Assembly: GCA_015661155.1 (NCBI GenBank)
Contig: JACVQK010000022.1
Span: 5,935 to 51,035, forward strand
Source: Dehalococcoidia bacterium
Lineage (GTDB): Bacteria > Chloroflexota > Dehalococcoidia > Lucifugimonadales > UBA2985
Direction of reading: 5' to 3'
Length of the DNA stretch: 45,101 nucleotides
Part shown: in pieces, positions 1 through 45,101 of the stretch
Position numbering within the stretch: position 1 is the stretch's first letter
Layout: every line of letters starts with the position of its first letter
Notes under the pieces: generated by a model
The model's input: only the letters and a program-made list of their open reading frames with translations
Databases searched by the model: none
What the model was told of the DNA's origin: nothing
Position numbers and translations under genes: made by a program

Positions 1-51
1 ATCTCGGTGGGCATCCTCGTCATTCTTGCGGCGTTTCTGATATGGAAGTGA
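1..51 (+). CDS. nuoL: C-terminal fragment of an upstream Nuo membrane subunit (probably NuoL)
   Basis: Only the last 16 codons and the TGA stop are in the window. The residues are hydrophobic (a run such as GILVILAAFLIW followed by a lone Lys), as expected for the end of a transmembrane segment. The gene ends 22 bases before the nuoM start, and in most bacteria nuoL directly precedes nuoM, so NuoL is the natural reading. The sequence itself is too short to prove it. Confidence 0.5.
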   Translation: MSVGILVILAAFLIWK

Positions 52-73
52 GACACTCACCCGGAGGTATCTG

Positions 74-1573
74 GTGCTTTCAGCCATAGTTTTCCTCCCC
101 CTGGCAGGGGCCCTGGTCATCGCTCTTCTACTCAGGGAGGAGAGGCGTATTCGCCTGTGGGCCGCCGCGGTAACGGTGGCCGAGCTGGCCCTGGCCATAG
201 CCGCCTTTGTCCTCTTCAGGGTGGAGGACTACCGCCGCGTCGGGAGCATGGAGCTGGTGGAGCGGTACGAGAGCTGGATACCCCCCCTGAGCGTTCAGTA
301 CCACCTGGGAATAGACGGCCTCAGCGTGCCCCTGGTGCTCCTGACGGCGCTCCTGGGGATGTGCGCCGTCTTCGCCTCGTGGAGCGTCCGGGTGCGGGTC
401 CGGGAGTACTTCATGTGGCTGCTTATTCTCCAGACCGCGGTGACGGGGGTGTTCGTATCCCTGGACTTCATCCTCTTCTTCATCTTCTGGGAGCTGGAGC
501 TACTGCCCATGTACTTCCTCATCTCCATATGGGGCAGCGGGAGAAAAGACTACTCCGCCATGAAGTTCGTCATCTTCACCCTTTCGGGCAGCGCCTTCAT
601 GCTGGTGGGCATCCTGGCCCTCTTCTTCTCCGTGGACACCTTCAGCATGGTAGACCTGCCCTCGAAGATAGAGGGGGCGCGGCTTATCCTTCCCGCCGGG
701 GCCATCTTCGCCTTCCTGTTCGCCGCCTTTGCGGTGAAGCTGCCCGTGTGGCCCCTCCACACCTGGCTCCCCGACGCCCACACCGATGCCCCCACCGCGG
801 TGAGCGTGATGCTGGCGGGGGTCCTGCTGAAGATGGGGGGGTATGGGATGATCCGCATCGCCGTGGGGATGTTCCCGAAGATGGCCCAGGACTACGCCTG
901 GCTGCTGGCCATCCTGGCTGTCATCAGCGTGCTCTACGGGGCCATAGTGACCCTGCGGCAGACGGACCTGAAGCGGCTCATCGCCTTCAGCAGCATCAGC
1001 CACATGGGGTACGTGCTCCTGGGCATCTCCTCCGTAGTGGGGGTGAAGGGGGCCGTATCCTCCGTGGGGCTGACGGGGGCCGCCATGCAGATGTTCACCC
1101 ACGGCACCATCACCGGGCTCCTGTTCCTGCTGGTGGGCCTGGTCTACGATAAGGCCCACACCCGTCACATACCCGACATGGGCGGCCTGGCCACCCGGAT
1201 GCCCCTCATCGCCACGGCGATGGTCGTGGCCGGCCTGGCCTCCCTGGGGCTACCCAGCACCGCGGGGTTCGTCTCCGAGGTGGTGGTGTTCCTGGGCACC
1301 TTCCCGGTATGGGGCTGGGCCACGGCCCTGGCGGTCTTCGGCATCGTCATCACCGCCGGGTACATTCTGTGGATGCTCCAGCGAGCCCTCTTCGGCCCAC
1401 CGTTGCAGCGCTTCGCCCAGGTGGGGGATGCCACCCTGGTAGAGGTGTTGCCCATAGCGGCCCTGGTCATAGCCATCATGGTCGTCGGCATCTACCCCGC
1501 CATCCTGACCGAGGTGTTCAAAACGGGGCTTGAGCCTATAGTCAACTCCCTGCAAACGGCGGCAGGGCCTTAG
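74..1573 (+). CDS. nuoM: NADH-quinone oxidoreductase subunit M (complex I antiporter-like subunit)
   Basis: Membrane-arm subunit of respiratory complex I that takes part in proton pumping during quinone reduction. The protein has 499 residues, normal for NuoM, with about 14 hydrophobic segments. Seen directly: the TM5 motif FWELELLPMY with the key Glu at residue 140, and AVKLPVWPLHTWLPDAH with the conserved Lys at about residue 222. The start is GTG at 74, chosen because a GGAGG ribosome-binding site lies at 63-67. It follows the nuoL-like fragment by 22 bases and precedes nuoN by 13 bases, so this is the 3' end of a nuo operon. The family call is very secure. Confidence 0.97.
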   Translation: MLSAIVFLPLAGALVIALLLREERRIRLWAAAVTVAELALAIAAFVLFRVEDYRRVGSMELVERYESWIPPLSVQYHLGIDGLSVPLVLLTALLGMCAVFASWSVRVRVREYFMWLLILQTAVTGVFVSLDFILFFIFWELELLPMYFLISIWGSGRKDYSAMKFVIFTLSGSAFMLVGILALFFSVDTFSMVDLPSKIEGARLILPAGAIFAFLFAAFAVKLPVWPLHTWLPDAHTDAPTAVSVMLAGVLLKMGGYGMIRIAVGMFPKMAQDYAWLLAILAVISVLYGAIVTLRQTDLKRLIAFSSISHMGYVLLGISSVVGVKGAVSSVGLTGAAMQMFTHGTITGLLFLLVGLVYDKAHTRHIPDMGGLATRMPLIATAMVVAGLASLGLPSTAGFVSEVVVFLGTFPVWGWATALAVFGIVITAGYILWMLQRALFGPPLQRFAQVGDATLVEVLPIAALVIAIMVVGIYPAILTEVFKTGLEPIVNSLQTAAGP

Positions 1574-1586
1574 AGGTGGGACGGAT

Positions 1587-2510
1587 ATGACCCTGCATGA
1601 CGTATACCTCCTCTCCCCGGAGCTGTCCCTGGCCGCTTTGGGGGTAGTGGTGATCCTCATGGACCTGGCGACAGGGCGAAAGGGTCTGCTCGCGACCCTG
1701 TCCGTGGTGGGTCTGGCCGTTCCTCTGGCGTTTAGTATAGCTCTCTGGAGAGACCTGGGCGGGGAGCCGGACGGTCAGATGGTAGGCATCTACAACACCC
1801 TGGCGGTAGACTACTTCAGCCTGTTTTTCAAGTTCCTCATCATGGGCATCGTGGCCCTGGTGGTGCTCTCCTCGGTGGACTACGTCTCCCGCTTCAGGCA
1901 CTTCCAGGGAGAGTACTACGCCCTGATGCTGTTCTCCGCCGCGGGGATGATGCTCCTGGCGGCGACCACGGAGCTCATATCCATCTACATCGCCCTGGAG
2001 CTTACGGCCCTACCCCTGGCTGCCCTGGCGGCCTTTATGCGGGACTCCCGCTCCAGCGAGGCGGGCATCAAGTTCCTGCTGCTCAGCGCCATGAGCTCGG
2101 CGGTGCTCCTGTACGGTATGGCCCTGACCTTTGGCTTCACGGGGACAACCCAGCTGCCGGAGATTCTGGAGCAGCTTCGCGTCTCCCTGGACGCCAGCGT
2201 GCCCTTTGGCAGCTACGCCCTGTTTCTGGGTGTCATCATGATGGTGGCTGGGTTTGGATTCAAGATCGCGGCGGTGCCCTTCCAGATGTGGGTCCCCGAC
2301 GTGTACGAGGGAGCGCCCACTCCCATCACGGCGTACCTCTCCGTGGGCAGCAAGGCGGCGGGTTTTGCCGTTATCCTCAGGGTGTTCTACCTGGCCTTCG
2401 GCGACCTGAGCCTGGACTGGGGTGCCCTTTTCGCCGCGCTGAGCGTCCTCTCCATGACCGTGGGCAACCTGGTGGCCATTACCCAGAGCAACATCAAGTC
2501 CACCGGGTGA
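1587..2510 (+). CDS. nuoN: NADH-quinone oxidoreductase subunit N, N-terminal part (gene broken by frameshift/deletion)
   Basis: Encodes the first ~300 residues of NuoN, another proton-translocating membrane subunit of complex I. It shows the typical middle region FQMWVPDVYEGAPTP and the family sequence NLVAITQSNIK just before the break. In intact NuoN this is followed by a K(R)-LLAYSSI-type helix. Here the frame runs into TGA at 2508-2510 right after SNIKSTG, and the rest of the protein resumes in another frame near 2512. About 20-25 family residues are missing. The start ATG at 1587 lies 13 bases after nuoM. Either this is a real inactivating deletion or an assembly error; the rest of the coding sequence is clean on both sides. 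Confidence 0.9.
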   Translation: MTLHDVYLLSPELSLAALGVVVILMDLATGRKGLLATLSVVGLAVPLAFSIALWRDLGGEPDGQMVGIYNTLAVDYFSLFFKFLIMGIVALVVLSSVDYVSRFRHFQGEYYALMLFSAAGMMLLAATTELISIYIALELTALPLAALAAFMRDSRSSEAGIKFLLLSAMSSAVLLYGMALTFGFTGTTQLPEILEQLRVSLDASVPFGSYALFLGVIMMVAGFGFKIAAVPFQMWVPDVYEGAPTPITAYLSVGSKAAGFAVILRVFYLAFGDLSLDWGALFAALSVLSMTVGNLVAITQSNIKSTG

Positions 2511-2532
2511 ACTCGCCACCGGCCCCAGCAGC

Positions 2533-3000
2533 GTGCTCTTTTACCTGGTGGCCTACGCCGCCACCAACCTGGCCGCCTTCTTCGCCGTCATCGCCGCCTC
2601 CAGCTCCACCGGCAGTGACCTCATAAGCAGCTACGCCGGCATGGGGCGGCGGGCCCCGCTCCTGGCCCTGGTCCTGGCCTTCTCCATGGTCTCTCTCACG
2701 GGCATACCCCCCGCGGCGGGCTTCATGGGCAAGCTGTACATATTCAGCGCCGCGGTGAGGAGCGACCTGGTGTGGCTGGCCATAGTGGGGGTGGTGAACA
2801 GCGTCATCTCCGCCTACTACTATCTGAAGGTGGTCAGGGTGATGTACATGATGCCACCGGCCTCGGAGGAGCGGCTCCCCGTGGCATACGCTCCCCAGGC
2901 TGCCCTCTACATCACCGGCCTGGGCATCCTGGCCCTGGGCATCTTTCCCGGGCCCCTCATCTCCCTGGCGGAGAGAGCGGTGGCTGTCCTCCTCCCGTGA
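2533..3000 (+). CDS. nuoN: NADH-quinone oxidoreductase subunit N, C-terminal part (frameshifted from the preceding fragment)
   Basis: Continuation of NuoN in a different frame. The in-frame codons just upstream of the GTG at 2533 read LATGPSS and are followed by VLFYLVAYAATNLAAF, which is the usual NuoN sequence after the YSSI helix, so homology begins at about 2512, before any start codon. The fragment includes TGIPPAAGFMGKLYIF, a conserved NuoN/NuoM motif, and three or four membrane helices. It has no ribosome-binding site of its own and would not make a functional subunit alone. It is listed separately so the two halves of the broken gene can be located. Confidence 0.85.
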   Translation: MLFYLVAYAATNLAAFFAVIAASSSTGSDLISSYAGMGRRAPLLALVLAFSMVSLTGIPPAAGFMGKLYIFSAAVRSDLVWLAIVGVVNSVISAYYYLKVVRVMYMMPPASEERLPVAYAPQAALYITGLGILALGIFPGPLISLAERAVAVLLP

Positions 3001-3118
3001 CCCTTCGTTGACACGACATAGGCCCGATGCTAGACTGCCTCTGCTTGGCCTCCACGGGCGTTTGCCCTACGAAGCGGCCCAGGATGCACCTCTACGAGGG
3101 AAGCGGGTGTGATGAGCG
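3001..3118 (+). repeat. Promoter/leader direct repeat, copy 1 (upstream of rmuC)
   Basis: A ~118-bp segment that recurs at 4332-4448 with about ten substitutions and one single-base indel. It contains a full promoter (see 3008-3036), an untranslated leader, a GAGGG ribosome-binding site and the GTGATGAGC start region. The two copies flank rmuC exactly, one before rmuC and one before the NAD kinase gene. Confidence 0.9.
3008..3036 (+). promoter_or_regulatory. Sigma-70-type promoter of rmuC
   Basis: TTGACA at 3008-3013 and TAGACT at 3031-3036, separated by exactly 17 bases. The same arrangement is preserved in the second copy before the NAD kinase gene, which supports function. The predicted transcript starts near 3043 and has a leader of about 70 bases. 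Confidence 0.75.
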
Positions 3119-4311
3119 AGATTGTCCTTCTTGTAGCAGGTCTCGTCGTTGGCGGTGCAGCAGTCTGGTTCTTGACGAATATTCGCAGGGGTGCGGCTCC
3201 CACGTCATCTGACACTTTCAAGGCCGTGGCTGCCGATGCTCTGAGAGATAACAACGAGATGTTTCTCGCGCTTGCCAAACAGACCCTGGAAACGGTGATG
3301 GAGGGCGCGAAGGGCGATCTGGGGAAACGTGAGCAGGCTATAGAAGGCGTTGTGAAACCCCTCCAAGAGAGCCTACAGAGGTACGAAAAGCAAATCCAGT
3401 CAATAGAGGAACGTCGCCAGAGGGTTGAAGGGGGTCTTGAGACACAGCTGAGGTCCATTGCAGAGACCCACCAACAGCTTCAAAAAGAGACGGGTAATCT
3501 GGTCAACGCTCTCCGAACACCCCAGGTGCGAGGCCGCTGGGGAGAGCTGACTTTGCGTAGAGTGGCTGAGCTGGCTGGCATGGTTGATCATTGCGATTTT
3601 CGGGAGCAAGTATCTTTTTCAGGAGAGGATGGCCGCCTGAGACCAGATATGGTTGTCTACCTGCCCAGCGGCCGTCATCAGATAGTTGTGGATGCCAAGG
3701 TTTCTCTGGAGGCTTACCTTCAGGCTATCGAGGCGACTGCTGAGGAGGATCGCCAAAGGGCCATGGAGCGCCACTCTCGTCAGATACGTGACCACATGAA
3801 CGGCCTCGCATCCAAGTCGTATATGGGTCAGCTGGAATCCACGCCTGATTTCGTCGTAATGTTCATCCCAGGTGAACCCTTCCTTGCTGCTGCGGTAGAA
3901 CGCTACCCATCCCTGATTGAGGAAGGGATGGAGAAAAGAATCGTTGTCGCCACACCTACCACGCTGGTGGCCCTGCTCAAGGCAGTAGCCTACGGATGGC
4001 AAGAGACGCAGCTGGCTCAAAACGCCAAACTGATCGGCGACACGGCAAGGGAGTTGTACGACAGAACGAGAATCCTTACGGGTTACTTGAATGACGTTGG
4101 TGGCGGACTGGACAAGGCTCTTGACTCCTATAACAAAGCGGTTGGTTCCCTTGAAACCAGGTGGCTTCCCTGGGCCAGGAAAATCAAGGACCTGGGAGGG
4201 GCCAGCGAGAAGGATATCCCAACGTTGGAGCCCATAACGCAGACGCCGCGGGTTCTCAAAGCCCCTGAGGCCACGGACGGGAGCGGAGGCGATTCTGAGC
4301 CAGGGCGTTGA
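3112..4311 (+). CDS. rmuC: DNA recombination protein RmuC family
   Basis: RmuC-family membrane-anchored protein with a nuclease-like fold, linked in other bacteria to limiting inversions and processing recombination intermediates. The N-terminus holds one transmembrane helix (about residues 4-24), followed by a long charged coiled coil (about 50-140) and the RmuC core beginning RGRWGELTLRRVAEL and containing VVDAKVSLEAYLQA. Length is about 399 residues. The ATG at 3112 is preferred; an overlapping GTG at 3109 is equally placed behind GAGGG. Its codon use is visibly less GC-rich than that of the nuo genes and the NAD kinase on either side. Together with the flanking direct repeats this suggests insertion or transfer, which is an inference. 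Confidence 0.93.
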   Translation: MSEIVLLVAGLVVGGAAVWFLTNIRRGAAPTSSDTFKAVAADALRDNNEMFLALAKQTLETVMEGAKGDLGKREQAIEGVVKPLQESLQRYEKQIQSIEERRQRVEGGLETQLRSIAETHQQLQKETGNLVNALRTPQVRGRWGELTLRRVAELAGMVDHCDFREQVSFSGEDGRLRPDMVVYLPSGRHQIVVDAKVSLEAYLQAIEATAEEDRQRAMERHSRQIRDHMNGLASKSYMGQLESTPDFVVMFIPGEPFLAAAVERYPSLIEEGMEKRIVVATPTTLVALLKAVAYGWQETQLAQNAKLIGDTARELYDRTRILTGYLNDVGGGLDKALDSYNKAVGSLETRWLPWARKIKDLGGASEKDIPTLEPITQTPRVLKAPEATDGSGGDSEPGR

Positions 4312-4331
4312 CTTGGGGACTCCCAAGAACA

Positions 4332-4448
4332 CCCTTCGTTGACACGCCATTAGCCCGATGCTAGACTGCCTTTACTGGCCGCCACGGGCGTTTGCCCTGG
4401 GAAGCGGCCCAGGATGCGCCTCTACGAGGGAAGCGGGTGTGATGAGCG
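4332..4448 (+). repeat. Promoter/leader direct repeat, copy 2 (upstream of NAD kinase)
   Basis: Second copy of the 118-bp promoter-leader at 3001-3118, about 90% identical by eye. Both the promoter hexamers and the ribosome-binding region are kept, while differences fall mostly in the spacer and leader. Confidence 0.9.
4339..4367 (+). promoter_or_regulatory. Sigma-70-type promoter of the NAD kinase/NUDIX operon
   Basis: TTGACA at 4339-4344 and TAGACT at 4362-4367 with a 17-base spacer. It overlaps an upstream in-frame ATG at 4358, which rules that ATG out as the start of the NAD kinase. Confidence 0.75.
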
Positions 4449-5317
4449 GCCCCGGTAGCATTGGCATAGTGTACAATCCCGGCATACCCCGGGCCAAGCT
4501 GTTAGCTCATCAGCTGGCGGAGAAGCTGGGATCAGAGAGGCCCTCATGGGTCCTCCCCACAGCCGAAGTGGAGGAGCAAGGGCCGCCTCTCTCCACGTCC
4601 CTCATCATAACCGTAGGAGGGGATGGCACCATCCTCAGGGCTGCTCAACTGGCGGCTCCCAGGGGAATACCCCTGCTGGGAGTCAATCTGGGGAGAGTTG
4701 GATTCATGACCGAGCTGGGGGCCGACGAGGCCCTCAGCAGGATAGGAGAGTACCTGAGCGGCCAGGCACGGCTGGAGGAGCGCACCATGCTCCAGGCCAG
4801 GGTGGTCTCCGAAAGGGCAGGGGACGCGGCGGCACTTCCCTTTCAGGCCCTGAACGACGTGGTGGTGGGTCGCGCCTCCGTTTCTCGCCTGGTGCATCTG
4901 GAGGTCCGGATAGATGGTGCTCTCCTCACCACCTATCGGGCCGACGCGGTAATCGTGGCCACCGCTACGGGGAGCACGGGGTACTCCATATCTGCGGGAG
5001 GGCCCATACTTCACCCCCAGTCCCGGGACCTGCTCCTCAACCCCCTGGCAACTCACCTGGGTCTGGGGACGGCCCTGGTGCTTCCTCCAAACTCGGTGGT
5101 GGAGGTCACTATTCGCTCAGACTACCAGGCGGTGCTCAGCGTAGACGGGCGCACGGACCTGGCCCTGGAGCCAGGGGAAACCGTCGAGGTAAAGAGAAGC
5201 CCGTACATCGCCCGGTTCTTGCGCTCGCAGCCACCCAACCACTTCTACGCTGCTCTGACAGAGCGCCTTAGCCCCGACGCTCGCTCCACTGGCCCCAGGA
5301 CGCCACCCCTTCCCTGA
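4442..5317 (+). CDS. nadK: NAD kinase (ATP/polyphosphate-dependent)
   Basis: Phosphorylates NAD to NADP in the cytosol. The protein has 291 residues. Family motifs visible: GGDGT at residues 59-63, LNDVVV with the Asn-Asp pair at 138-139, and TGSTGYSISAGGP from about 176, which forms the substrate pocket. The start ATG at 4442 was chosen because the promoter and leader lie directly upstream and GAGGG precedes it; a longer frame from 4358 would begin inside the -10 box. It is followed after 8 bases by the NUDIX gene, so the two are probably co-transcribed and both concern nicotinamide/ADP-ribose nucleotides. Confidence 0.96.
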   Translation: MSGPGSIGIVYNPGIPRAKLLAHQLAEKLGSERPSWVLPTAEVEEQGPPLSTSLIITVGGDGTILRAAQLAAPRGIPLLGVNLGRVGFMTELGADEALSRIGEYLSGQARLEERTMLQARVVSERAGDAAALPFQALNDVVVGRASVSRLVHLEVRIDGALLTTYRADAVIVATATGSTGYSISAGGPILHPQSRDLLLNPLATHLGLGTALVLPPNSVVEVTIRSDYQAVLSVDGRTDLALEPGETVEVKRSPYIARFLRSQPPNHFYAALTERLSPDARSTGPRTPPLP

Positions 5318-5325
5318 GGAGCGCC

Positions 5326-5856
5326 GTGCAAGAGGAACCCACCGTAGAGAGCCGCCGGATATACAGGGGAAGGGTCATCGGCGTCAGGGTGGACACGGTC
5401 AGGCTTCCCAAGGGCGGGACATCCCTGCGGGAGATCGTTGAGCACGGCCATGCGGTGGTCATCGTACCGGTAGACCCCATGGGGCGCGTGCTCCTGGTGC
5501 GGCAGTACCGTAAGGCGGCGGGAAAAACCCTCCTGGAGGCCCCAGCCGGGGGTCTGGATGAGGGCGAAGCCCCCGAAGAGGGAGCCCTGCGGGAGCTCCA
5601 GGAGGAGACCGGCTTCATCGCGGGAAAGCTTCAGCCCATGGGAGGTTTCTGGACAACCCCCGGCTTCTGCACCGAGTACATGCATGCCTACCTGGCCTCG
5701 GAGCTGCGCCGGAGCGCTCTTGCTCCCGACGAGGATGAGAGCATCGAGGTGGTGCCGGTTCCCCTGACCCAGGTGCCAGACCTGATCCGCTCCGGAGGGA
5801 TTGAGGACGCCAAGTCCATTGCAGCCCTTCTCATGGCCCTTCACATCTTCAACTAG
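5326..5856 (+). CDS. NUDIX hydrolase, ADP-ribose pyrophosphatase type
   Basis: Hydrolyses a nucleoside diphosphate linked to a moiety X, most likely ADP-ribose. It has 176 residues with a perfect Nudix box from GGLDEGEAPEEGA through RELQEETGF (the G-x5-E-x7-RE-x2-EE-x-G pattern), which binds the divalent metal. Conserved upstream sequence VRQYRKAAGKTLLEAPAG and downstream sequence TTPGFCTEYMHAYLA are typical of the ADPRase subgroup. The start is GTG at 5326, eight bases after nadK. The stop codon TAG is the first triplet of a sequence resembling the end of the dispersed palindromic element (TAGCAGAGTGCTGAAAG). Confidence 0.92.
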   Translation: MQEEPTVESRRIYRGRVIGVRVDTVRLPKGGTSLREIVEHGHAVVIVPVDPMGRVLLVRQYRKAAGKTLLEAPAGGLDEGEAPEEGALRELQEETGFIAGKLQPMGGFWTTPGFCTEYMHAYLASELRRSALAPDEDESIEVVPVPLTQVPDLIRSGGIEDAKSIAALLMALHIFN

Positions 5857-5898
5857 CAGAGTGCTGAAAGAATATGCTGCTCTAAGCCAACGTATGCC

Positions 5899-5927
5899 TT
5901 GACAGACCCAGGATGCAGCGCTAGTAT
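5899..5927 (+). promoter_or_regulatory. Sigma-70-type promoter of the solute-binding protein gene
   Basis: TTGACA at 5899-5904 and TAGTAT at 5922-5927, spacer 17 bases, 28 bases before the ATG of the solute-binding protein. It has the same style as the rmuC and nadK promoters (TAG-starting -10). Confidence 0.7.
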
Positions 5928-5954
5928 TGCGACAGTTCACTGGGGAGGTGCGAC

Positions 5955-7931
5955 ATGAAACAACGGTTATCTTCAGGATTCAAGCCGATGCTGACTATTC
6001 TCGTCGTAGCCATGCTGGGAGTGGGCCTGGCGTGCGCGGGAGAGAAGGCGACACCCACCTCGCCGCCCACGGCCACCCTTGCTCCCGCGCCCACGGCCAC
6101 GGCCACCACAGCGCCCACGGCGACTCTGGTGCCCACGGCCACGGCCACCCTAGTGCCGGGGGAGCCCACGCCCACGGCGACGTTGGTGCCCACAGCCACC
6201 ACTATTCCCACGGCCACGGCCACGGCGGCGCCCACGGTCACGCCCAGGCAGTCTGCCGCCACCCTCACCCAGCTCCCGGGGTACAAGCCGGAGTGGGGAC
6301 AGCCCCAGAGGGGTGGGATAATCAAGCTGGGGAATCCAAGCCCCACCAGCGCCTTTCGACCGTCCTGCGTGTCTGCCCTGGGTGGAACGTTTTGCAGCTC
6401 CATCTACAACCAGCTTCTGCGGTATGACCCGTGGATAGGGATGGGATCGATAATCGGAGACCTGGCCAAGAGCTGGGAGTTCTCCAGCAACGGCCTGACC
6501 CTGACTCTCAAGCTGGAGGAGGGGGTGAAGTTCCATGCTAACCCCGTGATACCGGAGGGGTTGCGGAATGCGGACTTCACCTGTGAGGACGTGCAGGCTT
6601 CCATTGAGTATGTGGTGCGCCCGCCGGAGCCGAAGCGCACCCCGGACCCGAATCTGCAGCACGTCACCGGCGTCTCCTGCCCCGATGGGGCCAAGGGCTA
6701 CACCGTGGTGATAAGCCTGAACCGGGTGCTGGCCAAGACCCTGGGGAATCTGACCAAGGACGTGTCCATGCTGGACAAGGAGTGGATCGAGTGGTACGTT
6801 GCCAACCACTTCGATGAGCTGAACGCGGCCACGCCCGTGAGCTACCTGCTGGGTACGGGCACGGGGCCCATGGTGCCCCTGGAGTTCCAACCGGACGTCA
6901 TAGCGAAGCTGCGCCGGAACCCCGGCTACTTCCGGGAGGGCCTGCCCCTCCTGGACGGCATGGACAGCTACTACCTGAAGGACTTCACCACCCGGTTCAC
7001 AGCTCTGGCCACAGGCCAGATTCACTGGTTTGGCTCCGGCAGTTCCAGCATGCTGCCTGGTCAGGTGGAGCAGGCGGAGCGGGACTTCAAGGGTAAGATA
7101 GTGCTCCACTCGACCCTCCACACCTTCCCCATGGGAGCGAGGTTCAACCTGGGCCGGGCACCCTACAACGACCGGCGGGTGAGGCAGGCCATCAACCTGG
7201 CGATAAACCGGGACGACTGGCTGCTGTTCAAGACGGCCGGGACTCGCCCGATGGCGAGGCTGGTGGGCTACATGGAGCCTTACCCGGATTTCTACTGGGG
7301 CACCCCCGAGGAGGTGCTCCGGACGTGGCCCGGCATCCGGCAGCCCAAGGACCAGGACATCGCAGAGGCGAACCGGCTGCTGGATGAGGTGTTCGGAAAG
7401 GGGAAGCGGTTCAACACCACCTGCCAGACCAGGAACAACCAGAACTACATGGACAGTTGCCTGTTCTTTGCGGACCAGGTGAAGAAGAACCTGGGCATAG
7501 GCGTGACCATGAATGCCATGGAGGTTGCGGCGTGGACCCCCCTCCTCGACGTGTGCAACTACGATATGCAGGGGAACGTGCTGTCGACCACGGAGGCGGA
7601 CCCGGATTCCACGATTATCAAATACAGCTGGCTCTACCCGAAGGTCACTAGCGGTAAGTGCAACCTGGAGGGGATAACATCCGCCGAGCCCGTGCTGCAG
7701 GCGGAGATACAGGCGATGTTAGAGGCGGAGACGAGCGAGCAGGACCGGGCGAAGCGGGCGGAGATAGTCCGGGCCATAGACAAGAAGCTGACCCTGGAGA
7801 TGATGGAGGAAATCCACTTTGGGTGGATAGTGCTCGTCTACGGCACCACGCCGGATGTGAAGGGGTACACCCTGGCGGGCTTCCCGGTGTTCACCTACTC
7901 CATCTTCGAGAGGACCTGGCTGGCTAAATAG
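5955..7931 (+). CDS. ABC transporter solute-binding lipoprotein, family 5 (peptide/nickel type)
   Basis: Extracytoplasmic substrate-binding protein of the DppA/OppA kind, anchored by lipid. It has 658 residues: signal peptide, lipobox GLAC with the lipidated Cys at residue 27, a low-complexity Thr/Pro/Ala linker at about 31-95, then the SBP family-5 domain starting near GYKPEWGQPQRGG and including FNLGRAPYNDRRVRQAINLAINRD. The start ATG at 5955 follows GGGGAGGTG. No permease or ATPase genes are adjacent, so the transporter partners must lie elsewhere. The ligand cannot be told from the sequence. A 36-bp stretch of this gene (7321-7356) recurs at 10684-10719. Confidence 0.93.
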   Translation: MKQRLSSGFKPMLTILVVAMLGVGLACAGEKATPTSPPTATLAPAPTATATTAPTATLVPTATATLVPGEPTPTATLVPTATTIPTATATAAPTVTPRQSAATLTQLPGYKPEWGQPQRGGIIKLGNPSPTSAFRPSCVSALGGTFCSSIYNQLLRYDPWIGMGSIIGDLAKSWEFSSNGLTLTLKLEEGVKFHANPVIPEGLRNADFTCEDVQASIEYVVRPPEPKRTPDPNLQHVTGVSCPDGAKGYTVVISLNRVLAKTLGNLTKDVSMLDKEWIEWYVANHFDELNAATPVSYLLGTGTGPMVPLEFQPDVIAKLRRNPGYFREGLPLLDGMDSYYLKDFTTRFTALATGQIHWFGSGSSSMLPGQVEQAERDFKGKIVLHSTLHTFPMGARFNLGRAPYNDRRVRQAINLAINRDDWLLFKTAGTRPMARLVGYMEPYPDFYWGTPEEVLRTWPGIRQPKDQDIAEANRLLDEVFGKGKRFNTTCQTRNNQNYMDSCLFFADQVKKNLGIGVTMNAMEVAAWTPLLDVCNYDMQGNVLSTTEADPDSTIIKYSWLYPKVTSGKCNLEGITSAEPVLQAEIQAMLEAETSEQDRAKRAEIVRAIDKKLTLEMMEEIHFGWIVLVYGTTPDVKGYTLAGFPVFTYSIFERTWLAK

Positions 7932-7950
7932 CTTGGCATCAGCAGAGAAT

Positions 7951-7992
7951 GAGGCCCCTCGCTCTGCGGTTCATCCGCCGGGGAGGGGCCTC
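7951..7992 (+). terminator. Hairpin terminator after the solute-binding protein gene
   Basis: Perfect 10-bp inverted repeat GAGGCCCCTC (7951-7960) and GAGGGGCCTC (7983-7992) with an inner GCGG/CCGC stem in the loop, followed by TTGCT. It starts 19 bases after the stop. The T-tract is weak, but position and stability fit a terminator. Confidence 0.65.
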
Positions 7993-8114
7993 TTGCTACT
8001 GGCTTGTCAGTAGAAGGATGGGTCGCTGGCAAGAGAGGATGCCCCTGAGAAGTGGGCCGCGAGCAGGGGCATGGGGATAAGTCCAACCGCGGCCATCCAT
8101 GAAAGGAGTAGAAC

Positions 8115-9446
8115 ATGGCAAAAACCGCGCTTTCAGAGCTAAGGGTCGTGGAGCTTGGGGGCTTCATCGCAGCTCCCTACTGCGCCAAGCTCATGGCAGA
8201 TATGGGAGCCGAGGTCATCAAGGTCGAGGAGTCGGGCAAGGGCGACCCCGCCAGGAGGTATGGCCCCTTCCCCAAGGACGACCCTCATCCGGAGCGAAGC
8301 CTCCTCTTCGCCTACCTGAACACCAACAAGCAGGGTATCACCCTGGACGTGAAGAGCACTTTGGGCAAGAAGCTCTTCAAGGAGCTGCTTCGGGACGCCG
8401 ACGTCCTGGTGGAGAGCAACCCGCCCAAGTTGATGAAGAGGCTGGGGCTGGACTACAAGTCCCTGTCTGGCATAAACCCCCGGCTCATCGTCACCTCCAT
8501 CACCCCCTTCGGGCAGACCGGCCCCTACCGGGACTACAAGGGCACAAACCTGATCTCCTGGCACATTGGAGGGATAGGCTACACAACCCCCGGCGAGGTT
8601 GAGGACCCGGACAACCACCCTCCTCTGAAGGCGCCGGGCCACCAGGCAGACGTTATGGCCGGAATCACTGGGGCCTCGGCCACCATGTTCGCCCTGATGG
8701 CTAGAGATTTCACCGGCCGGGGCCAGCATGTGGACGTCTCGGAGCAGGAGCCTCTGGTAACAGCCATTGCCGCATCTGTCATTTCCTATACCAACAGGGG
8801 AGAGACCCCCACCAGGATAGCAGGCATGGGCCGCGGGGTGGGCAGCAGGAAGCCCGTTCAGGCCAAGGATGGCTATTACACTATTCAGCCCCATCGGAGC
8901 GAGACCGCATGGCAGTCCACGGTGAAAGCGATGGGCTACCCCGAGTGGGCGGCGTTGGAGATATTCAAAGATCGACAGTCCCGCAGAGAAAACATGGATG
9001 CTATCCTCCCCCTCATCGAGGAGTGGTCCAGGGATTACACCAGGGAGGAGCTCTATCAGATCCTCCAGGTGGAGAACCACGTTCCCTGCCTTCCCATGAA
9101 CACCATGGAGGAGGTGCTGGCCCACCGCCATTACGCAGAGCGGGGAACCTTTGTGGAGATGAATCATCCCCAGATAGGCACGTTCAGGGCTCCAGGCCCC
9201 CCCTACAGCTTCTCCGCCACCCCCTGGCGCATAGAGCGCCCCGCTCCAACCCTGGGGCAGCACAACAAAAACGTCATCTGCGCCAGGCTGGGGTACTCCG
9301 AAGAGGACATTAGGGCAACATATGGGGGTGCAGGGGGCGAAGCCCCCGCCGGGGGTCTGGGGGTGTCCCCCAGATACTCTATACCCCCCCTCTCCTGCAG
9401 GAGAGGGGGCCAGGGGGCGAGGTATGTATGCCCTTGGAGAGGATGA
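8115..9446 (+). CDS. CaiB/BaiF family CoA-transferase (class III), with repeat-derived C-terminal tail
   Basis: Transfers CoA between carboxylic acids. Family features: RVVELGGFIAAPYCAKLMADMGAEVIKVE at the N-terminus (two pieces of the nucleotide/CoA fold), NTNKQGITLDVK, and GQHVDVSEQEPL around the catalytic region, where a Glu stands in the position commonly held by Asp in formyl-CoA transferase. The start ATG at 8115 follows AAAGGAG. Homologues normally end shortly after LGYSEEDI. Here about 40 further codons (from about 9324) are encoded by a copy of the dispersed palindromic element, so the last part is Gly/Pro/Arg-rich and not conserved. A paralogous transferase follows 58 bases later. 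Confidence 0.92.
   Translation: MAKTALSELRVVELGGFIAAPYCAKLMADMGAEVIKVEESGKGDPARRYGPFPKDDPHPERSLLFAYLNTNKQGITLDVKSTLGKKLFKELLRDADVLVESNPPKLMKRLGLDYKSLSGINPRLIVTSITPFGQTGPYRDYKGTNLISWHIGGIGYTTPGEVEDPDNHPPLKAPGHQADVMAGITGASATMFALMARDFTGRGQHVDVSEQEPLVTAIAASVISYTNRGETPTRIAGMGRGVGSRKPVQAKDGYYTIQPHRSETAWQSTVKAMGYPEWAALEIFKDRQSRRENMDAILPLIEEWSRDYTREELYQILQVENHVPCLPMNTMEEVLAHRHYAERGTFVEMNHPQIGTFRAPGPPYSFSATPWRIERPAPTLGQHNKNVICARLGYSEEDIRATYGGAGGEAPAGGLGVSPRYSIPPLSCRRGGQGARYVCPWRG
9324..9421 (-). repeat. Dispersed palindromic element, copy 1 (partial, inside the CoA-transferase reading frame)
   Basis: Contains the core modules GGGGGCGAAGCCCCC hairpin, TCTGGGGGTGTCCCCCAGA palindrome and a second G/C stem, in the orientation opposite to the copy at 19721. 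The terminal repeats are missing. The host gene reads through it and stops 25 bases beyond. Confidence 0.8.
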
Positions 9447-9504
9447 GCTTAATGGGTCCTCATTGGGATGACGCGACCCAAGTAAAGAAACGGGAGGTGC
9501 GATA

Positions 9505-10683
9505 GTGGACAAACTGCCGTTGGACGGAGTCAGGGTGGCCGACTTTACCCAGGTGGTCCAGGGGCCCTACGCGACCCAGATGCTGGCTCAGATGGGCGCT
9601 GAGGTCATAAAGATCGAGACCGAGAGCCGTAACCAGGACGAGGCCCGCAACTCTGCCGGCTTCGCCAGGCTCAACTGCAGCAAGAGGAGCATGACCCTTA
9701 ACCTGAAGGACCCCCGGGGCCTGGAGGTGGCCAAGTCCCTGGTGAAGATCAGCGACATAGTCATAGAGAACTTTGCAACGGGGGTCATGGAGCGCCTGGG
9801 GCTGGGCTACGAAGCGCTGCGAAAGGTGAAGCCCGACATCATCATGGTATCCAGCACCGGCCTGGGGAGTACAGGGACCTTCAAGGATGCCATAGCCCTC
9901 TATGCCGAGGTCCAGAATTTCGCCGGCCTCTCCAATCTCACCGGTTATAAGAACGGCAGGCCGGGAATGGTAGGGGCCATGTGGGCAGACCACCTCACGG
10001 GAATGCTCCTCGTCTTTGCGATGGTAACGGCCCTTCGCCATCGTAATTCGACCGGAGAGGGCCAGTACATCCAGGCCTGCATGGCAGAGAACGTCATAGC
10101 CGCCATGCCGGAGTTGGTGCTGGACTGCTCCGTGAACGGACGGGACGCCGGCCCCCAGGAGAACGGGGACATAGCCATGGCTCCCCACGGCGTCTACCGG
10201 TCCCAGGGGTTCGACAAGTGGGTGGCCATCGCCGTCACCAATGAGAAGGAGTGGAGCGCTTTCTGCAAAGCTACGGGCCATACGGAGTGGGCAAAGGATG
10301 AGCGCTTTGCCGACCCCGTGAGCCGGTGGCACCACCAGGAGGAGCTGGACAGGCTCATCACTCAGTGGACCCTCCAACGTACCGACTACGAGGCCATGCA
10401 CATCCTGCAGAAGGTCGGAGTGCCCGCGGGCCCCATCCTGGACGGCGCAGGACTGGCGAACGACCCCCATCTGAACGAGCGGGGCTGCTACATACCCCTG
10501 GGAGAGATGGAAGGAGGGCCCTACGTGCACGTGGTTCAGCCCTTTCGCCTGAGCGATGTCCCGCAACCCTTCTACAAGCTGGTCCCACCCATTGGCGAGG
10601 ACAACAGCTACGTCCTGGGCGAGCTTCTGGGCATGTCGGAGGCGGAGATCACCCGCCTGGCAAAGGACAAGGTGCTGAGCTGA
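9505..10683 (+). CDS. CaiB/BaiF family CoA-transferase (class III), second paralogue
   Basis: 392-residue class III CoA-transferase. It shows VRVADFTQVVQGPYATQ and LAQMGAEVIKIE at the N-terminus, NLKDPRGLEVAK, NFATGVMERLGLGYE and GQYIQACMAEN in the catalytic stretch (Glu where formyl-CoA transferase has Asp169). The C-terminal VGVPAGPILDGAGLANDPHL is typical. The start is GTG at 9505 behind GGGAGGTGCGATA. It is clearly diverged from the upstream paralogue. The two may form one enzyme or act on different acids; the substrate cannot be predicted. Confidence 0.93.
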   Translation: MDKLPLDGVRVADFTQVVQGPYATQMLAQMGAEVIKIETESRNQDEARNSAGFARLNCSKRSMTLNLKDPRGLEVAKSLVKISDIVIENFATGVMERLGLGYEALRKVKPDIIMVSSTGLGSTGTFKDAIALYAEVQNFAGLSNLTGYKNGRPGMVGAMWADHLTGMLLVFAMVTALRHRNSTGEGQYIQACMAENVIAAMPELVLDCSVNGRDAGPQENGDIAMAPHGVYRSQGFDKWVAIAVTNEKEWSAFCKATGHTEWAKDERFADPVSRWHHQEELDRLITQWTLQRTDYEAMHILQKVGVPAGPILDGAGLANDPHLNERGCYIPLGEMEGGPYVHVVQPFRLSDVPQPFYKLVPPIGEDNSYVLGELLGMSEAEITRLAKDKVLS

Positions 10684-10719
10684 GGACATGGCCTGGCATC
10701 CGGCAGCCCAGGGACCAGG
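10684..10719 (+). repeat. 36-bp relic of a solute-binding protein gene
   Basis: Thirty-three of 36 bases match 7321-7356 inside the solute-binding protein gene, and both read RTWPGIRQP(K/R)DQ in the same frame. It lies immediately after the stop codon of the second CoA-transferase, with no other homology around it. Probably the remnant of a decayed second solute-binding protein gene. Confidence 0.6.
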
Positions 10720-10812
10720 TGTCCACGGCCTTGTCCTCAGAGCCAGTGCCAAGCAGGAGACGCTCCGCACTCTTGTCTCTCATGTAGGCCCGCGGAAGTT
10801 GACGCTCTTGCC

Positions 10813-11949
10813 ATGACCCAAATGACGACCCTTCCGGTGCAGACCGTCACCAGCGGCGATCAGCTTGTCGCCGCCGTGGAGGCCATGCATCGAGAGCCTG
10901 CCATCGCGTTGGATACCGAGTCCAACAGCTTCTTCCACTATCCAGAGCAGCTATGTCTGGTGCAGATTGCGACGAGCCGCGCCGTGGTGATCGTCGATCC
11001 CTTGGCCTTCAGCGAAGTGCTGCCTTTGAAGGGGCTGCTGGCCAGCCCTGGCGTCCAGAAGATACTTCATGCTGCTGATTACGATGTGCGGAGCCTGGAT
11101 CGGGCCTGGGGGTTCCGTGTGTCCAACATCTACGACACCAACCTGGCGGCGCGGTTCGCAGGAATGATGCAGTTGGGACTGGCGGCTCTTGCCGAGGAGC
11201 TGCTCGGCGTCAAGCTGAACAAGGAGAAACGCCTGCAGCGATCGGACTGGGGCCGAAGGCCGTTGAGCCGAGAGGCGCGGGAGTATGCCGCCGCTGACGT
11301 CCGCCACCTGATGGCCCTCCGCGATGAGCTGGACAAGCGGCTGCGGCTGCTAGGCCGCGCCGGGTGGGTCGCCGAGGAGTTCACGCTTCTGGAGAGAATC
11401 CGCTATGAGCCACCTGATACCGAGCTGGCATTCCTTGGCGTCAAGGGGAGCCGGGACCTCAGCCCGCGCGGGCTGGCCGTCCTGCGCGCCCTGTTCGCCT
11501 TTCGAGACCTGGAAGCGCTGCGCCAGGGCAGGCCCCACTTCCGCATCCTGGGGGATGCCACCCTCGTCTATCTCGCCGCCCAGCCAGAGGCTGATTTGGC
11601 CCAAACGCCCGGCCTTGGTACTGCGGGCCTCCAACGGTTTGGCCCATCGCTCCAACGGGCGATCCAGGAGGGAATAAGCGCACCGCCGTTCCACAGGCCG
11701 CCCCCAGCGCAGCGGCGGGACAGGCCAACCCAGGAGCAGATGGCCCGCCTGCAAATGCTGAAGGCCTGGCGTTCCGCCCTGGGGGAGCGGCTGTCCATGG
11801 ACCCATCCCTCCTATGGCCTACGGTCAGCCTGGAACGCCTTGCCGGGCAGACGAGTACGCTGGACGCCGAGCTGGCAGCACCTGAGGTGCGCGCATGGCA
11901 GCTCCAGGAGTTTGGCGCGTCCCTTCGAACGCTCCTGGTCACAACCTGA
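10813..11949 (+). CDS. rnd: Ribonuclease D-like 3'-5' exonuclease with HRDC domain
   Basis: DEDDy-family exonuclease that would trim structured RNA 3' ends such as tRNA precursors. It has 378 residues: exonuclease domain at about 15-190 with Exo I LDTES, Exo II HAADYDVRSL and Exo III YAAADVRHL containing the Tyr and Asp, then a linker and an HRDC-like C-terminal helical region (about 290-378, including MARLQMLKAWRSALGERL). All catalytic acidic residues are visible. The start ATG at 10813 is not preceded by a clear ribosome-binding site; the next ATG (10822) is possible. The gene is 91 bases upstream of the CHAT-STAND gene on the same strand. Confidence 0.92.
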   Translation: MTQMTTLPVQTVTSGDQLVAAVEAMHREPAIALDTESNSFFHYPEQLCLVQIATSRAVVIVDPLAFSEVLPLKGLLASPGVQKILHAADYDVRSLDRAWGFRVSNIYDTNLAARFAGMMQLGLAALAEELLGVKLNKEKRLQRSDWGRRPLSREAREYAAADVRHLMALRDELDKRLRLLGRAGWVAEEFTLLERIRYEPPDTELAFLGVKGSRDLSPRGLAVLRALFAFRDLEALRQGRPHFRILGDATLVYLAAQPEADLAQTPGLGTAGLQRFGPSLQRAIQEGISAPPFHRPPPAQRRDRPTQEQMARLQMLKAWRSALGERLSMDPSLLWPTVSLERLAGQTSTLDAELAAPEVRAWQLQEFGASLRTLLVTT

Positions 11950-12040
11950 GCAGGCCCGCCGGATGCAAGTCCTTGCTGAAATGCCCCGCCGGACATATCA
12001 TGGGGACAAGCCAAGAAGCAGCCAAGAGACGGGAGCTGTC

Positions 12041-14800
12041 GTGGCTACAACAGGTATCCTGTGCATAACCTTCGCTTCCGGACCCATCATCCTGAGGACG
12101 CCAAGAGGCGATCTCAGGCAAACCGAGCTTCCCCATTGGCCTTCAGACGAGGAGTTCTCCCTGGACATCGCCTGCCTGGCTCTGGACACCGACTCCTCCG
12201 GTGTGAGCGATGAGGTCAAGCAGAGGCTGGTCGAGCACCTTGCGCAGGGTGGTGACAAAACAGGAATAGCTCGTCGTCTCGGGAAGCGTCTCTTTGGCCT
12301 TCTCTTTTCCAGCCAGGAGTTCATCGATGCCTATCGCCTGGCGCGAGATGCCAGCGAAGGGCTGCGTCTGGTCCTGGAGTTCGCCCTGAAACCACAAGAG
12401 CCAGACCCGGTGGTCTCCCGGTGGGCGGCGCTCCCCTGGGAGTACCTGCTCGACCCAAGTGTCCCGGAGAGAGGGGAGTTCCTGGCGCTGAGGCCACACT
12501 TCACCATGCTCCGCCGGCTGAGCGGTGGTGGAGGGGCGAGGCCCGCCACGGTCTCGGCGCCCCTGAAGGTGCTTGCCACCCTGGCAGAGCCGTGGGACCA
12601 GCTCCGCTACGGACGAGAGGAGGCCATGAGGTCCCTGGAGGAGGGTCTCTCCGGGGGGCAGGTCGAGGTGCGACTGGAGCGAGAGCCCACCTTTCCCGCG
12701 CTGATACGTGCCCTGGGAGAGGATAAACCCCACGTGGTGCACGTGGTGGCCCACGGCAGCTACCATCCCCAGGGAGGAGGGGCCTTGGCCCTTGAGAACG
12801 AGTATGGCGGAACGAACCACGTCCAGGCCCAGGAGTTTGCGCGCCAGCTTGCAGGCTCTGGCGTCAGGCTGGTGGTATTGGGTGCCTGCTTGTCTGGAGC
12901 GGGGGATGTGGCCGGTGCCTCTCAAGGCACGGCGCAGGCGCTCCTCAGGGCGGGTGTCCCCGCGGTGGTGGCTATGCAGTACTCGGTGCCCGTGATAACG
13001 GCGCACCGCTTCTCAAAAGAGCTCTACCGTGCCCTGTCCAGAGGCACTCCTCTGGACGAAGCGGTGGGGATAGCCCGGCGGGTGCTGAGCGGAGACAGGT
13101 CTCTACCATCCCTGGACTGGGCGATACCCGTCCTCTACGTGCAGGGCGACCCCTGGAGCCTCGCGCGTGACGAGCAGAGGAGGGCCACTTCGCCAGCGGT
13201 GGAGAGGGCCGGGCCTCCTGGGAATCTCCCCTCGGCGTCCCATCTCAGGCCAACCGAGCTTGTTGGCCGTGGAGACGACATGGTGCGCCTGGCCACTGCG
13301 CTGAGGGAACCGCTGGAGCGACGCCGCTTCGTGACTGCCACCGGCATCGGGGGCATTGGCAAGACGGCCGCGACGGTCGAGAGCGCCTTCTGGCACTGGG
13401 ATAGGGACTACTTCCCGGACGGTGTCTTCTGGGTTTCAGCCAAGGAAGTGCCCTACACCCAGCTCCTCAGCGCCGTAGGCGCGGCCCTGGGTATCCAGGA
13501 GTTCGACCGGGTCAGCCAGCAGGTCCAGGAGCAGGTCGTCCTGGAACACCTGGAGCGCCGTCGGCTACTCCTGGTGGTGGATAACGTGGATGGGCTGAGG
13601 GATGATGGCTCCTTCAGGCACCTGCTGAGCAGCATAAGCCCCAGTCCGGCAGGGCGGCTTCTGCTGACCTGCCGGAGGAGGCTCAACCTTGATGGGGAGG
13701 AGGAGGTGCTCCTATTGCGCCTGGCCCTCGGCCCGGCGGTCTTCCTCTTCTCTCGCCACTGGGGGTTGAAGGCGCTCACGGATGCACAGATGCGAGACGT
13801 GACCGCAATCTGCGGCCCAGAGCTGCTGGACGGCCACCCCCTGGCCATAGAGATTGCGGCATCCCTGGCCCGAAAGGAGCGGTTGAGTGACCTGACCTCG
13901 CTACAGCAGAGGCTGTGGGTGAACATGGCCAGGACCCTTGATGACCCGAGGACGCCCGGGGAGGAGAGGAGCATCGTGGCGACGTTGAACACGTCCTACG
14001 ACGCCCTGGGGAGCACGGCAGGGGCGATACTGACCCGTCTCTCTGTCTTTGAGGCTCCGCCAAGGGAGGATGGTGTGGAGGCCATGGCCGGGGACATCGC
14101 GGACTGGAGGCAGGGACTCACGGAGCTGCTGGAGCACCACCTGCTGGACAGAGGCGAGGCGACGGCCGATGATGGAGCCACACTGGACGTATTCACCATG
14201 CACTCTGTGGTCAGGGGATATGCCATGGGGAAGGTGGAGGATGCGGCTCCCCTCCATCAGAGGGCAGGGCGGTTTCTGGCAGGCTCTCGGTATGCCCAGG
14301 AGGTGGTGGAGGCGTGGCAAGAGGTGATGGAAGCTGCCCAGAGGATAGAAAACTATCTGGACATCAGGGGCATGTGGTCCCAGGACGAGCTGGTGCTACA
14401 GGCGGCCCTGGGGGCTGCGAGGGCCCTGGGGAACCGCGAGAGAGAAGGGTGGGTGCTGGGAGAGCTGGGCAGCAACCACCTGAGGATGGGGGATGCCCGG
14501 GGAGCCATCGACTACTACCAGCAGGCCCTGGCCATCTCCAGGGAGATAGGCGACAGGAGGGGGGAAGGAACCGCCCTTGGGAACCTGGGCAACGCCTACG
14601 GAGACCTTGGGGAGCATGAGACTGCCCTGAAGTACCTGGTGCAGAGCCTTGGCATACTGGGCGAGATAGAGAGTCCCGATGCGAAGACAGTGGGCCGTAA
14701 CATTGCGAGGCTCAGAGAGAGCATTGGGGAGGGGCAGTTCAGGGCCTTGCTGGAAAAGGTGGTCGGGGAGCCTGGCACAACGGATTCTCCCGGCGTGTAG
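12041..14800 (+). CDS. CHAT protease - NB-ARC (STAND) NTPase - TPR protein
   Basis: A 919-residue signal-transduction ATPase fused to a caspase-like protease. Order of parts: CHAT domain at about 90-375 with the typical LPWEYLLDP, catalytic His in VVAHGS (residue 238) and catalytic Cys in LGACLSG (residue 283); NB-ARC-type ATPase at about 410-700 with P-loop GIGGIGKT (435-442), Walker B LLLVVDNVD (Asp about 514) and GHPLAIEIA; then two or three TPR-like repeats near 790-880 (GNREREGWVLGELGSNH and GEGTALGNLGNAYGDLG). Start GTG 12041 is preferred because ACGGGAGC lies 5-10 bases upstream; an ATG at 11963 is an alternative. In other bacteria such STAND architectures act as threat sensors that trigger proteolysis, including phage defence. 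That role is inference here. Confidence 0.93.
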   Translation: MATTGILCITFASGPIILRTPRGDLRQTELPHWPSDEEFSLDIACLALDTDSSGVSDEVKQRLVEHLAQGGDKTGIARRLGKRLFGLLFSSQEFIDAYRLARDASEGLRLVLEFALKPQEPDPVVSRWAALPWEYLLDPSVPERGEFLALRPHFTMLRRLSGGGGARPATVSAPLKVLATLAEPWDQLRYGREEAMRSLEEGLSGGQVEVRLEREPTFPALIRALGEDKPHVVHVVAHGSYHPQGGGALALENEYGGTNHVQAQEFARQLAGSGVRLVVLGACLSGAGDVAGASQGTAQALLRAGVPAVVAMQYSVPVITAHRFSKELYRALSRGTPLDEAVGIARRVLSGDRSLPSLDWAIPVLYVQGDPWSLARDEQRRATSPAVERAGPPGNLPSASHLRPTELVGRGDDMVRLATALREPLERRRFVTATGIGGIGKTAATVESAFWHWDRDYFPDGVFWVSAKEVPYTQLLSAVGAALGIQEFDRVSQQVQEQVVLEHLERRRLLLVVDNVDGLRDDGSFRHLLSSISPSPAGRLLLTCRRRLNLDGEEEVLLLRLALGPAVFLFSRHWGLKALTDAQMRDVTAICGPELLDGHPLAIEIAASLARKERLSDLTSLQQRLWVNMARTLDDPRTPGEERSIVATLNTSYDALGSTAGAILTRLSVFEAPPREDGVEAMAGDIADWRQGLTELLEHHLLDRGEATADDGATLDVFTMHSVVRGYAMGKVEDAAPLHQRAGRFLAGSRYAQEVVEAWQEVMEAAQRIENYLDIRGMWSQDELVLQAALGAARALGNREREGWVLGELGSNHLRMGDARGAIDYYQQALAISREIGDRRGEGTALGNLGNAYGDLGEHETALKYLVQSLGILGEIESPDAKTVGRNIARLRESIGEGQFRALLEKVVGEPGTTDSPGV

Positions 14801-14823
14801 GTGCGAAGTCCGTACCTTTCCAA

Positions 14824-16170
14824 CTACTCCTTCGCAGCCTTGTCCGCCTGCCCAGGCACCGTGCTGCCAGGGTGCCCTGTGAAACTCACGGGTTGAGCAA
14901 GCGGCTCGTGTCCCATGTCTATGCGCCGGATGGATGGCAATGCGACACCTGCTATCAGTGTCATAAGCCCCAGCCCCACAGCTCCCACCAGCAAGGCAAA
15001 CCCTATTCCAAACCTCTCTGACAGGATGCTGGTGGGGAACACCCCAAGGGGCATCAGGCCAAAGGTCATCATGGACAGGCTCATGACGCGGCCCCGCATC
15101 TCCTCCGACACAGCGAGCTGCACCAGAGACATGTTCATGGCCATGTAGGCGGTGCTGCTACAACCCACCATGGCCAGCAAGGGCAGCGCCCAAGCCAGGT
15201 TTGTGGAGAGGGCGAACATGCCCGTGAAGATGGCCCAGGTCACGGCGGAGGCCAGCATTATGAGGCCCTTGCGGCGCACATCGCCCAGGCCCGCCATGAC
15301 CAGCGACCCGATGAGCGCCCCAACACCCATGGAGGCCATCAGCAGTCCCAGGCCCTCAGGACCTCGGCGCAGAACTTCAGAGTTGAATACGGGCAAGAGG
15401 AACTGAAGAGGCATGCCAAAGAGCAGAGGCATGAACCCCATGAGCAGAAGGCCCATTATCGCGGAGTTCCCTGCCACGTACTTCAGTCCGTTTCCAATAT
15501 CTCCAACCATGCCGCGCCGCTGCGTCATTACCGTGCGGCCTTCGTGGCGCAGCAGGAGCAGCGTGACCACGGATAGTATGGAGAAAAGGGTGACAATATA
15601 GAAGACCACTCCCACACCCAGAGCAGAGGTCCTGTCCCCTCCTGCCACCAGTGAAATGAGCACCCCTGCAAATGCCGGTGCCAGAATCCGGGAGAGGTTC
15701 ATGCTGGCGGTGCTCAGGGCCATGGCGTTGACCAGATTCGTTCCACCCACAATGCCAGGAATGATGGCCTGACGCGCGGGCATACTCAGAGCCATGACCG
15801 TCCCGTTGAACAAGCCGAAGAGGATGAAATGGGTGAAGGTGACGTTGTCGGTGATGATGATGGTGCCCAGGACAAGGGAAGCCAAGGCATTGAGGCCCAC
15901 GGTGCCGATCATCACCCACTTCTTCCGAAGCCGGTCTGCCATGACGCCACCAAGCAACGAGAAGACAAGGGTGGGAGCCATGAAGGAGAGGGTCACCCAG
16001 GCAAGGGCTATGGCCGATTTGGTCATGTCGTAGATCATCCAGCCGCGCGCCACCATCTGCATCTGCATCGCGAACACGGCCCCCAGGTTGCTCAGCCAAA
16101 CAAGAAGGTAGTCCCTGTTAGCCAGCGAGACAAACATCGCCTTCGTCAGCATCAGGGACCCCTGGCCCAT
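14824..16170 (-). CDS. Major facilitator superfamily transporter (MFS, drug/enterobactin-exporter type)
   Basis: Inner-membrane secondary transporter with about 12 hydrophobic helices. Visible: the N-terminal FVSLANRDYLLVWLSNLGAVF, the loop-2 motif GGVMADRLRKKW (variant of G-x3-D-R-x-G-R-R), and GPEGLGLLMASMGVGALIGSL in the second half. The start is uncertain: ATG 16170 is used here, ATG 16152 (behind AGGGG) is also good, and a GTG at 16290 would add about 40 Gly/Pro-rich residues unlike the family. It converges with the CHAT-STAND gene, whose stop is 23 bases away. The substrate is unknown. Confidence 0.9.
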   Translation of the reverse strand: MGQGSLMLTKAMFVSLANRDYLLVWLSNLGAVFAMQMQMVARGWMIYDMTKSAIALAWVTLSFMAPTLVFSLLGGVMADRLRKKWVMIGTVGLNALASLVLGTIIITDNVTFTHFILFGLFNGTVMALSMPARQAIIPGIVGGTNLVNAMALSTASMNLSRILAPAFAGVLISLVAGGDRTSALGVGVVFYIVTLFSILSVVTLLLLRHEGRTVMTQRRGMVGDIGNGLKYVAGNSAIMGLLLMGFMPLLFGMPLQFLLPVFNSEVLRRGPEGLGLLMASMGVGALIGSLVMAGLGDVRRKGLIMLASAVTWAIFTGMFALSTNLAWALPLLAMVGCSSTAYMAMNMSLVQLAVSEEMRGRVMSLSMMTFGLMPLGVFPTSILSERFGIGFALLVGAVGLGLMTLIAGVALPSIRRIDMGHEPLAQPVSFTGHPGSTVPGQADKAAKE

Positions 16171-16425
16171 ACCTCTGGGTCCACCCTCTCCCCAACCACC
16201 GGGAATGCCCCCCGATGGAGGAGCACCAACACCTCTGTTACTCAATGTTCTCCTCTCCATGTGCCACCGATCCCTGTGGCCTGGAACCACAGCGCCTCAG
16301 GAAACGCCTGGGCAGATTAGGTGTCAACGGAATGTGTGGCAGGGGTCTACGCTTCTCAAGGGTGAAAGAGGGTGCGGGAGGATGGTCAAGGGAGCTTGTT
16401 GCCAATACCACCCTGCTACGAGCAA

Positions 16426-16458
16426 ACAGGAGGGCCAGGCATCGCTTGGCCCTCCTGT
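16426..16458 (-). terminator. Terminator-like hairpin after the small secreted protein gene
   Basis: Perfect 12-bp inverted repeat, ACAGGAGGGCCA (16426-16437) and TGGCCCTCCTGT (16447-16458), 9-base loop. On the minus strand it lies 15 bases after the stop at 16473 and is followed by TTTGCTCG. Confidence 0.6.
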
Positions 16459-16472
16459 CCACCTTGAACAGA

Positions 16473-16925
16473 CTACCGTTCAGATGCCTGGCGTGCCGCG
16501 CCCAGCAACCGCTGCAACCTTCCGTCAAGGTGCTTTGGCCAGGTCTTGTGCAAGACCTGGCCAATCTGTGTCCTCGCGTTGGCCAGCGCCTGGTCCGCCT
16601 GGGCCTGGGTGATCTTCCCCTTTTGCACAGCGTGTTGCAGGCGGTCGCTCACCCTCTGCACCAGGTCCTGCTCAATGGCCGCGGGAGCGACGCCATGCGC
16701 CTGGGCCACGGCGGCAATAGACGAGCCGCCAAGCTCCTTCAGCAACTCCCTGGGCTTGATTCCGATGTCTTTGGCAATGAGCGCAAACACGGCGAGCTTG
16801 GTTCGCGGCAAAAGCTTGAGGTCGGAGGGCAGGCTCGCATCCCCAGCAAAGGCCGTGGCCGTACCCAAGAGCAGCAGCGCTCCTACCACAGAGACAACCG
16901 CTATCAACAACCGGTTCTTTGCCAT
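16473..16925 (-). CDS. Small secreted helical protein, function unknown
   Basis: 150 residues with a clear Sec signal peptide: MAKNR, a hydrophobic stretch to about residue 23, and the cleavage site AFA-GDA. The mature part is helical and Lys/Ala/Gln-rich, with repeated units of the kind GVAPAAIEQDLVQRV and GKITQAQADQALANA, as seen in small periplasmic helical-repeat domains. The start ATG at 16925 is set by AAGGAGCGCGATT upstream; the longer in-frame extension to 17036 has no ribosome-binding site and no signal peptide at its front. It is monocistronic between the MFS gene and the M16 peptidase, with its own terminator-like hairpin. No specific function is recognised. Confidence 0.85.
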   Translation of the reverse strand: MAKNRLLIAVVSVVGALLLLGTATAFAGDASLPSDLKLLPRTKLAVFALIAKDIGIKPRELLKELGGSSIAAVAQAHGVAPAAIEQDLVQRVSDRLQHAVQKGKITQAQADQALANARTQIGQVLHKTWPKHLDGRLQRLLGAARQASER

Positions 16926-17059
16926 AATCGCGCTCCTTGCATGTCCCGCCCGCACGTCGGATAATGACCCCATTATAACACCAATTCCTGACGTGCAATC
17001 CAGCATTGCTCTCACTGAGGGGATACGCCGTGTCATCTTATGCTCTTAGAGGTGAAGGG

Positions 17060-19723
17060 ATGAACTCTGTAATTTTCGAGAAGTTCACGTTGCCCAACGG
17101 CCTCGACGTGATCCTGCACCAGGACAGCTCACTGCCTCTGGTGTCTGTCAACCTCTGGTACCACGTTGGCTCCTGCGATGAAGAACCGGGCAAGACCGGT
17201 TTCGCGCACCTCTTTGAGCACGTCATGTTCGAGGGGTCAAAGAACCACAATCGGAGCTTCTTCGAGCCGCTCCAGAAGATCGGGGCGAACCTGAACGGTT
17301 CCACCACCCTGGACCGGACCAACTACTGGGAGAACCTTCCTTCCAGCCACCTGGAGTTGGCTCTGTGGCTGGAGGCGGACCGCATGGGATTCCTGCTGGA
17401 CGCCCTGGACCAGCGCCGCTTCGACATCCAGCGCGACGTGGTGAAGAATGAAAGGCGACAGAGCTATGAGAACCGCCCCTATGGCATGGCGGATATCCTC
17501 CTGCAAGAGGCCACCTACCCGCTGCCTCACCCCTACCACTGGCCTACCATCGGTTACACCGAGGACCTGGATGCGGCGTCCCTCGAGGACGTAGAGGCCT
17601 TCTTCCGGCGGTTTTACACGCCCACCAATGCCAGCCTTTGCATCGCCGGGGACATCCAGCCCGACCGCGCCCGCGAGCTGGTCGAGGGGTATTTCTGGGA
17701 CATTGCCCCTGGAGAACGTGTTCCGCACCGTCATGCCATGGCCTCATCTCTGAAGGGCGGGGTGCGCCGCACGATGTACGATCGAGTGACCCTGGCGCGC
17801 TCCTACATCGTCTGGCCCGCCGTACCCCGGTTCCACCCGGACGAGCCCGCTCTGAGCCTGTTGGCCTTCCTCATGGGCGACGGCCGTAGCTCCCGCCTTC
17901 ATCGTGCCCTGGTCTACGAGGGCAAGATTGCCCAGAACGTCAGCGCCCATCACAGCCCGGCGACCCTCGCCGGAGATTTCCAGGTGGAACTGACGGTCGC
18001 GGCTGGGCATTCGTCCCGCGAGGTCGAAGAGGCGGCCCTGGCAGAGATCGAGCGGCTGCGCGCCCATGCGCCCACGTCGGAAGAGCTGGCCAGAGCGAAG
18101 AACCACGTGGAGTCGCGCCTGGTTCGGCAGATGGCGAGCGTTGGCGGTTTCTCGGGACGGGCCAATCGGCTGAACTCCTTCAACGTCTTTGCAGGGGACC
18201 CTGGCTTGATCAATCACGACCTGGACAGATACCTCACCGTGCAGCCGGAGGACATCCAGCGGGTCGCAGAGGCGTATCTACGGGACACCAATGTGCAGCT
18301 TCTTGTGCTGCCCCAGGCCTCGGAAGCCCACGTCTTTTCACCGACAGACCGGGCAGTGGAGCCTCAGCCATCGGCGACAGGAACCTTCTTGTCGCCTGTA
18401 CCGCAGCGCCAGCGCTTGCCCAACGGCCTGGAGGTTCTGGTGGTAGAGAACCACAGTGTCCCCCTGGTGGCCTTTGGCCTCGTGATCACCGCGGGTGCTG
18501 TGGCGGATTTGGCGGCCCAACCCGGCCTGGCCGCCTTCACCACGGCGATGCTCCAGGAAGGCACTCGCAGCCGTACCAGCAGCCAGGTCGCGGATGAGTT
18601 CGAGTTCATCGGCAGCCGGCTCTCCGCCGGGCCCGGCCGAGAGCATACCGTGTTCGCCACAGAGGCGCTCTCTCGATACTGGCCGAAGGCTTTAGAGTTG
18701 GTGGCGGACCTGATGCAGCGCGCAACCTTCCCTGCGCAAGAGTTGGAACGCCTTCGCCGGGAGCGATTGACGAACATCCGTCGCCAGCGAGACGATGCCG
18801 CCAGCCTGGCGGCAACCGTCGGCCCGGCCCTGTTGTTGGGCGGCGGATCGCCTCATGGCCATCCCATCATTGGCACCGAAAGCTCCGTCACAGCCATGTC
18901 GCGTGAGCAGATGGTCGAGTTTTATCAAAGCTGGTTCGGCCCCAGGAATACCACCCTTATGGTGGCCGGCGACACCTCCCTCAACGAGGTGGTGAAGCTG
19001 GCGGAGCAACACCTGGGGAGTTGGAGGCCGAATGGAGCGCCCGCCGACATGGTGGCGACGCCACCGTCGACACATCTGAGTGCCACAACTCTTTTTCTTC
19101 TGGACAAGCCGGGGACGGCCCAGTCCGTGATACGCCTGAGCGCGGTGAGCGTGCCGCGTCATCATCCTGACTATTTCGCCATCACACTGCTGGACTCCCT
19201 ATTCGGAGGCCAGTTCACGTCACGGCTGAACTTGAACCTGCGGCAGGATAAGGGATACAGCTACGGTTATCGGTGCTCCATCGACTGGTACCGAAACGGG
19301 TCCCTTGTGCAGGCCGGGGGCGCCGTTCAAACAGCGGTGACTTCGGAGTCCGTCCGAGAGACCCTGAAGGAGTTCCGAGAGATCGCCGGGAGCAGGCCGG
19401 TGGAGACCCCTGAGCTCGACGACGCCCGCACCTCTCTGCTTCGCCAGCTTCCTTCGGCCTTCGAGACGCCGTCGCAGACGCTGGAGCAGCTTGCCCGGCT
19501 TGTGGCCTTCGATCTGCCCGACGATTACTATCGCACCGCACCGTCCCGGTACGAGGACGTCTCCCTGGCCGATGTTCGACGCGTTGCCCGCGAATGGATC
19601 GATCTGGACCGATTAGCCATTCTGGTGGTGGGAGACCGGGCCGCGGTGGAGTCCGGACTTCAGAAGCTGGAACTTCCCCTGCTGCAGGTGGACCACGAAG
19701 GGCGTGTCATTACCACAATCTAA
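17060..19723 (+). CDS. M16-family zinc metallopeptidase, two fused domains
   Basis: Inverted-zincin (pitrilysin family) peptidase of 887 residues. The first half carries the active site HLFEH (His50, Glu53, His54) and the distal ligand Glu131 in KNERRQ. The second half (from about residue 450, LPNGLEVLVVENHSVPLVAFGL) repeats the fold but has LAAFTTAMLQEGT where HxxEH should be, so it is the catalytically empty partner. This is the usual M16 two-half design fused in one chain. There is no signal peptide, so it is probably cytosolic. Start ATG 17060 follows GAGGTGAAGGG; an in-frame ATG at 17006 has no ribosome-binding site. The TAA stop (19721-19723) is the first triplet of a dispersed palindromic element. 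Confidence 0.95.
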   Translation: MNSVIFEKFTLPNGLDVILHQDSSLPLVSVNLWYHVGSCDEEPGKTGFAHLFEHVMFEGSKNHNRSFFEPLQKIGANLNGSTTLDRTNYWENLPSSHLELALWLEADRMGFLLDALDQRRFDIQRDVVKNERRQSYENRPYGMADILLQEATYPLPHPYHWPTIGYTEDLDAASLEDVEAFFRRFYTPTNASLCIAGDIQPDRARELVEGYFWDIAPGERVPHRHAMASSLKGGVRRTMYDRVTLARSYIVWPAVPRFHPDEPALSLLAFLMGDGRSSRLHRALVYEGKIAQNVSAHHSPATLAGDFQVELTVAAGHSSREVEEAALAEIERLRAHAPTSEELARAKNHVESRLVRQMASVGGFSGRANRLNSFNVFAGDPGLINHDLDRYLTVQPEDIQRVAEAYLRDTNVQLLVLPQASEAHVFSPTDRAVEPQPSATGTFLSPVPQRQRLPNGLEVLVVENHSVPLVAFGLVITAGAVADLAAQPGLAAFTTAMLQEGTRSRTSSQVADEFEFIGSRLSAGPGREHTVFATEALSRYWPKALELVADLMQRATFPAQELERLRRERLTNIRRQRDDAASLAATVGPALLLGGGSPHGHPIIGTESSVTAMSREQMVEFYQSWFGPRNTTLMVAGDTSLNEVVKLAEQHLGSWRPNGAPADMVATPPSTHLSATTLFLLDKPGTAQSVIRLSAVSVPRHHPDYFAITLLDSLFGGQFTSRLNLNLRQDKGYSYGYRCSIDWYRNGSLVQAGGAVQTAVTSESVRETLKEFREIAGSRPVETPELDDARTSLLRQLPSAFETPSQTLEQLARLVAFDLPDDYYRTAPSRYEDVSLADVRRVAREWIDLDRLAILVVGDRAAVESGLQKLELPLLQVDHEGRVITTI

Positions 19724-19869
19724 CAGGGTGCTGAAAAACTCCTTCGACCATCCCCCTGGCCCCCTTCCTAGCCAGGAAGGGGGAAGAGTTTATATCTGGG
19801 GGACACCCCCAGACCCCCGACAAAGAGGCTTCGCCCCTCTGTACTCCCCCTTTTTCCGCAGCCTGCTAA
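19721..19869 (+). repeat. Dispersed palindromic (MITE-like) element, copy 2, short form
   Basis: 149 bp. Left end TAACAGGGTGCTGAAAAA and right end reading TCCGCAGCCTGCTAA form imperfect terminal inverted repeats. Inside are the CCTTCCTAGCCAGGAAGG palindrome, a TCTGGGGGACACCCCCAGA palindrome and an AGAGGCTTCGCCCCTCT hairpin. The first three bases are the stop codon of the M16 peptidase. It lies between two convergent genes and may also act as a transcription terminator. Confidence 0.88.
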
Positions 19870-19976
19870 TCCGCATTGCTTTGTTGCGAGGCGTGGCTGG
19901 ACATCAGCGTTGAAACCTCGATTTCGCTGAGACGCCCCAGGAGGGGGTTGTCCTGGGCAGGCAGAAGGGGAAAGCC

Positions 19977-20011
19977 AGGGGGGTGGCCGGTTTGCGACCA
20001 GCCACCCCCCT
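19977..20011 (-). terminator. Terminator-like hairpin after the crotonase gene
   Basis: Perfect 11-bp inverted repeat AGGGGGGTGGC (19977-19987) and GCCACCCCCCT (20001-20011). On the minus strand it lies 57 bases after the crotonase stop. The following T run is short. Confidence 0.55.
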
Positions 20012-20067
20012 TAAGGAAACACCGCTACCGAGGCGAGCGCCGCTGTTTCCCCTTGCCTAGACCGCTC

Positions 20068-20928
20068 TTAGCGGCCTTTCCAGACCGGGGCGCGCTTCTC
20101 GGCGAAGGCGCGAGGGCCCTCCTTAGAGTCCTCCGTGGTATTCAGATGAAGGTTGATCCCCGCCTGGAGCTGTAGGGACCCGGTTATGCCCATCTGACGC
20201 CAGTACTGGAGCATCCTCTTCGTCCCCTGGACGGCCAGGGGGGCGTTGGCGCCAATCTGCTCGGCTATTTCGATGGCCCGGGGCATGAGGCGGTCCGGCT
20301 CCACCACCTCCTGGACAAAGCCGATGCGACAGGCCTCTTCGGCGGTCATGTTCTGGCCGGCATAGAGCATCAAGGCGGCGTGGCCGATGGGCATGAGGCG
20401 GGGTGCCCAGTGGATTCCAGAGCCAGGCATAATGCCCCGCCGTACCTCGCTCAGAGCAAAATAGGCGTTCTTGGAGGCGATGCGGATGTCGCAGTCACAG
20501 GCCCGCTCGGTGCCGCCGCCCATAGCCAGGCCGTTGACCGCGGCGATGAAGGGCTTGGGGTTGTCGGACAGGGTTCCCGGGTGTCTGCGGATGTAGTTCG
20601 TCCGGGAGTTGACGGCTGCAACCTCTTTGTCCAGCTCCGCCTGGGTAATCTCCCCCCGCTGGTGCTTGGCTTTGGCCTCTGCGATGGCGGCGTCCCTGTC
20701 GGCCCGGTCCCGCAGGTCCATGCCGGCGGAAAATGCGCGGCCCACCCCTGTGAGGATCCCCACGAACATGCTGGAGTCGGCGCTGAAGTCCCCAAAGGCC
20801 TCATCCAGGAGGCGAGGAAGGTCGCCACCGCTCGCGTTCAACCGCTCTGGGCGGTTCATGGTGATGATGGCGTAGTGTTTCTCGGGAAACTTCTCGTAGA
20901 TGACATCCGGTTTTCCGTCTTGGGACAT
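20068..20928 (-). CDS. Enoyl-CoA hydratase/isomerase family protein (crotonase)
   Basis: 286-residue crotonase-fold enzyme acting on acyl-CoA thioesters. Oxyanion-hole segments are visible as GRAFSAGMDL (about 63-72) and NGLAMGGGTERACDCDIRIAS (split around GGG). Both Glu positions used in hydratases seem kept (GGGTE and LSEVRRG). The C-terminus EKRAPVWKGR is typical. Start ATG 20928 follows AAGGAGGGGAAAG, a strong ribosome-binding site; the longer frame to 21051 runs into unrelated upstream sequence. It stands alone, so the pathway (beta-oxidation or a CoA-linked degradation) is not determined. The two CoA-transferases some 10 kb away are the only other CoA genes in view. Confidence 0.93.
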   Translation of the reverse strand: MSQDGKPDVIYEKFPEKHYAIITMNRPERLNASGGDLPRLLDEAFGDFSADSSMFVGILTGVGRAFSAGMDLRDRADRDAAIAEAKAKHQRGEITQAELDKEVAAVNSRTNYIRRHPGTLSDNPKPFIAAVNGLAMGGGTERACDCDIRIASKNAYFALSEVRRGIMPGSGIHWAPRLMPIGHAALMLYAGQNMTAEEACRIGFVQEVVEPDRLMPRAIEIAEQIGANAPLAVQGTKRMLQYWRQMGITGSLQLQAGINLHLNTTEDSKEGPRAFAEKRAPVWKGR

Positions 20929-21375
20929 CTTTCCCCTCCTTGCTCTAGTCTTGCGGCGTGACAAGCGCCATGCTGTATCTGCGACCCACACCCTCTGGGA
21001 AGCAGCCCCAGCATACACTGAAAAGCCAGAGATGGGAAGCCCTCCCCGCAACTATCGGCCTGCTACCACCCAGAGGACAGCTCTTTCCCTCTCCCCAGTG
21101 AGGTCCGCTAGCGAAGAAGCGTTCACCCGAGAGGAAGTTTCTCGGAAGGACCGGCAATCCCCCCGACAAGTCGGGGTCGGGACTGCACCCCCCTTTTCCA
21201 GCAGCCTGCTATGCTGCCCAGGGCGAGCTTCGCGCGACAGACCCTGAATGCGGCTTGCCTACAGACGCCTCTGAGGAGTATGGGTGCAGGGCACGCCCTG
21301 CCCCCTTGCCCTCCGGAGCCATGACCTGTACAATACTACTCGCGATTCGTCGAGCCAGCGCCAAAGGACACTTCA
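20929..21375. other. Gene-free interval holding decayed palindromic-element pieces
   Basis: No convincing coding frame in these 447 bases. At 21160-21213 there is a CCCCGACAAGTCGGGG hairpin followed by a right-end module (ACTGCACCCCCCTTTTCCAGCAGCCTGCTA in pieces). At 21237-21300 the reverse complement of the internal module seen at 37756-37812 appears (ACCCTGAATGCGGC to GGGTGCAGGG). The order and orientation differ from intact copies, so this is a rearranged composite. The promoter of rplS probably lies at the right edge but is not clear by eye. Confidence 0.65.
21160..21310. repeat. Rearranged remnant of the dispersed palindromic element
   Basis: The forward right-end module ending GCAGCCTGCTA (about 21200-21211) is followed by an inverted internal module (21237-21300) and a small GGGCACGCCC hairpin. 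Boundaries are approximate because the copy is degenerate. Confidence 0.6.
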
Positions 21376-21729
21376 ATGGACATAGATACCGTTATACCTC
21401 TCACCACCAATCCCAAAATCCAGGAGTTTCGACCCGGAGATACGGTCAAGGTCTCCATCCGAACAAAGGAAGGCGACCGGGAGCGGCTCCAGGCGTTTCA
21501 GGGAGTTGTCATTCGCAAGCGGGGCGCTGGCCAGGGAGCCACCTTTACGGTGCGGCGCGTCGCCCACAGCGTAGGGGTCGAGCGCACCTTCCCCCTCCTC
21601 TCCCCTATGGTGGATGCCGTGGAGGTCTTGCGCCGTGGCCGGGTTGGGCACTCCCGGCTCTACTACCTTCGAGGCCTCTCCGGTCGGGCTGCTCGTATCA
21701 GGGAGGACAGAAGCTCCACCAGGCCATAA
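21376..21729 (+). CDS. rplS: 50S ribosomal protein L19
   Basis: 117 residues, the normal L19 length. It lies at the 30S-50S interface. Family sequence is evident: [44 protein letters not shown] and [24 protein letters not shown] (in pieces), with a basic C-terminus. Start ATG 21376 follows AAAGGACACTTCA. It is 48 bases upstream of priA; the usual trmD/rimM neighbours are absent here. Confidence 0.97.
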
Positions 21730-21777
21730 GGGCCGTGGTATCCCTCTGCTTCTGCCTGGACGCGGTTGTCTCGTGAG

Positions 21778-24219
21778 ATGATTGAGATGATGAGGTACGC
21801 CGAGGTGGCCGTTGATGCCCCCACGGGATACGACCGTACCTTCACCTACTCCGTCCCTCTTGCCATGGCCCTCTCCCCAGGTCACCTGGTACAGGTGCCC
21901 TTTGGGCCTCGGGTTCTGCCGGGGGTTGTCTTTCAGCTCACCCATGAGCCTCAGGTAGCAGAGACCCGGGACATCATCGGCATAACGCACCCACAACCCA
22001 TCCTTTCGACCCACCAGCTGGCTCTAGCGCGATGGGTCAGCCGCTACTACATGGCTCCCCTGTTTGACTGCTCGGCGTTGATGACGCCCCCGGGCCTTCC
22101 CTCGCGAGCCCTTTGCTATCTCTCCCTGACGCATTCCCCTTCTGAGCTAAAGCTGACACCCGCTCAGGGCAGGGCGTTGGGCTACATCGCCTCCCGGGGA
22201 AGGGTCGAGCGAGGAGCGCTGCTCAAGGCCCTGGGCCCCAGGATAGACGTCGCCATCAGCTCACTGGTGCGCCGGGGAGTCATCGAGGCGTCGTGGCAGT
22301 GGCAGAAACCCCGGGTCGGCCCCAAGTACGCCACCTATCTGGAGCTGACTCTGTCTCCCTCTGAGGCAGAGGAGAGGGCGGCTCGCCTCCTGGTGCCCAC
22401 GGCCCCCAGGTGGGCCACCCTCCTGCGTTACATGGCGCAACGGGGTACCCCTGCTCCCCTTGCCGCGGCCCAAAAAGAGTTCGGCCCCTCGGCAATAAAG
22501 AGCCTGGAGGCCAAAAACCTGATACGCCGCACTCTTCTCCGCCTGGAGCGCGACCCTCTGAGGGGCAAGACCTTTCCTCCTGACAGCCCCCCAATCCTTA
22601 CCCGTGACCAGAGACACTGCGTAGAGCGAATAGAAGAGGCGATAGACTCCCCATCCTCCCAGGTATTCCTCCTCCAGGGCATCACCGGCAGCGGAAAAAC
22701 GGAGGTGTATCTGCATGCCCTGGCCCATGCCCTGAGGAGAGGCAAAAGGGGCATTGTGATGGTGCCCGAGCTGTCCCTCACCCCCCAGACCATAGAGAGG
22801 TTCAGCCGTCGCTTCCCAGGCCAGGTGGCGGTGCTGCACAGCGGCCTCTCACCCGGGGAGCACTTCGACCAGTGGTGGCGCATCCGAGAGGGAGAGTACG
22901 GCGTGGTCATAGGCTCCCGCAGCTCCGTCTTCGCCCCCCAGCCCGACCTGGGGCTCATCGTCCTCGACGAAGAGCACGAGGGGGCCTACAAGCAGCAGGA
23001 TACCGCGCCCCGCTACCATGCCCGGGATGTAGCCCTGAAGCTGGCAGAGCTAACCGGGGCTGTGGTCATCCTGGGGAGCGCCACTCCCGACCTGGTCTCC
23101 TATAGCCAGGCCCTCCATGGGCGGTTTCAACTGCTGGAGCTGCCCCAGCGCATCGTCTCCACGCCTGGCGGAGAGCCATCCCTCAGCACGGCCCTGCCCT
23201 CGGTCCAGGTAGTTGACCTCCGCGCCGAGTTGAAGGAAGGGAACCGGAGCATCTTCAGCCGAGACCTGAGGAGGGCCATGGAGCAGACCCTCCAGGCAGG
23301 GGAACAGGTGATGCTGTACCTGAACCGCCGGGGCAGCAGCAGCCTGGTGCAGTGCCGGGACTGCGGCCACACCCTCAGGTGCCGCCGCTGCGACCTCCCC
23401 CTGACCTATCACGCCCAGGAGGAACGACTTCTCTGCCACCGCTGCAACTATCGCCTGATTCCCCCACGACTCTGCCCCCAGTGTCAGGGGCCTCGGATAC
23501 GCTATCTGGGCCTGGGCACCCAGCGTGCCATGGAGGATGTCCAGCGAGCCTTCCCAGGAGTGAAGGCCCTTCGCTGGGACAGGGACGCCGCCTCTGCCAG
23601 GGGTGCCCATGAGAGGACCATGGAGCTCTTCCTCCAGGGCGAGGCCCAGGTCCTGGTAGGAACCCAGATGATAGCCAGGGGCCTTCACTTCCCCAACGTC
23701 ACCCTGGTGGGAGTGCTGTGCGCCGATATAGGCCTTTTTCTCCCGGACTTTCGCGCCGGGGAGCGGGTGTTCCAGCTTCTGTGCCAGGTGGCGGGTCGCA
23801 CGGGCAGAGGGCCTCTGGGAGGGCGGGTGATAGTCCAGACCTACACCCCTGACCACTACGCTGTGGCCGCCGCCGCCGCTCAGGACTACAAGTCCTTCTA
23901 CAAGAGTGAGATGGCCTACCGCCGGGAGCAGGAGCTACCTCCCTTTGGCCGGCTCATCCACCTGGTGTACCTGCACACCAACCAGGCCCTGTGCCAGAGG
24001 GAGGCAGTGCGCCTGGGAGGAGAGCTGAAGCGACAGCGGGACGCCTGGGGACTCACCAACGTGGACATCCTTGGCCCAGCGCCGGCCTATCCTCCCCGCC
24101 TGAGGGGGCACCACCGATGGCACGTGATTCTCAGGGGGCAGGACCCTCGCTCCCTCCTGGACAAGGTGCCCATGCCCCGAGGCTGGACGGTGGATGTGGA
24201 CCCGACCTCGCTTACTTGA
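21778..24219 (+). CDS. priA: Primosomal protein N' (replication restart helicase PriA)
   Basis: 3'-5' DNA helicase that reloads the replisome at collapsed forks. About 813 residues: N-terminal DNA-binding domain beginning YAEVAVDAPTGYDRTFTY, helicase Walker A GITGSGKTE near residue 300, DEEHEGAYKQ (the PriA DExH box), and a zinc module with four CxxC pairs (CRDC, CRRC, CHRC, CPQC) between the helicase lobes, then GTQMIARGLHFPNV and QVAGRTGRG. The start is uncertain: TTG 21766, ATG 21778 and ATG 21787/21790 are all in frame and none has a strong ribosome-binding site. 21778 is used here. Confidence 0.96.
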   Translation: MIEMMRYAEVAVDAPTGYDRTFTYSVPLAMALSPGHLVQVPFGPRVLPGVVFQLTHEPQVAETRDIIGITHPQPILSTHQLALARWVSRYYMAPLFDCSALMTPPGLPSRALCYLSLTHSPSELKLTPAQGRALGYIASRGRVERGALLKALGPRIDVAISSLVRRGVIEASWQWQKPRVGPKYATYLELTLSPSEAEERAARLLVPTAPRWATLLRYMAQRGTPAPLAAAQKEFGPSAIKSLEAKNLIRRTLLRLERDPLRGKTFPPDSPPILTRDQRHCVERIEEAIDSPSSQVFLLQGITGSGKTEVYLHALAHALRRGKRGIVMVPELSLTPQTIERFSRRFPGQVAVLHSGLSPGEHFDQWWRIREGEYGVVIGSRSSVFAPQPDLGLIVLDEEHEGAYKQQDTAPRYHARDVALKLAELTGAVVILGSATPDLVSYSQALHGRFQLLELPQRIVSTPGGEPSLSTALPSVQVVDLRAELKEGNRSIFSRDLRRAMEQTLQAGEQVMLYLNRRGSSSLVQCRDCGHTLRCRRCDLPLTYHAQEERLLCHRCNYRLIPPRLCPQCQGPRIRYLGLGTQRAMEDVQRAFPGVKALRWDRDAASARGAHERTMELFLQGEAQVLVGTQMIARGLHFPNVTLVGVLCADIGLFLPDFRAGERVFQLLCQVAGRTGRGPLGGRVIVQTYTPDHYAVAAAAAQDYKSFYKSEMAYRREQELPPFGRLIHLVYLHTNQALCQREAVRLGGELKRQRDAWGLTNVDILGPAPAYPPRLRGHHRWHVILRGQDPRSLLDKVPMPRGWTVDVDPTSLT

Positions 24220-24295
24220 GGCACAGGCAATGTAAGGTGTGATGTGCTACCCCGAAAGACGCACAACATTCATAGAACCGCAAAGGAGTTTTCCC

Positions 24296-26542
24296 ATGCA
24301 GTCATTGTTTGAGAGGATAGGCCACTTCATAGCCGGCCATACGAGGCTCGTGGCAGTCGCTATCATCATCCTTGTCGTCCTTGGCGTGGTGGGGGCCAGC
24401 CGTATCGAGATGTCCAGCGGTGTGAGCACCATGGTGAACACCGAAAGCGAGGCCTATCGCAAGCTCCTGAAGCTGAACGATAACTTTGGATCCAGCCAGG
24501 TGGTGCTCCTCGTCTCGGCGGAGGGCATCGACCCCCTCCTTCAACCGGACAACCTTCGCGCCCTGGACCGGGTGGCGGAAACCCTGCGGGGGGACTCGCG
24601 CATAGCCTCGGTGGTCAACCCCGTGGATGCCATCCGCCAGGCGCTGGGCCAGGGAGGAGGGAGCGCCTCCATATCCGACACGGCTGCTGTCCGGGCGGCC
24701 CTTCTGGACCCCAGCACTGGGGCTGTTCGAGGCTCCTTCGCTCCCCTGTTCCCCCAGGGTTCCAACGCCCTGTTCGTGGTGACCCTCGCCTCGGACCTGG
24801 ACCCGAAAGAGCAGATGGAGATCAGCAATGCCATAGAAGCGGCCAGGGCCGCTGCGGGCTTCACCGGCGTCTCGACCCTGGTCACAGGCTTTCCCGCCGT
24901 CTCCTCCGCGCTGGAGGACGCCATGGTGTCCAGCCTGAGAACCACCCTCCTGGTTGCCATGGTGCTCATGCTAGTCGTCCTGGCTGTCCTTTTCCCCGTG
25001 CGAAGTCGGTTCTACTGGCGGTGGCTGGCCCTGGGGAGCGTTTTCGTCGGCACCATCTACGCCTTCGGAGCCATGGGATGGGCCGGGCAGGCCCTCTCCA
25101 TCGGCTCCCTTACGGTGTTTCCCATCATCGTCGGCCTGGGCGTTGACTACGGCATCCAGTTCCACAACCGCTACGACGAGGAGTTCCGCCGCTCCCACTC
25201 CGCTGCGGCGGCCCTTGCCATAAGCCTGCGCCACATCGGCTCGGCCACCGGCCTGGCGGTCATCGCCGTGATCCTGGGTGGGCTGGGGCTGCTCACCTCC
25301 TCCACCCCCATCATCCGGGACTTCGCCCTCACCCTCATGTTCGGCGTAGTCGCCGCCTGGGCTGGAGCCTTCCTGGTGGTCCCCACGGTGCTCTTCTGGC
25401 ACTACCGTCGCCGCGTGGCTCTCACCGTCGGAGGCACCAAAGACCCCGCCAGCCCGGAAGGGGAATCCGACGGCATCCAGCGGCTGCTACAGGGCATGGG
25501 ACACTGGGTGGTACGGCATCCCCTGATCGTTCTCCCCCTGGCGGTTTTGCTGACCGTTGGGGGCTTCCTGGTGGACGGCGAAATCGGCGTCAAGACGAGC
25601 CAGGAGCAGTTCCTCTCGCCCAACATCCCGGCGGTGCGGGGCCTGCTGACGCTCCAGAGGGCTGGCGGAGGCATGACCAGCTTCAATTTGATTGTGGAGG
25701 CGGACAACGTGGCCCGGCCGGACATCGTCCGGTGGGTGGACGGGCTAAAGCCCCGCCTCCTTGACGCCTTCCCCGGCGTGGTCGTCCAGGTAAGTTCCTA
25801 CGCCGACGCCGTCCGACGTACATACGGCGAGACCCTGCCCACATCGGTGGTCAACGACACCTACAGTGCCGCCAACGTGTCCCTGATGCTGACAGGGGTT
25901 GAGATCGGCGAGATGGACGACCTGGCAAAGGCGCTGGAGGATGCGGTGGCAGACCCTCCGGCCGGGGCCACCGTCACCGTCAGCGGCTTCCCCCTGGTCA
26001 TGGCCGAGGTGTTCGACGCCCTGACCAGCGGCCGCCTGCGGATAACCATCCTGAGCATAGCCATCATCTTCGGCGGCCTGCTCCTGCTGTACCGCCTGAA
26101 CCCGTTGAAGGCGCTCTTTGCCACAGCGCCCATGGTTCTCATCGTTGGGTGGGCCTCCGGACTCATGTGGGCGGCGGGCATAGACTTCAGCCCCCTGACC
26201 GCCACCATAGGGGCGCTGGTCGTCGGCATCGGAGCCGAGTTCGGGATTCTGGTCCTGGCCCGCTACTACGAGGCCCTGGAACGGGGCATCTCCTCAGAGG
26301 ATGCCATGGTGGAGGCCGTGATGAGCATAGGAAGGGCGATTATCGCCTCGGGTGTCACCGCCATGGCGGGGTTCGGTGCCCTGCTGGCGGCCACCGATTT
26401 CCCCATCCTTCAGGACTTCGGCCTGGTGACGGCCATAAACATCGGGTTCTCCATCATCGCCGCCCTGGTGGTCATGCCCGCGATGGTGGTGCTGATCCAC
26501 GGCCGGTGGCTCCGCTGGCGGAGCGCCGGGGTCGCAGGATGA
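24296..26542 (+). CDS. RND superfamily/MMPL-type membrane transporter (HAE3-like)
   Basis: 748-residue inner-membrane transporter with the duplicated RND layout: one TM helix, a large extracytoplasmic domain (about 45-215), five helices, then the same again from about residue 410. The conserved GLGVDYGIQFHNRYDEE follows the fourth helix of the first half and GIGAEFGILVLARYYEA its partner in the second half. Proteins of this kind export lipids or hydrophobic compounds, often hopanoids or polyketides; the substrate is not determinable. Start ATG 24296 is chosen because AAAGGAG lies 8 bases upstream; a longer frame from 24239 lacks one. It ends 18 bases before the convergent biotin-ligase stop. 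Confidence 0.92.
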   Translation: MQSLFERIGHFIAGHTRLVAVAIIILVVLGVVGASRIEMSSGVSTMVNTESEAYRKLLKLNDNFGSSQVVLLVSAEGIDPLLQPDNLRALDRVAETLRGDSRIASVVNPVDAIRQALGQGGGSASISDTAAVRAALLDPSTGAVRGSFAPLFPQGSNALFVVTLASDLDPKEQMEISNAIEAARAAAGFTGVSTLVTGFPAVSSALEDAMVSSLRTTLLVAMVLMLVVLAVLFPVRSRFYWRWLALGSVFVGTIYAFGAMGWAGQALSIGSLTVFPIIVGLGVDYGIQFHNRYDEEFRRSHSAAAALAISLRHIGSATGLAVIAVILGGLGLLTSSTPIIRDFALTLMFGVVAAWAGAFLVVPTVLFWHYRRRVALTVGGTKDPASPEGESDGIQRLLQGMGHWVVRHPLIVLPLAVLLTVGGFLVDGEIGVKTSQEQFLSPNIPAVRGLLTLQRAGGGMTSFNLIVEADNVARPDIVRWVDGLKPRLLDAFPGVVVQVSSYADAVRRTYGETLPTSVVNDTYSAANVSLMLTGVEIGEMDDLAKALEDAVADPPAGATVTVSGFPLVMAEVFDALTSGRLRITILSIAIIFGGLLLLYRLNPLKALFATAPMVLIVGWASGLMWAAGIDFSPLTATIGALVVGIGAEFGILVLARYYEALERGISSEDAMVEAVMSIGRAIIASGVTAMAGFGALLAATDFPILQDFGLVTAINIGFSIIAALVVMPAMVVLIHGRWLRWRSAGVAG

Positions 26543-26560
26543 AGGCAGGGCGGGCCCTGC

Positions 26561-27349
26561 TCAGACCTGAAGGGTGACCTCCCCAGCCGCGAGGCTCCAG
26601 AGGGAGCCATCGGGCCGAAGCAGAATCAGGCTGCCCTCCTCATCCACGTCCTGCGCGTACCCTTCGTACACCTGCCCCCCTACGGCTACCCGGACCTGGC
26701 GGCCCAGGGTGTCCAGGAGAGCCGACCACTCCCCCCGAACAGAGTCACCCCCCTGTATCCTTATGTAAAGTTGCTCCATCTCCTCCAGGAGCATCCCCAG
26801 CAACCTCAGTCGGGAAATGGGATGTCCCAACTCCTGCCGCACGCTGGTGGCGATGTCCCTGATGTCGGGATACTCCCCCGGGTCCAGGTTGACGTTGACC
26901 CCCACTCCCACGATAGAGAAGCCCCCGCCATCCACCTCCAGAGAGCTATCTATCAGGATGCCTCCAACCTTCTTCCCTCCAAGACGCACGTCGTTGGGCC
27001 ACTTGATGGTGGGATGGAGAGACCCTGGGGCGAGGCGGTGTAAGCCCCGGGCGAGGGCCAGGGAGGCCACCATGCCCAGTTGGAATAGTGCACTGGGCTG
27101 GGGCCGAAGGATGAGGGAGAGGTAGAGGTTCACTCCCGGGGGGGATACCCACCTCCTTTGAAAACGCCCCTTACCCCCGGTCTGCTCCTCGGCCAGCACC
27201 AGGGTTCCCTCCGGGGCGCTCTCCAGGGCCGCCTTCCTGGCCTCATCCATGGTGGAGGTGGCGGTGCGAAAGTAAGCCACGCGGCAGCCCAGAAGGGCCG
27301 TGGAAAGGCTGTCCCTGATTATCTCTTCGCTGAGGTGGTCAGAGAACAT
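26561..27349 (-). CDS. birA: Biotin--[acetyl-CoA-carboxylase] ligase (no DNA-binding domain)
   Basis: Attaches biotin to the carrier lysine of biotin-dependent carboxylases via biotinyl-AMP. About 262 residues. Visible: TSTMDEAR, the biotin loop TGGKGRFQRRW (residues 57-67), LSLILRP, KWPNDV (116-121) and KKVGGILID, and the C-terminal SH3-like domain VAVGGQVYEGYAQDVDEEGSL (in pieces). It lacks the N-terminal HTH of repressor-type BirA, so it is the group I, enzyme-only form. The start ATG 27349 has no clear ribosome-binding site; a TTG at 27376 is also in frame. The upstream sequence is AT-rich. Confidence 0.93.
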   Translation of the reverse strand: MFSDHLSEEIIRDSLSTALLGCRVAYFRTATSTMDEARKAALESAPEGTLVLAEEQTGGKGRFQRRWVSPPGVNLYLSLILRPQPSALFQLGMVASLALARGLHRLAPGSLHPTIKWPNDVRLGGKKVGGILIDSSLEVDGGGFSIVGVGVNVNLDPGEYPDIRDIATSVRQELGHPISRLRLLGMLLEEMEQLYIRIQGGDSVRGEWSALLDTLGRQVRVAVGGQVYEGYAQDVDEEGSLILLRPDGSLWSLAAGEVTLQV

Positions 27350-27472
27350 AGCTGTGCAACAGAAGCGTCCGCACAAATGAGCCGATGGGTTAATTACTGA
27401 ATGTAATTATCTATTTACCTAACATTGCCTTGATATGCGGATATGAAATTGCATCATCACGCCGATACGCTG

Positions 27473-27649
27473 TTATCGAGCATGGGTTGTTGATTGGTGT
27501 TGTGCAAAGGCCTCGCGAATAGCCTCATCTATGGCTGCCGCCAGAACGTCCTGGAATTTAGAGCGCTCCTCATCTGAAGGCCCGCCTCTCTCTAGTTTGT
27601 TACACAGTAACGTAAGCGACAGTCTGATTCGTTCCTCTATCTTTGACAA
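27473..27649 (-). CDS. Small acidic helical protein of 58 aa, function unknown
   Basis: Short gene starting with TTG at 27647-27649, 8 bases after an AGAAGGAGG ribosome-binding site, which is one of the best in the window. The product begins MSKIEERIRLSLTLL and continues through SDEERSKFQDVLAAAIDEA to a short polar tail. It reads as two amphipathic helices rich in Glu, Arg and Ala, without a signal or membrane segment. No family is recognised. It lies between the biotin ligase and a lipoprotein gene in AT-richer DNA. A 70-codon frame on the opposite strand overlaps it but lacks a ribosome-binding site. Confidence 0.7.
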   Translation of the reverse strand: MSKIEERIRLSLTLLCNKLERGGPSDEERSKFQDVLAAAIDEAIREAFAQHQSTTHAR

Positions 27650-27760
27650 CTTGGTTGCCTCCTTCTATAGGCTATGTGCATTACCGTATCAAATGCATTC
27701 TCTAAGGCGAGAACAAGTTATAAGATATGGATTAACAGCATGAAATGAGTTACGACTTCG

Positions 27761-28177
27761 TCACCTAGAGTCACAGCTTGAAAGTCCCAGTGAGCCAACA
27801 TGACCCTTGTCTGTTATCAGCCAGGTGGTCTCACCCCGCGCCTTTAGGAGTTCAGTCAATGTTTCTAGGTCACTGAGATAGCGGGGCTGAGGATAATATA
27901 CTACACCTGTGACACTCCAGGTCTCTTGACCATTTGTTGTCATGTATTTGTACGCGCTCCATGACGCCCACTTAAGGAATAGGCGACAGGACTCGACCGT
28001 CTCGTTGTGCTCAGCAAAGGATATTCCAGTTAACCCGGGATCGTATTCATAGGGATGTAACCTGCTCTTCACGTACGCGATGGCGTCGGCCTCTGTTGCA
28101 GGCAATTGAGTCTCCCTACATGCGATCAGCAGTAGAGTTGACAGTGTGGTTAGTATAAACAGAGAGCGAATGATCAT
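27761..28177 (-). CDS. Small lipoprotein, function unknown
   Basis: 138 residues with a classic lipoprotein signal: MIIRS, a hydrophobic core, and the lipobox LLIAC with the lipidated Cys at residue 20. The mature part is soluble and contains no motif recognised here (stretches such as DAIAYVKSRLHPYEYD and TWSVTGVVYYPQPR). Start ATG 28177 gives the signal peptide directly; a GTG at 28225 would place 16 extra residues before it and overlap the upstream gene's stop. The codon and base composition are less GC-rich than the chromosomal average in the window. It is likely co-transcribed with the 76-aa gene upstream. Confidence 0.78.
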   Translation of the reverse strand: MIIRSLFILTTLSTLLLIACRETQLPATEADAIAYVKSRLHPYEYDPGLTGISFAEHNETVESCRLFLKWASWSAYKYMTTNGQETWSVTGVVYYPQPRYLSDLETLTELLKARGETTWLITDKGHVGSLGLSSCDSR

Positions 28178-28221
28178 ACCAGAATTCAAGAACACCCCCG
28201 CCCATGACAAACAAACCCACT

Positions 28222-28452
28222 TCACATAAGGTTACTGCGCCTCTTCCTAGTCGCGTTAGAGTTCAGAGTACGTATGAACTCATCACGCGCTTTCCCTTCA
28301 GCGTCTATCGCTTCCCGCCATTTATCCAGATCTTCAAGCGTATGAGGATTTGTTAATGAAGGAGCGAGAGCTTTTTCGCGTGCTGCATCCCAAGCCTTGC
28401 GCGCTTTATCAATTGAGTCCCATCCACAATCCAACTCTGATTGTTCTGCCAT
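28222..28452 (-). CDS. Small helical protein of 76 aa, function unknown
   Basis: Charged, predicted helical protein (WDSIDKARKAWDAAREKAL and LDKWREAIDAEGKARDEF) ending in a basic tail TRKRRS. The Trp-spaced repeats suggest a helical hairpin or dimer. Start ATG 28452 follows GGTGAGCT. It is located directly downstream of rnpB on the same strand and 44 bases upstream of the lipoprotein start. No homologous family is recognised. Confidence 0.7.
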   Translation of the reverse strand: MAEQSELDCGWDSIDKARKAWDAAREKALAPSLTNPHTLEDLDKWREAIDAEGKARDEFIRTLNSNATRKRRSNLM

Positions 28453-28540
28453 AGCTCACCGCCAACCCGTCTACTATCAGGGGAGGGGAAAAGGATTGTA
28501 CCTAAACGCTTCTTAGGCTCTCCCTAATAAGTCAAAAGTC

Positions 28541-28905
28541 GCGGTTGATAGGCAGGCCTGTAAGCCGAGTTCTGTATCCCGACATAGTCGGGACGGCGAC
28601 CATCTATCTGGGACTCCGATTGCTCGAAGCCTCTAGCGGCCAACCCGGGGACGGGACGGGCTCTCCCTTTGTCCCCCTATTTGGCCTTGCTCCGGGTGGG
28701 GTTTACCCTGCCTCCGATGTCACCACCGGAGCGGTGAGCTCTTACCTCACCATTTCACCCTTACCCCGATAAATCGGGGCGGTGTAATTTCTGTGGCACT
28801 TTCCGTCGGGTTACCCCGCCTGGCCGTTAGCCAGCACCCTGCCCAGTGGAGCTCGGACTTTCCTCCCCCGCGCAAGCGGAAGCGACCGCCCAGCCTGCCT
28901 ATCAA
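28541..28905 (-). ncRNA. rnpB: RNase P RNA (bacterial type A)
   Basis: Catalytic RNA that removes tRNA 5' leaders. On the minus strand the 5' end reads GATAGGCAGGCTGGGCGG and pairs with the 3' end CAGGCCTGCCTATC (helix P1). The universally conserved GAGGAAAGTCCGAGCTCC and the 3' AGAACTCGGCTTACAG (split here) are both visible, as are GGGTAACCCG and ACAGAAATTACACC. Length of about 365 nt is normal for type A. A weak CCTAA/TTAGG hairpin at 28501-28517 follows on the minus strand. Confidence 0.95.
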
Positions 28906-28952
28906 CACAAACCCAGTGTAACATCAGCGGCGGCGAGGGTCAAAGGGAGCAG

Positions 28953-30149
28953 CTACTCCTTCTCTTTCAGGGTCAGGAGCACAGAGTCATCCCCCACCGA
29001 GACGTGGGAGACCAGGGCACGGAGAAGGTAGCCCAGGGTGTCCCTATCCAGCGAGTCCCAGCCCTGTAGAAGGAATTCACCTCCGCGAGCCATGGCCTCT
29101 AACCCAGGGTCAGGGGACAACAGGCTGTCCTCAAGAGCAGACCTGTGGGCACCCAACTCCTCAAAGATGAGGCGCAGGCGTCCCACGGAGATGCTGCCGG
29201 CAGCGGTCGCCTCCACGGCTTTCAGGAACCGACGCTCCAGAAGTTTTACCTTCCCCTCGGCGTCAGAGCGGCGCTGAGAGGCAGCCTCATCCAGGCGAAG
29301 CTCTATCCTTCCCTGCTCCAGGGCCTCCCAGGCCTGATCCAGGACAGCTCGCTCCAGGACTTCAGAGCGCCAGGTATGGTAGCGGCACATACCCTGGTTG
29401 GTCCGAGACTGGCACTGGTAGTAGCGATACTGGCCGACCACCCGGGAGCCGTCCTTGTGGCTCCATCCCTGGCGTCGGCTCACCCCTATCATCCTGTTGC
29501 CGCAGGAGGAGCAGAAGGCCAGGCCTGATAGGAGAAACGACTCCCCAGGATGAGGTGTTCGCGGCGTTCTCCTCTGGGTCATCTTCTTCTGAGCCAGGTT
29601 GAACTCCGCGGAGTCGATGATGGCCTGGTGGCTACGGGGAACCCTCATGCCAAAACGGGCGTACGTACCAAGATAGGCACGGTTGCGAAGAACGTCTCTA
29701 ACCGTGACTATGCTCCATCCCCCCCCGCTTCGAGTGGGGACCTCTCGCTCATTCAGGTGGCGCACTATGAGCCTCATGCCCATGTCATCTTGAGTGTACA
29801 GGTTGAATATCCGTTGCACCGTGGCGGTCTCTTCGGATACCACCTCCAGTTTGCCATCCGGGCCAATCCTGTATCCAAAGGGGGGTTTGCCCAATCCCTC
29901 TCCCCGCATGGCCCTGGATAGCATGGCCTTCTTGATCCGCTCCCCTTTGGCTCCGCTCCCACTACCCCAGCGCTTCAGAGCTTGCAGCAAGGGATCAGGC
30001 ATCTCCTCATCGAAACAGAGGACCCTGGCTCCCAGGGCGTCCAGCTCCAGGATTCGGCCCACGGAGGACTCCAGGGTATGCCCCAGATGCTGGGGGCCTG
30101 CGACAGCGACCAGAAACTCCCTCTGCGATTGCCCCAGGTACTCCACCAT
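28953..30149 (-). CDS. Large-serine-recombinase homologue lacking the catalytic N-terminus
   Basis: 398 residues related to large serine recombinases. Recognised parts: the end of a resolvase-like domain (QREFLVAVAGPQHLGHTLE and ILELDALGARVLCFDEEMPDP), the recombinase domain (about 85-175, GKPPFGYRIGPDGKLEV through WSIVTVRDVLRNRAYLG), a zinc ribbon (CSSCGNRM ... CQSRTNQGMC) and a C-terminal coiled coil. The usual first ~40 residues with the nucleophilic Ser (YxRVS) are absent. The DRLxR arginine motif is replaced by PQHLGH. In-frame codons upstream of ATG 30149 still look like resolvase (SFSRFCKRYSHQPVATFEE) back to a TAA within the end of the next gene. It should not cut DNA; the intact rest suggests a retained DNA-binding role. 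Confidence 0.85.
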   Translation of the reverse strand: MVEYLGQSQREFLVAVAGPQHLGHTLESSVGRILELDALGARVLCFDEEMPDPLLQALKRWGSGSGAKGERIKKAMLSRAMRGEGLGKPPFGYRIGPDGKLEVVSEETATVQRIFNLYTQDDMGMRLIVRHLNEREVPTRSGGGWSIVTVRDVLRNRAYLGTYARFGMRVPRSHQAIIDSAEFNLAQKKMTQRRTPRTPHPGESFLLSGLAFCSSCGNRMIGVSRRQGWSHKDGSRVVGQYRYYQCQSRTNQGMCRYHTWRSEVLERAVLDQAWEALEQGRIELRLDEAASQRRSDAEGKVKLLERRFLKAVEATAAGSISVGRLRLIFEELGAHRSALEDSLLSPDPGLEAMARGGEFLLQGWDSLDRDTLGYLLRALVSHVSVGDDSVLLTLKEKE

Positions 30150-30255
30150 TAGCTGGTACTGGCGGCGTCCGTCCTCCTCGGGGATGTGCTCCTCAAAGGT
30201 CGCGACTGGCTGGTGACTATACCGCTTGCAGAAGCGGGAGAAGGACTCTGGGTGC

Positions 30256-30957
30256 TCAGCTTATGTACAGTATTCGACTGCAACTGGGGCACTGCACCGG
30301 CGTTGGCGAGGTGCGGGCCATCTGCACCACCCTGGTGGGCAGAGTGATGCGGCAACCCTGGCATATGCCTCTTTCCACTTTGACCACCGCCAGACCCAGG
30401 CGGGCGGAACGAAGGGTGTTGTAGAGACCCAGAGGCCCCGGGCTCACAAGGGAAGAGAGACGCTGCCGCCGCTCCTCCAGCAGGGCCAGATCACCGCGCA
30501 GACGCTCTCTCTCCACCAGCAGGCGGTCATGCTCCCTCCTCCACGTGGTCTCAACCTCCTTGAGGGTGTTCTCCAGATTGCCCAGGCTCTCCTGTGTCCC
30601 TTCGATGGCCTCCAGGAGTTGCAGCAGCTCCCCCTCTTGCTCCCTTTGCTGCCCTCTGAGGATGTTCAGCTCCGCTTGCAGGTTCTCCAGCTCCTTGGGA
30701 TTGCGCACCCTTCCCCCGTAGAGCTTCTCTTGCACCAAGGCCGCCTTGCCCTGAGAGGACTCCACGGTGAGCTCCAGGTCTCTGCGCTCCACTTCCTGTC
30801 TCTTCAGAGTCAAGCGAGCCTCTTCCACCATCTGCTGAGACTGAAGAAGGAGGCGGTTGTCCATGAGAGCGGACTCGACGGAGGCGACGGCCTGCTTACA
30901 CCGCTCTATGCCTTCGTCGACTTCCAGAAGGTCGTATAGCTGCTGAACAACGGTCAT
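30256..30957 (-). CDS. Coiled-coil protein with C-terminal C4 zinc ribbon (DUF164/zf-RING_7 type)
   Basis: 233 residues. Residues 1-180 are an almost continuous heptad-rich coiled coil forming a hairpin, with the conserved turn YGGRVRNPKELENLQAE typical of this family. The C-terminus is a zinc ribbon, CQGCRITLP and VQCPSCSRIL. Family members are proposed to bind nucleic acid or to act as adaptors, but no function is established. Start ATG 30957 is the natural N-terminus; a longer frame to 31038 is not supported. Its stop overlaps the beginning of the degenerate recombinase frame, so the two may be co-transcribed. Confidence 0.88.
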   Translation of the reverse strand: MTVVQQLYDLLEVDEGIERCKQAVASVESALMDNRLLLQSQQMVEEARLTLKRQEVERRDLELTVESSQGKAALVQEKLYGGRVRNPKELENLQAELNILRGQQREQEGELLQLLEAIEGTQESLGNLENTLKEVETTWRREHDRLLVERERLRGDLALLEERRQRLSSLVSPGPLGLYNTLRSARLGLAVVKVERGICQGCRITLPTRVVQMARTSPTPVQCPSCSRILYIS

Positions 30958-31113
30958 GGTAAGCCACGCATCTCCGCCATTGTATGGAGAGGGACATGAC
31001 CTTGTCAACAAGACCGCTTCCAGGGTTCCGTGCCTCACGGTGGATGTGATGCTCCACCATTTGCCCTATAGGATGGTGAGGTCTCCGAGGCACGCCGTGA
31101 GCCGCCGAGCAGC

Positions 31114-32085
31114 TCAGGCCGGATGAGCTACGTGGTGGGACTCTTCGCATCCCTCCGAGGAGCTTTCAAGCTGAATCGTGATATGCGTGATCCCGAACTC
31201 CTGAGCAGCCACATCCCGCAGGTGCTGGAGGAGACGGCTGGCATCCTCCACGTTGGGCACATCCGCCGTGACGTGGGCGCTGAACACCTCGTAGCCGGTT
31301 GTAATTGACCAGGCATGGATATCGTGCACACCGGTCACGCTCTCAACCTGCTCCAGGCGTTGACACAGACGCTGTAAGTCCAGGCTGGAGGGGGTTCCCT
31401 CCAGCAGCACCCGCAGCACTTTCCAAAGCAGTCTGCCGGAGCTCAGCATGATGAGAAGCCCGATGATGGCTCCAAAGACCGGGTCTGCAACGAACCAGCC
31501 AAAGGCCATGATCAACAAGCCCGCCACCACAACGCCAATGGACCCCAGAAGATCGCTCACGACGTGCAGGAAAGCGGCTTCAACATTCAAGCTCCCCGCG
31601 GCGGAATGCTTGAGCACCATCGCTGCCAGGACGTTGACCAGCAGCCCAACTGATCCAATGCTGAGCGTCATGAGGCCCTGCACCTCGGAGGGCGTCTGAA
31701 AGCGGCGGTAGGCCTCCAGGAAAATCCACCCCGCGACAAGCACCAGGCTCAACGCACTGAGGGATGCAGCAACTATCTCAGCCCGCTGAAAGCCGAAGGT
31801 GTGCCTTGAGGACGCAGGCCGCCCTGCCATCCACATGGCGAACAGCGCCAGGCCAATGGCCGCGGCGTCGGCGACCATGTGACCAGCATCGGCCAGTAGG
31901 GCCAGGCTATTGGCCATCAGGCCTCCAACAACCTCCACCAGCATGTAGCTGCCGGTCAGGGCCATGGTAATCCAAAGCCTTCTCCGGCTGGCAGCACGGA
32001 GATCATGCCCGTGCTCACCCTCCGTGTTGGGTTGTTGAAGGTCGCCAAGGGTCTTTTCGTTCAGTCGTTGATCGGACATGGCCAT
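31114..32085 (-). CDS. Cation diffusion facilitator (zinc/cadmium efflux, CzcD/ZitB type)
   Basis: Exports Zn2+ or Cd2+ from the cytosol in exchange for protons. 323 residues with six transmembrane helices and a cytosolic C-terminal domain. The metal site residues are His69 and Asp73 in ADAGHMVAD (TM2) and His174 and Asp178 in HVVSD (TM5), the HD-HD set of Zn/Cd transporters. A short His-containing N-terminal segment (EGEHGHD) is present. Start ATG 32085 follows GAGGATCAAGA. It is monocistronic, with no metal regulator adjacent apart from the small HTH gene on the opposite strand 430 bases away. Confidence 0.94.
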   Translation of the reverse strand: MAMSDQRLNEKTLGDLQQPNTEGEHGHDLRAASRRRLWITMALTGSYMLVEVVGGLMANSLALLADAGHMVADAAAIGLALFAMWMAGRPASSRHTFGFQRAEIVAASLSALSLVLVAGWIFLEAYRRFQTPSEVQGLMTLSIGSVGLLVNVLAAMVLKHSAAGSLNVEAAFLHVVSDLLGSIGVVVAGLLIMAFGWFVADPVFGAIIGLLIMLSSGRLLWKVLRVLLEGTPSSLDLQRLCQRLEQVESVTGVHDIHAWSITTGYEVFSAHVTADVPNVEDASRLLQHLRDVAAQEFGITHITIQLESSSEGCEESHHVAHPA

Positions 32086-32149
32086 TCTTGATCCTCTGTC
32101 AGGCCCAGGGGCCCATTGTACTTTTAGCTCGCATCTGAGTCAAACCTCG

Positions 32150-32310
32150 GGTTTCAGCAGGGCGAGCTCCCTCGGCAGGCTCTGCACCCGCACTTCCCGA
32201 AGGCATTCATAGACGAGCCGAATTCAGGGTCTGTGGGATGTGGGTCTGGGCCATACCCAGTGGGGAACACCCCCAGACCCCCGCCAAAGGGATTCCCAGA
32301 GCTCCTGGAG
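32150..32310 (+). repeat. Dispersed palindromic element, degenerate copy
   Basis: Carries the internal module GGCATTCATAGACGAGCCG and AATTCAGGGTCTGTGGGATG followed by GGGTCTGGGCCATACCC and AACACCCCCAGACCCCCG, matching the long copy at 37691-37911, but the ends are worn. Boundaries are approximate. Confidence 0.7.
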
Positions 32311-32355
32311 GCACGTTCCAGGCAGATCGACTCTCGATTCTCAGAGTATTTTGGG

Positions 32356-32442
32356 TTGTGCGTTAGAGTACATCGGATTGTGCGTTAAACTCTTATGAAT
32401 TTCTCCTTAACTTTGTTTAAGAATCGTTTAAGATAGCGATTA
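32356..32442 (+). promoter_or_regulatory. Operator-like repeats upstream of the HTH gene
   Basis: Two identical TTGTGCGTTA decamers at 32356-32365 and 32378-32387, 22 bp start to start, so on the same face of the helix. Further on, CTTTGTTTAAGAATCG (about 32411-32426) faces CGATTAACAAAG (about 32437-32448), an imperfect inverted repeat ending just before the -35 box. The arrangement resembles binding sites for an autoregulated repressor; that is an inference. Confidence 0.5.
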
Positions 32443-32451
32443 ACAAAGGTG

Positions 32452-32480
32452 TTGACAAGTGTTGAATATAATGCTAGCGT
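32452..32480 (+). promoter_or_regulatory. Promoter of the HTH gene
   Basis: TTGACA at 32452-32457. The best 17-base-spaced partner is TAGCGT at 32475-32480 within ATGCTAGCGT, similar to the ATGCTAGACT of the rmuC and nadK promoters. A TATAAT at 32467-32472 lies too close to this -35 and could only serve another one. Confidence 0.5.
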
Positions 32481-32512
32481 TTGACTGTATTAGGAATAGA
32501 GGGGGTTCAGCC

Positions 32513-32737
32513 ATGGCCCGCAAAAGCAAGAAGATGGTCCAGGTAGAGGAGCTTTACCAGCGGCCCCTGGAGCGGCTCCTTCCTGAAATGGTCAACGAGA
32601 AAGGGCTCTCCGCCACTGCGGGCGAGTTGGGCATTAGCAAGGCCACCGTGGGGTACTGGCTCCTCAAGCTCAGGATCGAGGTCCGGCGAGTCGCTCTGGC
32701 TCCCGGAGAGACCCTGGAGATCAAGAGGGTAAGCTAA
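32513..32737 (+). CDS. Small helix-turn-helix DNA-binding protein
   Basis: 74 residues. A helix-turn-helix is seen at about 33-53 (SATAGELGISKATVGYWLLK), with a basic N-terminus (MARKSKK) and a short beta-like C-terminal tail ending GETLEIKRVS. It has no effector domain, so it may be a small repressor or nucleoid-type regulator. Start ATG 32513 follows a purine-rich GAGGGGGTTCAGCC; an in-frame ATG at 32459 lies inside the promoter and is rejected. The strong upstream AT-rich region with repeated sites suggests autoregulation or control of the divergent CDF exporter. No close family is recognised. Confidence 0.78.
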   Translation: MARKSKKMVQVEELYQRPLERLLPEMVNEKGLSATAGELGISKATVGYWLLKLRIEVRRVALAPGETLEIKRVS

Positions 32738-32844
32738 AGCCGTGTTTATCCCTGAGAAGTGGATAGACATCGGTGGGTCTTGATGATGACCATCCTGTGA
32801 GCCATGGCGAGGTTCCCGTCGTAAACGGCTTCCGAGGCGCACCC

Positions 32845-32993
32845 TTAACAGGTTGCTGAAAGAGGGGTGTCCAGAGGGGCGAAGCCCCTTTGGCGGGGGT
32901 CTGGGGGTGTCCCCCAGATACAATTCCCACCCCCTTCCTGGCCAGGAAGGGGGACAGGGGGATGGTCGGAAGGGTTTTTCATCACCCCTACAG
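32845..32993 (-). repeat. Dispersed palindromic element, short form, inverted orientation
   Basis: About 149 bp with TTAACAGGTTGCTGAAAG at one end and GGGTTTTTCATCACCCCTA at the other. It contains GGGGCGAAGCCCC, TCTGGGGGTGTCCCCCAGA and CCTTCCTGGCCAGGAAGG. It is the minus-orientation counterpart of the copy at 19721 and sits 42 bases upstream of the cytochrome c gene. Confidence 0.88.
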
Positions 32994-33034
32994 GTGACCT
33001 TATTTGTTCGACGCCAAACCCAGGAGGAGAGAAA

Positions 33035-33475
33035 ATGAAGAAGCCTGCGGTTTTGCTTCTTGTACTGGTAGCCATAGCGATGGTGGGCCTGGCCTGCGGC
33101 GGGGGCGGAGAGACCAAAGCCATCACGCCTACCGCTACCGCGACCCGTGAGGCCACCACGCCCATCGCGACTCCAACGGAGGAGGCCAGCAACGCTGAGA
33201 GCGGCCGGCAACTGGCCCAGGCGAAGGGTTGTCTGGGGTGCCACAGCACCGATGGCAGCGCTCGCGTGGGCCCCTCCTGGAAGGGCCTTTACGGGCACAG
33301 CCACGCGCTTCAAGACGGCAGCACAGTGACCGTGGACGATGCATATCTGTTAGAGTCCGTCCGGAGCCCCGGCGCCAAGGTGGCCCAGGGGTTCCCGCCC
33401 AACGTCATGCCGACTTTCACTCTCACAGACGGTGAGATAGACGCGATCATCGCCTACATCGAAACGTTGAAGTAG
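33035..33475 (+). CDS. Lipoprotein cytochrome c (class I, single heme)
   Basis: 146 residues. Lipobox GLAC with lipidated Cys21, a Thr/Pro-rich linker (about 28-50, resembling that of the solute-binding lipoprotein), then a small cytochrome c domain with heme motif CLGCH (66-70) and the likely Met ligand in NVMPTF (Met125). The domain resembles the cytochrome c fused to oxidase subunit II or the mono-heme electron carriers feeding terminal oxidases. It would shuttle electrons on the outer face of the membrane. Start ATG 33035 follows AGGAGGAGA. A longer frame from 32867 runs through the palindromic element and is rejected. Confidence 0.92.
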   Translation: MKKPAVLLLVLVAIAMVGLACGGGGETKAITPTATATREATTPIATPTEEASNAESGRQLAQAKGCLGCHSTDGSARVGPSWKGLYGHSHALQDGSTVTVDDAYLLESVRSPGAKVAQGFPPNVMPTFTLTDGEIDAIIAYIETLK

Positions 33476-33499
33476 GGGCACCGCGGGCATCTGGTATCG

Positions 33500-33728
33500 A
33501 GCAGGGTGCGGAGAAACCCTTTCGACCATCCCCCTGGCCCCCTTCCTGGCCAGGAAGGGGGCCAGGGCACGCCCTGCACCCACACTCAACTGTCGCTGCC
33601 CTGGTCTGACCTTGTTCTACGGTTCGTAAGGTATGGGTCTGGGCTAAGCCCAGTCTGGGGGACACCCCCAGACCCCTGTCAAAGGGGCTTTGCCCCTCTG
33701 CACTCCCCATTTCTCATCAGCCTGCCTA
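33500..33728 (+). repeat. Dispersed palindromic element, long form
   Basis: About 229 bp. Left end GAGCAGGGTGCGGAGAAACC, then CCTTCCTGGCCAGGAAGG, an internal module (ACTCAACTGTCGCTGCC to GGGCTAAGCCC), TCTGGGGGACACCCCCAGA, GGGGCTTTGCCCC and the right end CTCATCAGCCTGCCTA. The final CTA is the stop codon (TAG) of larB read from the other strand. It lies between the convergent cytochrome c and larB genes. Confidence 0.88.
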
Positions 33729-34511
33729 CTCCCTTGAAGCGCCAGCCGCGGAGAGGTTGATCATCCCCGCCAGGTAGCCGGCGCCGAAACCGTTATCGAT
33801 ATTGACCACCGCTATGCCGGGGCTACAGGCGTTGAGCATCGCCAGGAGAGCCGCAAGCCCCTGAAGGCTGGCGCCGTATCCCACGCTGGTGGGCACGGCG
33901 ATAACGGGCACCGACACCAGCCCGCCTATCAAGCTGGGAAGCGCGCCTTCCATCCCCGCCACGCCGACGATGACCCGGGCCTTCCGCAAGTTCGGCAGGT
34001 GCTCCAGCAGCCGGTGCACCCCTGCAATGCCCACGTCCCAGATTCTCTCCACCTCGTTCCCCATCAGCTCCGCGGTGACGGCGGCCTCCTCCGCCACCGG
34101 CAAATCGGCGGTGCCTGCGGCCGCTATCAGCACCCCCGACACTGGCGGGGCCTTCTTCTCCCCCCGGTTTACAACGATGGCCCTGGCCAGCTCGCTGTAG
34201 CGGGCATCCGGCAGGGCCTCTCTAACCCGGGCATACGCCTCGGGGCCTGCCCTGGTGATGAGCACCCTGGAAGAGGTCTCCACAATCCTCTGGGCAATAT
34301 GGGCTAGCTGCTCCGGGCTTTTCCCAGGAGCGTATACCACCTCGGGAAAGCCATTGCGGAGGGCCCGGTGGTGGTCTATCTTGGCGAATCCCATGTCCTC
34401 ATAGGGAAGAATGCGCAGCCTCTCCACCGCCTCCCTCACCTCCATCTGGCCCCGCTGCACTTGTAGAAGAAGGTCTTCCAGATGCTTGGCGTCTATCTCA
34501 TGCCTCCTCAA
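33726..34511 (-). CDS. larB: Nickel pincer cofactor biosynthesis protein LarB
   Basis: Carboxylates and hydrolyses nicotinic acid adenine dinucleotide to pyridinium-3,5-biscarboxylic acid mononucleotide, the first step of the lactate-racemase nickel-pincer cofactor. 261 residues. Typical sequence: LPYEDMGFAKIDHHRALRNGFPEV (in pieces) at the N-terminus, the PurE-like AIR-carboxylase domain with AAAGTADLPVAEEAA, VGVAGMEGALPS and the C-terminal VVNIDNGFGAGYLAG. Start TTG 34511 matches the family's N-terminus; no ATG is suitably placed. larC and larE are not in the window. A TATAAT about 17 bases upstream of the TTG suggests a very short leader. The stop TAG belongs to the end of a palindromic element. 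Confidence 0.95.
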   Translation of the reverse strand: MRRHEIDAKHLEDLLLQVQRGQMEVREAVERLRILPYEDMGFAKIDHHRALRNGFPEVVYAPGKSPEQLAHIAQRIVETSSRVLITRAGPEAYARVREALPDARYSELARAIVVNRGEKKAPPVSGVLIAAAGTADLPVAEEAAVTAELMGNEVERIWDVGIAGVHRLLEHLPNLRKARVIVGVAGMEGALPSLIGGLVSVPVIAVPTSVGYGASLQGLAALLAMLNACSPGIAVVNIDNGFGAGYLAGMINLSAAGASRE

Positions 34512-34657
34512 GCGCTATCCCAGCCATTATATATCTGGGGCAACGGATGCACCACGCTTTTAGCCAAACAGGCTCTTTTGCAGCTATTGACCCGTGGGCT
34601 ATCGACTTGTGGTAGAATTAACGCCATGTCAGTTTGGCTTCGAGAAAGGCTCTCCTT

Positions 34658-35602
34658 ATGGCAGACACGACTATAGCCCAGCGGGAGCTTCATATCCATT
34701 CCCTGGAGTACAACGGCCTTACGTGGCTGGACATCGAAGACCCGTCCAAGGCGGAGATGAAGTTCCTACAGAAGAACTACCCCTTTCACCCACTGCACCT
34801 GGAGGACTGCCTTAGCTGGGTGCAGCTCCCCAAGCTGGACAAGTACCAGGACTACGTGTTCCTGGTGCTTCACTTCCCCATTTTCAACAAGAAGGTCCGC
34901 ATCACCACCCCCAGCCAGGTGAGCGTCTTCGTGGGGGCCAGGTACGTGGTGACGGTGCACCAGGGGAACCTGGGTCCCCTGACAAAGTTCTTCGGGGAGT
35001 GCCAGGAGAGTGAGGATTCACGTCACAGGTACATGAGCCACAGCTCAGGACGGCTCCTCTACCACATCCTGGATGGCCTGGTGGACTACTGCTTCCCCAT
35101 CCTCAACGCCATCAGCCGGAAAGTGGACGCCGTAGAGGAGCAGGTGTTCGAGGGAAGCCTCCGGGAAACGGTGCGAGAGCTTTCCATACTCCGGCGGGAC
35201 ATAATCTCGTACCGGCGCATAATCCGCACTCAAATAGGCGTTCTGGAGCTGCTGGAGGAGAAGGAGTTCCCCCTCCTCAAGGTGGACCCGGACGTGTACT
35301 TCGGAGACCTAGCAGACCATATCCGGCGCATATGGGTGGGATTGGAAGAGCTCAAGGAGGTCATGGAGAACCTGAGCGAGAGCCACGACTCCCTCACCTC
35401 CCATCACATCAACGAGGTCATGCGCACCCTCACCGTCATTACCACCATCATGCTGCCTCTCATCGTCGTCTCCGGGATCTATGCCCAGAACATCCCTTTA
35501 CCCTACCAGAATGAAAACATCGTCTTCCCCATTCTCATGGCAAGCATGGTGCTCCTTGGAGGGGCAATGCTCGTCCTCTTCAAGTGGAAGCGCTGGATAT
35601 AG
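34658..35602 (+). CDS. corA: CorA-family divalent cation transporter (altered GMN motif)
   Basis: 314 residues: an acidic N-terminal cytosolic domain, a long helical stalk (about 180-250, REL.ILRRDIISYRRIIR) and two C-terminal transmembrane helices ending in KWKRW. CorA proteins carry YGMN at the end of TM1 as the selectivity filter; here the corresponding stretch is VVSGIYAQNIPLPYQN, so GMN is replaced by AQN. The loop between helices still resembles CorA. It may move Mg2+, Co2+ or Zn2+, or differ in selectivity. Start ATG 34658 is behind AAAGG; a TTG at 34634 is less likely. The stop TAG begins a TAGCAGGGTGC element-end relic. Confidence 0.9.
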   Translation: MADTTIAQRELHIHSLEYNGLTWLDIEDPSKAEMKFLQKNYPFHPLHLEDCLSWVQLPKLDKYQDYVFLVLHFPIFNKKVRITTPSQVSVFVGARYVVTVHQGNLGPLTKFFGECQESEDSRHRYMSHSSGRLLYHILDGLVDYCFPILNAISRKVDAVEEQVFEGSLRETVRELSILRRDIISYRRIIRTQIGVLELLEEKEFPLLKVDPDVYFGDLADHIRRIWVGLEELKEVMENLSESHDSLTSHHINEVMRTLTVITTIMLPLIVVSGIYAQNIPLPYQNENIVFPILMASMVLLGGAMLVLFKWKRWI

Positions 35603-35663
35603 CAGGGTGCGTCCCTGAAGTTCGCTGCACAATCTACTCCACATTGGGCAACCCCGCTCGTGG

Positions 35664-35719
35664 TTCGACAGGCTCACCATGAGCGGACTCTGAAACCCGC
35701 TCATCCTGAGCTTGTCGAA
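35664..35719. repeat. REP-like inverted repeat
   Basis: Two 23-base arms, 35664-35686 (TTCGACAGGCTCACCATGAG...) and 35697-35719 (...CTCATCCTGAGCTTGTCGAA), match as reverse complements at all but three positions with a 10-base loop. It lies in the 181-base gap between corA and the HDAC-like gene and could end corA transcription. It is unrelated in sequence to the larger palindromic element. Confidence 0.8.
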
Positions 35720-35783
35720 GGATGGCGTATTATGCCAGGCATTTCTGATTCAGGACACTGACCAGGGTGAGAGGAGAGCCGCA

Positions 35784-36908
35784 ATGAGCCGCCGCGCCGC
35801 CTTCATCTACCACGATGTCCTGTCCCGCCACGTCCTTCGAGAGGACCACGTCATGGTTCCCACCCGGCTCCGCTACACCTATGAGCTCCTGGAGTCCTAC
35901 GGGGCCTTTGCGCGCCCCGGCGCCGCCGTGGTGGCTCCACGCCAGGCCACGGAAGAGGAGGTGCTGACCTTTCACACCCTGGAGTACCTCCGGGCGGTGC
36001 AGAGCCTGAGCCGCGAGGAGAAGGAGTACAACCCCGCCCGGTACGGCTTCAGCGAGCGCGGCGATAACCCCGTCTTCTCGGGCATGTACGAGGCCTCCGT
36101 CTGGTCCACCGGGGCCTCCCTCACCGCGACGGAGCTGCTATTGCGGGGAGAGGCGGACGTGGCCTTCAGCTGCTCCGGAGGGCTTCACCACGCCATGCCC
36201 GACCACGCCTCCGGCTTCTGCATCTTCAACGACCCCGTCATCGCCATAAACTCCCTGGTGAGCCGGGGCCTTCGGGTGGCCTACGTGGATATCGACGCCC
36301 ACCACGGGGATGGGGTGCAGCACGCCTTCTACGACTCCGACCAGGTGCTGACCATATCCCTTCACGAGTCCGGCACGTACCTGTTTCCCGGCACCGGCTT
36401 CGTAAGGGAGATGGGACATGGAGCTGGCACCGGCTTCTCCGTAAACCTGCCCCTGTACCCCTACACAGACGATGAGACGTATCTGTGGGCCTTCTCCCAG
36501 GTGGTCCCTCCCCTGGTGCGAGCCTTCAAGGCCGATGTCATTGCCACCCAGCTGGGCATGGACACCCACTTTCGAGACCCCATCACCCAGCTGGCCCTCA
36601 CGGTTCAGGGGCACGCCCGGGTGACGGCGGAGCTGGGCCAACTGGCTCCTCGCTGGCTGGCCTTTGGGGGAGGAGGATACGACATCGCCGCGGTGGCCCG
36701 GGGGTGGACCCTGGATTTCGGCGTAATGCTCGGAGAAGAGTGGCCCGACGAGATTCCCTTGAGCTATCAGGAGCTATACGGACTGAAAGTCCTCCGCGAC
36801 CAGGATGTCCCCTCCGTAGACCCAGGAGTGCTAAGGGAGGCCCGCCGTTTCGCCGAGGAGAGCGTCAAGGAGATAGAGAGTCGCATCTTCCCCATCCACG
36901 GCCTCTAG
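35784..36908 (+). CDS. Histone deacetylase-like amidohydrolase (AcuC/APAH family)
   Basis: Zinc-dependent deacetylase of the class I/II HDAC fold, acting on acetyl-lysine or acetylated polyamine-like substrates. 374 residues. Seen: active-site HH pair in GGLHHAMPD (135-136), zinc ligands Asp171 and His173 in DIDAHHGDG, Asp260 in QLGMDTH, and the catalytic Tyr299 in GGGGYD. The region around YNPARYGFSERGDNPVFSGMYE (in pieces) is characteristic of the AcuC branch. Start ATG 35784 follows GAGGAGAGCCGC; an upstream frame from 35712 overlaps the inverted repeat. It is followed after 16 bases by a rhomboid protease gene, probably in one operon. Confidence 0.94.
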   Translation: MSRRAAFIYHDVLSRHVLREDHVMVPTRLRYTYELLESYGAFARPGAAVVAPRQATEEEVLTFHTLEYLRAVQSLSREEKEYNPARYGFSERGDNPVFSGMYEASVWSTGASLTATELLLRGEADVAFSCSGGLHHAMPDHASGFCIFNDPVIAINSLVSRGLRVAYVDIDAHHGDGVQHAFYDSDQVLTISLHESGTYLFPGTGFVREMGHGAGTGFSVNLPLYPYTDDETYLWAFSQVVPPLVRAFKADVIATQLGMDTHFRDPITQLALTVQGHARVTAELGQLAPRWLAFGGGGYDIAAVARGWTLDFGVMLGEEWPDEIPLSYQELYGLKVLRDQDVPSVDPGVLREARRFAEESVKEIESRIFPIHGL

Positions 36909-36924
36909 CCAAAAACGGTACGCC

Positions 36925-37686
36925 ATGATTCCTCTGTCAGACCCCGACGTACACCGACGAAGCCGCCCCTATGTGACTGCGGGGCTGATCGCCCTGAACG
37001 CCCTGGTGTTCATCTACGAGATCACCCTGGGCGGCGTGGCGACGACCCAGTTTTTCTACCGGTGGGGCCTGATCCCCGCCGAGCTTGCCCAGGGGCAGGA
37101 TTTCGCCGTGCTTTTCCTGGGCCCTGCCACGACGCTCAACATAGAGTCGCCGATCCCGGCCTGGGGCACCGTGTTCAGCGCCATGTTCATCCACGGAGGA
37201 GTCATGCACTTCGCCGGGAACATGCTCTACCTGTGGGTCTTCGGCGACAACGTGGAGGACCGGCTGGGCCACGTGAAATACCTGCTGTTCTACCTGGCGT
37301 GCGGGGTAGCCGCCACATGGACCCAGGTGGCCGTCAACATGGACAGCCAGGTGCCCAACATCGGGGCCAGCGGAGCCATCGCGGGGGTATTGGGAGCATA
37401 CCTGCTGCTGTTCCCCTACAGCCGCATCAACACCCTGGTGATGCTCTACTTCATCACCGTTGTGCGGGTGCCGGCGCTCTTCCTGCTGGGGTTCTGGTTC
37501 GTCTTGCAGTTCTTCAGCGGAGTGGGGTCTCTGGGGCCCATGGCCCAGACCGGGGGCGTCGCCTACTGGGCCCACATAGGGGGATTCGCAGCCGGGGTGC
37601 TGGCTATAGCGCTATACCTGAAGGCCACGGGACAGCCCGTGTTTCCCAGCTACCGGCGTCTTTCCTGGCGATGGTCCCGACGGTAG
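36925..37686 (+). CDS. Rhomboid family intramembrane serine protease
   Basis: 253 residues, six or seven transmembrane helices. The catalytic dyad is Ser149 in GASGAIAG and His217 in AHIGGFAAG; the oxyanion region HGGVMHFAGNMLYL supplies His95 and Asn99. It resembles the GlpG-like bacterial rhomboids with a large first loop (about 35-85). It cleaves membrane proteins within the bilayer; the target is not known. Start ATG 36925 lies 16 bases after the HDAC-like gene. A palindromic element begins four bases after the TAG stop. Confidence 0.95.
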   Translation: MIPLSDPDVHRRSRPYVTAGLIALNALVFIYEITLGGVATTQFFYRWGLIPAELAQGQDFAVLFLGPATTLNIESPIPAWGTVFSAMFIHGGVMHFAGNMLYLWVFGDNVEDRLGHVKYLLFYLACGVAATWTQVAVNMDSQVPNIGASGAIAGVLGAYLLLFPYSRINTLVMLYFITVVRVPALFLLGFWFVLQFFSGVGSLGPMAQTGGVAYWAHIGGFAAGVLAIALYLKATGQPVFPSYRRLSWRWSRR

Positions 37687-37690
37687 CCGC

Positions 37691-37911
37691 TAACAGGGTG
37701 TTGAAAAACCCTTTCGACCATCCCCCTGGCCCCCTTCCTAGCCAGGCAGGGCGAGCCCTGCACCCACACTCCTCAGAGGCATTCATGGGCGAGCCGAATT
37801 CAGGGTCTGTGAGATGTGGGTCTGGGCCATGCCCAGTCTGGGGGACACCCCCAGACTCCTGGCAAAGGGGCTTCGCCCCTCTGCACTCCCCCTTTTTCAT
37901 CAGCCTGCTAA
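37691..37911 (+). repeat. Dispersed palindromic element, long form (best-preserved ends)
   Basis: 221 bp, from TAACAGGGTGTTGAAAAACC to TTTTTCATCAGCCTGCTAA, giving terminal inverted repeats of about 18 bases (TA-A/G-CAGG-x-TG-x-TGAAAAA), flanked by TA on both sides. Contains a shortened CCTTCCTAGCCAGG arm, the internal module with GGCATTCATGGGCGAGCCG, GGGCCATGCCC, TCTGGGGGACACCCCCAGA and GGGGCTTCGCCCC. The CTA at 37908-37910 is the stop of the minus-strand zinc-ribbon membrane protein. Confidence 0.9.
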
Positions 37912-38519
37912 GCCGATAAATACGTCCAAAGGACGTTGATCCAGAGGGCAATCCCCACCAGGATAATGACCCTCTCCCCTGCTCTCATGGAAGCATCCCG
38001 AAGGGCCGTTCCCCTGGCTCTGCTCCAGTACCGATTGAGGCCATCCTGAGACCAGGCAATCACGGTGGTGGTCAGAGCCAGGCTTATTATGTTAAGTAGC
38101 AGCAGCCCTGTCAGGCTTTCTACTCGCGTCGAGCCCAGGCCCAACACCATGTTAAGGGCCACCAGCACCACGGCCAGGCCGGGGGCAAGGGACGTCTCAA
38201 CCCCGACTCCCAGGGCCAACCCCTGGATCACACGCACGTGTTTGTGGAGGCGGAACAGCCCGTAAACGGGGACGAAGAGGGTGAGGGCGTGCCAGAAAGG
38301 ATGGTGAACCTCCCTGGTCTCGCTTTGAAGATGCTTCCATGTGAGGTAGAGCCAGTAGAAGAAATACAGCCCGGAGGCCAATACCGATAGCAGAACGACC
38401 CGGCCCATGCTCAGCCGTAGGAAGCTCCCCTCCCTGAGCTCCTGCGCCCCACACGCGGAGCAGGAGCTGGCATTAGCCACGTTTAGCGCGCCGCACTTGG
38501 CGCAGAGCTTGTCAGCCAC
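37908..38519 (-). CDS. Zinc-ribbon membrane protein, function unknown
   Basis: About 203 residues: an N-terminal zinc ribbon (CAKCG ... CSACG), then four or five transmembrane helices containing SGLYFFYWLYLTWKHLQSE and a PFWHALTLFVPVYGLFRLHKH segment, resembling the DUF4234-type domain of Firmicutes and Actinobacteria proteins. The function is unknown. Start GTG 38519 is chosen because GGGAGGCAACG lies just upstream; a start at 38552 has no ribosome-binding site. The TAG stop is supplied by the end of a palindromic element, so the natural C-terminus may have been set by the insertion. It converges with the rhomboid gene. Confidence 0.82.
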   Translation of the reverse strand: MADKLCAKCGALNVANASSCSACGAQELREGSFLRLSMGRVVLLSVLASGLYFFYWLYLTWKHLQSETREVHHPFWHALTLFVPVYGLFRLHKHVRVIQGLALGVGVETSLAPGLAVVLVALNMVLGLGSTRVESLTGLLLLNIISLALTTTVIAWSQDGLNRYWSRARGTALRDASMRAGERVIILVGIALWINVLWTYLSA

Positions 38520-38566
38520 CGTTGCCTCCCAGACCTGTCTACCTTGAGCCAAGCTCAGGTCGTCGG

Positions 38567-39280
38567 TTACTTGAACCCCAGGCCCTTCTCCTTCAGACTC
38601 AAAAAACCGCTCTGGGCCACTATGACGTGGTCCAGCACCTCGATGTCCAGGAGCTTGCCGGCCTCTATGAGCTGCTCCGTGACCCGCACATCTTCCTGGC
38701 TGGGCGTGGGGTCTCCTGAGGGATGATTGTGCACCACGATGATGGCCGTGGCGTTGGCGCGCACCGCCTCCCTGAACACCTCTCCCGCCCGGATGACCGC
38801 GGAGCTCACGTTTCCCCGGTACACCTGGGGAATGGCCAGGACCTGGTTTCTGGTGTTGAGCAGCACGACCCGCAGGTGCTCCTGCTCCAGAAAGGCCATC
38901 TCTCCCTGGAGCAGATTGGCCACGTCCTGGGGAGAGCGGATGACGGCCCGCTCGTTCTCTTGGAGGGAGAGAAGGCGTCGGCCCAGCTCGAAGGCCGCCT
39001 GAACCTGGGCCGTCTTGGCCTCGCCACAGCCGTGAATGCTACACAGCTCATCGTAGCTGGCCCGGGCCAGCCCCGCCAGCCCGCCAAACTGGGACAGCAG
39101 ACGAGTGCTCAGGCCGAGGACGCTCTCGGAAGGGGTGCCGGTGCGCAGGATGATGGCCAGGAGCTCCGAGTTGCTCAGGTAAGACGGCCCGTAGCTGCGA
39201 AGCCGCTCCCGGGGCCGCTCCGCCGCGGGGAGGTCCCGGATCATCAGGTGGTACTCTACCGGCCCCTTGCCTTCAGTCAT
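38567..39280 (-). CDS. radC: RadC-family protein (JAMM/DUF2466)
   Basis: 237 residues: an N-terminal helix-hairpin-helix-like region ([22 protein letters not shown] in pieces) and a C-terminal JAMM metalloprotease-like domain with the [11 protein letters not shown] motif (His184, His186), Asp197 and the upstream Glu167. The family was once linked to DNA repair, but that is not established. It is followed on the same strand by the zinc-ribbon membrane protein, whose GTG start is 48 bases beyond the radC stop. Start ATG 39280 has only a weak GGGG upstream; a longer frame to 39319 is possible. Confidence 0.93.
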
Positions 39281-39335
39281 TTCCCCAGATCGCCGCCACG
39301 ACGGCGATGGCCCTTCCACCGTAGGTGGCCCCTAT

Positions 39336-39596
39336 CATGGTGTTGAATCCCGACACGTCGGGACGACCATCCCCCTGCCTTCCCCCTTCCTGGCCAGGAA
39401 GGGGGAAGGCAGGGGGAGCCCTGCACCCACACTCAACTGTCGCTGCCCTGGTCTGACCATGTTCTACGGCTCGTGAGGTGTGGGTCTGGGCCAAGCCCAG
39501 TCTGGGGAACACCCCCAGACCCTCGGCAAAGGGATTCCCATCCACTGGATGGGAGCCCTCCCCTCTGCACTCCTCCATTTTTCATCGGCCTGCTAT
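39336..39596 (+). repeat. Dispersed palindromic element, long form with extra left-end hairpin
   Basis: About 260 bp. The left end GGTGTTGAA is interrupted by a TCCCGACACGTCGGGA hairpin before GACCATCCCC. It continues with CCTTCCTGGCCAGGAAGG, the same internal module as the copy at 33500, GGGCCAAGCCC, TCTGGGGAACACCCCCAGA, a further GGGATTCCCATCC/GGATGGGAGCCC stem, and the right end TTTTTCATCGGCCTGCTA. Confidence 0.85.
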
Positions 39597-39607
39597 GGTT
39601 TGACCTC

Positions 39608-39823
39608 TCAAGTCTCGCGGCAGCTGGAGCAGACATAGCTGTCCCCCTGCTCCAGGGCTATACCCAGAGGGACGTTGCGAGTGCGACCGCAAAGGGTGCA
39701 GATCACGGCCTGGAGAGGGGCCTTACCCCGATCAGGCTCCCCTCCATATCCACGAAAACCGTGATAGTCGGGATCAAGGCGCCTCATCGCCTGAAACCGC
39801 TCCTGGTCCTTGCGGCGGCTCAT
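39608..39823 (-). CDS. Small zinc-ribbon protein, function unknown
   Basis: 71 residues, basic and Gln/Arg-rich N-terminus (MSRRKDQERFQAMRRLDP), with a C-terminal zinc ribbon formed by CTLCGR and CSSC. Start ATG 39823 is preceded by GGGAGGAGCC, a strong ribosome-binding site. Located between two palindromic elements, which isolate it from rplL upstream and radC downstream. Small ribbons of this type can bind RNA or ribosomes; no function is claimed. Confidence 0.82.
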   Translation of the reverse strand: MSRRKDQERFQAMRRLDPDYHGFRGYGGEPDRGKAPLQAVICTLCGRTRNVPLGIALEQGDSYVCSSCRET

Positions 39824-39835
39824 GGCTCCTCCCAG

Positions 39836-39983
39836 AAGCTGTTCGGAAAACCCTCACCCCCTGTGTCCCCCTCTCCCTTGCTAAGGGAGAGGGGGAGGAA
39901 AAGGAATCTGGGGGACACCCCCAGACCCCCGTCAGAAGGGGCTTCGCCCCCTCTGCACTCCCCCTCTTTCATCAGCCTGCTAA
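39836..39983 (+). repeat. Dispersed palindromic element, short form, downstream of rplL
   Basis: 148 bp from AGCTGTTCGGAAAACCC to CTTTCATCAGCCTGCTAA. Contains CTCTCCCTTGCTAAGGGAGAG, TCTGGGGGACACCCCCAGA and GGGGCTTCGCCCC. It begins 15 bases beyond the rplL stop (as read on the minus strand) and probably doubles as the operon terminator. Confidence 0.87.
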
Positions 39984-39998
39984 TAGCCTGACGCGACG

Positions 39999-40379
39999 CT
40001 AGATGATGGATACAACAGCCCCGGCGGCTTCCAGCTTCTCCTTGATCCGGGCGGCTTCCTCCTTGGAGACCGCCTCCTTGACAGCCTTGGGGGCGCTCTC
40101 TACCAGGTCCTTGGCCTCCTTGAGACCCAGGGTGGTGACCTCTCGGACGCCCTTGATGACGTTGATCTTGTTGGGCCCTATCTCCTTGAGGATGACGTCG
40201 AACTCCGTCTTCTCCTCTACCTCTACAGGAGCCGATGCCGTGGCTCCACCCGCGGGGGCAGCCACCATGGTCATGGTCGCCGCGCTCACGCCAAACGCCT
40301 TTTCCAGCATCTTCACCAGCTCCGCCAGCTCCAGCACCGACATCCCTTTGACGGCCTCAAGCACCTCTTCCTTGTTCAT
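39999..40379 (-). CDS. rplL: 50S ribosomal protein L7/L12
   Basis: Stalk protein that recruits translation factors. 126 residues: N-terminal dimerisation region [25 protein letters not shown] (split), an Ala/Val-rich hinge, and the C-terminal domain [21 protein letters not shown] with [13 protein letters not shown]. Start ATG 40379 follows GGAGGATAGAGT. It is the last gene of the tRNA-tuf-rplL operon; rpoB does not follow as it does in most bacteria. Confidence 0.98.
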
Positions 40380-40424
40380 ACTCTATCCTCCCTTGCGAAT
40401 CTCTTTGATTAGACAGACAGCCTG

Positions 40425-40952
40425 CTAGCTCTTCGGCTCCAACTGCTCTACCCGACGTTGCAAGACGACAACGAAGCCCTTCAGAATACCGTTGAGGGCA
40501 TTCACCAGCCCCGCCATGGGCGCTTGCATCTGCCCTATCAGTCTGGCCACCAGCTCATCCCTCGGGGGCAGCAAAGCCAGGCTTCCAACCTGCTCCGCCG
40601 TAAGGACGGTGGAACCCATCATGGCCCCATGGATTACCAGGGGTATTCGGGTGGAGCTAACATAGCTGCTGATGGCCCTGGCCACAGCGACCTCGTCTCC
40701 ATAGCCAAAGGCCATGGCCGTGGGGCCTTTCAGCACGCTGACTATCTTCTCCCTTCCCAGCTCCCGGGCAGCTCTGAGGGCCAGGGTGTTCTTGACCACC
40801 TTGTACTCCACCCCCTGTTCCCTAAGATGCCTCCTCAGCCCCGTCACCACCGAACCGGTAAGGCCCTGGTACCCGATGGCAACGGCTATGGTGCTCCGGC
40901 CCAGCCTCTCTTTTATCTCCTCTACCTGCTTTTCCTTTTGGGGAGTAGGCAC
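40425..40952 (-). CDS. rplJ: 50S ribosomal protein L10
   Basis: Base of the L7/L12 stalk. 175 residues, beginning MPTPQKEKQVEEIKERL and containing GLTGSVVTGLRRHLREQ, YKVVKNTLALRAA and LKGPTAMAFGYGDEVA. Start ATG 40952 follows GAAAGGAGCATCGT. Stop TAG reads into TAGCAGGCTGTCTG, matching the ten terminal bases of the palindromic element. A leader hairpin lies upstream (see 40971-41005). Confidence 0.97.
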   Translation of the reverse strand: MPTPQKEKQVEEIKERLGRSTIAVAIGYQGLTGSVVTGLRRHLREQGVEYKVVKNTLALRAARELGREKIVSVLKGPTAMAFGYGDEVAVARAISSYVSSTRIPLVIHGAMMGSTVLTAEQVGSLALLPPRDELVARLIGQMQAPMAGLVNALNGILKGFVVVLQRRVEQLEPKS

Positions 40953-41107
40953 GATGCTCCTTTCACAAGCTTGGGCTCCCCGAGCCAGAACGCTGGGGAG
41001 CCCAAACCACCCCAGTGACGGGGAAGGGTCCTTTGCTTCCTGCCTCGGCGGGCACCTGCTATCCTTTAAGGCCGAACGGCCACCCGCTATCTACGGCAAC
41101 GCCTTCA
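40953..41107 (-). ncRNA. Probable L10 leader (rplJL autoregulatory RNA)
   Basis: The 155-base gap between rplA and rplJ is unusually long for this tightly packed operon. It contains a perfect 11-bp inverted repeat (40971-40981 with 40995-41005), GTGCCCGCCGAGGCAG, and another small GGCCGTTCGGCC hairpin, ending close to the rplJ ribosome-binding site. In many bacteria this position holds the L10-L12 binding leader. The assignment rests on position and structure, not on a covariance-model match. Confidence 0.6.
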
Positions 41108-41818
41108 TCAGGCTCTCACAGACACCATCCTGGAAACGTCTAGCTTGATACTGGGTCCCATAGTAGTGGTGAGGTACGCCGTCTGTATAAACTGGCCCTT
41201 TACTGCCGAGGGGCGGGCCTTCACTACCGAGTCCACCATGGCAGCCAGGTTTTCCACCAGCTTCTCGCTGTCGAAGCTCACCTTGCCCACAGGCACGTGA
41301 ATGATGGCCGTGCGGTCCAGGCGGAACTCCACTCTTCCCTTCTTGGCCTCCTCGATGGCTCGGCGGAGGTCTTGAGGTTGCACCACGGTGCCCCCTCTGG
41401 GGTTGGGCATCAGGCCCTTCCGCCCAAGAATGCGCCCCAGGCGGCCTATTCGGCCCATGATGTCGGGAGTGGCTATGGCCACGTCGAACTCCAGCCAGCC
41501 CTCCTCAATCTTTTTCGCCATATCCTCGTCCCCCACGTAGTCCGCTCCCGCAGCCCTGGCAAGGGTCGCCCCCTCACCCAGGGCGAAAACCAGGACCCGG
41601 ATGTTCCTCCCCAGGCCATGGGGCATGAGGACTACCCCCCGCACCAGCTGGTCGGCGTGGCGAGGGTCTGAGGCGGTGCGCAGATGGAGCTCCACCGTCT
41701 CATCAAACTTGGCCCTGGCCATTTGCTTGGCCAGTTCCACCGCCTCCGCAGGAGAGTAGGTCTTATCCTTCTCTACCGCCTTGGCCGCCTCCAGATAGTT
41801 CTTCCCCCGCTTTACCAT
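41108..41818 (-). CDS. rplA: 50S ribosomal protein L1
   Basis: 236 residues. Family sequence [21 protein letters not shown] (split), [38 protein letters not shown] and the C-terminal [13 protein letters not shown]. It binds 23S rRNA at the L1 stalk and its own mRNA in other bacteria. Start ATG 41818 lies 15 bases after rplK. Confidence 0.98.
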
Positions 41819-41833
41819 GGCTCGCTGCCTCTC

Positions 41834-42259
41834 TTATCCTGTAATCTCAATGCCCATGCTCTTGGCCGTTCCCTCGACAATCTTCATGGCTGCCTCCACA
41901 TCGGGGGCGTTGAGGTCCGCCAGCTTCTGCTGGGCGATCTCTCGCACTGCCTCCCTGGAGATGGCACCCACCTGCTGCCTCTTGGCAGCGGTGCTCCCCT
42001 TCTCCACCCCCGCGGCCCTTCGTATCAGGTCAGAGGCAGGAGGCGTCTTGGTGACAAAGCTGAAGGACCGGTCCTGGTAGATGGTGATATGCACCGGGAC
42101 GATGGTGCCCTCCCGGGAGGCGGTCTGCTCGTTGTAGTCCTTGACGAAGGCCATGATGTTCACGCCGTGCTGGCCCAGCGCCGGACCGACAGGAGGCGCG
42201 GGGGTTGCCTTGCCCGCGGGTATCTGGAGTTTAACTATGGCACGTATTTTTTTAGCCAA
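41834..42259 (-). CDS. rplK: 50S ribosomal protein L11
   Basis: 141 residues, the standard length. Visible: [28 protein letters not shown] (split at PPVGP), [17 protein letters not shown] and the C-terminal [11 protein letters not shown]. It forms the GTPase-associated centre with 23S rRNA. Start ATG 42259, nine bases after nusG, behind AGGAGGCTCTC. Confidence 0.98.
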
Positions 42260-42268
42260 GAGAGCCTC

Positions 42269-42829
42269 CTAAAGCTTCTCCACCTGGAGGAAATCCAACT
42301 CCACGGGGGTCTCTCTGCCAAAGAAGGAGACCAGGATTCTAACCTTGCCCCGATCGGACATGACCTGATCAACCACTCCCATGAAGTCTGTGAAGGGACC
42401 ATCGGTGATACGCACGCTCTGGCCCATGGTTAGACCGACCTTTACCCTTGGGGCTTCGGACTCCATCTGCTTGAGTATAGCCTCCACCTCGTGCTCCTCC
42501 AGGGGCACGGGTTTGGGCCTTCGTTCCCGCTCGTCCTCCGCCGACACGAAACCGGTAACCCCCGGGGTGTTCCGCACCACGTGCCAGCTGCTATCATCCA
42601 TAGCCATCTGGATCAGAATGTATCCAGGAAATACCTTTCGGCGCACGGACCGCCGTTTTCCTTCCCTGATCTCTATCTCCTCCTCAGTGGGAACGACAAT
42701 CCGGAATATCCTGTCCTTTACGTCCATGGTCGCGACCCGCTGTTCCAGGTTCTTCTTCACCCGTTCCTCCTGGCCGGAGTAGGTGTGAATGATGTACCAG
42801 CGGGTCTCTTTTTCACCAGTTGTGCTCAT
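42269..42829 (-). CDS. nusG: Transcription termination/antitermination protein NusG
   Basis: 186 residues: NGN domain (RWYIIHTYSGQEERVKKNLEQR split, FPGYILIQMAMDDSSWHVVRNTPGVTGF split) and C-terminal KOW domain (GQSVRITDGPFTDFMGVVDQV). Links RNA polymerase to the ribosome or Rho. Start ATG 42829 is the family-like start (MSTTGEKETRWYII); a TTG nine bases upstream is in frame. It follows secE by 28 bases. Confidence 0.97.
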   Translation of the reverse strand: MSTTGEKETRWYIIHTYSGQEERVKKNLEQRVATMDVKDRIFRIVVPTEEEIEIREGKRRSVRRKVFPGYILIQMAMDDSSWHVVRNTPGVTGFVSAEDERERRPKPVPLEEHEVEAILKQMESEAPRVKVGLTMGQSVRITDGPFTDFMGVVDQVMSDRGKVRILVSFFGRETPVELDFLQVEKL

Positions 42830-42857
42830 GGGTATCAAAGGAAGATGACCTCCACTC

Positions 42858-43094
42858 CTATATCAACAGTCTGAAGAGCTGGCCGAAGGCCATATCTATG
42901 AGCCCCAGGAAGACGCCCACAGAGAGTGAGATGACTATGACCAGAACGGCAAGGCGAGTGGCCTGCTCCCTGGTGGGCCAGACCACCTTCTTGAGCTCGG
43001 CAATGGTCTCGCGGAAGAACTGAGGGCTCTGGGCTCCCCCAGCCAACTCAGAGCCTGCCTGCCGCAGGGTCCGCCTCACGGGTGCTTTGGCCAC
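42858..43094 (-). CDS. secE: Preprotein translocase subunit SecE
   Basis: 78 residues with a single C-terminal transmembrane helix and the conserved amphipathic stretch FFRETIAELKKVVWPTREQA. Part of the SecYEG channel. Start GTG 43094 behind AAGGTAGAGAGCC. It starts only six bases after the rpmG stop. Confidence 0.95.
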   Translation of the reverse strand: MAKAPVRRTLRQAGSELAGGAQSPQFFRETIAELKKVVWPTREQATRLAVLVIVISLSVGVFLGLIDMAFGQLFRLLI

Positions 43095-43100
43095 GGCTCT

Positions 43101-43271
43101 CTACCTTATCTCCCGATGGGTCTTGTGCTGACGGCAACGCGGGCAGTACTTGGAAAGCTCCAGGCGCTGCGGGTCACTACGCTGGTTCTTCACGGTGGTG
43201 TAGTTACGCTCCCGGCAATCGCCGCAAGCCAGGGTAATAATGGGACGGGCCTCCCCCTTTTTCTTAGCCAT
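43101..43271 (-). CDS. rpmG: 50S ribosomal protein L33 (zinc-binding form)
   Basis: 56 residues, starting [19 protein letters not shown] and ending HKTHREIR. Two CxxC pairs (CGDC and CPRC) show the zinc-binding version. [22 protein letters not shown] (split at NQRS) is typical L33. Start ATG 43269-43271 behind AAGGAAA, directly after tuf (five bases). This gene is short and easily missed. Confidence 0.96.
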
Positions 43272-43276
43272 TTTCC

Positions 43277-44476
<1,200 letters not shown>

Positions 44477-44505
44477 AGTTCTCTACCTCCTTAAGTCTCC
44501 TCACA

Positions 44506-44580
<75 letters not shown>

Positions 44581-44607
44581 CTCGTTTTCCCCTTTTTAAT
44601 CCCTCTC

Positions 44608-44695
44608 TGGTGGAGGGGGTAGGATTCGAACCTACGAAGCCCTTCCGGGCGCCAGATTTACAGTCTGGTGGTATTAGCCGCTCACCCACCCCTCC
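44608..44695 (-). tRNA. tRNA-Tyr (anticodon GTA)
   Basis: Long variable arm (GCGCCCGGAAGGGCTTC region) typical of tRNA-Tyr. Acceptor GGAGGGG/CCCCTCC, anticodon loop CTGTAAA, T-arm TAGG-TTCGAAT-CCTA. An encoded CCA is present at 44608-44610. Confidence 0.97.
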
Positions 44696-44777
44696 AGGGC
44701 GCTTAGATTCTATCACTTGCGGAAAGGGCATGCCAAGCCCCTCCTCATGATACTGAATCAACCTCCCCAGCTTCCAC

Positions 44778-44850
44778 AGCCCGAGAGGGGATTCGAACCC
44801 ACCAACCTACCGATTACAAATCGGTTGCGCTACCATTGCGCTACTCGGGC
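44778..44850 (-). tRNA. tRNA-Thr (anticodon TGT)
   Basis: Acceptor GCCCGAG/CTCGGGC, D-arm AGCGCAATGGTAGCGC, anticodon arm ACCGA-TTTGTAA-TCGGT, T-arm TGGG-TTCGAAT-CCCC (one mismatch). No CCA encoded, unlike the two tRNAs downstream. Confidence 0.96.
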
Positions 44851-45101
44851 ATCTCGCCCCTATCCTGACAACATAATACAACTTCCCTCAAGGGGAAGCT
44901 AGTGGTAATGATAGCACAGTCTTGCAAGCCTTTCCACCCCCTGAAAAGGGGACTCTCCCTGAAGGACTACTATATGAAGACAGCCAGCAAAAGTCAAACA
45001 GAACCCGGTTCTATTTGCTATCTAGTGGTAGCATCAAAAGCCTATCCTGCTATGCCTGAGCCTTCTGTCCTTGAGCCTTGGCAACGGCTCTGTCCTCAGC
45101 C
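44851..45101. other. Gene-free upstream region of the tRNA-tuf operon
   Basis: No coding frame or RNA gene is recognised. It contains the operon promoter (44969-44997) and, between promoter and first tRNA, two small hairpins (CCCCTGAAAAGGGG near 44938 and CTTCCCTCAAGGGGAAG near 44881) that may be processing sites. The remaining ~100 bases to the window edge show nothing distinctive. Confidence 0.6.
44969..44997 (-). promoter_or_regulatory. Promoter of the tRNA-tuf-secE-nusG-rplKAJL operon
   Basis: On the minus strand, TTGACT (44992-44997) and TATAGT (44969-44974) with a 17-base spacer. Transcription would start near 44962 and run through three tRNAs into tuf. No other strong promoter was seen between the tRNAs and tuf. 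Confidence 0.8.

Follow-up and report, generated by a model that had tools for sequence, protein, structure and literature searches.

Serine recombinases are known for moving or inverting DNA enzymatically. The window (the whole stretch of 45,101 nucleotides of Dehalococcoidia DNA that was analysed) carries, beside the gene for RNase P RNA, a reading frame for a large serine recombinase (LSR) whose catalytic residues are gone, and the locus thus raises the question of whether this is a mobile-element gene in decay or a protein kept for a purpose other than recombination. It is fairly probable, in our judgement, that the frame, here termed dLSR for dead LSR, belongs to a domesticated family of LSR pseudoenzymes that lost recombination early and has been kept in single copy as a DNA-binding protein, mostly in an operon with a zinc-ribbon gene (ZR), rnpB and, in some cases, rnhA. 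Domestication of the family is well supported by comparative sequence evidence, and from the same kind of evidence we infer the DNA-binding role.

The reading frame in the window

The features of the locus are collected in Table 1. The window frame matches the Pfam Recombinase domain (PF07508, E=3.6e-18) and the recombinase zinc ribbon (PF13408, Zn_ribbon_recom, E=3.2e-14), and AlphaFold predicts recombinase domain, ribbon and coiled coil of the 398-residue product to be all intact, the coiled coil and ribbon with high confidence. These parts are hence as complete as the original prediction, which was made from the sequence alone, had claimed. Its description of the N-terminal part also agrees with sequence and alignment: the YxRVS strand with the nucleophilic Ser is absent, MVEYLGQSQREFLVAVAGPQHLGHTLE occupies the region from beta3 to DRLxR, and PQHLGH stands at the DRLxR site itself. 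Moreover, the frame is open upstream of the first ATG at 30149, as stated there, and continues to 30260, which gives 435 codons without a stop; the TAA that closes it (30263-30261) lies within ZR.

Table 1. Features of the dLSR locus, in window coordinates
Feature	Position	Strand	Basis
ZR, usual upstream partner: CdsZ/CT398-like coiled coil and C4 zinc ribbon	30256..31038	minus	Pfam, synteny
In-frame open stretch 5' of the first ATG	30150..30260	minus	Homology to the family N-terminal domain
Junction where about 68 bp of relatives is missing	30249..30256	minus	Comparison with relatives
dLSR ORF	28953..30149	minus	398 aa from first ATG; ORF listing, Pfam, family membership
PQHLGH in place of catalytic DRLGR	30078..30095	minus	Sequence and alignment
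Recombinase domain PF07508, DNA-binding	29571..29834	minus	Pfam
Recombinase zinc beta ribbon PF13408	29334..29534	minus	Pfam
Near-invariant YRYYQC DNA-contact strand in zinc ribbon	~29429-29412	minus	Alignment; equivalence to LI integrase beta12 from PMC3783163
Coiled-coil arm, two helices	29118..29294	minus	AlphaFold, residues 286-344
Sigma-70-like rnpB promoter (TTGACC, 17 bp, TACACT)	28915..28943	minus	Consensus match only
rnpB, RNase P RNA class A, directly 3' of dLSR	28545..28901	minus	Rfam

The stretch upstream of the first ATG contains no ATG, GTG or TTG, and the first possible standard start in the window is that ATG, codon 38 of the open frame, which has no obvious ribosome-binding site. 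In the nearest relatives (L034/L005, 64-65% identity to the window copy), the gene begins with an ATG (MKAIGYF...) six bases past the ZR stop. Compared with L034, about 68 bp are gone from the window right after the ZR stop, taking with them the start codon and some 20 codons, and the first strand and helix of the resolvase-like domain are missing. This deletion is seen in the window copy only; its relatives are full length and start with MRAIGYF. The truncation, which the original prediction took as a mark of domestication, is instead a private deletion, and judging from the alignment the missing N-terminal strand is separate from the loss of catalytic residues across the family. The window sequence may reflect a real and recent deletion, a start that is not recognised as such, or an error in the assembly. 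A programmed +1 frameshift from ZR into the dLSR frame was also considered, and no slippery context was seen.

A catalytically dead family under selection

Of 60 relatives searched, about two thirds carry a single high-scoring orthologue (~26-65% identity). Genome contigs yielded ten orthologue loci from named MAGs of Chloroflexota and Dehalococcoidia, in part the same genomes. A family profile built from 36 orthologues matches 130 of 245 Dehalococcoidia genomes, with one family copy in each and a few borderline cases. Nearly all family members score above ~230 bits and ordinary LSRs below 200, the lowest in-class matches including an ordinary LSR (G072) as well as divergent members (G252/L114); since a few of these low matches are doubtful, carriers are put at about half of the class. 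About half of the Dehalococcoidia genomes have no dLSR, and thus the gene is not generally essential. Outside this class, no match in the survey of 301 Chloroflexota genomes exceeded 175 bits, which is the range of ordinary LSRs. Similarly, the collections of viral contigs, phages and plasmids that were searched contain no family member, and matches there reach only 20-30% identity, as for any LSR. A single copy at a recurrent chromosomal locus, absent from these collections, is not the profile of a mobile-element integrase.

The active site was compared with that of 24 active LSRs of the same phylum, using the numbering of gamma-delta resolvase, whose sequence serves as numbering only. An active version at the locus was the finding that the original prediction had named as telling against it; none of the 78 family members keeps all five of R8, S10, R45, R68 and R71, as opposed to 24/24 controls. 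Twenty members retain none of these residues, 46 retain one, 11 two and a single member three. Arg8 persists in 43/78 and Ser10 in 5/78 (24/24 in the controls), while R68 is found in one member, R71 in two and both together in none. The MRAIGYF strand is a relic of YxRVS in which Tyr6 is retained, and the DRLxR segment reads HLGxDLE or similar in relatives. Traces of the ancestral site are visible in a few members (YVRAS in L065, VDRLG in L126 and LDQLG in L054). In addition, long low-complexity insertions in the N-terminal domain of the members L018:1189-2682 and L020/L053 may be a further sign that this domain is no longer enzymatic.

A tree built from 40 family members together with 17 active LSRs places the family in a single clade (SH-aLRT 99) whose sister group is a set of active LSRs from the same class (L113/L160/L161). 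Unlike dLSR, these retain YxRVS and DRFGR and are found in only a few of the genomes examined. Neutral substitution rates were the other outcome that would have spoken against domestication. The dN/dS ratio w is well below 1 in all pairs tested, at 0.13-0.31 for the whole gene and 0.09-0.42 for the dead N-terminal domain (upper 95% limits <1), and ZR has similar values; the dead domain itself is thus under purifying selection. In most pairs, constraint is strongest on the recombinase domain and zinc ribbon (w 0.08 for window vs L034), with the proviso that NG86 estimates are rough where dS >1, as in this last pair (dS 1.34). Loss of catalytic residues, purifying selection and monophyly are thus found together, as in a domesticated pseudoenzyme.

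What has been conserved is the LSR architecture. PF07508 and PF13408 are present in 78/78 members, and the Pfam Resolvase domain is recognised in only 37/78. The AlphaFold model of the L034 protein (mean pLDDT 92.9, 78-sequence alignment) contains all LSR elements including the resolvase core, its best Foldseek matches are serine integrases, and the family profile aligns nearly end to end with the SPbeta integrase. Full-length TM-scores are low, which we attribute to hinged domains, and hence the fold claim rests on E-values and domain matches. The structural comparison proposed at the outset therefore yields a complete LSR fold from which the active-site residues are gone. With serine integrases (LI A118 integrase, SPbeta YokA, phiC31, Bxb1), dLSR shares the resolvase fold, the long helix E, the recombinase domain, the four-Cys zinc ribbon and the coiled-coil insertion, as seen in profile and Foldseek matches, whereas it differs in having no nucleophilic Ser or active-site Arg, in being chromosomal and single-copy, and in having no linkage to mobile elements. 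The zinc-ligand cysteines and the YRYY strand are each kept in 72-78 of the 78 members; the residues of LI integrase equivalent to the latter, Tyr295 and Tyr297 in beta12, contact attP (PMC3783163). About four aligned members are without some of the zinc cysteines.

The operon with ZR, rnhA and rnpB

The neighbourhood was surveyed at 99 distinct family loci, with rnpB detected via its conserved 5' core. The next gene upstream in 80/98 loci is ZR, in the same orientation, with the dLSR start typically 3-4 nt past the ZR stop, and rnpB lies within 2 kb downstream in 60/94; Rfam confirmed rnpB in 14/20 loci tested. The original prediction had suggested that the gene is kept beside both rnpB and the zinc-ribbon gene, and this is right, with ZR as the tighter partner. 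Orthologues with the same truncation and neighbourhood had also been proposed as a check; the neighbourhood is indeed recurrent, but the truncation is not, as relatives are full length. In the window, a putative rnpB promoter occupies part of the short interval that separates dLSR from rnpB. Divergent members (L087-L095, L102, L106, L107) have no recognisable ZR upstream, and several of them lie directly upstream of rnpB.

The gene rnhA is directly downstream of dLSR in 28 of the surveyed loci, and several families keep the order ZR-dLSR-rnhA-rnpB. Where a genome has no dLSR, the order is ZR-rnhA-rnpB (in other Chloroflexota classes and in the f54 genomes sampled) or ZR-rnpB. ZR-rnhA-rnpB is also the order at the rnpB loci without dLSR from other Chloroflexota lineages (L127, L128, L133, L139). 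This distribution suggests that ZR-rnhA-rnpB is an ancient RNA-metabolism operon. When the ZR tree is rooted on other classes, the gene-less lineages f53 and f54 fall outside the carriers and the other gene-less genomes inside, a topology that fits one gain and several losses of dLSR, with weak deeper forks. Given these gene-less orders and the ZR tree, dLSR most likely joined an existing operon, entering it between ZR and rnhA, and rnhA most likely left later in the gene order of the window. Replacement of rnhA by dLSR can be ruled out, since both stand together in several families and a different RNase HI is encoded at another place in the genome of the window. This RNase HI (G000:C37:25619-25981) lies away from the operon, and an operon-type rnhA is missing beside rnpB.

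ZR shares a coiled coil and a C4 ribbon with CdsZ/CT398/HP0958 proteins and scores below the NCBIfam equivalog cut-off for them (46.7 vs 275 bits). A structure paper on this type of protein (PMC5947703) describes ZR homologues as binders of proteins or nucleic acids. A PADLOC match of ZR to JetC (E=0.007) is weak and was set aside as coiled-coil similarity.

What the protein may do

Together, these observations suggest a protein that now probably works only by holding DNA. A dimer would clamp DNA through the recombinase domain and zinc ribbon, each monomer holding ~25 bp as in LI integrase, and the dead resolvase domain would serve as a dimerisation or structural module. The coiled coil may serve as an arm that contacts partners, the co-translated ZR protein most likely among them, and dLSR would then act as a sequence-specific regulator or an architectural DNA-binding protein. 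In the window copy, the private deletion would have taken the normal start and left a DNA-binding part that is intact and folds in prediction. More tentatively, with a probability that we put a little short of even, dLSR may be a class-wide regulator or chromosome-architecture protein derived from a serine integrase, inserted early into the ZR-rnhA-rnpB operon and clamping ~50 bp together with ZR. The original prediction of domestication as a DNA-binding protein is thus upheld for domestication by orthology, neighbourhood and dN/dS; DNA binding fits the conservation, and no operator was found. Crude k-mer footprinting upstream of ZR recovered only promoter -10 boxes and tRNA genes, alignment of the regions upstream of rnpB is confined to the promoter and the start of the RNA, and the searches returned no binding site, regulon or partner interaction for dLSR. 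The pseudoenzyme could also act mainly by protein contacts.

Several other explanations deserve consideration. An ordinary prophage or transposon integrase in decay is practically untenable: the window copy has no start, as such a gene might, but class-wide single-copy orthologues, a recurrent locus and w far below 1 refute ordinary decay for the family, in line with the original prediction. It is rather unlikely, yet deserves more weight, that the family is domesticated and the window copy is a fresh pseudogene, no longer made after the ~68-bp deletion. The missing start codon and first strand, the first ATG at codon 38 with no evident SD, and a protein branch roughly double the length of the L034 branch would all fit. 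However, 431 codons remain without stop or frameshift, all 61 remaining highly conserved columns are intact, and constraint on the recombinase domain and ribbon is strong in the comparison with L034. Moreover, ZR also evolves faster in the window (37:22 vs 52:26), and because this acceleration matches that of dLSR, it is a lineage effect; relaxation specific to dLSR is unsupported. That the enzyme is still catalytic with a migrated active site is highly improbable. The frequent Arg8 and a near-invariant C30 might hint at it, but only M1, Y6 and C30 reach at least 90% conservation in the N-terminal domain, which makes a new active site there unlikely, and no conserved polar cluster in this domain substitutes for S10, R68 and R71.

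The remaining alternatives concern partners and targets. Instead of regulating at DNA sites, dLSR might be mainly a protein or RNA scaffold that works with ZR and acts on RNase P RNA, RNase HI or R-loops, which we regard as improbable. The tight linkage to ZR, the common ZR-dLSR-rnhA-rnpB order and the binding properties of ZR homologues speak for such a role, but the LSR DNA-binding surface is the most conserved part of the protein, and dLSR often persists at loci that have lost their link to rnpB and rnhA. In addition, ZR-rnhA-rnpB exists without dLSR, and therefore the linkage may be inherited context. A role in immunity, in which the dead recombinase occupies attachment sites as a decoy and so blocks related active LSRs, is very unlikely. 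The active sister LSRs L160, L161 and L113 do occur in genomes that also carry a dead copy, but a close active LSR from this sister group is absent from most carriers among the 60 relatives, a conserved att-like site was not found, and broad single-copy conservation would be unusual for an arms-race factor.

A domesticated DNA-binding protein, the reading that we prefer, has a parallel in TldR proteins, which are nuclease-dead. These TnpB-derived, RNA-guided transcription factors likewise arose from a mobile-element enzyme that became a nucleic-acid-binding regulator; the likeness is one of analogy only, as TldR belongs to another protein family, is RNA-guided and has a demonstrated function (PMC13418256). 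Besides structural papers on LSRs, the literature search turned up a review on the exaptation of mobile elements, in which serine recombinases are treated for their part in inversion and excision (PMC8987985). In the open-licence literature searched, we found no account of an LSR family that is conserved and yet catalytically dead, which is weak evidence of novelty because the search was limited to such papers. If the DNA-binding role is true, dLSR would be an integrase that was domesticated long ago into the core genome biology of bacteria, and the family would provide naturally non-cleaving, DNA-binding LSRs with which site recognition by LSRs can be studied. Annotation is affected as well, since dLSR genes are probably labelled simply as recombinases.
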